This document shows, piece by piece, positions 1 through 43,045 of a stretch of 43,045 bases of DNA (position 1 is its first letter; each line of letters opens with the position of its first letter). Source of the DNA: Hydrogenophaga intermedia. GTDB taxonomy: Bacteria > Pseudomonadota > Gammaproteobacteria > Burkholderiales > Burkholderiaceae_C. The stretch is from the NCBI GenBank assembly GCA_945890705.1, contig CAMDCY010000006.1, positions 1 to 43,045 of the forward strand. The letters are read 5' to 3'. The translations under genes were made by a program, and so were the position numbers. Below the pieces are notes generated by a model, which was given only the letters and a program-made list of their open reading frames with translations, ran no database searches and was not told where the DNA came from.

Positions 1-123
1 GCCGAAAAGAAAACCATGGTCGCGGTGGCCGGTTCAGGTGGCGTGTCCAGCGCAGCCAGCGAATTGGAAGGAGCCTACGCCATGGCTTGGGCCCGCAACA
101 TTTGGGCCGATACCCTGGCTTGA
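1..123 (+). CDS. 3' end of an unidentified gene (partial)
   Basis: Frame 1 is open from the window edge to a TGA at 121-123 and encodes the last 40 residues of a protein whose start lies outside the window. The visible tail is Ala/Gly/Ser-rich and ends in GAYAMAWARNIWADTLA. I recognise no family from it. The frame is chosen because a perfect hairpin begins 12 bases after the stop (135-162), as expected for the end of a transcription unit. Another plus-strand frame is also open here, so the frame choice is likely rather than certain. Confidence 0.5.
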   Translation, partial: AEKKTMVAVAGSGGVSSAASELEGAYAMAWARNIWADTLA

Positions 124-134
124 TGTTCATGCCT

Positions 135-162
135 GCGCCCCTGCGCTGAGGCGCAGGGGCGC
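135..162 (+). terminator. Hairpin after the partial gene
   Basis: A perfect 12-bp stem (135-146 with 151-162) with loop TGAG lies 11 bases after the stop at 123. Only TTT follows, so it is a weak intrinsic terminator alone, but it is backed up by a second hairpin at 179-201. Confidence 0.6.
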
Positions 163-178
163 TTTCCCAAGAAACTTC

Positions 179-201
179 AACCCGCCTTGTGCGGGTTTTT
201 T
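179..201 (+). terminator. Intrinsic terminator, plus strand
   Basis: AACCCGC (179-185) pairs with GCGGGTT (191-197) around loop CTTGT. The T-run extends to 201. This is a classic intrinsic terminator for the plus-strand gene ending at 123. Confidence 0.8.
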
Positions 202-208
202 CATGCCA

Positions 209-243
209 CAAAAAAAAGCCGCAACGGGCAAAGCCCGTGCGGC
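209..243 (-). terminator. Intrinsic terminator of the FadL-like gene
   Basis: Read on the minus strand, GCCGCACGGGC (243-233), loop TTT, then GCCCGTTGCGGC (229-218) form a long stem with one bulge, followed by a run of T (on the plus strand, A at 209-217). It lies 27 bases past the stop codon at 270 and closes the DUF302-fadL unit. Confidence 0.85.
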
Positions 244-269
244 CAATGGAGAGAGACCCCTCGAGAAAA

Positions 270-1514
270 TCAGAATTGGCGGCTGTACTGAACGCCCAAG
301 CTGTTTTGTTTCATCTTGATGTTTTCGGTGCCGCCAGCACCAGCCTTGCTGATACCCGTCACCGAATTGTTGAACGCGTGCATGTAGCCGGCACTGATTT
401 CAGACGCTGCATCCAATTTCATAGTGGCGCCCAAAGTCAGGTGCTCTTGCACCACACCAGGCGCCAAGATGTTGAACGTGACGTTATCGGCATTGACTGG
501 GTTGTCGCCTTTGTTGTAACCGGCACGCAAAGTCCACGCGTCATTGGCTTGCCACTGCACACCCAGTTTGATGGCGTTAATGTCCGACCAGCCAAAACCC
601 GAGCCATCCACATTACCCAATTTGGTGCCAGCTGCTATCGTGTGCTGATTGGCAATGGCTTTGACATCACCGTACTCAATGCGCTGGTAATCCAAGGCCA
701 CTTGTACCGCAGGTGTCACTTGGAAGGCCATGCCCAAAGTGTAGTTGGCTGGGATATCGAAGTCGCCTTTTTCAGCAAACAAGCCTTCATATTTTTTGAA
801 ACGCGACATGTTGATCTTTGGCGAGTAAGAAGCCCCCACCGACAAATGGTTCGTCAAACGCCCGAAATAGCCCACGCGCACTCCCAGACCTGTGCTGCTG
901 TCAGTTCCGTTATTAGTCACACTTCCAACGGAAGATGTGTAGGTGCTGTTATTAAAGTTTTGAAGGCCCTGTGCGCTGAAGGTTTGGTAAACGATCAGCG
1001 GTGAAACACCAACGGAATGCTGTGCGTTGAGTTTCAGGGCCAAAGTAGGAGCGATGATCAACTGCATCAAATCCACGCCAACATCACTGGTTCCAAACAA
1101 ATTGGTATTGCCATGTTTGTAGTCTGTGTTCATGCCGCCGTTGCCGTACACGGTCAAACCCATCGACAACTGGTCATTGATGACGTTGTTGTATCCAAAC
1201 TCAGGAACAAAGAAATATTCCGACCCGCTCTTTGATGAGCCATTTCCCATCACCGCCCCTGAACGGCTCGTTTCCCGCTCAGGCATGAACAAATCCACCC
1301 CCACGTCGTAGCGGTTACCGGCGAACGCCGATTGGGCGGGGTTGTTGGCGCCGGCAAAGCCGTCTTGGGCCAAGGCCACACCCGCACCGCCCATGCCTTT
1401 GGCTTTGATGCCGTAGCCATGAGAGAAATAGCCGTTGGTGGCGTGTGCGGGGATCAGGGCTGCGCCCAAGGCGAGTGCAGCGGCGGCGCGCACGGCGGTT
1501 TGTTTGAATGTCAT
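270..1514 (-). CDS. FadL/OmpP1/TodX-family outer-membrane channel
   Basis: This 414-residue protein is a beta-barrel channel of the FadL family, which passes hydrophobic molecules (long-chain fatty acids, aromatic hydrocarbons) across the outer membrane. A signal peptide (about residues 1-25, ending AHA) is followed by the family's N-terminal stretch: TNGYFSHGYG, a glycine-rich segment, then the NNPA motif near residue 57. The rest is alternating strand sequence ending in a terminal phenylalanine (QYSRQF), as expected for BAM-inserted barrels. The start has a GGAG ribosome site 9-10 bases upstream. It lies 48 bases downstream of the DUF302 lipoprotein gene on the same strand, so the two are probably cotranscribed. 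The family call is firm. The cargo cannot be read from the sequence, and its link to a CsoR-type regulator suggests a stress or sulfur-related hydrophobic substrate, which is inference. Confidence 0.85.
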   Translation of the reverse strand: MTFKQTAVRAAAALALGAALIPAHATNGYFSHGYGIKAKGMGGAGVALAQDGFAGANNPAQSAFAGNRYDVGVDLFMPERETSRSGAVMGNGSSKSGSEYFFVPEFGYNNVINDQLSMGLTVYGNGGMNTDYKHGNTNLFGTSDVGVDLMQLIIAPTLALKLNAQHSVGVSPLIVYQTFSAQGLQNFNNSTYTSSVGSVTNNGTDSSTGLGVRVGYFGRLTNHLSVGASYSPKINMSRFKKYEGLFAEKGDFDIPANYTLGMAFQVTPAVQVALDYQRIEYGDVKAIANQHTIAAGTKLGNVDGSGFGWSDINAIKLGVQWQANDAWTLRAGYNKGDNPVNADNVTFNILAPGVVQEHLTLGATMKLDAASEISAGYMHAFNNSVTGISKAGAGGTENIKMKQNSLGVQYSRQF

Positions 1515-1562
1515 GGTGTTGTCTCCAACTTTATGGTTGTGGTGGTGGGTTGAGGGAAAGGA

Positions 1563-2138
1563 TCAGAATTCGCCGTTGGCCGAGCGGTGCAACAAGGCCC
1601 ACATGGCTTCACGCACTTGCCAGGCTTGTTCTTTCAGGGGCGAAGGCAGCTTGCGGCCCATCTTGACCATCATGTCCATGTTCAAGGTGTAGAGCCAGAT
1701 GCCGTCGGGGCGCTCAACCAAGGACACGCGGCAAGGCATGTAGGCGGCCATGTGGGGGCTGAAGTCGGTCATGTTGCGGGCAATGGTGGGGCTGCAGAAC
1801 TGGTAGATGGTCAGCAGCGGTTCTTTTTTGCCAGAGCGGGCTTCGAGTTCTTTGGACAAGGGCAAGGTGCCCACGTCGCGGATGTTGTGCTCGACCGCAA
1901 CCAAGCGCATGATCTCCTCGACATCGGAAACCTTCAAGCCGGGCTTGACCTTGGCTTCCCAGGTGGTGGCCACGGCAATGTCGCCTTCGGCCTCGACCCA
2001 GCGGTCCCACATGCGCATGGCTTCACCGCCAGCGCCGTTCTCCAACTTACCCAAAGTAGAAATGGTGCCGCAGCCGGTGGTGGCCAAGACGGCGGTGATA
2101 AGGCCAAAGGCCATGGCCCAACGTTTCAAAACTTGCAT
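1563..2138 (-). CDS. DUF302-family lipoprotein
   Basis: A 191-residue exported protein. The N-terminus has a hydrophobic segment followed by ATTGC (Cys23), which resembles a lipobox, so it is probably a lipoprotein although Thr at -3 is not ideal. The remainder looks like a DUF302 domain: an N-terminal half with DVEEIMRLVAVEHNIRDVGTLPLS, then a core with FCSP, YMPCRVSLVE and a C-terminal LNMDMMVKMG. Two Cys, in FCSP and MPCR, lie in the domain. The biochemical role of DUF302 is not established, although such genes often sit near sulfur or metal stress genes. AGGAG precedes the ATG at a normal distance. It is first in a likely two-gene unit with the FadL-type channel and diverges from the CsoR-like gene across a 215-bp region holding a strong palindrome. 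Confidence 0.75.
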   Translation of the reverse strand: MQVLKRWAMAFGLITAVLATTGCGTISTLGKLENGAGGEAMRMWDRWVEAEGDIAVATTWEAKVKPGLKVSDVEEIMRLVAVEHNIRDVGTLPLSKELEARSGKKEPLLTIYQFCSPTIARNMTDFSPHMAAYMPCRVSLVERPDGIWLYTLNMDMMVKMGRKLPSPLKEQAWQVREAMWALLHRSANGEF

Positions 2139-2236
2139 ACAAACTCCTGTTTGGGTTCAAAAAAGCACCTTGCTTGAGAAAAATCAAGCTCGATGCCCTG
2201 AACTTAATCCCTAGACAAGGATCAGCAAGTAGCGAT

Positions 2237-2257
2237 TTACCCTAGGGGGTAGGGTAA
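2237..2257. promoter_or_regulatory. Candidate CsoR-type operator
   Basis: Perfect 8-bp inverted repeat: TTACCCTA (2237-2244), five G (2245-2249), TAGGGTAA (2250-2257). CsoR-family repressors are known to bind GC-tract pseudo-palindromes built as TACCC...GGGTA, for example at Bacillus copZA. It sits between the divergent DUF302 lipoprotein (start 2138) and the CsoR-like gene (start 2354), so it could control both. The assignment to this regulator is inference. Confidence 0.7.
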
Positions 2258-2353
2258 GCACTTTGAGTTTTCTTAGGATATTCACCCGATTACCAAGGCT
2301 CGGTGGTTTTTTGGCACACTGTGCTTCTGTTCATTGACCATCAGGATTGACAC

Positions 2354-2686
2354 ATGGCCACACGCACGCCCAAAGCGCCCAAGCCCATACCCGCTGACGC
2401 CAACGCAACAGCACCTTCGGCGTTTCGGGAAGAACACGAACGCGATGTGGTCAACCGCCTCAAGCGCATCGAGGGTCAGGTGCGCGCCCTCATCACCATG
2501 GTCGAGGGCGGGCGTTCTTGCGAAGACGTGGCGCAACAAATGGCCGCCGCACGCAAAGCCATGGACAAAACCTTCTACCGGATGATGGCCTGCTCGGTGA
2601 TGGAAGCGGTGTCGTGCAACGAGCCGAACAACGCCACGGTGCGCGACGTGGAGCGCTCCACGCGCATCCTAGAAAAATACGCTTAA
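2354..2686 (+). CDS. CsoR/RcnR/FrmR-family repressor with altered sensing residues
   Basis: This 110-residue all-helical DNA-binding repressor has the DUF156 core EEHERDVVNRLKRIEGQVRAL (from residue 26). Family members release DNA on binding Cu(I), Ni/Co, formaldehyde or persulfide. The conserved first Cys is present (Cys56, RSCEDV). In copper CsoR the other ligands lie 25 and 29 residues later (His, Cys). Here those positions are Ser81 and Ala85, while Cys80 and Cys88 lie close by. A Cu-CsoR or FrmR mechanism is therefore unlikely, and a thiol- or persulfide-type sensor using Cys56 with Cys80 or Cys88 is a possibility. The ATG at 2354 follows AGGA (2343-2346). The N-terminal 25 residues are a Pro/Ala-rich extension. 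Its end overlaps the convergent OsmC gene by 4 bases. Confidence 0.88.
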   Translation: MATRTPKAPKPIPADANATAPSAFREEHERDVVNRLKRIEGQVRALITMVEGGRSCEDVAQQMAAARKAMDKTFYRMMACSVMEAVSCNEPNNATVRDVERSTRILEKYA

Positions 2687-3141
2687 TGCCCTGATGCGCG
2701 GCTGAGGACGGCGCCGGTGGCGTCGTACACCTCAAAGCCGACTGCAATGCCCTGCTGCACGCTCATGGAGACGGTGCAGAACTCGGCGAATTGCGACAAG
2801 ACACGGTCCAGATGCTCCAACTCCGCTCCGGGCTTACCCAAGGTGAGTTTGACCGCGATCGATTGGATGCGCAGGCGCTTGTTCTCGTTGCGCCCGACCT
2901 CGGCGGTGGCCGTGGCCGTCAATGCGCCAGGGTCTTGTTTGAACTTTTGCAAAGCAAAGACCAGACTCGCGCTCAAACAATTGGCCACCGCAGCCATCAG
3001 CATTTGGTTGGGCGCTGGGCCCACCGCTTCGCCCAAGGGCGGCGGCTCATCGCTGAGCAAGCCCGGCATATTGGGCGAGAAATCCACCAAAAATCGGTAG
3101 CCCGATTGGCGGGTGATGGTGACGCTGGTGCTGCTGCTCAT
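2683..3141 (-). CDS. OsmC/Ohr-family protein
   Basis: A 152-residue member of the OsmC superfamily, cytosolic thiol peroxidases that reduce organic or sulfur-derived peroxides with a pair of cysteines. Both are present in the expected contexts: Cys55 in VANCLSAS on the central helix and Cys122 in AEFCTVS. The length is normal for the family. The start ATG at 3141 has AGGAG just upstream. The gene converges on the CsoR-like gene with a 4-base overlap and has its own promoter (see 3185-3212), which overlaps a sequence like one arm of the operator at 2237-2257. That suggests common control with the DUF302 unit. The exact substrate class (organic hydroperoxide or persulfide) cannot be told from the sequence. 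Confidence 0.88.
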   Translation of the reverse strand: MSSSTSVTITRQSGYRFLVDFSPNMPGLLSDEPPPLGEAVGPAPNQMLMAAVANCLSASLVFALQKFKQDPGALTATATAEVGRNENKRLRIQSIAVKLTLGKPGAELEHLDRVLSQFAEFCTVSMSVQQGIAVGFEVYDATGAVLSRASGH

Positions 3142-3176
3142 GGGGACTCCTGGGGCTTTTTGGCCATCTTAGTCAG

Positions 3177-3212
3177 CCCCCCAGGGTATACAAAGCCCCA
3201 GACATGATCCAA
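3177..3212 (-). promoter_or_regulatory. Probable osmC promoter with operator-like half-site
   Basis: On the minus strand, TTGGAT (3212-3207) and TATACC (3190-3185) are spaced by 16 bases, a plausible sigma70 promoter ending about 44 bases before the osmC start. The -10 runs into TATACCCTGGGGGG (3190-3177), which matches the arm plus G-run of the candidate operator at 2237-2257 (TTACCCTAGGGGG) but lacks the second arm. Confidence 0.5.
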
Positions 3213-3225
3213 ATCAAACGCCCTC

Positions 3226-3252
3226 AAAAAAGGCCCCATCAGGGGCCTTTTT
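3226..3252. terminator. Bidirectional intrinsic terminator downstream of fba
   Basis: GGCCCC (3232-3237), loop ATCA, GGGGCC (3242-3247), flanked by a run of A upstream and a run of T downstream. It works as a terminator for the minus-strand pgk-fba unit ending at 3272 and can also function on the plus strand. Confidence 0.85.
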
Positions 3253-3271
3253 GTCAGAGCGATGGCAACAC

Positions 3272-4339
3272 TCAAGCCACGCGCGCGGCGAGCTCGCCTT
3301 TGTCGTAGCGCTTTTGCATGTCTTCCAAGCTGTACACCTTGCTGATGCGGCTGGCCATGCCGGCGCTGCCGAAGGCTTGGTAGCGGTTGGCGCAAATCGC
3401 TTGCATGGCCTTGGTGGCTTCTTTGTAGAACTTGCGGGGATCGAAGTTCTTGCGGTCTTCGGCCAAGTGCTTGCGGATCGCGCCGGTGCTGGCCATGCGC
3501 AGGTCGGTGTCGATGTTGACTTTGCGCACGCCGTTCTTGATGCCTTCGACGATTTCTTCCACGGGCACGCCGTAGGTCACGCCCATGTCACCACCGTACT
3601 GGTTGATGATGGCCAACCAGTCTTCGGGCACGCTGCTCGAGCCGTGCATGACCAAGTGCACGTTGGGGATGCGCTGGTGGATTTCTTTGACGCGGTCGAT
3701 GCGCAGCACCTTGCCCGAGGGCTTGCTGGTGAACTTGTACGCGCCGTGGCTGGTGCCGATGGCAATGGCCAAGGCATCTACTTGAGTCTTTTGCACGAAG
3801 TCAGCGGCTTCATCGGGGTCGGTGAGCAAGGCCGAGTGGTCCAGCACACCTTCGGCGCCGTGGCCATCTTCTTCACCGGCTTTGCCGGTTTCCAAGCTGC
3901 CCAGGCAACCGAGTTCGCCTTCCACCGACACGCCGCAGGCGTGGGCCAGGTCCACCACTTGGCGCGTGGTGTTGACGTTGTATTCGTAGCTCGCGGGCGT
4001 CTTGCCGTCGGCCAACAAGCTGCCGTCCATCATCACCGAGCTGAAGCCCGACTGGATGGAGCGGCTGCAGATCGCGGGCGTGGCGCCGTGGTCTTGGTGC
4101 ATACACACGGGGATGTGGGGGTACATCTCGATGGCGGCCGAAATCAGGTGGCGCAAGAAAGGCTCACCCGCGTACGAACGCGCACCGGCCGAACCCTGCA
4201 AGATCACGGGGCTGTCCACCGCCGCGGCGGCTTGCATGATGGCCTGGACCTGCTCCATGTTGTTGACGTTGAAGGCCGGCAAGCCATAGTTGTGCTCGGC
4301 AGCGTGGTCGAGCAATTGACGCAAGGAAATGAGTGCCAT
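3272..4339 (-). CDS. fba: Class II fructose-1,6-bisphosphate aldolase
   Basis: A 355-residue zinc enzyme that splits or forms fructose-1,6-bisphosphate in glycolysis, gluconeogenesis and, where present, the Calvin cycle. Hallmarks visible: HQDHGA with catalytic Asp83 and Zn ligand His84, EGELG (Glu142), the Gly-rich GTSHGAYKF with Zn ligand His198, and VMHGSSS with His232. The length and the insert after ELG ([13 protein letters not shown]) fit the long class II (CbbA/Fda type) branch common in betaproteobacteria. AGGAG precedes the ATG. The gene starts 27 bases after pgk and is followed by a strong terminator, so pgk-fba ends the transcription unit. No RuBisCO genes are nearby, so a dedicated Calvin-cycle role is unsupported. 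Confidence 0.97.
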
Positions 4340-4366
4340 GAAAAACTCCTGTTGAATGTTGAGGGG

Positions 4367-5563
4367 TTAGAGCGAGCCAGCGCGCTCGGACAGAATGGTG
4401 AACGCAGGCAAGGTCTTGCCTTCGAGCACCTCAAGGAAAGCGCCGCCGCCAGTGGAGATGTAGCCCACGTCTTTCTCGATGCCGTACTTGGCAATCGCCG
4501 CCAAGGTGTCGCCACCGCCGGCGATGCTGAACGCGCTGGACTTGGCCACGGCATCTGCAATGGCTTTGGTGCCGCCTTCGAAGGCCGCGAACTCGAACAC
4601 ACCCACGGGGCCGTTCCACACGATGGTCCCGGCCTTCATCAGTTGCGCGGCCAGTTTGGCGGCGGTCTCAGGACCGATGTCCAGAATCAGATCGTCGTCG
4701 GCCACGTCCGTGGCGCGCTTGACCGTGGCCACCGCGTCGGGGCTGAAGGTTTTGGCCGTCACCACATCGGTGGGGATCGGCACCTCGGCACCGCGTGCCT
4801 TCATGGCGGCGATGACCGCTGTGGCCTCGCCCACCAAATCGGGCTCGGCCAAGCTCTTGCCGATCTTCAGGCCGGCGGCCAGCATGAAGGTGTTGGCGAT
4901 GCCACCACCCACGATCAAACCGTCCACGTTCTTGGCCAGGCTTTGCAAAATGGTCAGCTTGGTGCTCACCTTGGAGCCCGCCACGATGGCGATCAGTGGG
5001 CGTTTGGGCGCGGCCAATGCCTTGGAGATCGCGTCCATCTCGGCGGCCAACAAAGGGCCGGCGCTGGCGATGGGCGCAAAGCGGGCGATGCCGTGGGTCG
5101 TACCTTCGGCGCGGTGCGCGGTGCCGAATGCGTCGTTCACGTAGATGTCGCACAGTGCGGCCATTTGGCGCGACAGGGCTTCGTCGTTTTTCTTCTCGCC
5201 CTTGTTGACGCGGCAGTTCTCAAGCAAGACCACTTGGCCGGGCTGCACGTCCACACCACCGACCCAGTTGGCCGCCAGCGGCACGTCGCGGCCGAGCAAC
5301 TCGCCCAGTCGCTTGGCCACCGGAGCCAACGAATCTTCGGGCTTGAACTCGCCCTCGGTGGGGCGGCCAAGGTGGCTCGTGACCATCACGGCCGCACCGG
5401 CGTCCAAAGCCATCTGGATGCAGGGCACGCTGGCGCGGATGCGCGTGTCTTCGGTGATGCTGCCGTCGTCGTCCTGCGGTACGTTCAGGTCGGCGCGGAT
5501 GAACACGCGTTTGCCAGCGGCGCTGTGGTTGCTACAAAGGTCAGAAAAGCGGATAAAAGACAT
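4367..5563 (-). CDS. pgk: Phosphoglycerate kinase
   Basis: A 398-residue cytosolic enzyme catalysing 1,3-bisphosphoglycerate + ADP to 3-phosphoglycerate + ATP. The N-terminus carries the family signature [17 protein letters not shown], followed by [10 protein letters not shown], the hinge segment [14 protein letters not shown] and the C-terminal nucleotide loop STGGGAFLE. The frame stays open upstream to 5845, but that extension is Arg/Gly-rich antisense-type sequence unlike any kinase. The start at 5563 ([10 protein letters not shown]) matches the family N-terminus. No clear Shine-Dalgarno is visible before it. It is followed after 27 bases by fba, forming a glycolytic pair, and preceded after 41 bases by azlD on the same strand. 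Confidence 0.97.
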
Positions 5564-5604
5564 GGTGTTCGATGCGTGAAAAAAAACTCGATTGTAAAAA
5601 CCCG

Positions 5605-5940
5605 TCACCAACCCAGCCCAACGTGCAGCGGAAGGTAAACGGCCATGCCGGCCACGATGGTGCCGAGCACGCTGCGCTGCCAAGCAAACCAAGCCAAGCC
5701 GGCGAGGGCGGCGAAGATGCGGGCGTCCCACAGCGTGCCGATGAGCTCGCCTTGGCTCATGACCACCTCGGGCACCACCACAGCGGCCAAGGCCGCTATG
5801 GGCGCGTACTGCAAGCCGCGCTGCGCCCAATTCGGCAGCGTCCATGGGCGGTTGGAAATGAAGAAAAACCCGCGTGTGACCAACGTGGTGACGCCCAAAG
5901 CGACGATGGTCAGCAAGGTGTGGAGGTCGATGTCAAACAC
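5605..5940 (-). CDS. azlD: AzlD-type branched-chain amino acid exporter subunit
   Basis: A 111-residue inner-membrane protein with about four hydrophobic segments, including [16 protein letters not shown] at the N-terminus and [14 protein letters not shown] in the middle. It is the small partner of AzlC; together the two export branched-chain amino acids in the AzlCD/LIV-E family. The start at 5940 lies inside the 3' end of azlC (8-base overlap), so translation is coupled and the pair is co-made. The next gene, pgk, follows after 41 bases. The substrate is inferred from the family only. Confidence 0.88.
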
Positions 5941-6673
5941 GGGGGGCGCCCTTCTGAGTCAGGTCGTGGGCCTTCTCGATCACCAAACACGCGGCCACCG
6001 CACAGGCAATGGCGGCCAAGATGTTGAGCTTCAAAGGCAAGGCCCAAGCGGCCACGGCCGCCGCACCGGCGATCCCTGCTGAGACCAGGCGCAAGGGCGA
6101 CGAAGCCAGCGAGGCCATGACGCCCAACAAAGCCAAGATGCCCGCAAAGCCCAAACCCCACTCGGTGGGAATCCATTGGGCCAAGACCACACCGATCACG
6201 CTGGCCGTCATCCACGACAGGTAGTTCACTGCGCAGTTGCCCATCAGGTACGCCTGTTGCGCACTCAAGCCTTCAGGGGTGGTGGCCGGCGCGTGGTAGC
6301 GGCGCGCAAAAAACACATAACTCAGGTCGCCGGTGACGTAGCCGCTGACCATGCGCTTCCAGCGAGGCAGGTGCATCATGAACGGGCGCAAGTGCGCCGA
6401 AAACACCACGAAGCGCAGGTTCACACAAAAGGCTGCCGCTAAGATCACCCACAGGGGCGCGCCCGCGAACATGAGCGGCATGGCGGTGAGTTGGGCACTA
6501 CCGGCGTACACGATGAGGGTCATGAGCAGGGCTTCAATGACCGACATGCCGGACTTGACCATGGCCACGCCGGTCATCATGCCCCAGGCCGCGATGCCCA
6601 TGGCCACGGTGAATTGGTCGCGGATGCCGTCCCAAAATTCGGTTTGTTGGCGGTATTCGCGCAGGTAAAACAT
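5933..6673 (-). CDS. azlC: AzlC-type branched-chain amino acid exporter subunit
   Basis: A 246-residue inner-membrane protein, the large subunit of the AzlCD exporter. It carries typical AzlC sequence: GMMTGVAMVKSGMSVIEALLM, IVYAGSAQLTAM near residue 57, then NLRFVVFSAHLRP and several C-terminal membrane segments. Export relieves excess branched-chain amino acids or their analogues. Its start base is also the last base of fmt (1-base overlap at 6673), and its end overlaps azlD by 8 bases, so def, fmt, azlC and azlD appear to be one operon. Confidence 0.92.
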   Translation of the reverse strand: MFYLREYRQQTEFWDGIRDQFTVAMGIAAWGMMTGVAMVKSGMSVIEALLMTLIVYAGSAQLTAMPLMFAGAPLWVILAAAFCVNLRFVVFSAHLRPFMMHLPRWKRMVSGYVTGDLSYVFFARRYHAPATTPEGLSAQQAYLMGNCAVNYLSWMTASVIGVVLAQWIPTEWGLGFAGILALLGVMASLASSPLRLVSAGIAGAAAVAAWALPLKLNILAAIACAVAACLVIEKAHDLTQKGAPRV

Positions 6674-7635
6674 CAGGCCTCCGGGCGCTGCAAACGCTCG
6701 CCCACTTGCAAAGCAAAACCGCGTAAAAACTCGGCCACGGGCAAACGCTTGCCCCCGGCGCGCTGCAAGGTGGTGAGCACCAAGACGCCGTCACCGGTTT
6801 GCACCTGCACGCCATGATCGCTGACCGCCAAGACCTCGCCCACAGCGCCCGCACCACCGGGCTGGGCATGAGCGGCCCAGACCTTGAAGCTCTCATCGCC
6901 GCGCGCGGCTTGGGTGCCAGGGAAAGGGTCAAAGGCGCGCACGCGGCGCGCCAAGGTCTCAGCGCTCAAGCCCCAATCGATTGTGGCTTCGCTCTTCTCG
7001 ATTTTGTGGGCATAGCTGATGCCCGCTTCGGGCTGCACCACGGGGCGCAAGCCCCCACAAGCGGCCAACTCCAGCGCCTCGACCATCAAGCGACCACCGA
7101 GCACGGCCAAACGGTCGTGCAAGCTGGCGGTCGTGTCTTCGCTTTGAATGGACAGGGGCTCGACCAACAACATGTCGCCGGTGTCCAAACCCGCGTCCAT
7201 TTGCATGATGGTCACGCCGGTCTGGGCGTCACCGGCTTCGATGGCGCGGTGGATCGGCGCAGCCCCGCGCCAGCGCGGCAACAAAGAGGCATGGATGTTG
7301 AAGCAGCCCAAGCGCGGGGCGTCGAGTACCCACTGCGGCAGGATCAGGCCATAGGCGGCCACGACCATGGCGTCGGCGCGCGCCTCCGCAATGGCTTGTT
7401 GAGCGGCTTGAGCGGCCTCGGCGTGCACACCGTTCAAACGCAAACCCGTGGGCTGCGCGACGGGGATGCCGTGGGTTTGGGCGTATTGCTTGACGGCCGA
7501 AGCCTGCAACTTCATGCCCCGGCCGGCGGGGCGATCGGGCTGGGTCAACACCAAGGGAATGTCAAAGCCCGCGTCGATCAACGCTTGCAAGGCGACCCGG
7601 GCAAAGTCCGGCGTGCCGGCAAAAATCACGCGCAT
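6673..7635 (-). CDS. fmt: Methionyl-tRNA formyltransferase
   Basis: A 320-residue cytosolic enzyme that formylates initiator Met-tRNA with 10-formyl-tetrahydrofolate. The N-terminal domain starts [12 protein letters not shown] and carries the catalytic Asn113 and His115 ([18 protein letters not shown]) and Asp151 ([11 protein letters not shown]). A C-terminal OB-like domain (about 210-320) binds tRNA. The length is normal. It starts 4 bases after def, its functional partner in N-formylmethionine turnover, and overlaps azlC by one base. Confidence 0.98.
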
Positions 7636-7639
7636 GCGG

Positions 7640-8161
7640 TCAATCCCGCTCGGCTTCGCGCTGGGCTTTGAGCAACTTGGTTTTGATGCGGTCGCGTTTG
7701 AGGGGCGAGAGATACTCCACGAACACCTTGCCCATGAGGTGGTCCATCTCGTGTTGGATGCACACGGCCAAGATACCTTCGGCGTCGACGGTGCGGCTCT
7801 GGCCTTTTTCGTCCAAGGCGCGCACCTTGATGGACACCGAGCGCTCCACGCCGTCGTAAATGCCGGGCACCGACAGACAACCTTCTTCGCCCTTGCGCTT
7901 TTCGTCGCTGGCCCACTCCACCTCGGGGTTGATGAGCACCAAGGGTGTGTTGCGCTCTTCGCTCACGTCGATGACGATCAGGCGCTCGTGGAAGTCCACC
8001 TGCGTGGCGGCCAGGCCGATGCCGTTGGCGTCGTACATGGTGGCCAACATGCGCTCGATCTGCTGTTGGATGCGCGCGTCCACCGCGGCCACATGCTTGG
8101 CCACCGTGTGCAAACGGGGATCGGGGAAACACAGGATCGGCAGGAGTTCGGGCTTGCTCAT
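7640..8161 (-). CDS. def: Peptide deformylase
   Basis: A 173-residue metalloenzyme that removes the N-formyl group from nascent proteins. All three motifs are present: GIGLAATQ (47-54), EEGCLS with metal ligand Cys95, and QHEMDH with His137, Glu138 and His141. The frame is open upstream as far as 8956, but the extra sequence is antisense to the next genes. The start at 8161 ([10 protein letters not shown]) gives the usual length and begins at the conserved N-terminal region. It is the first gene of def-fmt-azlC-azlD, and the 146-bp gap to the divergent gene at 8308 must hold its promoter. No convincing promoter boxes stood out there. Confidence 0.97.
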
Positions 8162-8307
8162 GGGGTTAGGCCAAGAAAAATGGACAAACAGTGACCGCTC
8201 AGCGACAGCGGTGCGGCGAAGTCTGTATTTTCGCCCCTTTTTGCCGGGGCTTGCACACACGCCCCACACAGCCCCCCAGCCTAATGTCGACATGAGGAGA
8301 CCCACCC

Positions 8308-8733
8308 ATGACACGGTTTTGGACTTGGACCCGCAGCGCCTTGAGCGCCCTGCTGCTCGGCGCAACCAGCACCGCCCCCGCGCAGCCCCTGTTGCTCGAC
8401 CCTGAGGCCTTGAGCGATGCGCCGCGGGTGGTGGGTAGCGTCGATGGCCGCCTGCTGATGGGGCCGGGCGACACACTGGAGGTCCGTGGGCCGCACACCG
8501 AGCGTTTGCAACCCGGCGCGCGTTACCGCTTGGTGCGCTGGCAACCCGCCCACCGCCCGAACGCCGAAGCCCCGGCTGGTCCCAGGTGGGTGCAGCTGGT
8601 GGCCCACGCGCAGGCAGAGCGTGTGCACACGCAGGGCACCGCAGCCGCATGGCTGCGCATCGAGGATGCCAGCGACGCGGTGCGCTGGGGCGACGGGGTG
8701 TGGTGGTGGCCCGAAGACGGGAGTACGCCATGA
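8308..8733 (+). CDS. Shortened relative of the LysM protein encoded before dprA
   Basis: A 141-residue protein with a signal peptide (about residues 1-26, ending APAQP). In many Burkholderiales a LysM peptidoglycan-binding protein of roughly 350-400 residues is encoded here, between def and dprA. The stretch [19 protein letters not shown] and the following RYRLVRW look like the second half of that protein. No LysM module can be seen in the gene or in the upstream 146 bp, so this is either a reduced ortholog or a different small secreted protein. AGGAG (8292-8296) fixes the start. Its stop overlaps the dprA start (ATGA), so the two are translationally coupled. The family link is from memory of the neighbourhood and needs an alignment. 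Confidence 0.65.
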
Positions 8734-9833
8734 ACCCCGAGACCTTGGCCGCTTGGTTGCGCTTGTCGCTCACACCCGGCGTGGGCTGCGAGGTGGCGCA
8801 CCGTTTGCTGCAAGCGGCCGGCAGCGCCGAGGCCTTGTGGACACAAGAGCCCGACGATTGGGTGCGCTGTGTGGGCCACCCGCTGGCAGCGGCCCTGCGC
8901 GAGCCCCCGCCCGATTGGCCCGCCACGCTGGCGCGCCACGCCGATTGGCTCAACAACGCCGAGCACCACCTGCTGACCTGGAGCGATGCCGACTACCCCG
9001 CGGACCTGCTCAACATCCCGGACCCGCCGCTGCTGCTGTGGGTGCAAGGCTCGCGCAGCGCGCTCTCAAACCCCCTGCGTTTGGCCATCGTGGGCAGCCG
9101 CAACCCCACACCCCAAGGCCAACGCCACGCCCTGGACTTTGCTCAGGCCTTGGGGCAAGCCGGTGTGTGTGTGGTCTCAGGCTTGGCGCTCGGGGTGGAC
9201 GCGGCGGCGCACGAGGGCGCGTTGCTCGCCAAAGCCCCCACCTTGGCGGTGGTGGGCACCGGCTTGGACCGCGTCTACCCGCGGCGTCACGCCGACTTGG
9301 CAAAGCGCATCGTCGACAGTGGTGGAGCGCTCATCAGCGAATACCCCTTGGGCACGCCACCTTTGCCGCACCACTTCCCGCGGCGCAACCGCATCATTTC
9401 GGGCCTGTCTGAGGCGGTGCTGGTGGTGCAGGCGGCGCTGCGCTCGGGCTCTTTGATCACGGCCCAACAGGCGCTGGAACAGGGACGCGACGTGATGGCC
9501 TTGCCGGGCTCCATTCACGAAGCCCAATCCAAAGGGTGCCATGCACTCATCCGCCAAGGCGCCAAGCTGGTGGAGTCGGCCCAGGACGTGTTAGAGGAGC
9601 TGCGCGGCACGCCAGTGCAAGGCGAGTTGCTGAATGATCTGGCGGTTGCGCTGGATGCGCCCGACGACGCGGTGTTGACCGCCATGGGCTTTGACCCCGT
9701 GGGTTTGGACGCGCTGCAAGCGCGCTGCGGGTGGTCCACCGAAACCTTGCAAGCTCATTTGCTCAACTTGGAGCTGGAGGGTCGGGTGGTGCGCGTGGTG
9801 GGCGGGCGTTACCAGCGCATAGAACAGGCCTGA
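8730..9833 (+). CDS. dprA: DNA-processing protein DprA
   Basis: A 367-residue cytosolic protein that loads RecA onto incoming single-stranded DNA during natural transformation. An N-terminal SAM-like helical domain (about 1-80) is followed by the Rossmann-like DprA core with [13 protein letters not shown] (from 118), [12 protein letters not shown] (150-161), [12 protein letters not shown] and [14 protein letters not shown]-terminal winged helix (about 300-367) carries [16 protein letters not shown]. The frame is open from 8586, but the ATG at 8730, overlapping the upstream stop, gives the normal N-terminus ([19 protein letters not shown]). It converges on secF with a 21-base gap. Its presence alone does not prove competence. 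Confidence 0.96.
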
Positions 9834-9854
9834 GCCCGCCGATGCGCGACCCAA

Positions 9855-10808
9855 TCAAACGCTGGCGCCGGCGTTGGGGTCGTTGGGGTCAATGTCTTCT
9901 TTTTTCGTGTCGTTAATCAGGTCTTCGCGCTTGATGCCCAACCACATGCCGATGCCGGCGGCCACAAAAATCGAGGAGTAAATGCCGAACAAAATGCCGA
10001 TGGTCAGGGCCAAAGCAAAGTAGAAAAGCGTGGGGCCACCGAACAAGAGCATGGACAAAACCATGATTTGTGTCGAGCCGTGGGTGATGACGGTGCGGCT
10101 GATGGTCGAGGTGATGGCGTAATCAATCACCTCTTCTGTGGTCTTCTTGCGGTAGCGGCGGAAGGTCTCGCGGATGCGGTCAAAAATCACCACCGACTCG
10201 TTGACCGAGTAACCCAGCACGGCAAGCACCGCGGCGAGCACCGCCAGCGAGAACTCCCACTGGAAGAAAGCAAAGAAGCCCAAAATGATGATGACGTCGT
10301 GCAAGTTGGCGATGATGGCCGAAACGGCGTACTTCCATTCAAAACGCACGGCCAAATAAATCATGATGCCGGCGATCACCATGCCCAAGGCTTTCAGACC
10401 GTCCTCCACCAATTCTTGGCCCACTTGCGGGCCAACAAACTCGGTGCGGCGCAAGGTGACCGTGGGGTTTTCGGCCTTGAGCGCTTTGAGCAACTCATCG
10501 GATTGTTGACCGGCGGTCTTGCCCGCTTGTGGCGGCAAACGCATGAGCACGTCGCGCGAGGTACCGAAGTTTTGCACTGGCACATCGGCGAAACCTTGGG
10601 CCTCGACCACGCGGCGCACAGCGGCCAAATCGGCGGGTTGTTCGTAGGCCACTTCCATGACCGTGCCACCCGTGAACTCCACCGACAGGTTCAAACCGCG
10701 GGCAAACAGGAAGAAAACCGCCAAGACAAAAGCGGCGAAGGAAATCGCGTTGAACACCGCCACGTGGCGCATGAACGGGATGTCTTTTTTGATGCGAAAG
10801 AATTCCAT
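9855..10808 (-). CDS. secF: Protein translocase subunit SecF
   Basis: A 317-residue inner-membrane protein of the SecDF complex, which uses the proton gradient to pull exported proteins out of SecYEG on the periplasmic side. TM1 (about 18-38) is followed by the SecF signature VEFTGGTVMEV and a periplasmic domain. Five C-terminal membrane helices contain the RND-type motif GYSVNESVVIFDRIRE. The C-terminus is acidic and Asp/Asn-rich. It follows secD by 13 bases. Confidence 0.98.
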   Translation of the reverse strand: MEFFRIKKDIPFMRHVAVFNAISFAAFVLAVFFLFARGLNLSVEFTGGTVMEVAYEQPADLAAVRRVVEAQGFADVPVQNFGTSRDVLMRLPPQAGKTAGQQSDELLKALKAENPTVTLRRTEFVGPQVGQELVEDGLKALGMVIAGIMIYLAVRFEWKYAVSAIIANLHDVIIILGFFAFFQWEFSLAVLAAVLAVLGYSVNESVVIFDRIRETFRRYRKKTTEEVIDYAITSTISRTVITHGSTQIMVLSMLLFGGPTLFYFALALTIGILFGIYSSIFVAAGIGMWLGIKREDLINDTKKEDIDPNDPNAGASV

Positions 10809-10821
10809 ACCGTGTTTCCGT

Positions 10822-12702
10822 TCACTTGCTCACCGCGCGCGAAGTGCTCGCGTCGGGTGTCCACACCGTGCCAATCGACAGGGTTTTGAGTTTCTTTTGC
10901 CGGCCGTACCAGAAGTTGACCAAGCCGCGCGAAAACACGACGGCCGAGAACATGCTGGTCAAAATGCCGATGCAGTGCACCACCGCAAAACCACGCACAG
11001 GGCCCGAGCCAAAAATCAGCAAGGCCACGCCCGCGATCAGCGAGGTGATGTTGGAGTCCAGAATTGTGCCCCACGCGGTGTCGTAACCCGTGTTGATCGC
11101 CGTCTGCGGCGCCGAGCCTTTGCGCAACTCTTCGCGCACGCGCTCGTTGATGAGCACGTTGGCGTCGATGGCCATGCCCAAGGCCAGCGCCATGGCGGCG
11201 ATACCTGGCAGCGTCAAGGTGGCTTGCAGCATCGAGAGCACCGACACCAAAAGCACCAAGTTGAAAGCCAAGGCCAAGCTGGAGAACACGCCAAAGAGCA
11301 TGTAGTAAATGCACATGAAGGCCACGATCACCACGAAGCCCCACATCACGCTGTTGAAGCCGCGTTCGATGTTTTCTTTGCCCAAGCTCGGCCCGATGGT
11401 GCGCTCTTCCACGATCTCCATGGGCGCGGCCAGTGAGCCGGCGCGCAAGAGCAGCGCGGTGTCGGTGGCTTCCATGGTGCTCATGGAACCAGAAATTTGC
11501 ACTCGACCGCCCCCAATTTCGCTGCGTATGACCGGCGCGGTGACCACTTCTCCACGGCCTTTTTCAAACAAGATGATGGCCATGCGCTTGTTGATGTTCT
11601 CGCGCGTGACGTCGCGGAAAATGCGCGCGCCTTTGGCGTCCAGGGTCAGGTGGACCGCAGGCTGCTGGTTGTCGTCAAAGCCGGCCTGAGCGTCGGTGAG
11701 GTTCTCACCAGTAAGCAAGACCTCTCGCTTGACGATGACCGCTCTGCCATCGCGATCGGGGTAGCGTTCAGCACCGAACGGCACCGGGCCGGTGTTGCGC
11801 TCAGCGGCCAAACCTTCAGCGGACTCGTCCACCAAACGGATTTCCAAGGTCGCGGTGCGGCCTAAAATGTCTTTGGCCTTGGCCGTGTCTTGCACGCCAG
11901 GGAGTTGCACCACGATGCGATCGATGCCTTGCTGCTGGATCACCGGCTCGGCCACGCCAAGTTCGTTGATGCGGTTGTGCAGCGTGGTGATGTTTTGTTT
12001 GAGCGCCTGGTCTTGCACCGCACGCGCCGCCACGGGGTTGAGCGTGATCGTCAGCACGCGCGCCGCCGGGTCGTTGGCGGGCGTGACCACGAGGTCGGGG
12101 AACTGGTCTTTGAGCAGTTGGGTGGCGGCGGCTTCGGTGGCCTCGTCGCTCACACTGAGTGTCAAGGTCGCGCCTTGACGGGACAGGCCGTTGTGGCGCA
12201 CGGTGTTCTCACGCAGAGCGGTGCGCACATCACCGAGCAGCACGTCCATGCGGCGCTGCAAAGCAGCGTTCATGTCGACTTGCAGCATGAAGTGCACGCC
12301 GCCGCGCAAGTCCAAGCCCAAGTACATGGGTGAGGCACCCAAACTGGCCAACCATGCGGGGGTGCGGGGCAGCAGGTTGAGCGCCACGACGTGGCTGGGG
12401 TTGCCAGGCTCGGTGTTGAAGGTCCGCTCCAGCGCATCGCGCGCTTGCAACTGCTCGTCGGTGGTATCAAAGCGGGCTTTGATCGAGTTGCCATCGAACT
12501 GCACCAAAGACGGCTTCAAGTTAGCCGCCGCCAAAGCGGCCTCCACCCGGACCACGGTTTCGGTGTCGATGCGCACGGTGGACTTGCCCGCCGAGACCTG
12601 AACCGCGGGCGACTCGCCAAACAGGTTGGGCAAAGCGTAGAGCGAGCCAATCACCAAGGCCACGGCGATGACCAAGTATTTCCACAGGGGGTAGCGGTTC
12701 AT
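10822..12702 (-). CDS. secD: Protein translocase subunit SecD
   Basis: A 626-residue inner-membrane protein, the larger half of SecDF. One N-terminal TM (about 7-24) is followed by a large periplasmic P1 region with GLDLRGGVHFMLQV near residue 130 and DIGR-like repeats. Five TM helices in the last 180 residues carry the proton-path motif GMAIDANVLINERVREEL. The length is typical of beta- and gammaproteobacterial SecD. It sits 50 bases after yajC and 13 before secF in the usual yajC-secD-secF order. The tgt/queA genes often found upstream are replaced here by mltA. Confidence 0.98.
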   Translation of the reverse strand: MNRYPLWKYLVIAVALVIGSLYALPNLFGESPAVQVSAGKSTVRIDTETVVRVEAALAAANLKPSLVQFDGNSIKARFDTTDEQLQARDALERTFNTEPGNPSHVVALNLLPRTPAWLASLGASPMYLGLDLRGGVHFMLQVDMNAALQRRMDVLLGDVRTALRENTVRHNGLSRQGATLTLSVSDEATEAAATQLLKDQFPDLVVTPANDPAARVLTITLNPVAARAVQDQALKQNITTLHNRINELGVAEPVIQQQGIDRIVVQLPGVQDTAKAKDILGRTATLEIRLVDESAEGLAAERNTGPVPFGAERYPDRDGRAVIVKREVLLTGENLTDAQAGFDDNQQPAVHLTLDAKGARIFRDVTRENINKRMAIILFEKGRGEVVTAPVIRSEIGGGRVQISGSMSTMEATDTALLLRAGSLAAPMEIVEERTIGPSLGKENIERGFNSVMWGFVVIVAFMCIYYMLFGVFSSLALAFNLVLLVSVLSMLQATLTLPGIAAMALALGMAIDANVLINERVREELRKGSAPQTAINTGYDTAWGTILDSNITSLIAGVALLIFGSGPVRGFAVVHCIGILTSMFSAVVFSRGLVNFWYGRQKKLKTLSIGTVWTPDASTSRAVSK

Positions 12703-12752
12703 AAGGGCATCACATCACAACATCGACACAGGGGCGGGCCGAAGCCCGCGCT

Positions 12753-13076
12753 TCACAAGGCTTTGATCGAGCCTTTGGGCAAGACCTGAACGACGGCGGT
12801 GCGCTGCATTTGCACTTCCACGCCATCGGCCATTTCCAAACCAATGTAGACCTCGCCCACTTTGGACACTTTGCCCAAGAAGCCACCCGCGGTGACGACT
12901 TCGTCGCCCTTGGACAAGGCTTCCACCATGGCCTTGTGCTCTTTTTGGCGCTTCATTTGGGGGCGGATCATGACGAAATACAGCACCACGAACATCAGCA
13001 GCAAGGGCAGCATGCTGATCAGGGTAGATTGGGTGTCGCCAGCGGCGGCTTGGGCGTAAGCAGAAGAGATGAACAC
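12753..13076 (-). CDS. yajC: YajC, accessory subunit of the Sec holotranslocon
   Basis: A 107-residue single-pass inner-membrane protein associated with SecDF-YidC. The membrane helix ISMLPLLLMFVVLYFVMIRPQMKRQKEH (about 21-48) holds the conserved FVMIRPQ and KRQKEH signature, followed by the small soluble domain LSKGDEVVTAGGFLGKV. It heads the yajC-secD-secF unit. A likely -10 box for this unit lies about 75 bases upstream (13151-13156). Confidence 0.97.
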   Translation of the reverse strand: MFISSAYAQAAAGDTQSTLISMLPLLLMFVVLYFVMIRPQMKRQKEHKAMVEALSKGDEVVTAGGFLGKVSKVGEVYIGLEMADGVEVQMQRTAVVQVLPKGSIKAL

Positions 13077-13150
13077 GGCAAGGTCTCCAATAGAAAAAAA
13101 TCAAGCTGAGGTCGGCGCACCGCGCCGAATCCACCCCAGTCAAGCCTACC

Positions 13151-13180
13151 ATTGTATGCGGCGCACACCGCCGCTGGACA
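13151..13180 (-). promoter_or_regulatory. Possible promoter of yajC-secD-secF
   Basis: Minus-strand TACAAT (13156-13151) is a good -10 box. TGTCCA (13180-13175), 18 bases upstream, is a poor -35. A 6-bp GC hairpin (13158-13163 with 13169-13174) lies in the spacer, just past the mltA stop, and could instead be a weak 3' structure of mltA. Confidence 0.35.
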
Positions 13181-13187
13181 GCCTACA

Positions 13188-14339
13188 TCAGCGCGGCCAC
13201 AAGGCCCAAACACGCACCGGTTGCTTGAGCTGCGCGGCCACGGTGTAGGCCGGATCATTCCAGCCACCCCAACCCGTGAAGTAGTCCACCCGAACCGCGC
13301 CCACAATGGCCCCGCCGGTGTCCTGCGCCATCACCAACTTGTTGGCCCGCAGCCCTGGACCCTGCGTGGAGAGCCAGACCGGGGTGCCGTAGGGAATGCT
13401 GCCGCGGTCCACCGCGATGGAGCGCCAAGGCGTGAGCGGCACGCCCTGAGCCCCGCGAGGGCCGAACATGGCGTCAACCGCCGACAGTGGCTCTTCTTGG
13501 AAAAACACCACGCGCGGGTTGACGTGCAGCAGCTCGGTGAGCCGGTGCGGGTTGGCGGCCACCCACGCTTTGATGCCGTCCCAGGACACGTCGCTCGTCA
13601 AGCGCTGGTCCAAGAGCCAGCGGCCGATACTTTGGTAGGTTTGGCCGTTGTGCCCCGCGAAGGCCAAACGCACCGATCGTTGCGAGCCGTCGGGCTCGGT
13701 GACCACGAAACGCCCCGAGCCTTGGATTTGAACGATCAAGGCGTCGATCGGGTCTTTGAGCCACACCAAGGCCCGGCCTTGCAAGCTGCGCTGGGCTGAC
13801 GCGTCGGTATCGAACTGAGCACGGGTGGGCCCGGCTTCGCCCGATCGCCAGCCGATGGGGGTTTGGTGCAGGGCGGTGCGGTGCGTGTCGGTGGGCACGC
13901 GGCTGGCTTGCATCATGGGTTCGTAATAGCCGGTCATCAGACCCTCGGGGAGACGGCCATCGCGCTCGGTGATGCGGTAGGGCACAAAGCGCTGCTCCAA
14001 CCAGCGGGCTTTGTCGTCGTCGGAGGCGATCGAGAGTTGGCGCACATCGCCGCACACCGCGCCGATGACCGGCGCGGGCTTTTCGCAGCTGCGCAACCAA
14101 GCAACCCAGGCTTCGTGCAAAGCGTCTTGGCCCCAGCCGGGCAACTCGGACCAACGCACCGCTTGCCACTGACTTTTTTCGCGCAACCACGAGGGCCCCG
14201 CTTGGCTGCCATCGATGCCCTGGGCTGGCTGGGGCTGCTCGATGGGGGGCGAGCCGCAGGCCACCAAGCTGCCTACAATCAAAGCCCATATCCACCGCGC
14301 CGTGAGGCGCGGCCCAACCGCTGGTGAATTAAGGCTCAT
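13188..14339 (-). CDS. mltA: Membrane-bound lytic murein transglycosylase A
   Basis: A 383-residue outer-membrane lipoprotein that cleaves peptidoglycan glycan strands with formation of anhydro-muramic ends. The signal segment ends at a lipobox with Cys28 (SLVACGS). The MltA barrel includes MTGYYEPMMQASR and a long central domain with GSGRFV. The C-terminal 3D domain carries MAQDTGGAIVGAVRVDYFTGWG, in which the conserved aspartates are present. AAGG lies just upstream of the ATG. The start is only 3 bases from the start of a small plus-strand ORF, so both genes' control regions must lie within each other's 5' coding sequence. Confidence 0.95.
   Translation of the reverse strand: MSLNSPAVGPRLTARWIWALIVGSLVACGSPPIEQPQPAQGIDGSQAGPSWLREKSQWQAVRWSELPGWGQDALHEAWVAWLRSCEKPAPVIGAVCGDVRQLSIASDDDKARWLEQRFVPYRITERDGRLPEGLMTGYYEPMMQASRVPTDTHRTALHQTPIGWRSGEAGPTRAQFDTDASAQRSLQGRALVWLKDPIDALIVQIQGSGRFVVTEPDGSQRSVRLAFAGHNGQTYQSIGRWLLDQRLTSDVSWDGIKAWVAANPHRLTELLHVNPRVVFFQEEPLSAVDAMFGPRGAQGVPLTPWRSIAVDRGSIPYGTPVWLSTQGPGLRANKLVMAQDTGGAIVGAVRVDYFTGWGGWNDPAYTVAAQLKQPVRVWALWPR
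14274..14279 (+). promoter_or_regulatory. Possible -10 box for the small ORF at 14343
   Basis: TACAAT on the plus strand, 63 bases before the ATG at 14343 and inside the mltA signal-sequence codons. The position 17 bases upstream does not look like a -35, so support is partial. Confidence 0.3.
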
Positions 14340-14342
14340 CGC

Positions 14343-14489
14343 ATGACCTTGTTGTTGCTCGAAGCGCTGGGCGCGCTGCTGATTTTTATTTTCATCGTTT
14401 GGTGGACCATGTTCTCGGGCCGCCCCAAAGGGGAGCTACCGCCGCAAGAAGAGACGCCGGCGGACAAAAAAGACCCTCCACAGAGTTGA
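14343..14489 (+). CDS. Small single-pass membrane protein (48 residues)
   Basis: An ATG at 14343 preceded by TAAGG (about 8 bases upstream) opens a 49-codon frame to TGA at 14487-14489. The product has a hydrophobic helix (residues 2-23: LLLLEALGALLIFIFIVWW), a short GRPKG linker and a charged Pro/Glu/Lys tail (residues 31-48). This is the layout of a small inner-membrane protein with a cytoplasmic or periplasmic tail. Clean start signals, a membrane helix and a snug fit between mltA (divergent, 3 bases) and the response-regulator gene (convergent, 16 bases) argue that it is real. No function is known to me; assembly factors and small regulators have this architecture. Confidence 0.6.
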   Translation: MTLLLLEALGALLIFIFIVWWTMFSGRPKGELPPQEETPADKKDPPQS

Positions 14490-14505
14490 TGGGTCACCCG
14501 GGCCA

Positions 14506-15141
14506 TCAAGCCACGCCTCGCAACAGGTTGGCCAGCTCCACGGCCGACTTGACCTCCAGTTTGTCGAACACCCGCGCGCGGTGCACCTCCACGGTGCGCA
14601 CACTGATGTGCAAGGCGTCGGCCACCAATTTGTTGGGCAAGCCCGCGGCCACGCGGTTCATGACGTCGCGCTCGCGTTCGGTGAGCTGGTCGAGTTTGGT
14701 CTGCACCATGTGACGCTGTTGGCGCAGCGCCAAGACTTGGGTCGAATGGGCCAAGGCTTGTTCGATGCGATCGACCAAGGCGTTGTCTGAAAACGGTTTT
14801 TCGCAAAAGTCAAAAGCCCCGCGTTTGACCGCGTCCACGGCCGTGGGCACGTCGGCGTGGCCCGACAAAAAAATGACCGGCATCGCAGCTTGCCACGGCA
14901 AGGCAAGCAGTTGCTCAAACAAGGCCAAGCCACTGGTGCCCGGCATGCGCACATCGAGCAAGACGCAGCAAGGCAAATCCGGCTCTTGCCGCCAACCCTG
15001 CACCTCATCCCAAAATTCGTCGGCGCTTCGGTAGGACTCGCTGAGCAAGCGACGCGTGCGCAGCAGCCAAGCCAGGGCATCGCGCACGCCCGCATCGTCA
15101 TCGACAATGAAGACCTTGGCGTGGGGGTGCAGGCTACTCAT
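14506..15141 (-). CDS. FixJ/TtrR-type response regulator
   Basis: A 211-residue two-component regulator. The receiver domain (about 8-125) has the acidic pair Asp14-Asp15, phosphoacceptor Asp63 in CVLLDVRMPG, Ser93 at the switch position and Lys115 in CEKPF. A short linker leads to a LuxR-type helix-turn-helix (about 150-211) with LTERERDVMNRVAAGLPNKLVADAL and SVRTVEVHRARVFDKL. It lies 7 bases after the histidine kinase gene, its obvious partner. The target genes are unknown; response regulators of this class often switch on transport, respiration or oxygen-linked genes. Confidence 0.95.
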   Translation of the reverse strand: MSSLHPHAKVFIVDDDAGVRDALAWLLRTRRLLSESYRSADEFWDEVQGWRQEPDLPCCVLLDVRMPGTSGLALFEQLLALPWQAAMPVIFLSGHADVPTAVDAVKRGAFDFCEKPFSDNALVDRIEQALAHSTQVLALRQQRHMVQTKLDQLTERERDVMNRVAAGLPNKLVADALHISVRTVEVHRARVFDKLEVKSAVELANLLRGVA

Positions 15142-15148
15142 GGGCGAA

Positions 15149-17176
15149 TCATAGTGTGGGTGCGGCGGGCAAGCGGAAGCGAAACACCGTGCCGCGCGGC
15201 TGGGCCGGCGCGTGCGTCAACTCCCCTGCGTGCTGTTCGATGACGGTTCGGCACAGGCTCAAGCCCAGACCCATACCCTCCGCCTTGGTGGTGAAAAAGG
15301 GCGTGAACAACTGGGCTTGGGCCTCTTCGGACAGGCCTAAGCCGTGATCGGTCACCGCAAACTCCACCCACCGCCGAGCGCTCGTGCTGGGGTCGGGCTG
15401 AACCGATTGCACCGACAGGGTCAGGACCCGCCAACCGCTTCGCGCCGGTGGGTCGCCGGTGGGCATGGCTTGCATGCCGTTGCGCGCCAAATTCAACAGC
15501 ACCTGTTCCACCATCGTACGGTCGCACAGCACGAGCGGCACATCCACCTGCACATCGGTGACCACACGGATGCCCGACTTGCCGGCTTGTAAAGCGACCA
15601 AGGGTTGTATCGACGCCAATAAATCGCTGGGCGCCACCGCCTCGCGAACCTGTTCGCGCCGACGCACAAAGTCCGACACGCTTTTGATGACGCGGGCCGC
15701 GCGATCGGCCTGCGCGAGGATTTGCCGCATGGCGCTGGGCAAGAGATCGGGTTCGCGCTGCGGATCGGCCAGCACATTGAGTGATCCGTTGGCGTAACTG
15801 GCAATGGCCGCCAGCGGTTGGTTGAGCTCGTGGCTGAGCAAAGACGCCATCTCGCCCATCATCGCCAAACGGGCCGTGGCTTGCAGCCGCTCTTGTTGAG
15901 CGCGGTTGAGTTCTTCGACGCGGCGCTGCTCACTCAAGTCGAGCACTGCACTCATCCAGCCGGTCTGAGTCCCTTGCGCATCGATCAAAGGCGCTTCGAT
16001 GATGAGCACCGGAAAGTGCGTGCCATCGCGGCGCAGGAACATCGACTCGAAGCCTTCGCGCGGCAAGGCCTGTCCGGCCAAACGCACCGCTTGGCGCTGC
16101 TGATACACGTCGAGCAATTCGGCGGGCCAATAAGGGGCGGGCAAGCCCGTGCCCAAAAGCTGCGCTGGTGTCCATCCCACCATGTCACAAAACGCAGGGT
16201 TGACATAGGTCAGCCGGCCTTGCATGTCGCGTGCGCGCAGACCGGTGATGAGCGAGTTTTCCATCGCTTTGCGAAAGGCCAAGGCATCGGCCAACTCGCG
16301 CTCGGCGCGCCAGCGCCGACGCATGTCGCGCGCCAAGAACATCAACACCACCAACAAAGACAAAGACAACGCCCCCACCACGGCAGTGAGTACATTGGGA
16401 AACAAACCCAAAGCGCGCCGGGGGCTTTGCAGCTGCAGCTGCAAGGTGTGCCCGGGCAAATCCAGCAAAGCCGAGGCCTGCATCAAATCGCGCCCGCCGG
16501 GCACGGTCGAGTGCAGACTCAGCCGGGTGCCGTCGCCTTCGGTGAACGCCAAACCACGGCCACTGACCACGGCGCTCTTGGCCCATTCGGCCATCATCGC
16601 CGGCAGGCTGTAAGTGCCGACCAAAAAACCCTTGGGCATCCCCGATTGCGTGATGGGCAGACACATCTCCATCAACTCCAGCCCGCGACCGCCCGCGACC
16701 GGCCAAAAGTAGTTGCTGGAAAAACTCGGGCCGCTGCTGCGAGTGGCCGCATCACACGCGCGCCGAATGTCGGGCAAGGCTTGGTCCCGCGGTAAGGTTT
16801 GAAACACATTGCCCAAGTAGGGCGAGTTGCTCGGCACGAGCAAGGTCATGTCGGGGTTGCGCCACTCCAAACGAACAAGCTCTCTATGACCTTGCAACAC
16901 ACGCTCGGCGCGCTGCGCCCACAACGCTATGTCGGGATCGGCCGTGTTCAAGAGCTGCAGCATCTGGGTGTTTCGGGTCAGCTCACTGCGCATGTCGTTG
17001 GCCAAGGCTTCAACATCGCGCGACAGCCCATCTTGCTCGCGTGCCCATTCGTACTCGCGTGCCAAAAACACCAACACACCCAACAAGCCCGCTAACAACA
17101 CCAACAGCAAAAACCCCACCAACCACCAGCGCCGGGGGTAGCGCCAAGCGCGCTTCAAGGCGGAGGATCGCGGCAT
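15149..17176 (-). CDS. Membrane PAS histidine kinase, partner of the adjacent regulator
   Basis: A 675-residue sensor kinase. TM1 (about 17-39) and TM2 (about 260-282) enclose a periplasmic sensing domain of about 220 residues. A PAS domain (about 300-420) with YVNPAFCDMVGW follows. The dimerisation domain carries His449 in MASLLSHELNQPLAAIASY, and the ATPase has N-box LLNLARNGMQAM (560-571), DHGLGLS and the G-box GMGLGLSLC. The order matches DctB/FixL-like kinases. I see no haem-type histidine pattern that would justify calling it an oxygen sensor. The frame is open to 17323, but the start at 17176 (MPRSSALKR, one-base overlap TGATG with the nitrilase stop) places TM1 correctly. The ligand of the periplasmic domain is unknown. 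Confidence 0.93.
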   Translation of the reverse strand: MPRSSALKRAWRYPRRWWLVGFLLLVLLAGLLGVLVFLAREYEWAREQDGLSRDVEALANDMRSELTRNTQMLQLLNTADPDIALWAQRAERVLQGHRELVRLEWRNPDMTLLVPSNSPYLGNVFQTLPRDQALPDIRRACDAATRSSGPSFSSNYFWPVAGGRGLELMEMCLPITQSGMPKGFLVGTYSLPAMMAEWAKSAVVSGRGLAFTEGDGTRLSLHSTVPGGRDLMQASALLDLPGHTLQLQLQSPRRALGLFPNVLTAVVGALSLSLLVVLMFLARDMRRRWRAERELADALAFRKAMENSLITGLRARDMQGRLTYVNPAFCDMVGWTPAQLLGTGLPAPYWPAELLDVYQQRQAVRLAGQALPREGFESMFLRRDGTHFPVLIIEAPLIDAQGTQTGWMSAVLDLSEQRRVEELNRAQQERLQATARLAMMGEMASLLSHELNQPLAAIASYANGSLNVLADPQREPDLLPSAMRQILAQADRAARVIKSVSDFVRRREQVREAVAPSDLLASIQPLVALQAGKSGIRVVTDVQVDVPLVLCDRTMVEQVLLNLARNGMQAMPTGDPPARSGWRVLTLSVQSVQPDPSTSARRWVEFAVTDHGLGLSEEAQAQLFTPFFTTKAEGMGLGLSLCRTVIEQHAGELTHAPAQPRGTVFRFRLPAAPTL

Positions 17177-17982
17177 CACAAACGGCGGTGCTGCAGAGCC
17201 GGCAGCTGGCTGCGCACCGAGCGCAAGCGGGTGCGGTCGATCTCGGCGAGGGCAAAGCCCGGCCCGTCGGAGTGCACCGCCAAGACCTCGCCCCACGGAT
17301 CGATCACCATGCTGTGGCCCCATGTGCGCCGGCCATTGTCGTGTTTACCGCCTTGCGCGCTGGCGATCACATAGGCTTGGTTTTCAATGGCGCGCGCGCG
17401 CAACAAGATCTCCCAATGGGCTTGGCCGGTGGTATAGGTGAAGGCCGCGGGCACCAACAACACATCGGCGGCCAAAGCCCGGTAGAGCTCGCCAAAACGC
17501 AGATCGTAGCAAATGCTCATGCCCACGCGCCAAGGCTCACCCTGACCCTCGGGCAGGCTCCAAGCCGTGGGCACGTCGCCAGCCGAGAGCACGGCCGACT
17601 CGTCATACGACTCGCGCCCGTTGTCAAAGCGGAACAGGTGGATCTTGTCGTAGCGGCTCAGGGCCTGGCCCTGCGGATCAAACACCACGCAAGCGTTGGC
17701 CACGTGTGAAGGGTCATCGGTGGCCATGGGCAATGTACCCCCCACCAACCACACGCCGCAGTCGCGGGCCCATTGCGCTAATGCGGCTTGAACCGGGCCC
17801 TGCCCGGGCCGCTCGGCCAAGGCCAGTTTGTCGGTGTCGTGGTGTCCCATGAAACAAAAATACTCGGGCAAAACCACCAGTTGTGCACCCGCTTGTGCGG
17901 CTTGCGCCACCCAGTGCTGGGCTTGCGCCAAGTTCTCGGCCAAATCGGCGCCCGAGACCAGTTGAACTGCGGCCACTTTCAT
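17176..17982 (-). CDS. Nitrilase-superfamily amidase (Nit1/deaminated-glutathione amidase type)
   Basis: A 268-residue carbon-nitrogen hydrolase with the full Glu-Lys-Cys triad: Glu40 (VVLPEYF), Lys113 (RYDKIHLF) and Cys158 (MSICYDLRFGELYRAL). The sequence around the Cys and the C-terminal GHSMVIDPWGEVLA match the Nit1/NitFhit branch, whose known activity is hydrolysis of deaminated glutathione, a repair of transaminase side products. The ATG is preceded by AGGAG (minus: tcaggagactttc). It lies 16 bases after yhdP, a linkage common in betaproteobacteria, and its stop overlaps the histidine kinase start by one base. Confidence 0.92.
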   Translation of the reverse strand: MKVAAVQLVSGADLAENLAQAQHWVAQAAQAGAQLVVLPEYFCFMGHHDTDKLALAERPGQGPVQAALAQWARDCGVWLVGGTLPMATDDPSHVANACVVFDPQGQALSRYDKIHLFRFDNGRESYDESAVLSAGDVPTAWSLPEGQGEPWRVGMSICYDLRFGELYRALAADVLLVPAAFTYTTGQAHWEILLRARAIENQAYVIASAQGGKHDNGRRTWGHSMVIDPWGEVLAVHSDGPGFALAEIDRTRLRSVRSQLPALQHRRL

Positions 17983-17998
17983 GAAAGTCTCCTGAAAA

Positions 17999-20900
17999 TC
18001 AAGGCGCTTTTCGCGCCGGTGGGCTGATTTTGTTCACCTGGGGGTCGGCCCAAGTCCCCGTCACCCGCATGTGCTGGGTGACTTTGTTTTTCAACGGGGT
18101 GCGCATGAGCACCTGCGCCAGCAAGGTGCTCCAACCCAACACTGGGTTGACGGCGATCATCGCCAATGACGCCGCGCCCACATTGATCTCGGGCACGATC
18201 AAGACGTCAAGGTCTTGTTCGCGGCGCACCAAGTTGATCTGGCCCCGGGTTTGCACGTCCACCAACAAACTGCGGATGCGCAAGTCTTGGCTGGTGGCCA
18301 CCCCTTGGGCGACGTCCACGGTGCCACTGAACTCATCAAACACAAAGCCCTGAACAAACGCGTTTCGGAAATCCAACACAAACAACCTGGGCAGCGCTTG
18401 CAAACTCAACACGCCCAACAAACGGCCCGCACCGGGTTTGATTTTCAAGATTTGGCCGTCTCTCAAATTCAAGGCCCACTGGCCCGACAGACTGGGCAAG
18501 TCTGGGGTGATGGGTGAGCCCGCCCAAGCCACGGTACCGCTGACCTGGCCTTTGCCACCGTCCAGGTTGCCCGGCTGGCCCACGCGGGCCAACAGGGCAC
18601 CGGCGTCGCGGATGTCCACATCAAACTTCAGTCCGGTGCTTCTGGCGTCCGCCGACGCCACCGATGCCCATTGGCCACTGGCGTTGAGGGTGGCCTCGGG
18701 CAGGGTCATGCGCAAACGGCGCAGAAACCACGAATGCTGATCACCGCTGTCTTGCTGCTGTGCTTCTATTTCCAAGCGCCCCAGGTCCAAGGGGCCCACC
18801 GACAAGCGCTCCACCACCACGTCCAAAGAAGGGATGGAGGTGGGCTGGTCGACCACCGCTTGCACCTCGGCCTTGGCGGCTTGGGTGTCAGCCGCAGGCA
18901 CCGTCAGGTGGCTCAGCCGTGCGTGCACATGGGCCACTTTGCCCGGCGTGGGCAGGCGCAGGCGCACCTCGCCTTGGGCTTCTTTGGCGTTGACATTGGC
19001 CACCCATTCGCCCGCCTCGTGGCGCGCCTGCAAGGCCAAGGGGCCCAAGCTTCGTCGGCCCGCGCGCAAGGTGTCGATCTCCGCCCTCACCTGACGGGGC
19101 CAGTAGGCGGTATTGGGGGTCGGGGCTGGCGTGGGTCCAGGCGCAGCAGGCGCCACGGGGGTCGGGCTAACGACCGACGCCCAGGCCGCTTGCCAGGCGT
19201 CAACGTCCAACACCGGCAGGCGAACGCTGGCGTCCCAGCCGCGTCCTGGGGTCTTGATGGGCTCTTGAGGTGCGGCACCGACCCAGGCGCGGCCAGAGAC
19301 GACCACCGGTTCGACGCGCAGGTCGCGCCGCCAATCCAAGTCCACGATCTGTTCAGGGCCCTTGCCCAGCTGGAGCACCCAGCGGTCGGCCACGGCGCGC
19401 GCGCCATCGAAGCGCTCTACGCTGGTGCGCAGGCGCAAGGGCAGTGCGGTGGCTGCGGCCTTGTTCAAGGGAGCGGGCAAGTCCATGCCCCAGCCCACCA
19501 GGTCGCTGCTGAAGTCGATTTCGGGTACGCCACCGCGCACCCCCAAACGCAGCCGCACGGGGGTGCTGCCGCTCATGCGCTGGGCCAGGCGTGAGACCGA
19601 ACCGAATTGCGCTTGGCGCAAACCCTCAGCCGTGATCTGACCTTGCACCTCAAAGGCCAATTGGCTGGGCTGCCCGGGCGCCACGCCAAAGGTGCCACCT
19701 TTAACCGACCAATCACTGCCCAAGACCCGCGCTTGTGTGGGCTGAACGGTGAACCCTTTTTCATCGAAATCGATGCGCCCCACGATGTTTTGGGCTTGCG
19801 GCGTACCGGGGCTGTAGCGCAGGTTCAAGCCGTTCATGGCAACGTGGCCTTGCAAACGCAAATTGGGCTCGTCCGCGAAGGCCATTTGCAGCGCCAAGCC
19901 CCCAGCGATGTTGCCTTCGGCCTGGGTCAGCACCAAGGCCCCTGCGGTCATGCGGCTCAAAGGCGAGTGGTTGACGTAGTGCAAGAGCGCGGGCGCGGGG
20001 CCATTGAGCGCCAAGTTCACGCTCAACTGGGCGGGGCCTTGCGCCAAGTCGGTGATGGCCACGTGGCCTTGGCTCACGCGAACACCCGGGGCATCTTGAA
20101 CATCGGACTCGATCGGTCCCACGCTCAAAGACCGCCCATCGAAGCGAAAGGCCGTGCTGGCCTGTTGCAAGCGCGGCCAAGGTGCGTCGGTGGCGTTGTG
20201 CAAATAGGGGGGCAGGTAGGCAAAGTCCACGTCGCGCATATCGGCGTCGATGGTGAACACGCCTTTGGCGTTGGGGCGGCCCAGGGGCAAATCGGTCAAA
20301 TCGCCGTTCACACGGATCACCACTTGGGGCGCGCGCCCATCCACAAAACCTTCGCGGACGTAACGGCGCACGCCCGGCGACACCTGCAAGGGTATGTAGC
20401 GGTGCACGGTGTTGAGCGCCACATCACGCAACTGCGCTTGGAGGTCCAGCACCCCCGGAAAACGTTGAGCGCCCGTGGCCCCCGGCACCGTGCGCCACTG
20501 GCCACGGATATCCCCGTGCCAGTCGCTTGTGGCCAAGCTCATGGACTTGATCGACGCCTGGATGCCCTTCTCGTCCATTTCCCACGCCACCGCGCCTTCG
20601 AGCTGATCCACCACCACCCGGGGTTCGTCCAACACGCCCAGCAGATTCAATTCGCCGCGCTCCATCTGCAACTGCGCTTGCCCGCCGTCTTGTTGCAAGG
20701 AAAAATTCACATTCAAACCACGCCAACCGGGGCCGGGCGGCAACTGCTCGGTGCCATGGTCGACCCAAGCGACCCGGCTGACCTGACCGGAGGCACGGTA
20801 CAGGCCACGCCAGACGGGCTCTCCTTGGGGTTGCGGCCAATCCCAGTGCCACTGGGCATTCAACTCATCTAAGCGCCCCGCCACGTCCCAACGTTGCATG

Positions 20901-22081
20901 GCTTCCTGAAGCGCCACGGGCAGCACGAACTGCTGCGCCAAAGGCTCCAAAGTGCTCAAGTCCACGCCCCTGGCTTGGAGCTCGTCGGTGGCTTGCAGAC
21001 CGTCGGCCGACCGGCGTCGCTCCACACGCAACCAATCGCTGCGCCATGGCAAGCCGTTCTCAGTGACCAGGCTCAAACGGTCCAAGGACAAGGCCAAGCG
21101 CTCACCCCACTCGGCCCGCACCACGCCCTTCAACTCGCTCAAACGGTGCACCGGCGCTTGCGCCTCGGACTGCCAAGCCACCGTGGGCCAATTCAAATCC
21201 ACGGTGGCCGCTTGTGGCTGGCCTTGTTCGAGCGTGACCCAAGCTTGCAAGGCGCCGGTGCCCTCCACGTGCGTCACCACGTGCGGCGCCTCTGGCCAAA
21301 CCGCCAGCAAAGACAACCACGGCTGCGTGTTGACGACCGGCGCCATGGCGTACACGGTGCCGTCCCAGTGGGTCCAAGGTGGGGCTTCGGGAGTGTCGTC
21401 GGTGTTGGTCCAATTGGCCTGCAAGCGCACGGCCTCACCCCAAGCCACGGGGGGCTTGATGTCCAAACGTGCGCTGTGCGTGTTGCCTTGTCGGCGCAAG
21501 ACCGCTTGCACACCGGTGAACTCAACGGTGGCTTGGCCCTGGTGATCGTTGGTCCACAGCACCCGCCCGTCTCGCAGCGCCAGTTCGGTTTGCGCCAGTA
21601 CCCAGCGCGCACCGCCCGAATCGCTGTCGCCTTTGGGGCTGACATCCAAGCCCGCCGCCCACCAACGGCCATCGATGCTGCGGCGCACGTGCACGACCGG
21701 GGCATCCACCACAACTTGTTCAAACCCTTTTTGCCACAAAGACATGAAACTCAGACTGGCTTGCAAGCGTTGCAGTTCAAAAGCGGTGTTGCCTTGCTCG
21801 TCGCGCCAACGAACATCGCGTGCGATCCAAACCGGTGAGCGCCACCAACCGCGACCCTCGGCCTCCAAGGCGCCGATTTCTACGGGTAGGCCCAAGGCCG
21901 TTGTGGCCAAACTTTGAGCCTCCCCGCGCCACTCGCCGATTCGCGGCACAATCCAAAATTGCAACGCAGCCCAGAACACCACGAACGCCATCGCCACCAC
22001 GCCCAACAAGCCCCAAGCGAGGCGGGAGACGATCGATGAATACGCGGCGATTCGAGACAGCGTGGCTTTGAAGACAGACAT
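17999..22081 (-). CDS. yhdP: YhdP-family envelope protein (AsmA-like)
   Basis: A 1360-residue protein anchored by one N-terminal TM (about 22-47), with the rest in the periplasm. This is the TamB/YhdP/AsmA-like class, thought to form a long beta-groove bridge that moves phospholipids from inner to outer membrane. The N-terminal DUF3971-type region and the C-terminal AsmA-like part (GNLDGGKGQVSGTVAW, LSGQWALNLRDGQILKIKPGAGRLLGVLSLQALPRL) are recognisable. The length fits the family (E. coli about 1266). It heads yhdP-nitrilase-kinase-regulator. Its start is only 23 bases from the glnE start on the opposite strand. Confidence 0.92.
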   Translation of the reverse strand: MSVFKATLSRIAAYSSIVSRLAWGLLGVVAMAFVVFWAALQFWIVPRIGEWRGEAQSLATTALGLPVEIGALEAEGRGWWRSPVWIARDVRWRDEQGNTAFELQRLQASLSFMSLWQKGFEQVVVDAPVVHVRRSIDGRWWAAGLDVSPKGDSDSGGARWVLAQTELALRDGRVLWTNDHQGQATVEFTGVQAVLRRQGNTHSARLDIKPPVAWGEAVRLQANWTNTDDTPEAPPWTHWDGTVYAMAPVVNTQPWLSLLAVWPEAPHVVTHVEGTGALQAWVTLEQGQPQAATVDLNWPTVAWQSEAQAPVHRLSELKGVVRAEWGERLALSLDRLSLVTENGLPWRSDWLRVERRRSADGLQATDELQARGVDLSTLEPLAQQFVLPVALQEAMQRWDVAGRLDELNAQWHWDWPQPQGEPVWRGLYRASGQVSRVAWVDHGTEQLPPGPGWRGLNVNFSLQQDGGQAQLQMERGELNLLGVLDEPRVVVDQLEGAVAWEMDEKGIQASIKSMSLATSDWHGDIRGQWRTVPGATGAQRFPGVLDLQAQLRDVALNTVHRYIPLQVSPGVRRYVREGFVDGRAPQVVIRVNGDLTDLPLGRPNAKGVFTIDADMRDVDFAYLPPYLHNATDAPWPRLQQASTAFRFDGRSLSVGPIESDVQDAPGVRVSQGHVAITDLAQGPAQLSVNLALNGPAPALLHYVNHSPLSRMTAGALVLTQAEGNIAGGLALQMAFADEPNLRLQGHVAMNGLNLRYSPGTPQAQNIVGRIDFDEKGFTVQPTQARVLGSDWSVKGGTFGVAPGQPSQLAFEVQGQITAEGLRQAQFGSVSRLAQRMSGSTPVRLRLGVRGGVPEIDFSSDLVGWGMDLPAPLNKAAATALPLRLRTSVERFDGARAVADRWVLQLGKGPEQIVDLDWRRDLRVEPVVVSGRAWVGAAPQEPIKTPGRGWDASVRLPVLDVDAWQAAWASVVSPTPVAPAAPGPTPAPTPNTAYWPRQVRAEIDTLRAGRRSLGPLALQARHEAGEWVANVNAKEAQGEVRLRLPTPGKVAHVHARLSHLTVPAADTQAAKAEVQAVVDQPTSIPSLDVVVERLSVGPLDLGRLEIEAQQQDSGDQHSWFLRRLRMTLPEATLNASGQWASVASADARSTGLKFDVDIRDAGALLARVGQPGNLDGGKGQVSGTVAWAGSPITPDLPSLSGQWALNLRDGQILKIKPGAGRLLGVLSLQALPRLFVLDFRNAFVQGFVFDEFSGTVDVAQGVATSQDLRIRSLLVDVQTRGQINLVRREQDLDVLIVPEINVGAASLAMIAVNPVLGWSTLLAQVLMRTPLKNKVTQHMRVTGTWADPQVNKISPPARKAP

Positions 22082-22104
22082 GGGTTTCCTTGCAACGCCA
22101 AATT

Positions 22105-24885
22105 ATGACGCCCCTCTCTCCCCACGGCCCCGACGCAGCCGCTTTTTCGCGCCCTTCGGCTGAGCACTCGCGCTTTGTGGCTCGCGTTCGCCGCCGTTAC
22201 GCCGATGCCCTGCCCCTACTGCCGCCCGGCGTGCCGCGCAAAGCGCAGATGCTGCTGGCCTTGTCGGCATTGCAAGCCACGGGGCTGAATGCGCCTTCGG
22301 CCCTGCGGGTGTTGCGTCACCTGGTCTTGGAGCGTTTGGCCGTGCTCGACAGCGAGCAGGGCGCACCTTTGAGCGACGTGACGCACCCCATGACCGAACT
22401 GGCCGAGCTGGCTTTGGACCTGGCCTACCAGTTGGCGATGCACGAGCTCACCGAGCTGCACGGCACACCGATGGCGGGCGACGTGCCCGCCCAGTGCTGG
22501 ATCATGGGCATGGGCAAACTGGGCGCGCGAGAACTCAACGTCTCGAGCGACATCGACCTGATTTATATCTACGACCAAGACGGCGAGACCACCGGCAATG
22601 CCCAAGGTCGTATGCGCATCACCAACCACGAATTTTTCGGCAAGCTGGTCAAACACATTTACCAAACCGTGGGCGAGAGCACCGAACACGGCTTGGTGTT
22701 TCGCGTCGATTTGGCCTTGCGCCCCAACGGCAACTCCGGTCCGTCCGCGGTGTCTTTGACAGCGCTGGAGACCTACTTTGTGGTGCAGGGCCGCGAATGG
22801 GAGCGTTTTGCTTGGCTCAAGAGCCGCGTCGTCGCGCCCTTGAGTGCGGTGCGCGACGGCAGCGCCAGCAGCCTGCGAAGCGTGGTCTTGCCTTTTGTGT
22901 TCCGACGTTACTTGGACTACAACGTTTTTGAAGCCCTGCGCCAGTTGCACCACCAAATTCGCGACCATGCGGCCAAACGCGCTGCGGGCAACCCGGGCCG
23001 GGCCAACGACGTTAAGCTGTCTCGAGGGGGCATCCGAGAAATTGAATTCACGGTTCAATTGCTGCAGGTGGTGCGTGGTGGCCAATTTCCCGAGCTGCGC
23101 CGCCGCCCGACACTGGACGCGCTGCCGCGCTTGGCCGCGGCCAAACTGATGTCGTCCCAAACCGCCCAAGCCTTGGCCGATGCTTATGTGTTTTTGCGTC
23201 AAGTCGAGCACCGCATTCAATATTTGGACGACCAACAAACCCACCTCATGCCCACGTCGGATGCCGACCTCTTGTGGGTGGCGCAAACCATGAGCTTTGC
23301 GCAAGTGGGGGCGTTTTTGCAAACCCTGAGCGCGCACCGCGAAACCGTGGCGCAAGAATTCGACACCCTGCTCGGGAGCGAGTCCAACGGCCAATGCCCC
23401 AGTGGTCAATGCGGGGGCAAGGTATCCAAGGGCGCTGCACCCGAAGACTTTGCCGTATTGGTGTCTGAGTTGCCCACCGCATTGGGCGAAAAGGTGTTGG
23501 CTTGGAGCGCACAGGCCCGCGTGGGTGCTTTGCGCGAAGACGCGCGCAGCCGCGTGTTTCGGCTGATTCAACGCACCGGGGCTTGGATTGAAGAATGCCG
23601 CGTGAGCGAAACGGGTGCCCTGCGCTGGGTCGACTGGGTCGACTCCATGCTTCGACGCGACAGCTATTTGGCCTTGTTGCAAGAACGCCCCTCGGTGCAC
23701 GAGCGATTGCTGCGGCTGCTCGGTGCGGCCAAGTGGCCAGCGCGTTACCTGCTGCAACACCCGGGCGTGATCGACGAGCTCGCGGGCCAAGCCTTGCTGC
23801 AAGACCGCTTCGATGCCGCGCAGTTCGAATCCGAGTTGGAAGCGCGCCGCCGCTCACTGCAGGGCACGGGCGAGGACGACGACGAAACCCTGCTCGATTT
23901 GCTGCGCCGAGCGCACCACGCCGAGGTCTTCAGCACCTTGGCTCGCGATGTCGAGGGCGTGCTCACCATCGAGCAAGTGGCCGACGACCTGTCGGCGCTG
24001 GCCGACTCGGTGCTGCGCGTGACCGCCCAGTGGTGCTGGAGCCGCCTGAAAAATCGCCACCGCGACCAGCCCCGCTTTGCCATCATTGGCTACGGCAAAT
24101 TGGGCGGAAAAGAGTTGGGCTATGGCAGCGACTTGGACATTGTGTTTGTGTTCGATGACGAAGACGACAACGCCAGCGAAATCTATTCGGCCTTTGTGCG
24201 CAAGCTCATCAACTGGTTGACGGTCAAAACGGGCGAAGGCGATTTGTTTGAAATCGACACCGCGCTGCGGCCCAACGGCAACGCAGGCCTGCTGGTCAGC
24301 AGCTTCAGTTCCTACGCCGACTACCAGCAACAACGCGGCAGCAACACCGCTTGGACTTGGGAACACCAAGCCATGACCCGGGCCCGTTGCGTGCTTGACC
24401 CGACCTCGGGCAGCGAAACACACCCCTTGGGCGAACGCTTCGAAGCGGTGCGCGAAACCGTGATCACCGCCGAGCGCGATGCCAGCGCCTTGGCCCAAGA
24501 AATCCGGACCATGCGCGAGAAGGTACGCCAAGCCCACCCCACGCGCGCCGGGATGTTCGACGTCAAACACAGCGTGGGCGGCATGGTGGACATTGAATTC
24601 GCCGTTCAGCATTTGGTTTTGTCACAGGCCCAACACCACCCCAGTTTGCGACCCAACTTGGGCAACACCGCCTTGCTGCTCAACGCCGAAGCCGTGGGTT
24701 TGTTGCCCCAGGGCATGGGTTTGGCGGCCTCTCAGGCTTACCGCGCCTTGCGCCATTTGCAACACCACGCACGCTTGGACGAAACCCACCCCGAGGTGGA
24801 CCCCGCCACCATGGCCGTGCACATCGCCGCGGTCAAGGCGTTGTGGCAACACGTCTTGGGCGCCGATGCGCCGCCAGCGGCATGA
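22105..24885 (+). CDS. glnE: Glutamine synthetase adenylyltransferase/adenylyl-removing enzyme
   Basis: A 926-residue bifunctional enzyme that adenylylates and de-adenylylates glutamine synthetase in response to PII. The N-terminal nucleotidyltransferase half has GMGKLGARELNVSSDIDLIYIY (Asp149, Asp151), and the C-terminal half has YGKLGGKELGYGSDLDIVFVF around residues 663-683, each with a downstream RPNGN (DLALRPNGNSG and DTALRPNGNAG) and a GGIREIEF or GGMVDIEF motif. The ATG at 22105 is preferred; a TTG at 22090 would add 5 residues. No clear Shine-Dalgarno precedes either. The stop overlaps the next start (ATGATG). Confidence 0.97.
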   Translation: MTPLSPHGPDAAAFSRPSAEHSRFVARVRRRYADALPLLPPGVPRKAQMLLALSALQATGLNAPSALRVLRHLVLERLAVLDSEQGAPLSDVTHPMTELAELALDLAYQLAMHELTELHGTPMAGDVPAQCWIMGMGKLGARELNVSSDIDLIYIYDQDGETTGNAQGRMRITNHEFFGKLVKHIYQTVGESTEHGLVFRVDLALRPNGNSGPSAVSLTALETYFVVQGREWERFAWLKSRVVAPLSAVRDGSASSLRSVVLPFVFRRYLDYNVFEALRQLHHQIRDHAAKRAAGNPGRANDVKLSRGGIREIEFTVQLLQVVRGGQFPELRRRPTLDALPRLAAAKLMSSQTAQALADAYVFLRQVEHRIQYLDDQQTHLMPTSDADLLWVAQTMSFAQVGAFLQTLSAHRETVAQEFDTLLGSESNGQCPSGQCGGKVSKGAAPEDFAVLVSELPTALGEKVLAWSAQARVGALREDARSRVFRLIQRTGAWIEECRVSETGALRWVDWVDSMLRRDSYLALLQERPSVHERLLRLLGAAKWPARYLLQHPGVIDELAGQALLQDRFDAAQFESELEARRRSLQGTGEDDDETLLDLLRRAHHAEVFSTLARDVEGVLTIEQVADDLSALADSVLRVTAQWCWSRLKNRHRDQPRFAIIGYGKLGGKELGYGSDLDIVFVFDDEDDNASEIYSAFVRKLINWLTVKTGEGDLFEIDTALRPNGNAGLLVSSFSSYADYQQQRGSNTAWTWEHQAMTRARCVLDPTSGSETHPLGERFEAVRETVITAERDASALAQEIRTMREKVRQAHPTRAGMFDVKHSVGGMVDIEFAVQHLVLSQAQHHPSLRPNLGNTALLLNAEAVGLLPQGMGLAASQAYRALRHLQHHARLDETHPEVDPATMAVHIAAVKALWQHVLGADAPPAA

Positions 24886-25529
24886 TGCACGCCTCACGCA
24901 GCTGGTTGCTGTTGTGCGCTTTGCACGCCGTGGGCAGCATGCTGGTGTGGTGGGCCGGTGAGTCTGTCTTCGCACCCTTGGTTTGGCGCGCCGATCACGC
25001 GTGGGTCGAACCGTGGACTTGGTGGACCAGCGCTTGGGTGCACCTCAACACCGCGCACCTGATCGGCAACCAAATCGCCATGGGCATGTTGGCCGGCTTG
25101 GCTTGGCTGGTTAGACCCTCGCGCCGCAGCACCTGGGCTTGGCTGCTGTCATGGCCGCTGCTGCAACTCAGCCTGTGGGTGTGGCCCCAAATTGGCTATG
25201 CCGTGGGCTTGACGGGTTTGCTGCACGCGGGTGCGGCCATCTTGGGTGTGGACCTCTTGCTGCGCCGCATCCGCATCCCCAAAGCCCGTCGCTGGGGCGC
25301 TTTGCTCCTGTTGGCTTTGCTCTTCAAATTGCTTTTGGAGCAGGCTTGGCGCCAGCCCGTGGTGTGGAACGCCGCCGACGACATGGCGGTGGTGCAAGCG
25401 CTGCACCTGAGCGGTGCGTTTTGGGGCTTGGTCTTGTCTTTTTCGCGCGGCCTGGCTGGCACGCACGACATTTACTGGCGGTGGTCGGCGCGCCAACGCT
25501 CCACCAGCGGGGCGATGTCGGACAAGTGA
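24882..25529 (+). CDS. Rhombosortase-like rhomboid protein with Thr at the nucleophile position
   Basis: A 215-residue polytopic membrane protein of about six helices. It shows rhomboid/rhombosortase features: WVHLNTAHLIGNQ (from residue 52), then GLTGLLHAG (109-117), then ALHLSGAFWG (173-182), in the order expected for helix 2, nucleophile helix and base helix. In active members the nucleophile motif reads GLSG. Here the Ser is Thr111, while the partner His175 is kept. Rhombosortases cut GlyGly-CTERM tails; no such substrate is encoded in this window. The enzyme may therefore be inactive, slow, or a non-proteolytic relative. The ATG at 24882 overlaps the glnE stop. The 3' end overlaps the convergent MerR-type gene by 58 bases. 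Confidence 0.72.
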   Translation: MMHASRSWLLLCALHAVGSMLVWWAGESVFAPLVWRADHAWVEPWTWWTSAWVHLNTAHLIGNQIAMGMLAGLAWLVRPSRRSTWAWLLSWPLLQLSLWVWPQIGYAVGLTGLLHAGAAILGVDLLLRRIRIPKARRWGALLLLALLFKLLLEQAWRQPVVWNAADDMAVVQALHLSGAFWGLVLSFSRGLAGTHDIYWRWSARQRSTSGAMSDK

Positions 25530-26431
25530 ACCAGGTTGACGAACAGCGCGGGCTCGTGTCCTCGCTGGGCGTTGTGCATCAAGCGCTGCAAGGCGGTGTT
25601 GGTGCCGCCCACCCAAATTTCGATCGAAGGGTCCAGCAACTCACGCAACTGGCTCAACGCCGCAAAAGCATCGCGCGGGTTCTGCGCCCCTGAAAACCCC
25701 AAACCCACCACATCGACTTTGCCGGTTTGAACCGCGGTGACGATGTCGGGCACAGGCGTTTGCAACCCCAAGGACTGCAATGAACACCCGACATAAGCCA
25801 TGGCGCACTCGGCCATCATCAGACCCAAACCATGCACTTCGCCCGGCAGGGTCGTGGTCAGCACCCGAGGCCCATTGGCCGCTGTGTGATCTCGGATGAT
25901 CCACAGCGCTTGGCGCATGACCGTGCTCACGGTCTCGGTGTACAAATGTTCCTCATGCACCGCCAAACGGCCTTCGAGCCAAGCTTGACCCACGGCGACA
26001 TTCAACGGTGCGACCACCTCAGACAAAAACCCCATCAAGCCACGCGACTGCTCGGTGCGCACCATGGCCTCGCGCAAGCCTTTGCTGTCTTGCGCATACA
26101 AAAACGACAACCAATACTCCACATCGAGGTCCGCAACGGGCTCGCCGCGCACGCGGGGCTGGGCAACTTGCTGCTGCAAAGACATCAAGGTACCCAAGGG
26201 CAACTGAACCACGCGGGCGGGGCGATAACCCGCGTCCAACAAACGGCGAATGTGCCGCAACTTTTGCAATTGCGATTCGTCATAGACTCGTTCACCCAAG
26301 GCATTGCGCGTGGGCACCGGAAAGCCGTAGCGGCGCTCCCACACCCGCAGCACGTCTTTGGACAAACCTGTGTCTCGCTCGACGTCGGCGATGCTGTATT
26401 CCGGAGCTGGGTTCAGGTTTAAAATTGTCAT
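25472..26431 (-). CDS. MerR-type regulator with adenosylcobalamin-binding domain (CarH/LitR-like)
   Basis: A 319-residue regulator. The N-terminal MerR helix-turn-helix (about 11-80) has YSIADVERDTGLSKDVLRVW and ERRYGFPVPTRNALGERVY. The middle helical bundle carries Trp151-x9-Glu161-His162, and the cobalamin-fold domain carries Glu198-Val199-His200-x2-Gly. These are the signatures that hold adenosyl-B12 in the photoreceptors CarH and LitR: the Trp caps the adenosyl group and the second His is the cobalt ligand. In those proteins the dark, B12-bound form represses, and light breaks the Co-C bond and frees DNA. I infer the same here. It is divergent, with 27 bases between starts, from an eight-gene operon of the type such regulators control. 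An inverted repeat covers its start codon. Confidence 0.88.
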   Translation of the reverse strand: MTILNLNPAPEYSIADVERDTGLSKDVLRVWERRYGFPVPTRNALGERVYDESQLQKLRHIRRLLDAGYRPARVVQLPLGTLMSLQQQVAQPRVRGEPVADLDVEYWLSFLYAQDSKGLREAMVRTEQSRGLMGFLSEVVAPLNVAVGQAWLEGRLAVHEEHLYTETVSTVMRQALWIIRDHTAANGPRVLTTTLPGEVHGLGLMMAECAMAYVGCSLQSLGLQTPVPDIVTAVQTGKVDVVGLGFSGAQNPRDAFAALSQLRELLDPSIEIWVGGTNTALQRLMHNAQRGHEPALFVNLVHLSDIAPLVERWRADHRQ

Positions 26432-26437
26432 GGACAA
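26425..26437. promoter_or_regulatory. Candidate operator of the B12/MerR regulator
   Basis: TTGTC (26425-26429), ATG, GACAA (26433-26437) form a perfect 5+3+5 inverted repeat that covers the regulator's own start codon and lies 22-34 bases before the start of the divergent operon. Its position suits control of both directions. A possible -10 (TAAAAT, 26419-26424) abuts it. The match to a known CarH/LitR site is only general. Confidence 0.4.
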
Positions 26438-26458
26438 AAAACTAAGGTTTTGGCAATT

Positions 26459-27820
26459 ATGTCGCTTTCGGATTCCTTTGACACTTCTCGCAAACCCGCC
26501 CCCGGCCAGCGTCCTCGCGTGGCCGTTGTGGGCTCGGGCATTGCTGGGTTGGCGGCGGCGCACGGCCTGCAAGACCACGCTGAGATCACCCTCTTAGAGT
26601 CGGGGGATTACTTTGGTGGCCACACCCACACGGTCGACATGCAGTTGCCCAACGCCCAAGGGCAGATGATCGACTTTGGGGTCGACACCGGCTTTTTGGT
26701 GCTCAACGAGCGCACCTACCCTCATTTGCTGGCCTTGTTCAAAACCTTGGGCGTGGACATCGCGCCGTCCGACATGTCGTTTTCGGTTCAGGTGCCCGAG
26801 CAGCCGGGCCAGCGCCGCATCGAGTGGAGCGGCTCCAACCTCGCCACTGTGTTTGCTCAACGCAGCAACCTGATCAGCCCGCAGTTTTGGGGCATGTTGT
26901 CCGACATCGTGCGCTTCAACCGCCTGTGCACCGACATGGCGCAGCAAGGTCTGGACCGAACCGACGGCCCCTTGATGGAGCCGCTGGGCGACTTTTTGAA
27001 GCGCGAGGGTTTTGGCGAAGCGTTTCGGCATTGGTACTTCTTGCCCATGATGGGCTGCATTTGGAGTTGTCCGACCGACCAAATGCTGGCCTTCCCCGTG
27101 GCCACCATGGTTCGCTTCTGTCACAACCATGGCCTCATTCAAATCACCAACCGCCCGCAGTGGTACACGGTGCGTGGTGGTGCGCGCCACTACGTCGAGG
27201 CCATCACCGCAAACATCATCGACAAGCGTTTGAACACCCCGGTGCGCTCGATCGTGCGCGACGCCGACGGCGCGCACGTGCACACCGACATGGGCAGCGA
27301 GCGCTTTGATCACGTCGTGCTGGCTTGCCACAGCGACCAAGCCTTGACCTTGTTGGGCGCGGGTGCCAGCGCCGCGGAGCGCGCGGTGCTCGGCGCCATC
27401 CCTTACCAAGCCAACGTCGCGGTGCTGCACACCGATACCTCCGTGCTGCCCGAGCGCCGCGCCGCCTGGGCCGCGTGGAACTACGAACGCGCGGCCGATG
27501 CCGACCGCGAGCAGGCCCGCGTGTGCCTGCACTACTGGCTCAACGCTTTGCAGCCCTTGCCGGTGGAGCAGCCCGTGGTGGTCTCGCTCAACCCGCAGCG
27601 CGAGATCGACGAACGCCACGTGGTGGGCCGTTACGAGTACGCCCACCCGGTGTTTGACCTGGGTGCCATCCGCGCCCAAACCCAAGTGCCCGGCTTGCAA
27701 GGCCTACAGCGCACGCACTTCTGCGGCGCTTGGATGGGTTACGGCTTCCATGAGGACGGGCTCAAAGCCGGCATGGCCGCGGCCGCTTCGGTGCGCCAAG
27801 CCTTGGGGGTGAGCGCTTGA
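26459..27820 (+). CDS. FAD-dependent amine-oxidase-like oxidoreductase
   Basis: A 453-residue flavoprotein. The N-terminal Rossmann motif VAVVGSGIAGLAAAHGL (21-37) and the ribose-binding Glu47 in LLESGDYFGGHTHTV are clear. The C-terminus has GAWMGYGFHEDGLKAGMAAA, the second FAD-contacting segment. It belongs to the branch of NAD(P)/FAD-binding, amine-oxidase-type proteins that sits with DUF1365 and CFA-type methyltransferases in many proteobacteria. These sets are induced by light or singlet oxygen, and a fatty-acid desaturation or oxidation role is likely. The substrate is not shown. An ATG at 26459 is chosen over the TTG at 26450; AAGG lies about 12 bases upstream. Its stop overlaps the next start (TTGA). 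Confidence 0.9.
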   Translation: MSLSDSFDTSRKPAPGQRPRVAVVGSGIAGLAAAHGLQDHAEITLLESGDYFGGHTHTVDMQLPNAQGQMIDFGVDTGFLVLNERTYPHLLALFKTLGVDIAPSDMSFSVQVPEQPGQRRIEWSGSNLATVFAQRSNLISPQFWGMLSDIVRFNRLCTDMAQQGLDRTDGPLMEPLGDFLKREGFGEAFRHWYFLPMMGCIWSCPTDQMLAFPVATMVRFCHNHGLIQITNRPQWYTVRGGARHYVEAITANIIDKRLNTPVRSIVRDADGAHVHTDMGSERFDHVVLACHSDQALTLLGAGASAAERAVLGAIPYQANVAVLHTDTSVLPERRAAWAAWNYERAADADREQARVCLHYWLNALQPLPVEQPVVVSLNPQREIDERHVVGRYEYAHPVFDLGAIRAQTQVPGLQGLQRTHFCGAWMGYGFHEDGLKAGMAAAASVRQALGVSA

Positions 27821-28605
27821 ATCGGGCCCAAATCGGCTTTGGGGAAGTGCGCCACACGCGCCACCGACCCCAGCGCAACGCGTTCGCCTACCGCGGTTTT
27901 TTCCTGTGGTTGCCCATGCGCGCCTTGCGCCAACAGGCCGATCCGGTGCTCGCGCGCAACCGCGCTGCGCTGCTGTCGTTTCACGACCGCGACCACGGTT
28001 TGGGTGGCACCGACAGCTTGGCGTGGTTGGAGTCGGTGCTGGCCGAACACGGTGTGACGGATGCCGATGGCGAAATTTGGCTGCACACCTACCCACGCAT
28101 CTTCGGCTACACCTTCAACCCGGTGAGTTTTTGGTTTTGCCACCGCGCCGATGGCCGCTTGCGCGGCGTCTTGGCCGAGGTCAACAACACCTTTGGCCAG
28201 CGCCACTGCTACTGGATCGACCAGCCCACCTATGGCGTCCCGGCCTGGGCCGACAAGGTGTTCCATGTCTCGCCGTTTTGCCCAGTGCAAGGCCGCTACC
28301 GCTTTGTGTTCATGCGCACCGAGGGCGGCCGGGTCGTCTCGCGCATCGACTACGTCACCGACGACAGCGCCGAGCCGCTGATCAACACCAGTGTGAGCGG
28401 CCAGCTGGAGGACCTGACCTCGCAAAGCCGCCGCCGCGCCCTGTGGCAATACCCCGCCATGACATGGGGTGTGATCGCCCGCATACACTGGCAAGCTTTT
28501 CGGTTGTGGCGCTTGCGCACGCCGTTTTTCAAGCTGGCGCCCTTGCCCGAGGCCTTCGTGACCCCGCCATCGCCGCCCATTCCGCCCACGCTCAACCGCC
28601 CATGA
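27817..28605 (+). CDS. DUF1365-family protein
   Basis: A 262-residue protein. The start is a TTG at 27817 that overlaps the previous stop (TTGA). No ATG lies before the conserved N-terminus GEVRHTRHRPQRNAFAYRGFFLWL. Further family blocks are YPRIFGYTFNPVSFWFCH (about 89-106), EVNNTFGQRHCYWI, DKVFHVSPFCPVQGRYRF and LWQYPAMTWGVIARIHWQAFRLW near the end. The family is always found next to a flavin oxidoreductase and a CFA-like enzyme and is suspected of acting on the same lipid. Its reaction is unknown. It continues the coupled operon. Confidence 0.92.
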   Translation: MNRAQIGFGEVRHTRHRPQRNAFAYRGFFLWLPMRALRQQADPVLARNRAALLSFHDRDHGLGGTDSLAWLESVLAEHGVTDADGEIWLHTYPRIFGYTFNPVSFWFCHRADGRLRGVLAEVNNTFGQRHCYWIDQPTYGVPAWADKVFHVSPFCPVQGRYRFVFMRTEGGRVVSRIDYVTDDSAEPLINTSVSGQLEDLTSQSRRRALWQYPAMTWGVIARIHWQAFRLWRLRTPFFKLAPLPEAFVTPPSPPIPPTLNRP

Positions 28606-29861
28606 CACACGCCATGAACAGTCGCAGCCCCACCGCTTCCTCGCCCGCCCGTGCCAGCACGCCCCCCGCCGCCGCCCGAGCCGCTTTGCGTTTGCTCGAA
28701 CGACTGGAACACGGCCACCTCAGCATCGAGTTGCCCGACGGCACGGTGCGCGAATTTGGCCGCGGTGGGGGCCTCCACGCCAGCATGCGCTGGCACAACT
28801 GGGCCGTGTGCCAAGCGGCCTTGCAGTCCGGGGACATCGGCTTTGCCGAAACCTACATCGCGGGCGACTGGACCACACCCAACCTGACCGCGCTCATCGA
28901 GCTCATGATTGCCAACCGCGACGCCATCGAAGACGCGGTGTACGGCTCGTGGCTGGGCCGCCTGACCTACCGCGTGCGCCACTGGCTCAACCGCAACTCC
29001 AAGCGCAACAGCCGCAAAAACATCCACGCCCATTACGACCTGGGCAACGCTTTCTACCAACTCTGGCTCGACGACACCATGAACTACTCGTCAGCGGTGT
29101 TCGAGCGCCCCGACCAGCCCATGCGCGAAGCTCAACAAGCCAAGGTCCGACGTGCCTTGCGCATGGCGCGCGTGCGCCCAGGCGACCGCGTCTTGGAAAT
29201 CGGTTGCGGCTGGGGCGCGCTGGCCGAAATGGCCACCACCGAGTTGGGCGCCAGCGTCACCGGCGTGACGCTCTCCACCGAGCAACTCGCTTTCGCGCAG
29301 CAGCGCATGGCCCGTTTGGGCGTGGCCACCGATGCACACACGCCCGCCGCACCTTGGGCCGATTTGCGTTTGCAAGACTACCGCGACATCCCCGATGGGC
29401 CGTTCGATGCCATCTGCTCGATCGAGATGATCGAAGCCGTGGGCCGCGAGTACTGGGCCACCTACTTTCAGACCGTGGCCGACAAGCTCAAGCCTGGGGG
29501 TTACGCCTGTATCCAAAGCATCGTCATCCAAGACGAGCGTTTTGAGCGCTACATCCAGGGCACGGACTTCATCCAGCAGTACATCTTTCCCGGTGGCTGT
29601 CTGCCCAGCCCGCAAATCTTCCGCCAAGCGGCCATGAACGCTGGCTTGGTGGTGCAAGACGAGTTCCATTTCGGTCAGGACTATGCGCACACCCTGCGCC
29701 TGTGGCACGAGGACTTTGTGCGCCAACAAGCCGAGGTGTTGAAGCTCGGTTTCGACGAACGCTTCATGCGCATCTGGACCTTCTACCTTGCCTACTGCGA
29801 AGCTGCTTTCACTCAAGGCAGCACCGACGTGGTCCAGTTCACCTTGCGCAAACCCGGCTGA
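28602..29861 (+). CDS. Cyclopropane-fatty-acid-synthase-like methyltransferase
   Basis: A 419-residue SAM-dependent enzyme. An N-terminal lipid-binding domain (about 30-130) precedes HAHYDLGNAFYQLWLDDTMNYS. The SAM-binding motif VLEIGCGWG (197-205) and the active-site blocks SIEMIEAVG (273-281) and FYLAYCEAAF (394-403) follow, with a Glu and a Cys at the bicarbonate and catalytic positions known from CFA synthases. Members add a methylene or methyl group to unsaturated chains of membrane phospholipids. In this neighbourhood (flavin enzyme, DUF1365) a relative in Rhodobacter makes methylated precursors of furan fatty acids, so the product could be a methyl-branched rather than cyclopropane chain. 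The ATG overlaps the DUF1365 stop (ATGA). The first 25 residues are low-complexity. Confidence 0.93.
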   Translation: MTHAMNSRSPTASSPARASTPPAAARAALRLLERLEHGHLSIELPDGTVREFGRGGGLHASMRWHNWAVCQAALQSGDIGFAETYIAGDWTTPNLTALIELMIANRDAIEDAVYGSWLGRLTYRVRHWLNRNSKRNSRKNIHAHYDLGNAFYQLWLDDTMNYSSAVFERPDQPMREAQQAKVRRALRMARVRPGDRVLEIGCGWGALAEMATTELGASVTGVTLSTEQLAFAQQRMARLGVATDAHTPAAPWADLRLQDYRDIPDGPFDAICSIEMIEAVGREYWATYFQTVADKLKPGGYACIQSIVIQDERFERYIQGTDFIQQYIFPGGCLPSPQIFRQAAMNAGLVVQDEFHFGQDYAHTLRLWHEDFVRQQAEVLKLGFDERFMRIWTFYLAYCEAAFTQGSTDVVQFTLRKPG

Positions 29862-29865
29862 TCCC

Positions 29866-30426
29866 ATGAGCACCCCACACCTCTCCCGTCGCCTGTGCCT
29901 CTTGTCGGGTTTGGTGTGCGCCACTGAGCCGCTGTGGGCGCAAACCGCCCCGTTGCCTTGGCGCGAGGCGGTGGCGGGCCTGCAAACCCGCGGCACCTAC
30001 CACTTTCGCTACTTGGGCATGTCCATTTACCACGCCGAATTGCAAGTGGCAACGGGTTTTGAGCCCACGCGATTTGTGCAACACCGCTTCGCGTTGAATC
30101 TGACTTACACCCGTAACTTCAAAGGTTTGGCAATTGCCGACCGAACCATCAGCGAAATGCAAACCCTGGCACAGCGAAATGGCCTAGCTTGGGAGTTTTC
30201 CCGAGTTGACTCATGGCAGCGTCAGTTGCGTACCCTGATTCCCGATGTGCAATCGGGTGACTTGATCACCGGCCTGCATCTGCCCATGCAAGGTACTGCG
30301 TTGTTCTTGAATCAAACTCCCCTCGGTACTGTCAAAGGCGTTGAGTTTGCCGAGCTGTTTTTTGGTATTTGGCTCTCGCCGCTGAGCGCCCAACCCGCGA
30401 TGCGCCAAGCCTTGCTCGCCACATGA
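29866..30426 (+). CDS. Secreted chalcone-isomerase-like protein
   Basis: A 186-residue exported protein. The N-terminus has SRRLCLLSG, resembling a twin-arginine signal, and a likely cleavage after LWA (about residue 25). The mature part has YHFRYLGMSIYHAELQV and LTYTRNFKGLAIADRTISEMQ, typical of the bacterial chalcone-isomerase-like fold, which binds fatty acids rather than flavonoids in related proteins. KGVEFAELFFGIWLSPLSAQP closes the domain. It starts 4 bases after the methyltransferase stop and overlaps the MFS gene by 4 bases. By eye the stretch 30080-30340 is less GC-rich than its neighbours. A role in carrying or sensing the modified lipid is inference. Confidence 0.8.
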   Translation: MSTPHLSRRLCLLSGLVCATEPLWAQTAPLPWREAVAGLQTRGTYHFRYLGMSIYHAELQVATGFEPTRFVQHRFALNLTYTRNFKGLAIADRTISEMQTLAQRNGLAWEFSRVDSWQRQLRTLIPDVQSGDLITGLHLPMQGTALFLNQTPLGTVKGVEFAELFFGIWLSPLSAQPAMRQALLAT

Positions 30427-31754
30427 GTGACACGTGTAGCTCCGCCGCGCGCTTCATCGGTCCCGGTGCTTGGCGATGGGGCTTGCGCTACGGTGCCATG
30501 GGCTACCCGCTGGCGTTTGTGGCCTTGCCGCTTTACGTGCTGCTGCCCAACCACTATGCGGTGGTGCTGGGCGCGCCCTTGGCGGGTTTGGGTGCGGTAC
30601 TGCTCGGCACGCGCGCGGTGGATGCGGTCATGGACCCTTGGATCGGGCGCGTGTGCGACCGCGGTTTTGAGCGCAGCGCTCAGTGGGTCTGGGCCTTGGC
30701 GGCGGTCTCGGCGGTGCTGATGTGGCTGGGCTTGTGGGCTTTGTTGTTTCCTCCCGAAGCCATTCGCGCGGCTGGTACGGGCGCTCTGTTGGCGTGGGCC
30801 ACAGGGGGTTTGTTCGTGACCAGCACCGCTTTCAGTGTGGCCACCGTGGCGCACCAATCGTGGGGCGCGCGCTTGGGCGGCAACGAAGCCCAACGTGCTC
30901 GGGTGGTGGTGTGGCGCGAGGCCTTGGCCTTGTTCGGCGTGGTCACCGCGTCCATCCTGCCCAGCGCGGCGGGACTGCCGGCGCTCATGGGCGTGTTCGC
31001 CGTGGCCTTGGTGCTGGGGCTTTTGGCTTGGCGCTGGGCCAATCCGCCCGAAGGCCGCACCCAAGCCCCAACGCTCACACCCACGGTATCGCCTTGGCGG
31101 CACCGCGCCTTTGTGCGCCTGATGCTGATGTTTGTGCTCAACGGCACGGCCAGCGCCATCCCCGCGACCTTGGTGCTGTTCTTCATCCAAGACCGATTGG
31201 GCGCCGACGCAGCTTGGCAAGGCGTGTTTTTGTTGCTGTATTTTTTGGCCGCTGCGCTGTCGATGCCGCTGTGGGCCCGCGCCGCGGGGCGCTGGGGCTT
31301 GGTACGCAGCTGGTTGCTGGGCATGGGCTTGTCGGTCGCCGTCTTTGTGTGGGCCGTGACCTTGGGGACGGGCGACATGTGGGCATTCGCAGCCGTGTGC
31401 GTCGGCTCGGGCTTGGCCTTCGGTGCCGACCTGACCGCGCCCAGCGCTTTGCTCAATGGTGTGATCGACGACGTGGGCGAGCGCGGTCGCAGCGAGGGCG
31501 TGTTTTTTGGCTGGTGGAACCTAGCCACGAAAATGAATTTGGCTTTGGCCGCGGGCTTGGCCTTGCCTTTGTTGTCTTGGTGGGGCTACTCACCGGGCGC
31601 GACCGACCCACAGGCCTTGCAAACCCTGACCGTCGCCTACAGCGTGCTGCCCTGCGCGCTCAAGCTCTTGGCAGCGGCCCTGTTGTATCAATGGTGTGTG
31701 CGCACACCGCTGGTGGGCGCACCACGTGTCCCACGTTCAAGGAGTGAACCATGA
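30423..31754 (+). CDS. MFS carrier of the MelB (GPH) type
   Basis: A 443-residue inner-membrane transporter with about 12 hydrophobic segments. The GPH/MelB character is seen in RAVDAVMDPWIGRVCDRGFER (about 64-84), which holds the conserved Asp residues, and in GVIDDVGERGRSEGVFFGWWNLATKM in the second half. Such carriers in light- or singlet-oxygen-induced clusters have no proven substrate. A lipid or small stress metabolite is as likely as a sugar. The start overlaps the previous stop (ATGA), and its end overlaps the DUF3833 start in the same way. Confidence 0.9.
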   Translation: MSDTCSSAARFIGPGAWRWGLRYGAMGYPLAFVALPLYVLLPNHYAVVLGAPLAGLGAVLLGTRAVDAVMDPWIGRVCDRGFERSAQWVWALAAVSAVLMWLGLWALLFPPEAIRAAGTGALLAWATGGLFVTSTAFSVATVAHQSWGARLGGNEAQRARVVVWREALALFGVVTASILPSAAGLPALMGVFAVALVLGLLAWRWANPPEGRTQAPTLTPTVSPWRHRAFVRLMLMFVLNGTASAIPATLVLFFIQDRLGADAAWQGVFLLLYFLAAALSMPLWARAAGRWGLVRSWLLGMGLSVAVFVWAVTLGTGDMWAFAAVCVGSGLAFGADLTAPSALLNGVIDDVGERGRSEGVFFGWWNLATKMNLALAAGLALPLLSWWGYSPGATDPQALQTLTVAYSVLPCALKLLAAALLYQWCVRTPLVGAPRVPRSRSEP

Positions 31755-32290
31755 AAAGGCGTTTGTTGTTGACCGGGGCCGTGGCCACCGGCGCGGTGTT
31801 GGCGGGTTGCGCGGGTCCGCAGGTGCAGGACTACGCGGCCGAGAAACCCGTCTTGAATTTGCGTGAGTATTTCAACGGCACGCTCGACGCGCACGGCGTC
31901 TTCACCGACCGCAGCGGGCGCGTCGTCAAACGCTTCACCGTGCTGATGGAGTGCACATGGACGGGCAACCAAGGCGTGCTCGACGAGTCTTTTGTGTACA
32001 GCGACGGCAGCACCGAAAAACGCATTTGGCGCCTGACCGACCTGGGTGGTGGCCGCTACAGCGGTCGCGCCGATGATGTGGTGGGCGAGGCCCAAGGTCA
32101 AACCCAAGGCAACGCCTTTCGCTGGGGCTACACCTTGGCGTTGCCGGTGGATGGCCGCGTCTGGCACGTGGACTTTGACGATTGGATGTACCTGATGGAT
32201 CAGCGCGTCATGCTCAACAAAGCCACCATGAGCAAATGGGGCGTGCGTTTGGGTGAGGTCACCTTGTCGTTTTACAAGCGCACGCCATGA
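31751..32290 (+). CDS. DUF3833-family lipoprotein
   Basis: A 179-residue lipoprotein. The signal is MKRRLLLTGAVATGAVLAGC with lipid-anchored Cys20 and a good lipobox (VLAGC). The DUF3833 domain is clear: LREYFNGTLDAHGVFTDRSGRVVKRFTV, then LDESFVYSDGSTEKRIWRL and the C-terminal DFDDWMYLMDQRVMLNKATMSKWGVRLGEV. The fold is predicted to be lipocalin-like in the family, which would suit binding of a lipid. Function is unproven. It is coupled on both sides by ATGA overlaps. Confidence 0.88.
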   Translation: MKRRLLLTGAVATGAVLAGCAGPQVQDYAAEKPVLNLREYFNGTLDAHGVFTDRSGRVVKRFTVLMECTWTGNQGVLDESFVYSDGSTEKRIWRLTDLGGGRYSGRADDVVGEAQGQTQGNAFRWGYTLALPVDGRVWHVDFDDWMYLMDQRVMLNKATMSKWGVRLGEVTLSFYKRTP

Positions 32291-33108
32291 GCGCCGCCGA
32301 TACCCGCCCCAGCTTGTGGCGCAGCGCCAACCCGCCGCTGCGCGACTGGCGCGGCCTGCGCGTGTGGGTGGTGGGCGCATCCAGCGGCATCGGTGAGGCC
32401 TGCGCCCACGCGTGGTGGCAGGCCGGTGCGCACGTGACGGTCTCGGCGCGCCAAGCCGATGCGCTGCAGCGCTTCGTGGACGCTCACCCCGCCGACGAGC
32501 AACACCACGCGGTGCGCGCCGAAAGCTTGGACGTGACCGACCTGGCTGCTTGCCGTGCCGTGGCCGAGCGCGTGCTCGCTGCGGGCACTATCGACCTGGT
32601 GTTGTTTTGTGCCGGCCACTACAAGGCCATGCGCGCCACCGCCATGGACGTGCCCGACATCGCCAAACACAACGCCGTCAACTACATGGGCGCGGTGCAC
32701 CTGAGCGCCGCCATCGTGCCAGCGCTGCTGGCGCAAGGCCACGGTCACATCAGCTTCATCAGCAGCGTGGCGGGCTTTCGCGGCCTACCCAACGGTTTGG
32801 CCTACGGCCCGACCAAAGCCGCGCTCACGCACTGGGCGCAAACCCTTTACATCGATTTGGCGCCGCACGGCATCGGTGTGAGCGTGGTGCACCCGGGCTT
32901 TGTGCAAACCCCGCTGACGGCGCAAAACGAATTCAAAATGCCCGCCATCATCACGCCCACCGAGGCCGCGCAGGCCATGATGGGCGACTGGGCGCGTGGC
33001 GTGTTTGAGATCCATTACCCCAAGCGCTTCACGCGCGTGCTAAAGGCCTTGCGCTGCTTGCCGCACCGCTTGTACTGCTGGATCGTGCTACGCGCCACCG
33101 GACTCTGA
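32287..33108 (+). CDS. Short-chain dehydrogenase/reductase
   Basis: A 273-residue classical SDR. The NAD(P)-binding motif VVGASSGIG (28-36) follows an N-terminal 20-residue lead. NAG is replaced by CAG (108-110). The catalytic Ser (159/160, ISFISSVAG), Tyr173 and Lys177 (YGPTK) are all present. A C-terminal membrane-associating segment (LKALRCLPHRLYCWIVL) ends the protein, which fits a lipid substrate. It belongs to the set repeatedly found with DUF3833 and CFA-like genes. The specific substrate is unknown. Confidence 0.92.
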   Translation: MSAADTRPSLWRSANPPLRDWRGLRVWVVGASSGIGEACAHAWWQAGAHVTVSARQADALQRFVDAHPADEQHHAVRAESLDVTDLAACRAVAERVLAAGTIDLVLFCAGHYKAMRATAMDVPDIAKHNAVNYMGAVHLSAAIVPALLAQGHGHISFISSVAGFRGLPNGLAYGPTKAALTHWAQTLYIDLAPHGIGVSVVHPGFVQTPLTAQNEFKMPAIITPTEAAQAMMGDWARGVFEIHYPKRFTRVLKALRCLPHRLYCWIVLRATGL

Positions 33109-33110
33109 AC

Positions 33111-33554
33111 ATGAACACCACCGAACACAGCCGCGCCACCATCGAGCGATTGGTGGCCTTCTACAGCGAGCTGCAGCCCGAGCATTTGGCACAGATCGAG
33201 CAGCTGTACACCGCCGATGCCCGCTTCAAAGACCCCTTCAATGAGGTGCAGGGCGTGGCGGCAATCCGCGGCATTTTTGAGCACATGTTCCACCGCTTGG
33301 AGCGCCCGCGCTTTGTCGTCACGCAGCAAGTGGTCGATGAAGACCGCGCGTTCTTGGTGTGGGACTTCCACTTCTCGTTTCGCGGTGAAACCACCCCGCG
33401 CACCATCCGCGGCGGCTCCTTTGTGCGCTGCACGCCCGATGGCCGGGTGAGCCAGCACCGCGACTACTGGGACGCAGCAGAAGAGCTGTACGAGCAAATC
33501 CCCGCGCTCGGGGCGGTGATGCGCTGGCTCAAGCGCCGGGCCAACCGGGCTTGA
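33111..33554 (+). CDS. NTF2/SnoaL-fold protein, last gene of the operon
   Basis: A 147-residue protein with an NTF2-like cone fold. Family blocks are LVAFYSELQPEHLAQIEQLYTADARFKDPFNEVQGVAAIRGIFEHMF and the strand WDFHFSF, with the ending GRVSQHRDYWDAAEELYEQIPALG. Catalytic members are cyclases or isomerases and many others only bind ligands, so function is open. It follows the SDR stop by 2 bases. A GC hairpin lies 5 bases after its stop (33560-33577). Confidence 0.88.
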   Translation: MNTTEHSRATIERLVAFYSELQPEHLAQIEQLYTADARFKDPFNEVQGVAAIRGIFEHMFHRLERPRFVVTQQVVDEDRAFLVWDFHFSFRGETTPRTIRGGSFVRCTPDGRVSQHRDYWDAAEELYEQIPALGAVMRWLKRRANRA

Positions 33555-33559
33555 GCGGG

Positions 33560-33577
33560 GCCCGCCTCAAGGCGGGC
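33560..33577. terminator. GC hairpin between convergent genes
   Basis: GCCCGCC (33560-33566), loop TCAA, GGCGGGC (33571-33577). It closes the eight-gene operon and overlaps the stop of the convergent GST gene. There is no T-run on either side, so termination is uncertain. Confidence 0.35.
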
Positions 33578-34181
33578 AGGTGTCAATGAAGCTTTGGCGT
33601 TGCGCCAACTTCTCGTACAAACGCGCGAGCTGGGGTTGCGCGCTGCGCCAATCCAGCTGGGGAAAGCGAAAGTCTAGGTAACCCAGGGCGCAGCCCACAG
33701 CCACGTCGGACAGGCTCAGGTGCACGCCCGAGCAAAACGGTTTGTCACCCAAACCCCGCTCCATGGCGGCCAAGCTGGCGTGGATTTTGTCCATCTGGCG
33801 GTCGATCCAAGCCGAGCAGCGTTGCGCGTCGGTGCGGCCGGTCCAAGTGGCTTCCAAACGTGCGGCGATCGACGCGTCGAGCAAACCATCGGCCAAGGCT
33901 TCCCAGGTTTTGACTTCGGCGCGTTCGCGCCCTGAAGCGGGGATGAGCTTGCCCACGGGGGACATCGTGTCGAGGTATTCGGTGATGACGCGCGAGTCGA
34001 ACATCGCCTCGCCACCTTCCATGATCAAACACGGCACCTTGCCCAAGGGATTGGCGGTGCTGATCGTGCTGTCTTTGGACCACACGTCCTCTTCAACAAA
34101 TTGGAATTCGAGCTTCTTTTCTGCCAGCACGACGCGCACTTTGCGCACATAAGGGCTGGTGAGGGAACCGATGAGCTTCAT
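33567..34181 (-). CDS. Glutathione S-transferase family protein (YibF-like)
   Basis: A 204-residue cytosolic protein with an N-terminal thioredoxin-like domain (MKLIGSLTSPYVRKVRVVLAEK, NPLGKVPCLIMEGGEAMFDSRVITEYLD) and a C-terminal helical domain (ALADGLLDASIAARLE, DVAVGCALGYLDFRFP). The pattern follows E. coli YibF closely. Ser at the TSPYVRK position is the likely glutathione-activating residue. The frame is open to 34220, but the ATG at 34181 matches the family start exactly. The natural substrate is unknown. It is divergent from purB, with 55 bases between starts. Confidence 0.93.
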   Translation of the reverse strand: MKLIGSLTSPYVRKVRVVLAEKKLEFQFVEEDVWSKDSTISTANPLGKVPCLIMEGGEAMFDSRVITEYLDTMSPVGKLIPASGRERAEVKTWEALADGLLDASIAARLEATWTGRTDAQRCSAWIDRQMDKIHASLAAMERGLGDKPFCSGVHLSLSDVAVGCALGYLDFRFPQLDWRSAQPQLARLYEKLAQRQSFIDTCPP

Positions 34182-34185
34182 ATGA

Positions 34186-35640
<1,455 letters not shown>

Positions 35641-35643
35641 AAC

Positions 35644-36204
35644 TTATTTCCAGCGCACCGGCTCGATGTCGATGTGGTGATCGCTGTTGGACAGGCTGAG
35701 CACGCCCTCTTGGATGGTGGCTTGTAACTGCATGCTGCGCTCGGCCAAGCGGCCCAAGGCCACGGTGGCTTCGTGCGGGATGCGCCAGACCTGTAACTTG
35801 TCCAAGCGCACCAACTTGCTCTCGATGCCGCGCCACCACACCTCAGCGGCCGAACCAAAGGGGTAAACCATGACCGCGTCGGCTTTTTGGCAAGCCTTCA
35901 TGATGGGTTTGTCTTCGGGCTGTCCCACCTCGATCCACAAGCGCTTGAGGCCCGTGAAATCGGTCAAGGACACATCCGGGTCATTGGGGTCGGACAAGCC
36001 CGCACCAAAGGCCAACACACCATCGCCTTGGCACACGCTTTGCAGTTGGTGCGCTTGCAAGGCCAGGGCCACCAAGCGGATCATCATGCGTTCGTCGGTC
36101 TCGCTGGGGTGGCGCGCCAAGGTCAAGGCATGATCGGCGTAATAGGCGTGGTCGATGTCGGCCACCGACAGCTGCACTTTGAAAATCGTGGATTTGAGGG
36201 CCAT
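35644..36204 (-). CDS. yaeQ: YaeQ family protein
   Basis: A 186-residue protein of the YaeQ family, with a nuclease-like (PD-(D/E)XK) fold but no proven reaction. Typical blocks: MALKSTIFKVQLSVADIDHAYY, LARHPSETDERMMIRL, the acidic GLSDPNDPDVSLTDFTG and KRLWIEVGQPEDKPI with Glu and Lys at the expected sites of the fold. The frame is open to 36276, but the start at 36204 is the family N-terminus. It follows the DUF3717-DUF1289 gene by 8 bases on the same strand. Confidence 0.95.
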   Translation of the reverse strand: MALKSTIFKVQLSVADIDHAYYADHALTLARHPSETDERMMIRLVALALQAHQLQSVCQGDGVLAFGAGLSDPNDPDVSLTDFTGLKRLWIEVGQPEDKPIMKACQKADAVMVYPFGSAAEVWWRGIESKLVRLDKLQVWRIPHEATVALGRLAERSMQLQATIQEGVLSLSNSDHHIDIEPVRWK

Positions 36205-36212
36205 GCCGTGGG

Positions 36213-36641
36213 TCAATCGTTGGAGGCAGCAGGAGTGTCGCCGGCGGCGCGTTCGGCGTAGCGGTTGAAGCGCCAAGCGCTGGCCTCGGTGGTGATGCGG
36301 TGCCAGGTGATGCGTTTTTCGCTCGGTCCCATCTCGGTCCAGCGCTGCACCTCGTCAAACGTGCGGCCACAGCCTTTGCACATTTCATCGCCTTGGCTGG
36401 TGGAGCAAATGGCGATGCAGGGCGTGTCGGGCGTGGTGTCGTACCACGCCAACCACGCGTTCCAAGCGGCACTGGGCATGCCGGCTTCGTCGACCCAGTC
36501 TTCGCGGTGAATCACCATCAAGGCATAGACCTCGGCCAAAGCCCGCGTGGGCGCGGGCAGGGACACGCCGTCTGGCGAAGGGCTGCGGTGGCGCCAATGG
36601 TTGATGGCCGATTCGATGTCGGTGATGTGGATGGCGGACAT
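36213..36641 (-). CDS. DUF3717-DUF1289 two-domain protein
   Basis: A 142-residue protein. The N-terminal part (about 1-70) starts MSAIHITDIESAINHWRHRSPS, the DUF3717 pattern seen in Burkholderiales. The C-terminal part has Cys75-x3-Cys79-x8-Cys88-x2-Cys91 (DTPCIAICS...CKGCGRTFDEVQRW), the DUF1289 zinc-ribbon-like motif, usually a separate protein of about 60-100 residues. Both domains are in one uninterrupted frame. The frame stays open to 37325 upstream, but the extension is antisense to the protease gene; the start at 36641 matches the family. It precedes yaeQ by 8 bases. Confidence 0.82.
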   Translation of the reverse strand: MSAIHITDIESAINHWRHRSPSPDGVSLPAPTRALAEVYALMVIHREDWVDEAGMPSAAWNAWLAWYDTTPDTPCIAICSTSQGDEMCKGCGRTFDEVQRWTEMGPSEKRITWHRITTEASAWRFNRYAERAAGDTPAASND

Positions 36642-36718
36642 GGGGGGAGGGCTGGAGAGGGCCTTGATCATAGCCACAGCGGCGAACCCCTGCCGGGCGC
36701 TGGGCAACGCGGGCCGCA

Positions 36719-38242
36719 TCAATCTTCGCGTTGAGACTCTTTCAAGCGCTCGGCCACTTGGCGCAAGCGGGTCTCGACGATGACCTGCTCCCACTCGTCT
36801 TGCCCGCTGCCTTTGATGGCCCTGGCGGCCTGTAGCCGATCCAATCCCCCTTGGAAATCCATCACCGCCACGCGCGATTCCGCTTCGGCGCGCAGCGCGG
36901 CCACGCGCTGGCCTTGCTGCCACTGCACCTGCGACAGCAATTGCCAAGCCAAAGCGTCGCGCGGGTGCTGCACCACCCACCCGCGCAAGCGCTCGGCCGC
37001 CAGCGCCCACTGCGCCAAGGCCATCTGGGCTTGCACGCCCCAGAGCACGGTGGCGCGATCGGTGTGGGTCAAGGCACGCTGGGCATGGGCCGCCCAATCG
37101 GCTCGGGTGGCAGCGTCGGCCACCCAAGCGGGTGCCATGAGCATTTCCACCAAGAGGTTGTTGGCCACAAAGGCCAGCGGTGTGCCCGCCAAGTCGCGGG
37201 CCAAACCCCTGGCGTCCTTGACCGCCACCGCGTGTTGGCCCAAACGGTGGGCGCTGAGGATGGCGCGAATCCGGCTCGCGGCGTTGGCCTGCGGTTGTTG
37301 GCCCAGACGAAGCCAAGCCTGCCAACGCTCGGCGCTCGGTTCGGCCAAGACCGCGGCTCTCGCGGCCATGACCGCATGCAAGCCCTCAGGCGCCACCCAC
37401 GTGGGTGCCACAGGCACGGCGGGCAAACGGTTGCGCATGTCGGCCATGCGCTCGTCCGACAAAGGGTGACTGCGCAAATACGGAAAGGCGCCGGTGTCGT
37501 TGAGTCGCGAAGCTTGGTAGAGCTTACTGAACATGGTCACAAAGCCTTGGCCGTCCAAGCCGGCTTGCTCCAGGATCGAAAAACCAATGCGGTCGGCCTC
37601 GCGCTCCATGTCGCGCGAAAAGCCCAGTTGCGATTGCACCGCGGCGGCTTGACCGCCGACGATGACCGCATTGGCCACGTCCACATTGGCGCTGGCGCTG
37701 GCCGCCAAGACTCCCAAAATCATGGTGCCCAAGAGCCAGGGCGACTGTTGGTCTTGGCGTGCAATCAGCCGTGCGATGTGGCGCTGGGAGACGTGGCTGA
37801 GTTCGTGCGCCATGACGCTGGCGATCTCAGGCGCGCTGTCGGTGGCGGCGATCAACCCCAAGTTCACGCCCATGTAACCACCGGGCAAGGCGAAGGCGTT
37901 GATGCGTTTGTCGCGCGAAATTACCAACTCCCACGCAAATCGTTGGGCCAGCTCGGGGCCGATATCGCCGCGTTCTTGTGCGGCCTTAAACAAGGGCTGC
38001 CACAGTAGCTGCAGGTAGTCGCCGAGCACTGGGTCATCGATGTAATCGGGGTTGCGGTAAATGCTCTGTGCGATGCTATCGCCCAAGCGCCGCTCCTTGG
38101 CAATGGGCATGCCCTGCTCATCGCCCAAGCTGGGCAAAGCGGGTTGGGCCATGCTCAACGGTGTCGCCAAGGCACACAAAACCACCCAGCGAAAACGCCA
38201 CGGGCTGGGGGAGGTGTTCGGACTCAAGCGTTGCATTGCCAT
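36719..38242 (-). CDS. bepA: BepA-like M48 metalloprotease with TPR domain
   Basis: A 507-residue periplasmic protease/chaperone of the BepA (YfgC) type, which aids assembly or removal of outer-membrane proteins such as LptD. A signal peptide (about 1-32, ending MAQP) is followed by the M48 domain with HELSHVSQRH (146-155) and EREAD (213-217) for zinc. The C-terminal half (about 290-500) is helical and TPR-like. An internal hydrophobic segment (PWLLGTMILGVLAAS) is typical of the family. The start may be 38242 or the second Met at 38236. It is divergent from moaC across 48 bases. Confidence 0.92.
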   Translation of the reverse strand: MAMQRLSPNTSPSPWRFRWVVLCALATPLSMAQPALPSLGDEQGMPIAKERRLGDSIAQSIYRNPDYIDDPVLGDYLQLLWQPLFKAAQERGDIGPELAQRFAWELVISRDKRINAFALPGGYMGVNLGLIAATDSAPEIASVMAHELSHVSQRHIARLIARQDQQSPWLLGTMILGVLAASASANVDVANAVIVGGQAAAVQSQLGFSRDMEREADRIGFSILEQAGLDGQGFVTMFSKLYQASRLNDTGAFPYLRSHPLSDERMADMRNRLPAVPVAPTWVAPEGLHAVMAARAAVLAEPSAERWQAWLRLGQQPQANAASRIRAILSAHRLGQHAVAVKDARGLARDLAGTPLAFVANNLLVEMLMAPAWVADAATRADWAAHAQRALTHTDRATVLWGVQAQMALAQWALAAERLRGWVVQHPRDALAWQLLSQVQWQQGQRVAALRAEAESRVAVMDFQGGLDRLQAARAIKGSGQDEWEQVIVETRLRQVAERLKESQRED

Positions 38243-38290
38243 ATGATGCCTTGATTACCCCGGTGTTCAGAGACGCAAGGTGCTTTTTTC

Positions 38291-38779
38291 ATGACCCACA
38301 GCCAACCCTTGACCCATTTCGATGCCCACGGCCAAGCCCACATGGTGGACGTGTCAGACAAAGCCGCGACCCGCCGCAGCGCCACGGCGCAAGGCCGCAT
38401 CCGTATGTTGCCCGAGACCCTTCACCTCATCGAACAGGGCACAGCCAAAAAAGGCGATGTGCTGGGTATCGCGCGCATCGCGGGCATTCAAGCGGCCAAA
38501 AAAACCAGCGACCTGATCCCGCTGTGCCACCCGATTGCTTTGACCCGCGTGGCTTTGTCGTTTGAGGTGGAGCCGGTCACGCACAGCGTCTTGTGCCACG
38601 CCACCGCCGAGTGCACGGGCCCCACGGGCGTGGAGATGGAAGCCCTGACTGCCGTGCAAGTGGCATTGCTCACCATCTACGACATGTGCAAGGCCGTGGA
38701 CCGCGGCATGACCATCACCGACGTGACGCTGCTGGAGAAACACGGCGGCAAGAGTGGCAGCTTCGTGGCCAGGGATTGA
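38291..38779 (+). CDS. moaC: Cyclic pyranopterin monophosphate synthase
   Basis: A 162-residue enzyme of molybdenum cofactor synthesis that completes cyclic pyranopterin phosphate after MoaA. Signatures: [28 protein letters not shown] (75-85), [13 protein letters not shown] and the catalytic [11 protein letters not shown] with Lys134 and Asp137. The C-terminus KSGSF is conserved. The length is normal. No other moa gene is in the window. After it comes a 117-bp gap of lower GC, then the 3' end of the catabolic cluster on the other strand. Confidence 0.97.
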
Positions 38780-38896
38780 GTATCAACAAGTTGTCGGTTA
38801 TGCCCTACAAAAATATGACCGAAGCCAAAAATTGTCCAACCACATCCAATAGCGTGTCTTGGCTGTCTTCAATCCGTCCATTTGCTATCAAAACCA

Positions 38897-39700
38897 TCAG
38901 TAGTTAACTGGCGAGCGCCCTCCGGTGGCTGCATCACTGAGCGCTTTGTTGATGATGCCAGACGTCACAGATGCAAAGAAGCGTGCACCCCAATTGGCAT
39001 ATCTGTCTTCATCATCCTTTGTGAGAGCCAGTACGCCCGGGCATTTGCCTGCAGCTGCAACCGCCCGAATGGCTTGTTCAATTGCAGCCTGAACGGGCGG
39101 CTCGTTCCAGCGGTTTTCATGACCCATCGTGTGCGCGAGGTCGTTGGGTCCGACGAACACAGCATCTACGCCTGGTACAGCCGCAATGGCGCTAGCGTTG
39201 GCAACCGCCTCTGGCGTTTCAATCATCACAATCAGCGCGATGCCCTCGTTGCTGCGCTGTGTGTGCTGTGGCCCACCGAATGCCCCATACCCGGCAGCGC
39301 GGGATGAAAATGCACTGCCGCGCTGACCCGACACACCGGCTACGCCCAATGGGAGTGGGTATTTCACGCGTTGCACCAGTGCGGCGGCGTGCTCGGCGGT
39401 GTTCACCATTGGAATCTGCAGGCCACTCGCACCCAAGTCCAGCGTTCGCGCAATGTCTTGCTCTAGGCAGCGCACCAGTGCAGGCAAACCACTGGCGCGC
39501 GCAGCGCGCAACATATGCTCGGTGGTTTCCAGCCCTGCGCTGCCATGTTCGTTATCGATCACCACGAAATCAAATCCTGCAAATGCGCACATCTCGACCA
39601 AAGCGGGAGAAGGGATGCCGTTGAAAATGCCACGCAGGCGTTGGCCGCTGCGCAACATTCCAGGCAGGCGGTTGTCCAAGGGATGGTGAGTTGGGTTCAT
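38897..39700 (-). CDS. HpcH/HpaI-family aldolase
   Basis: A 267-residue class II aldolase/citrate-lyase-like protein that makes or breaks a C-C bond next to a keto acid such as pyruvate. Seen: FDFVVIDNEHGSAG with His52, Arg78 (LVRCLEQD), the metal ligands Glu161 (IVMIETPEAV) and Asp187 (VFVGPNDLAHTMG). These positions match HpaI (His45, Arg70, Glu149, Asp175), with the usual spacing shifts. An insert with SSRAAGYGAFGG lies where HpaI-type enzymes contact the substrate. The start at 39700 (MNPTHHPL) overlaps the upstream stop (ATGA). It is the last gene of the cluster. The likely job is the final retro-aldol step giving a keto acid plus an aldehyde. Confidence 0.9.
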   Translation of the reverse strand: MNPTHHPLDNRLPGMLRSGQRLRGIFNGIPSPALVEMCAFAGFDFVVIDNEHGSAGLETTEHMLRAARASGLPALVRCLEQDIARTLDLGASGLQIPMVNTAEHAAALVQRVKYPLPLGVAGVSGQRGSAFSSRAAGYGAFGGPQHTQRSNEGIALIVMIETPEAVANASAIAAVPGVDAVFVGPNDLAHTMGHENRWNEPPVQAAIEQAIRAVAAAGKCPGVLALTKDDEDRYANWGARFFASVTSGIINKALSDAATGGRSPVNY

Positions 39701-40872
39701 ACCGCTTTTTTCCACAGTTCCTCGCTGGCCATGCGTGCGCCTTCGGCCATGCTGGCCAGTTTGGCGTAACAAATCGGAGGGTGGATGGCGCCATACCCAG
39801 CAAAGGTCCCAAAACCACAGTCGGATGCCGCCATCACCCGGTCACGGCCGACGATGTTGGCGTAGGTCAATAAGCGCTGGGCCACCAGACGCGGATGTTC
39901 AATGAAGTTGTTGACCGAGTCCAAAACGCCGGGAGCAAGGATCTTGTTGTCAGGGATGCGGTTCTCCTTTGCCGCCTGGGCCCAGACCTCCCACTCGTGC
40001 GCATGGCGCGGGTTCGCGCCTTCAAACAGCGTCGTGGCGGGTTTGGCCTTGAGCACCACATCAATGATCTTGTCCAGGCCGATGTCCCGGTGGTGGGGGC
40101 CTTCGTAGTTGCCCCAGCAGACATGCATGCGGACCCGCTCGGCAGGGATATTGCGCAACGCATGGTTGAGTGCTTCAACCTGCATGTGTGCATTGCGCAT
40201 GAATTCGGGTTCGTCGGCGTCGCGAAACTGGATGTGGCGCCCCATGGCCAGATCGGGCGCATCGATTTGCAAGTCAAGGCCAGCGGCCACAATGGTCTCG
40301 TACTCAGTACTCATCGCTTCGGCCAAGGCCTGCAAGTAATGCTCCTGGGTGGCGTAGTACTTGTTGGGCTGAAAGACGGCAATCACACCGGGTGATGCGC
40401 TGTTCATGAATGCTCGCACCGGCTCCTGCCCCGGCTCGGCTGATTTCTGGCAGGCGGCCTTCAGGTTGGTGATGTCCTTGTGCAGCGCGGACAGGTCCTT
40501 GACCTTGATGGGGCCAGTGCAAATCGGGCGGTGGTATTTGGGGGTGGCGCCCAGCTTGGACAGACGCTCTTTGAACTCTGGGAAATCGTCCAGGTCCAGC
40601 GGCACCGCACGAGGCATTTCGCCGAGCTCGAAACCGGTTAGCCGATGGCGAATGTAGGTGGCGTAAGAGATCTTGCCCATTTCGCCATCACTCACCACGT
40701 CCACCTTAGCCTTCACTTGTTTTGCCACCACATCGTTGACTTCGGCCTGCATGATCTCTTCGAACGTGGCTGGGTCGTAGTTGAGGCCGCTGTCTTGGGC
40801 AAACAACTGTGTCACGACTCGTTCCGGACGAGGCAAACTACCCACATGGGTGGTGAGGATTCGTTGACTCAT
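39697..40872 (-). CDS. MetE-C/coenzyme-M-transferase-like zinc protein
   Basis: A 391-residue protein with the fold of the C-terminal half of cobalamin-independent methionine synthase. The zinc pattern is present: His250-x-Cys252 (RMHVCWGNYEGPHH), Glu284 (TLFEGANPRH) and Cys352 (AASDCGFGT). Typical blocks such as THVGSLPRP at the N-terminus, QIDAPDLAM and GVLDSVNNFIEHPRLV also fit. It is too short to be MetE and lacks the N-terminal half, so it is not simply methionine synthase. The same Zn layout is used by epoxyalkane:coenzyme M transferase and by stand-alone thiol methyltransferases. In a catabolic set it probably transfers a methyl or alkyl group to a thiol. The ATG (40872) lies 39 bases after the cupin gene. 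Confidence 0.85.
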   Translation of the reverse strand: MSQRILTTHVGSLPRPERVVTQLFAQDSGLNYDPATFEEIMQAEVNDVVAKQVKAKVDVVSDGEMGKISYATYIRHRLTGFELGEMPRAVPLDLDDFPEFKERLSKLGATPKYHRPICTGPIKVKDLSALHKDITNLKAACQKSAEPGQEPVRAFMNSASPGVIAVFQPNKYYATQEHYLQALAEAMSTEYETIVAAGLDLQIDAPDLAMGRHIQFRDADEPEFMRNAHMQVEALNHALRNIPAERVRMHVCWGNYEGPHHRDIGLDKIIDVVLKAKPATTLFEGANPRHAHEWEVWAQAAKENRIPDNKILAPGVLDSVNNFIEHPRLVAQRLLTYANIVGRDRVMAASDCGFGTFAGYGAIHPPICYAKLASMAEGARMASEELWKKAV

Positions 40873-40911
40873 GGTGCAGTGCTCCTAATTGACAAGGGTG
40901 AGAAGAAAGGC

Positions 40912-42051
40912 TCAGCGCTGCGAGCGATCGACAAAGTTCTTGGGTGCCACAAAGCCGTTGGCATCAATCGCGCGGTTGGCCTCTGCAGCGGCTTGAACAA
41001 CTTCATCGCTCCAGACAATGCGCTTGCAGTGGTCGCCTGGGGTCATGACCAGCATCACCGCTTCATTGGACGTGTTGTTGCGGTAACTGCGCCAAACGTG
41101 GGCTGGCATGGCATAGCTGTCCCACCCTTCAATGCTGCCTTTGGCCTGAAACAATGCGGGGGCGTCTGTGCCCTCAGCCATGATCTCCACCTCGCCGCGG
41201 TAGACCACCAGCACCTGTTTGTCGACCAGATGGTGGCGCGACACGCCTGCGCCCGGGGGCAAAAGCAACCACTCTATAGAGAAACCATGGGCATTCATTA
41301 CCGGCGCTAAGTGATTGCGATCCTGTGACATTCCCAAGCCAATCACTGGAGCCAACTGAGCGCCACAACTGGGCAAGCAACTGTCGAGCAAAGCCTCGCT
41401 GGACCAGTCCAAATCGGCAAAGCGCACCGCCCGCCTTCCCATGGCCGCAGGTGTCCATTTGCGCAAAGCAGCGATGTCTTGAATGCTCATCGGTTGCAGG
41501 CGCTTGTCGCTGTCGGTCCATTGCTGGCCCAGTTGTTCGTCGATGATGCGGTAGTCCTCGGTCAGGTGAACGCCTTGCTCCCGCGCGGCGTCCAAGGTCC
41601 AAGGCCCCCACAGAATGCCGCCGGTGTCGTCACGGCCCAAGGCCGTGAACATAAAGGCATCTTGCGGACCCAAGCTTTGAAACCCCCGGTAAATCCAGGT
41701 GGGAACGGTAAAGATATCGCCTTCGCCAACCTCGGCTGTGTGCGTGTCCGGATCAAACCCCCAATGCATCTGCCAGCGGCCTTTGGTGCAAATAAACACC
41801 TCGGCGGTGAAGTGCATGTGCGGGGGGTTGATGGTGCCCGCTGGCATGGACACCCCCCCCACCTGAAAACCATGCTTTTCGCGCAAGCTCACAGGCTGGT
41901 TAGGGTTTTGCGACACCCCAGGACCTATCAAGGCAAAGTTCTTCTTCGGCGCACAACCCGGAATTCTGTAGTCTATGAAGGCATCGGTGCTGTAGCGCAG
42001 GCCGTCAAAGGGAATGAATCGCTGGAGCAGTTCTTCTTGAGTCATCATCAT
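40912..42051 (-). CDS. Two-domain cupin (gentisate-dioxygenase-like)
   Basis: A 379-residue bicupin. The first cupin motif is exact: G-x5-His-x-His-x3-Glu-x6-Gly (TINPPHMHFTAEVFICTKG). In its second motif (GDIFTVPTWIYRGF) the usual metal-binding His is Arg. The second domain is degenerate (SRHHLVDKQ with Gln for Glu; PAHVWRSYRNN). Gentisate and related ring-cleaving dioxygenases have this build, with iron in the N-terminal domain. The His-to-Arg change is shared, as I remember, by some uncharacterised relatives, so activity is open: dioxygenase, lyase or isomerase. Three Met codons (42051, 42048, 42045) compete as starts. The 5' end overlaps the hydrolase gene by 47 bases. Confidence 0.8.
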   Translation of the reverse strand: MMMTQEELLQRFIPFDGLRYSTDAFIDYRIPGCAPKKNFALIGPGVSQNPNQPVSLREKHGFQVGGVSMPAGTINPPHMHFTAEVFICTKGRWQMHWGFDPDTHTAEVGEGDIFTVPTWIYRGFQSLGPQDAFMFTALGRDDTGGILWGPWTLDAAREQGVHLTEDYRIIDEQLGQQWTDSDKRLQPMSIQDIAALRKWTPAAMGRRAVRFADLDWSSEALLDSCLPSCGAQLAPVIGLGMSQDRNHLAPVMNAHGFSIEWLLLPPGAGVSRHHLVDKQVLVVYRGEVEIMAEGTDAPALFQAKGSIEGWDSYAMPAHVWRSYRNNTSNEAVMLVMTPGDHCKRIVWSDEVVQAAAEANRAIDANGFVAPKNFVDRSQR

Positions 42052-42826
42052 TAAAGCTCTTGGTTTGTAGAGAAATCCATTGCCGCAGGGCATCGCTCAA
42101 ACGTGGACCCGCTTCAAGTGGGACAAAATGCCCTACTCGAGGCAACTCCACCCATTGCGCATTCGGTTGTGTCATGACCATTGACCGCTGCATCGCAGGC
42201 GTACACAAGCGGTCCTTTGCACCGCTGACAATTAAAAGTGGACCGGGAAAGCGGGCCAAGTCGGCATGACCGTCGGGCCTTGAGGCTGCCCAATTGAACT
42301 CGGCGTGTGCAACTTTGCTGTCTGTTAACAGCGCCATGTTGTGCACCATTCTGGCGTGACGCCTGCGCTGCATCTCATGGTGAAAATATTCGGGCTTGAC
42401 ACGCTGAGCCACAGCCCCTGGGCCCAACACTCTCCACAACCTCCAAAGTTGTGAGGCCTTACGTTGGATAGTCACACTCGCGCCCAAAGCATTACTGGCC
42501 ACCATGGCCAAACGCTCTATGCGCTCGGGTGCTCGGCGCAGCAACTCCAACGCCCACAAACCGCCCAATGAAAACCCAACCAAACAAAAGCGTTGCGGAA
42601 GTTGGGCCAACAAAGTCGCTGCCCAGTCAACGTTACGGCCCAAGTCACGGTATCCGACGATTTTCACATTGGCTATGCCACGAAATGCATGCTTCTGACG
42701 GTGAAAAATTCGCTCATCGCATAACGTACCTGGAATCATGACCACGCAAGGCAATTCACTGGGCCCGCCATCTGAGCGCTTTTTGCCCTCGGCATCGGGC
42801 TTGAGTGTTGATTTCTTTTTAAACAT
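42005..42826 (-). CDS. Alpha/beta hydrolase
   Basis: A 273-residue serine hydrolase with the triad Ser86 (CLVGFSLGGLWAL), Asp205 (VSGAKDRLC) and His233 (RVGHFVPLEAG), and the oxyanion stretch MIPGTLCDERIF at 30-41. It resembles carboxylesterases and C-C hydrolases of catabolic operons. The N-terminal 25 residues (Lys-rich, MFKKKSTLKPDAEGKK) are not part of the fold. The frame is open to 42892, but the ATG at 42826, overlapping the upstream stop region by 8 bases, is preferred. By eye the base composition is less GC-rich than the core genes. The substrate is unknown; an ester or ring-cleavage product is likely. Confidence 0.85.
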   Translation of the reverse strand: MFKKKSTLKPDAEGKKRSDGGPSELPCVVMIPGTLCDERIFHRQKHAFRGIANVKIVGYRDLGRNVDWAATLLAQLPQRFCLVGFSLGGLWALELLRRAPERIERLAMVASNALGASVTIQRKASQLWRLWRVLGPGAVAQRVKPEYFHHEMQRRRHARMVHNMALLTDSKVAHAEFNWAASRPDGHADLARFPGPLLIVSGAKDRLCTPAMQRSMVMTQPNAQWVELPRVGHFVPLEAGPRLSDALRQWISLQTKSFNDDDSRRTAPAIHSL

Positions 42827-43045
42827 ACCGCCGCGTCTTGTTGAACTCACGCATACGTGCCAGCACATCGACACCAATCTGCCGGTAAACATGTAACAGG
42901 TCCACCAAGACCCAGTTCTCGCGGATCAAGCCATTTTCACATCGCCAAAAATCCAAGCTGCGCATGGTAATTTTCTGCCCTGAGGGCGCTATGCCCATCC
43001 AACCGTCGCCGCTGATGGTGGCCGTCATGCCGGGCCAGGCGGTGA
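42819..43045 (-). CDS. SnoaL-like NTF2-fold protein (5' end missing)
   Basis: The open frame runs from the window edge (43045) to a stop at 42819 and holds about the last 75 residues. The segment WPGMTATISGDGWMGIAPSGQKITMRSLDFWRCENGLIRENWVLVDLLHVYRQIGVDVL is typical of SnoaL-like polyketide-cyclase or ester-cyclase relatives, which act on or bind small aromatic or polyketide-like ligands. The true start lies beyond the window. It ends within the hydrolase start (8-base overlap), so the catabolic cluster continues upstream, outside the window. Confidence 0.82.
   Translation of the reverse strand, partial: TAWPGMTATISGDGWMGIAPSGQKITMRSLDFWRCENGLIRENWVLVDLLHVYRQIGVDVLARMREFNKTRRYV

Follow-up and report, generated by a model that had tools for sequence, protein, structure and literature searches.

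A gene run with a MetE-like protein, a bicupin and an aldolase in Hydrogenophaga intermedia: candidate 3' part of a catabolic operon

Closest described systems and the gene run at the contig end

Several described systems resemble parts of a gene run found at the end of a 43,045-nucleotide stretch of Hydrogenophaga intermedia DNA, referred to here in its entirety as the window. Non-phosphorylative sugar-acid routes of the L-rhamnose/L-fucose type end in an HpcH/HpaI aldolase; the operon considered here is like them in having an SDR, a hydrolase and a pyruvate-releasing aldolase, but bicupin, SnoaL, HisD and MetE-like proteins occupy the place expected for a sugar-acid dehydratase. Inositol catabolism (IolG, IolB) oxidises and opens a cyclitol and proceeds through a cupin step to an aldolase, a step logic similar to that proposed below, with enzyme families that differ from those of the operon. 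Genes of tetronate catabolism (OtnI/OtnK/OtnC) are also related, OtnK and OtnC standing with bicupin, HpcH and hydrolase in six bicupin clusters; none of the nine HisD-type bicupin-centred clusters that were compared has Otn genes, nor do the genes of the window include any. Finally, the core methionine synthases MesA-MesD, as far as the available text of PMC7857596 describes them, likewise have a MetE catalytic domain devoid of the folate barrel, with zinc and homocysteine residues. The window's protein differs from them in its position in a catabolic gene run, in scores well under all the NCBIfam methionine synthase cut-offs listed (at best 94.1 bits for a cut-off of 406), and in occurring in genomes that have MetH. 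Type 1 mlp clusters were set aside, being based on an MtaA-like coenzyme M methyltransferase and linked to anoxic environments in the available part of PMC10418091. A search of the open-licence PMC literature for the gene combination of the operon, for mycosporine catabolism and for the pairing of tetronate kinase with cupin showed no description of the operon among the papers listed.

Five tightly packed genes lie on the same strand and run off the window, as a sequence-only reading had proposed and as coordinates and Pfam matches bear out:

42819-43043, minus strand: SnoaL-like protein, C-terminal part (74 aa, 5' end past the contig; PF07366, 43.4 bits)
42005 to about 42826, minus strand: PcaD-like alpha/beta hydrolase (Abhydrolase_6, 57.3 bits; an ATG-started frame extends to 42892)
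40912-42051 (or 42093), minus strand: bicupin (Cupin_2/Cupin_1; 379 aa from ATG 42051, 393 aa from ATG 42093)
39697-40872, minus strand: predicted MetE-like zinc methyltransferase without folate barrel (PF01717; 391 aa)
38897-39700, minus strand: HpcH/HpaI-type class II aldolase (PF03328, 109.1 bits; 267 aa from ATG 39700)

The curated Pfam cut-offs were all exceeded (HpcH_HpaI 25, Meth_synt_2 21, Cupin_2 27.2, Abhydrolase_6 26.3, SnoaL 28.4), the MetE-like protein reaching 35.7 bits with Meth_synt_2 and the bicupin 39.5 bits with Cupin_2. The aldolase ATG at 39700 shares 4 nt with the stop of the MetE-like gene, a longer form from a TTG at 39772 being possible and less likely. For the hydrolase, the conserved region agrees with a start at ATG 42826.

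The contig (C6 of G000) terminates exactly at 43045, and we read the run as the 3' part of a longer operon truncated by the contig end. A local regulator had been thought absent; close relatives carry a LacI-type gene upstream in the same gene run, so that the apparent absence may be no more than an edge effect.

The MetE-like protein and the fate of the methyl group

The MetE-like protein lacks the N-terminal folate barrel (391 aa against about 754 positions in TIGR01371) and scores 23.9 bits with this MetE model, whose cut-off is 929.95. The folds closest to its AlphaFold2 model (mean pLDDT 91.4) are MetE structures, 3rpd included; UroD and the M. mazei methyltransferase rank lower. The His, Cys, Glu and Cys zinc ligands of MetE are kept in an alignment with solved MetE-type chains, and among 51 aligned sequences, the window's included, the corresponding H250, C252, E284 and C352 are invariant together with E64 and D204, S12 being at least 90% conserved. 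By alignment, S12, E64 and D204 correspond to Ser411, Glu462 and Asp577, given as homocysteine contacts of the T. maritima enzyme in the available part of its description, and Ser69-Tyr70-Ala71 replaces the Asp467-Met468-Val segment located there between the homocysteine and folate sites. The conserved zinc ligands sustain the initial assignment to a zinc methyl/alkyl transferase. A function as biosynthetic methionine synthase was dropped in view of the scores under cut-offs and of the presence of MetH, for which each of the 11 genomes examined, that of the window among them, gave a match (above cut-off in 10), so that the MetE-like protein would not be needed for this purpose.

We read the protein as a folate-independent homocysteine methyltransferase that would demethylate the substrate of the pathway, homocysteine being proposed as methyl acceptor from the conserved residues only. 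Demethylation and alkyl transfer to a thiol had both been put forward at the outset; conservation of the homocysteine contacts favours methyl transfer to homocysteine and disfavours alkyl transfer to another thiol. In the latter case, the protein would act like epoxyalkane:CoM transferase, a small thiol opening an epoxide or an activated carbon, and the two proteins do share the UroD superfamily according to the available text of PMC10418091. Against this, the three positions holding the amino and carboxyl groups of homocysteine are conserved, in a comparison set without epoxyalkane:CoM transferase. Moreover, relatives span Proteobacteria, Chloroflexi, Acidobacteria, Actinobacteria and, at 38-42% identity, halophilic archaea, lineages for which we know of no CoM or glutathione in common, and we hold such an alkyl transfer to be quite improbable.

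Alternatively, the MetE-like protein could form methionine by capturing the methyl group of the pathway via a carrier, either a corrinoid protein or a MesX-like partner, another enzyme carrying out the demethylation. According to PMC7857596, the core synthases known so far either depend, probably, on corrinoid proteins or require MesX and oxygen, and a separate corrinoid set is found on contig C3 of the window's genome. However, no corrinoid protein was present among the ten recurring neighbour clusters annotated, and MesX (PF08908) was detected in 0 of 11 genomes, although no control genome matched either. We regard this carrier-based arrangement as unlikely, and retain direct demethylation by the MetE-like protein as the preferred reading.

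Gene content and distribution among relatives

The MetE-like relatives sampled were the best 80 of 589 confirmed, which biases the counts to close relatives, and co-occurrence was evaluated on the 59 loci flanked by 8 kb or more on each side. A two-domain-sized bicupin was found in 36 of these 59 loci; in 21 of the 36 its immediate neighbour, in the same orientation, is the MetE-like gene. The 36 bicupin loci also comprised HisD (34), SDR (33), LacI (34), a SnoaL protein (35), an HpcH or RraA aldolase (29) and the hydrolase (24). Another 14 of the 59 were without this kind of cupin (for example in Acidobacteria and Pseudonocardia), and nine, all Chloroflexi, had only a short one-domain cupin, mostly together with HisD, the rest being missing; in both groups the methyl donor may thus differ. 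An earlier label count and the tree took the short cupins as bicupin (45 of 59 loci; 11 such tree rows). A two-domain bicupin does occur in one Chloroflexi MAG. SnoaL proteins were also seen with no bicupin in view in L136, L187 and L188, L187 having in addition HisD, SDR and LacI. The co-occurrence test, set beforehand, is in favour of the conserved catabolic unit that had been claimed. Chance clustering was ruled out by the co-occurrence counts and the tree.

The upstream half of the gene run is found in the close relatives L086, L087, L182, L183 and L184, as HisD, SDR, LacI, SnoaL and a sugar-type ABC transporter. The LacI, solute-binding protein, permease, ATPase, SDR and HisD were assigned by family in relatives, the transporter being CUT1-like. 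The full order, a composite of several relatives, is HisD, SDR, LacI, SnoaL, sugar-type ABC transporter, second SnoaL, hydrolase, bicupin, MetE-like, HpcH aldolase. None of the relatives compared has it complete in one locus: L086 starts within the SDR gene, L182 and L184 are without the second SnoaL protein, and L087 and L183 are without both this protein and the hydrolase. The SnoaL fragment of the window aligns over 71 residues, at 90% identity, with the C-terminal end of L086:6973-8019, a 349-aa two-domain SnoaL protein at the equivalent position in a Comamonadaceae MAG. In the window's assembly, which is 82.7% complete, no matching LacI, solute-binding protein, HisD or transporter was found, the nearest being only a 33% HisD relative and a 30% LacI relative.

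Clusters of bicupin, hydrolase and aldolase without a MetE-like gene were detected in Klebsiella, Pantoea, Vibrio, Ensifer and others, and demethylation is therefore taken as an add-on. Among 17 bicupin-centred loci fetched wide, 6 had Otn genes, 9 HisD, 2 neither and none both (Fisher p 0.0023, a value that ignores relatedness and comes from loci hand-picked among best matches). OtnK was found once (L064, no bicupin) among 104 MetE-like loci.

The MetE-like protein has no strong match and two weak partial ones in 59 same-genus genomes, and is matched at E<=1e-30 in 15 of 299 family genomes; the bicupin is infrequent too, with matches in 24 of 398 genomes of the phylum at the same threshold, and both counts include the genome of the window. 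Carriers of the operon are found in Rhodobacterales (for example Planktomarina and Ruegeria), Halieaceae, Acidimicrobiales, SUP05, SAR324 and Comamonadaceae, besides the Chloroflexi MAG mentioned above. In the tree, from which L189 is left out for its broken MetE-like frame and whose label count omits 23 loci where the flanks are short and no bicupin can be seen, the window's protein belongs to a 12-row clade (support 99) with a bicupin in all rows, the other 11 being 10 same-family genomes or Comamonadaceae MAGs and 1 Burkholderiales MAG. The block is less GC-rich, as initially noticed (57.7% against 62.7% for positions 1-38780). This and the patchy distribution agree with the suggestion of acquired DNA, but a source outside the family is unsupported, given the composition of this clade.

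Enzymes and candidate substrates

The predicted structure of the bicupin (mean pLDDT 94.9) matches bicupin folds, and equally those of oxalate decarboxylases, quercetinase, salicylate dioxygenase and seed storage proteins (Z about 21-23), so that the fold cannot pick the reaction. Sequence comparison with solved enzymes gave weak cupin matches only, and the sole NCBIfam model listed, 5-aminosalicylate 1,2-dioxygenase, gave 14.1 bits for a cut-off of 650; by curated score the protein is not placed among gentisate-type ring-cleavage bicupins. Among 37 aligned bicupins, H80, H82, E86 and R124 are invariant (numbering of window:40915-42057), defining one metal site, H-x-H-x3-E, with the fourth His replaced by Arg. 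Acireductone dioxygenase cupins combine H-x-H-x3-E with a fourth His ligand, a set from which the invariant Arg124 departs, and PF03079, used as acireductone dioxygenase test, matches just 2 of the 37 members (best E 6.9e-4).

The aldolase aligns with 1dxe and 2v5j at His, Arg, Glu and Asp positions that we take to be catalytic; the retro-aldol enzyme that had been predicted thus seems intact and of pyruvate type. It remains under all NCBIfam equivalog cut-offs listed (HpaI TIGR02311, 168.8 against 368.8 bits). The G-x-S-x-G, Asp and His motifs of the hydrolase are invariant in 5 aligned sequences. In roseobacters an RraA-type aldolase stands in for HpcH; the single one tested, L059:9808-10500, passes the general RraA-like cut-off of PF03737 (61.6 against 24.5) and scores 26.9 against 304.5 bits for LigK (TIGR02798).

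The LacI, CUT1-like ABC transporter, SDR and HisD families of the relatives suggest a polyol or cyclitol substrate. The catabolic role first attributed to the genes stands, but the same four families, a combination to our knowledge unusual for aromatic acids, speak against an aromatic acid. In such an aromatic pathway, paralleling the gallate/4,5-protocatechuate ones, the MetE-like protein would O-demethylate a syringate- or methylgallate-type acid, the bicupin would open the ring, and the hydrolase and aldolase would complete the degradation. Salicylate 1,2-dioxygenase is indeed a bicupin (2phd, Z 21.1), and of 104 loci 15 encode Amidohydro_2 proteins, the Pfam family of LigJ, and 18 an RraA-type aldolase. 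In Novosphingobium, a MetE-like gene of more distant relationship has ligAB and a member of the aminomethyltransferase family nearby. Since the bicupin and RraA scores given above also count against it, an aromatic acid appears a rather remote candidate.

We moderately favour a probably LacI-regulated operon, ending in the window, that would import, demethylate, open and cleave a methylated polyhydroxylated compound. From the genes present, their conservation, the residues at zinc-ligand and homocysteine-contact positions and the predicted folds, all of them observed, we infer every reaction and the substrate class. The ABC transporter would take up the compound, cyclitol-like or sugar-like, and homocysteine bound to the zinc of the MetE-like protein would accept its methyl group, yielding methionine. 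HisD would convert a primary alcohol, probably to the carboxylate, and the SDR would oxidise a secondary alcohol. The N-terminal cupin domain, a metal-dependent dioxygenase or isomerase, would lead with the hydrolase and SnoaL proteins to a 4-hydroxy-2-oxo acid, cleaved by the aldolase into pyruvate and a second small acid.

A more specific and doubtful proposal is that the operon breaks down the 4-deoxygadusol core of mycosporines and mycosporine-like amino acids. Transfer of the methyl of the enol ether to homocysteine by the MetE-like protein would give a reductone, and HisD would oxidise the hydroxymethyl at C7 to the carboxylate. With oxygen, the bicupin would split the reductone double bond to give 4-carboxy-4-hydroxy-2-oxoadipate, from which the aldolase (HpcH or RraA) would yield pyruvate and oxaloacetate. 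In clusters with Otn in place of HisD, the hydroxymethyl would stay unoxidised and 3-oxo-tetronate would be released from a gadusol-type (6-hydroxy) ring. All of these proposed steps are atom-balanced; the scheme assigns no step to the SDR, hydrolase and SnoaL proteins, and the RraA tested fails the LigK cut-off.

Judged from sequence, the gene set recurring in many bacteria looks like an undescribed pathway. If so, a homocysteine-dependent, folate-free demethylation would send substrate methyl groups directly into methionine inside a carbon-degrading operon, and many proteins that now carry the label 'cobalamin-independent methionine synthase II family' would receive another role. Should the 4-deoxygadusol proposal hold, it would provide a bacterial breakdown route for a class of sunscreen compounds from algae, cyanobacteria and fungi.

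Conservation of the five-gene set

The final 4.1 kb of the window encode, on the minus strand, a SnoaL-like fragment, an alpha/beta hydrolase, a bicupin, a MetE-like protein (Pfam PF01717) and an HpcH/HpaI aldolase. The MetE-like stop and the aldolase ATG overlap by 4 nt, 39 nt separate the bicupin stop from the MetE-like start, the bicupin and hydrolase reading frames overlap and the hydrolase, if it starts at 42826, overlaps the SnoaL stop by 8 nt. Position 43045 is the contig end. The GC content of this stretch is 57.7%, versus 62.7% for the remainder of the window. The gene coordinates and composition thus bear out the sequence-only reading, which had described five genes overlapping or nearly touching on one strand, running off the window in a block of lower GC.

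MetE-like loci of relatives (L-numbers) were collected by scanning genome contigs with an 11-sequence MetE-like alignment. The best 80 of 589 confirmed loci were kept and supplemented with 24 from plasmids and whole genomes, and BLAST matches to a reference set (E<=1e-8) gave the gene labels of the resulting 104 loci. Among the 59 loci flanked by 8 kb or more on each side, 36 contain a bicupin of two-domain size, 9, all from Chloroflexi, a short one-domain cupin, and 14 no cupin. Within the 36 bicupin loci were found HisD (34), SDR (33), LacI (34), a SnoaL protein (35), an HpcH or RraA aldolase (29) and a hydrolase (24); the 14 cupin-free loci contain HisD once, LacI and SnoaL three times each and no aldolase. 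In the co-occurrence check proposed earlier, HisD, LacI, SnoaL and aldolase therefore accompany the bicupin in 29-35 of 36 loci, against 0-3 of 14 without cupin.

In the 104-row tree, the MetE-like protein of the window falls in a clade of 12 rows (support 99), all with a bicupin. The cupin label, which counts bicupins and short Chloroflexi cupins together, changes 5 times over 81 labelled rows, a number as low being reached in none of 500 shuffles (mean 13.1, quick tree). The bicupin gene lies immediately 5' of the MetE-like gene in all 11 relatives of this clade and the aldolase gene immediately 3' in 10, the contig of the eleventh (L181) stopping there. The bicupin and MetE-like genes adjoin on one strand in 21 of the 36 bicupin loci. 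The five-gene set is a real, conserved unit.

The MetE-like protein and its neighbouring enzymes

The MetE-like protein aligns to the catalytic half of MetE and its folate-side barrel is missing. Its predicted model (mean pLDDT 91.4) best matches MetE structures, including 3rpd, treated as MesD in PMC7857596. For T. maritima MetE, PMC539065 gives His618, Cys620, Glu642 and Cys704 as zinc ligands and Ser411, Glu462 and Asp577 as homocysteine contacts. By alignment, with an offset of 32 between structure chain and paper numbering, these correspond to H250, C252, E284 and C352, and to S12, E64 and D204; all are invariant in 51 aligned sequences except S12, conserved in at least 90%. Asp467-Met468-Val of T. 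maritima is replaced by Ser-Tyr-Ala. Methionine synthase models match 51/51 aligned sequences, the window's protein scoring far under their cut-offs, and a MetH match was found in 11/11 genomes checked. According to PMC7857596, folate-free core methionine synthases take other methyl donors; the window's protein likewise lacks the folate barrel and stands in a catabolic gene run. Because the residues are kept, the folate barrel is absent, folate-free synthases are known, the scores are under the cut-offs and MetH is present, the methyl acceptor is likely homocysteine and the donor probably not methyl-THF. The pathway substrate is probably the donor.

Elsewhere in the same genome, G000:C3:38000-47729 (L195) encodes a B12-binding protein, a DUF1638 protein, MTHFR-like and pterin-binding proteins and an AraC/GlxA-type regulator, with a match to a MetH-like N-terminal homocysteine methyltransferase part nearby (46438-47247). 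The locus appears to be a corrinoid methyl-transfer set of its own; similar MetH-module matches occur in genomes G664 and G736.

Both bicupin barrels are modelled confidently (mean pLDDT 94.9). A conserved metal motif, H80-x-H82-x3-E86, is present in the first barrel only. The cupin metal motif normally has a fourth His; Arg124 occupies that position, and H80, H82, E86 and Arg124 are invariant in 37 sequences. Structure searches matched oxalate decarboxylase, quercetinase, salicylate dioxygenase and seed storage proteins alike, making the bicupin a candidate dioxygenase or isomerase, with neither favoured. For the aldolase, alignment to GarL and HpaI structures covers the catalytic His, Arg, Glu and Asp; in the hydrolase, the nucleophile, acid and His motifs are preserved.

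Extended operon and distribution

The upstream half is visible in L086, L087, L182, L183 and L184: HisD, SDR, LacI, a two-domain SnoaL protein, an ABC ATPase, a solute-binding protein and two permeases (L086 starts within the SDR gene, and HisD of L182-L184 extends past the stretch fetched). The HisD match scores 441 bits versus 243.8 and the UgpC-like ATPase 440 versus 432; the other transporter families are SBP_bac_1 and BPD_transp_1. Downstream of the permeases come a second SnoaL protein and then the hydrolase in L086, the hydrolase without a second SnoaL protein in L182 and L184, and neither gene in L087 or L183. In 5/5 the run closes with bicupin, MetE-like protein and aldolase. Since gene content differs between these loci, the full operon order is a composite. 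The window's SnoaL fragment shares 90% identity with the C-terminus of its L086 counterpart. A search of the window's own assembly, which is 82.7% complete, did not find the upstream half. In three roseobacter loci (L059, L133, L159) a SAM-dependent methyltransferase gene lies between the bicupin and MetE-like genes.

The MetE-like gene is accessory, since 59 same-genus genomes gave no strong match (two weak partial ones, E 6e-4 and 7e-4) and only 15 of 299 family genomes, including the window's own, gave one at E<=1e-30. At this threshold, 24 genomes in a phylum sample of 398 have the bicupin, again including the window's own. Beyond the family, MetE-like loci with the cupin were seen in Rhodobacterales, Halieaceae, Chloroflexi, Acidimicrobiales, SUP05 and SAR324. 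In Chloroflexi loci L092, L094-L099 and L102 (also L089, L090, L093), a short cupin with one domain and an open frame of 219-260 aa lies directly 5' of the MetE-like gene, and HisD mostly follows; this is a slimmed-down form of the set. L105 (CALQCC020000055.1) comes from a MAG that is labelled Bordetella parapertussis; in the tree its MetE-like gene forms a pair with the Acidobacteria row L108, and the record name may be wrong. A different combination is found on a Rhodococcus plasmid (L062:7989-12351), where a distant MetE-like gene lies beside 2-oxoglutarate/iron oxygenase, phytanoyl-CoA-dioxygenase-family and HD-domain genes.

Bicupin, hydrolase and HpcH also occur without the MetE-like gene, accompanied by HisD, SDR and MFS in Klebsiella and Pantoea, by the tetronate catabolism genes OtnK, OtnC and OtnI in Thioclava, Salinivibrio and Vibrio, and by OtnK and OtnC in Ensifer. 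Otn genes are present in 6 of the 17 bicupin-centred loci fetched wide and HisD in 9; 2 have neither and none has both (Fisher p 0.0023, for loci chosen by us and ignoring kinship and that choice). On one reading, HisD would oxidise a hydroxymethyl group that otherwise departs within 3-oxo-tetronate.

Proposed substrate and route

The substrate may be a methylated polyol or cyclitol, to judge from the LacI regulator, the CUT1-like importer, the two alcohol dehydrogenases, the methyl acceptor enzyme and the pyruvate-type aldolase. With the compound structures we assume, 4-deoxygadusol would fit atom for atom: demethylation, HisD oxidation and reductone cleavage would yield 4-carboxy-4-hydroxy-2-oxoadipate, and this pyruvate and oxaloacetate; from a gadusol-type ring, if HisD is lacking, the products would be pyruvate and 3-oxo-tetronate. 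This fit is suggestive only, since an atom balance by itself is no proof of a pathway. Against it weigh the score of the one RraA tested, by which it is not a LigK (4-carboxy-4-hydroxy-2-oxoadipate aldolase), the absence from the bicupin of the fourth ligand that the acireductone dioxygenase cupin has, and a scheme giving no step to the SDR, hydrolase or SnoaL proteins.

The sequence-only reading knew of no described pathway with this combination; the literature searches made found no description of the gene set either, now confirmed as a conserved unit. The set brings known families together in a combination for which we found no match, with a relative of core MetE apparently placed in a catabolic role.
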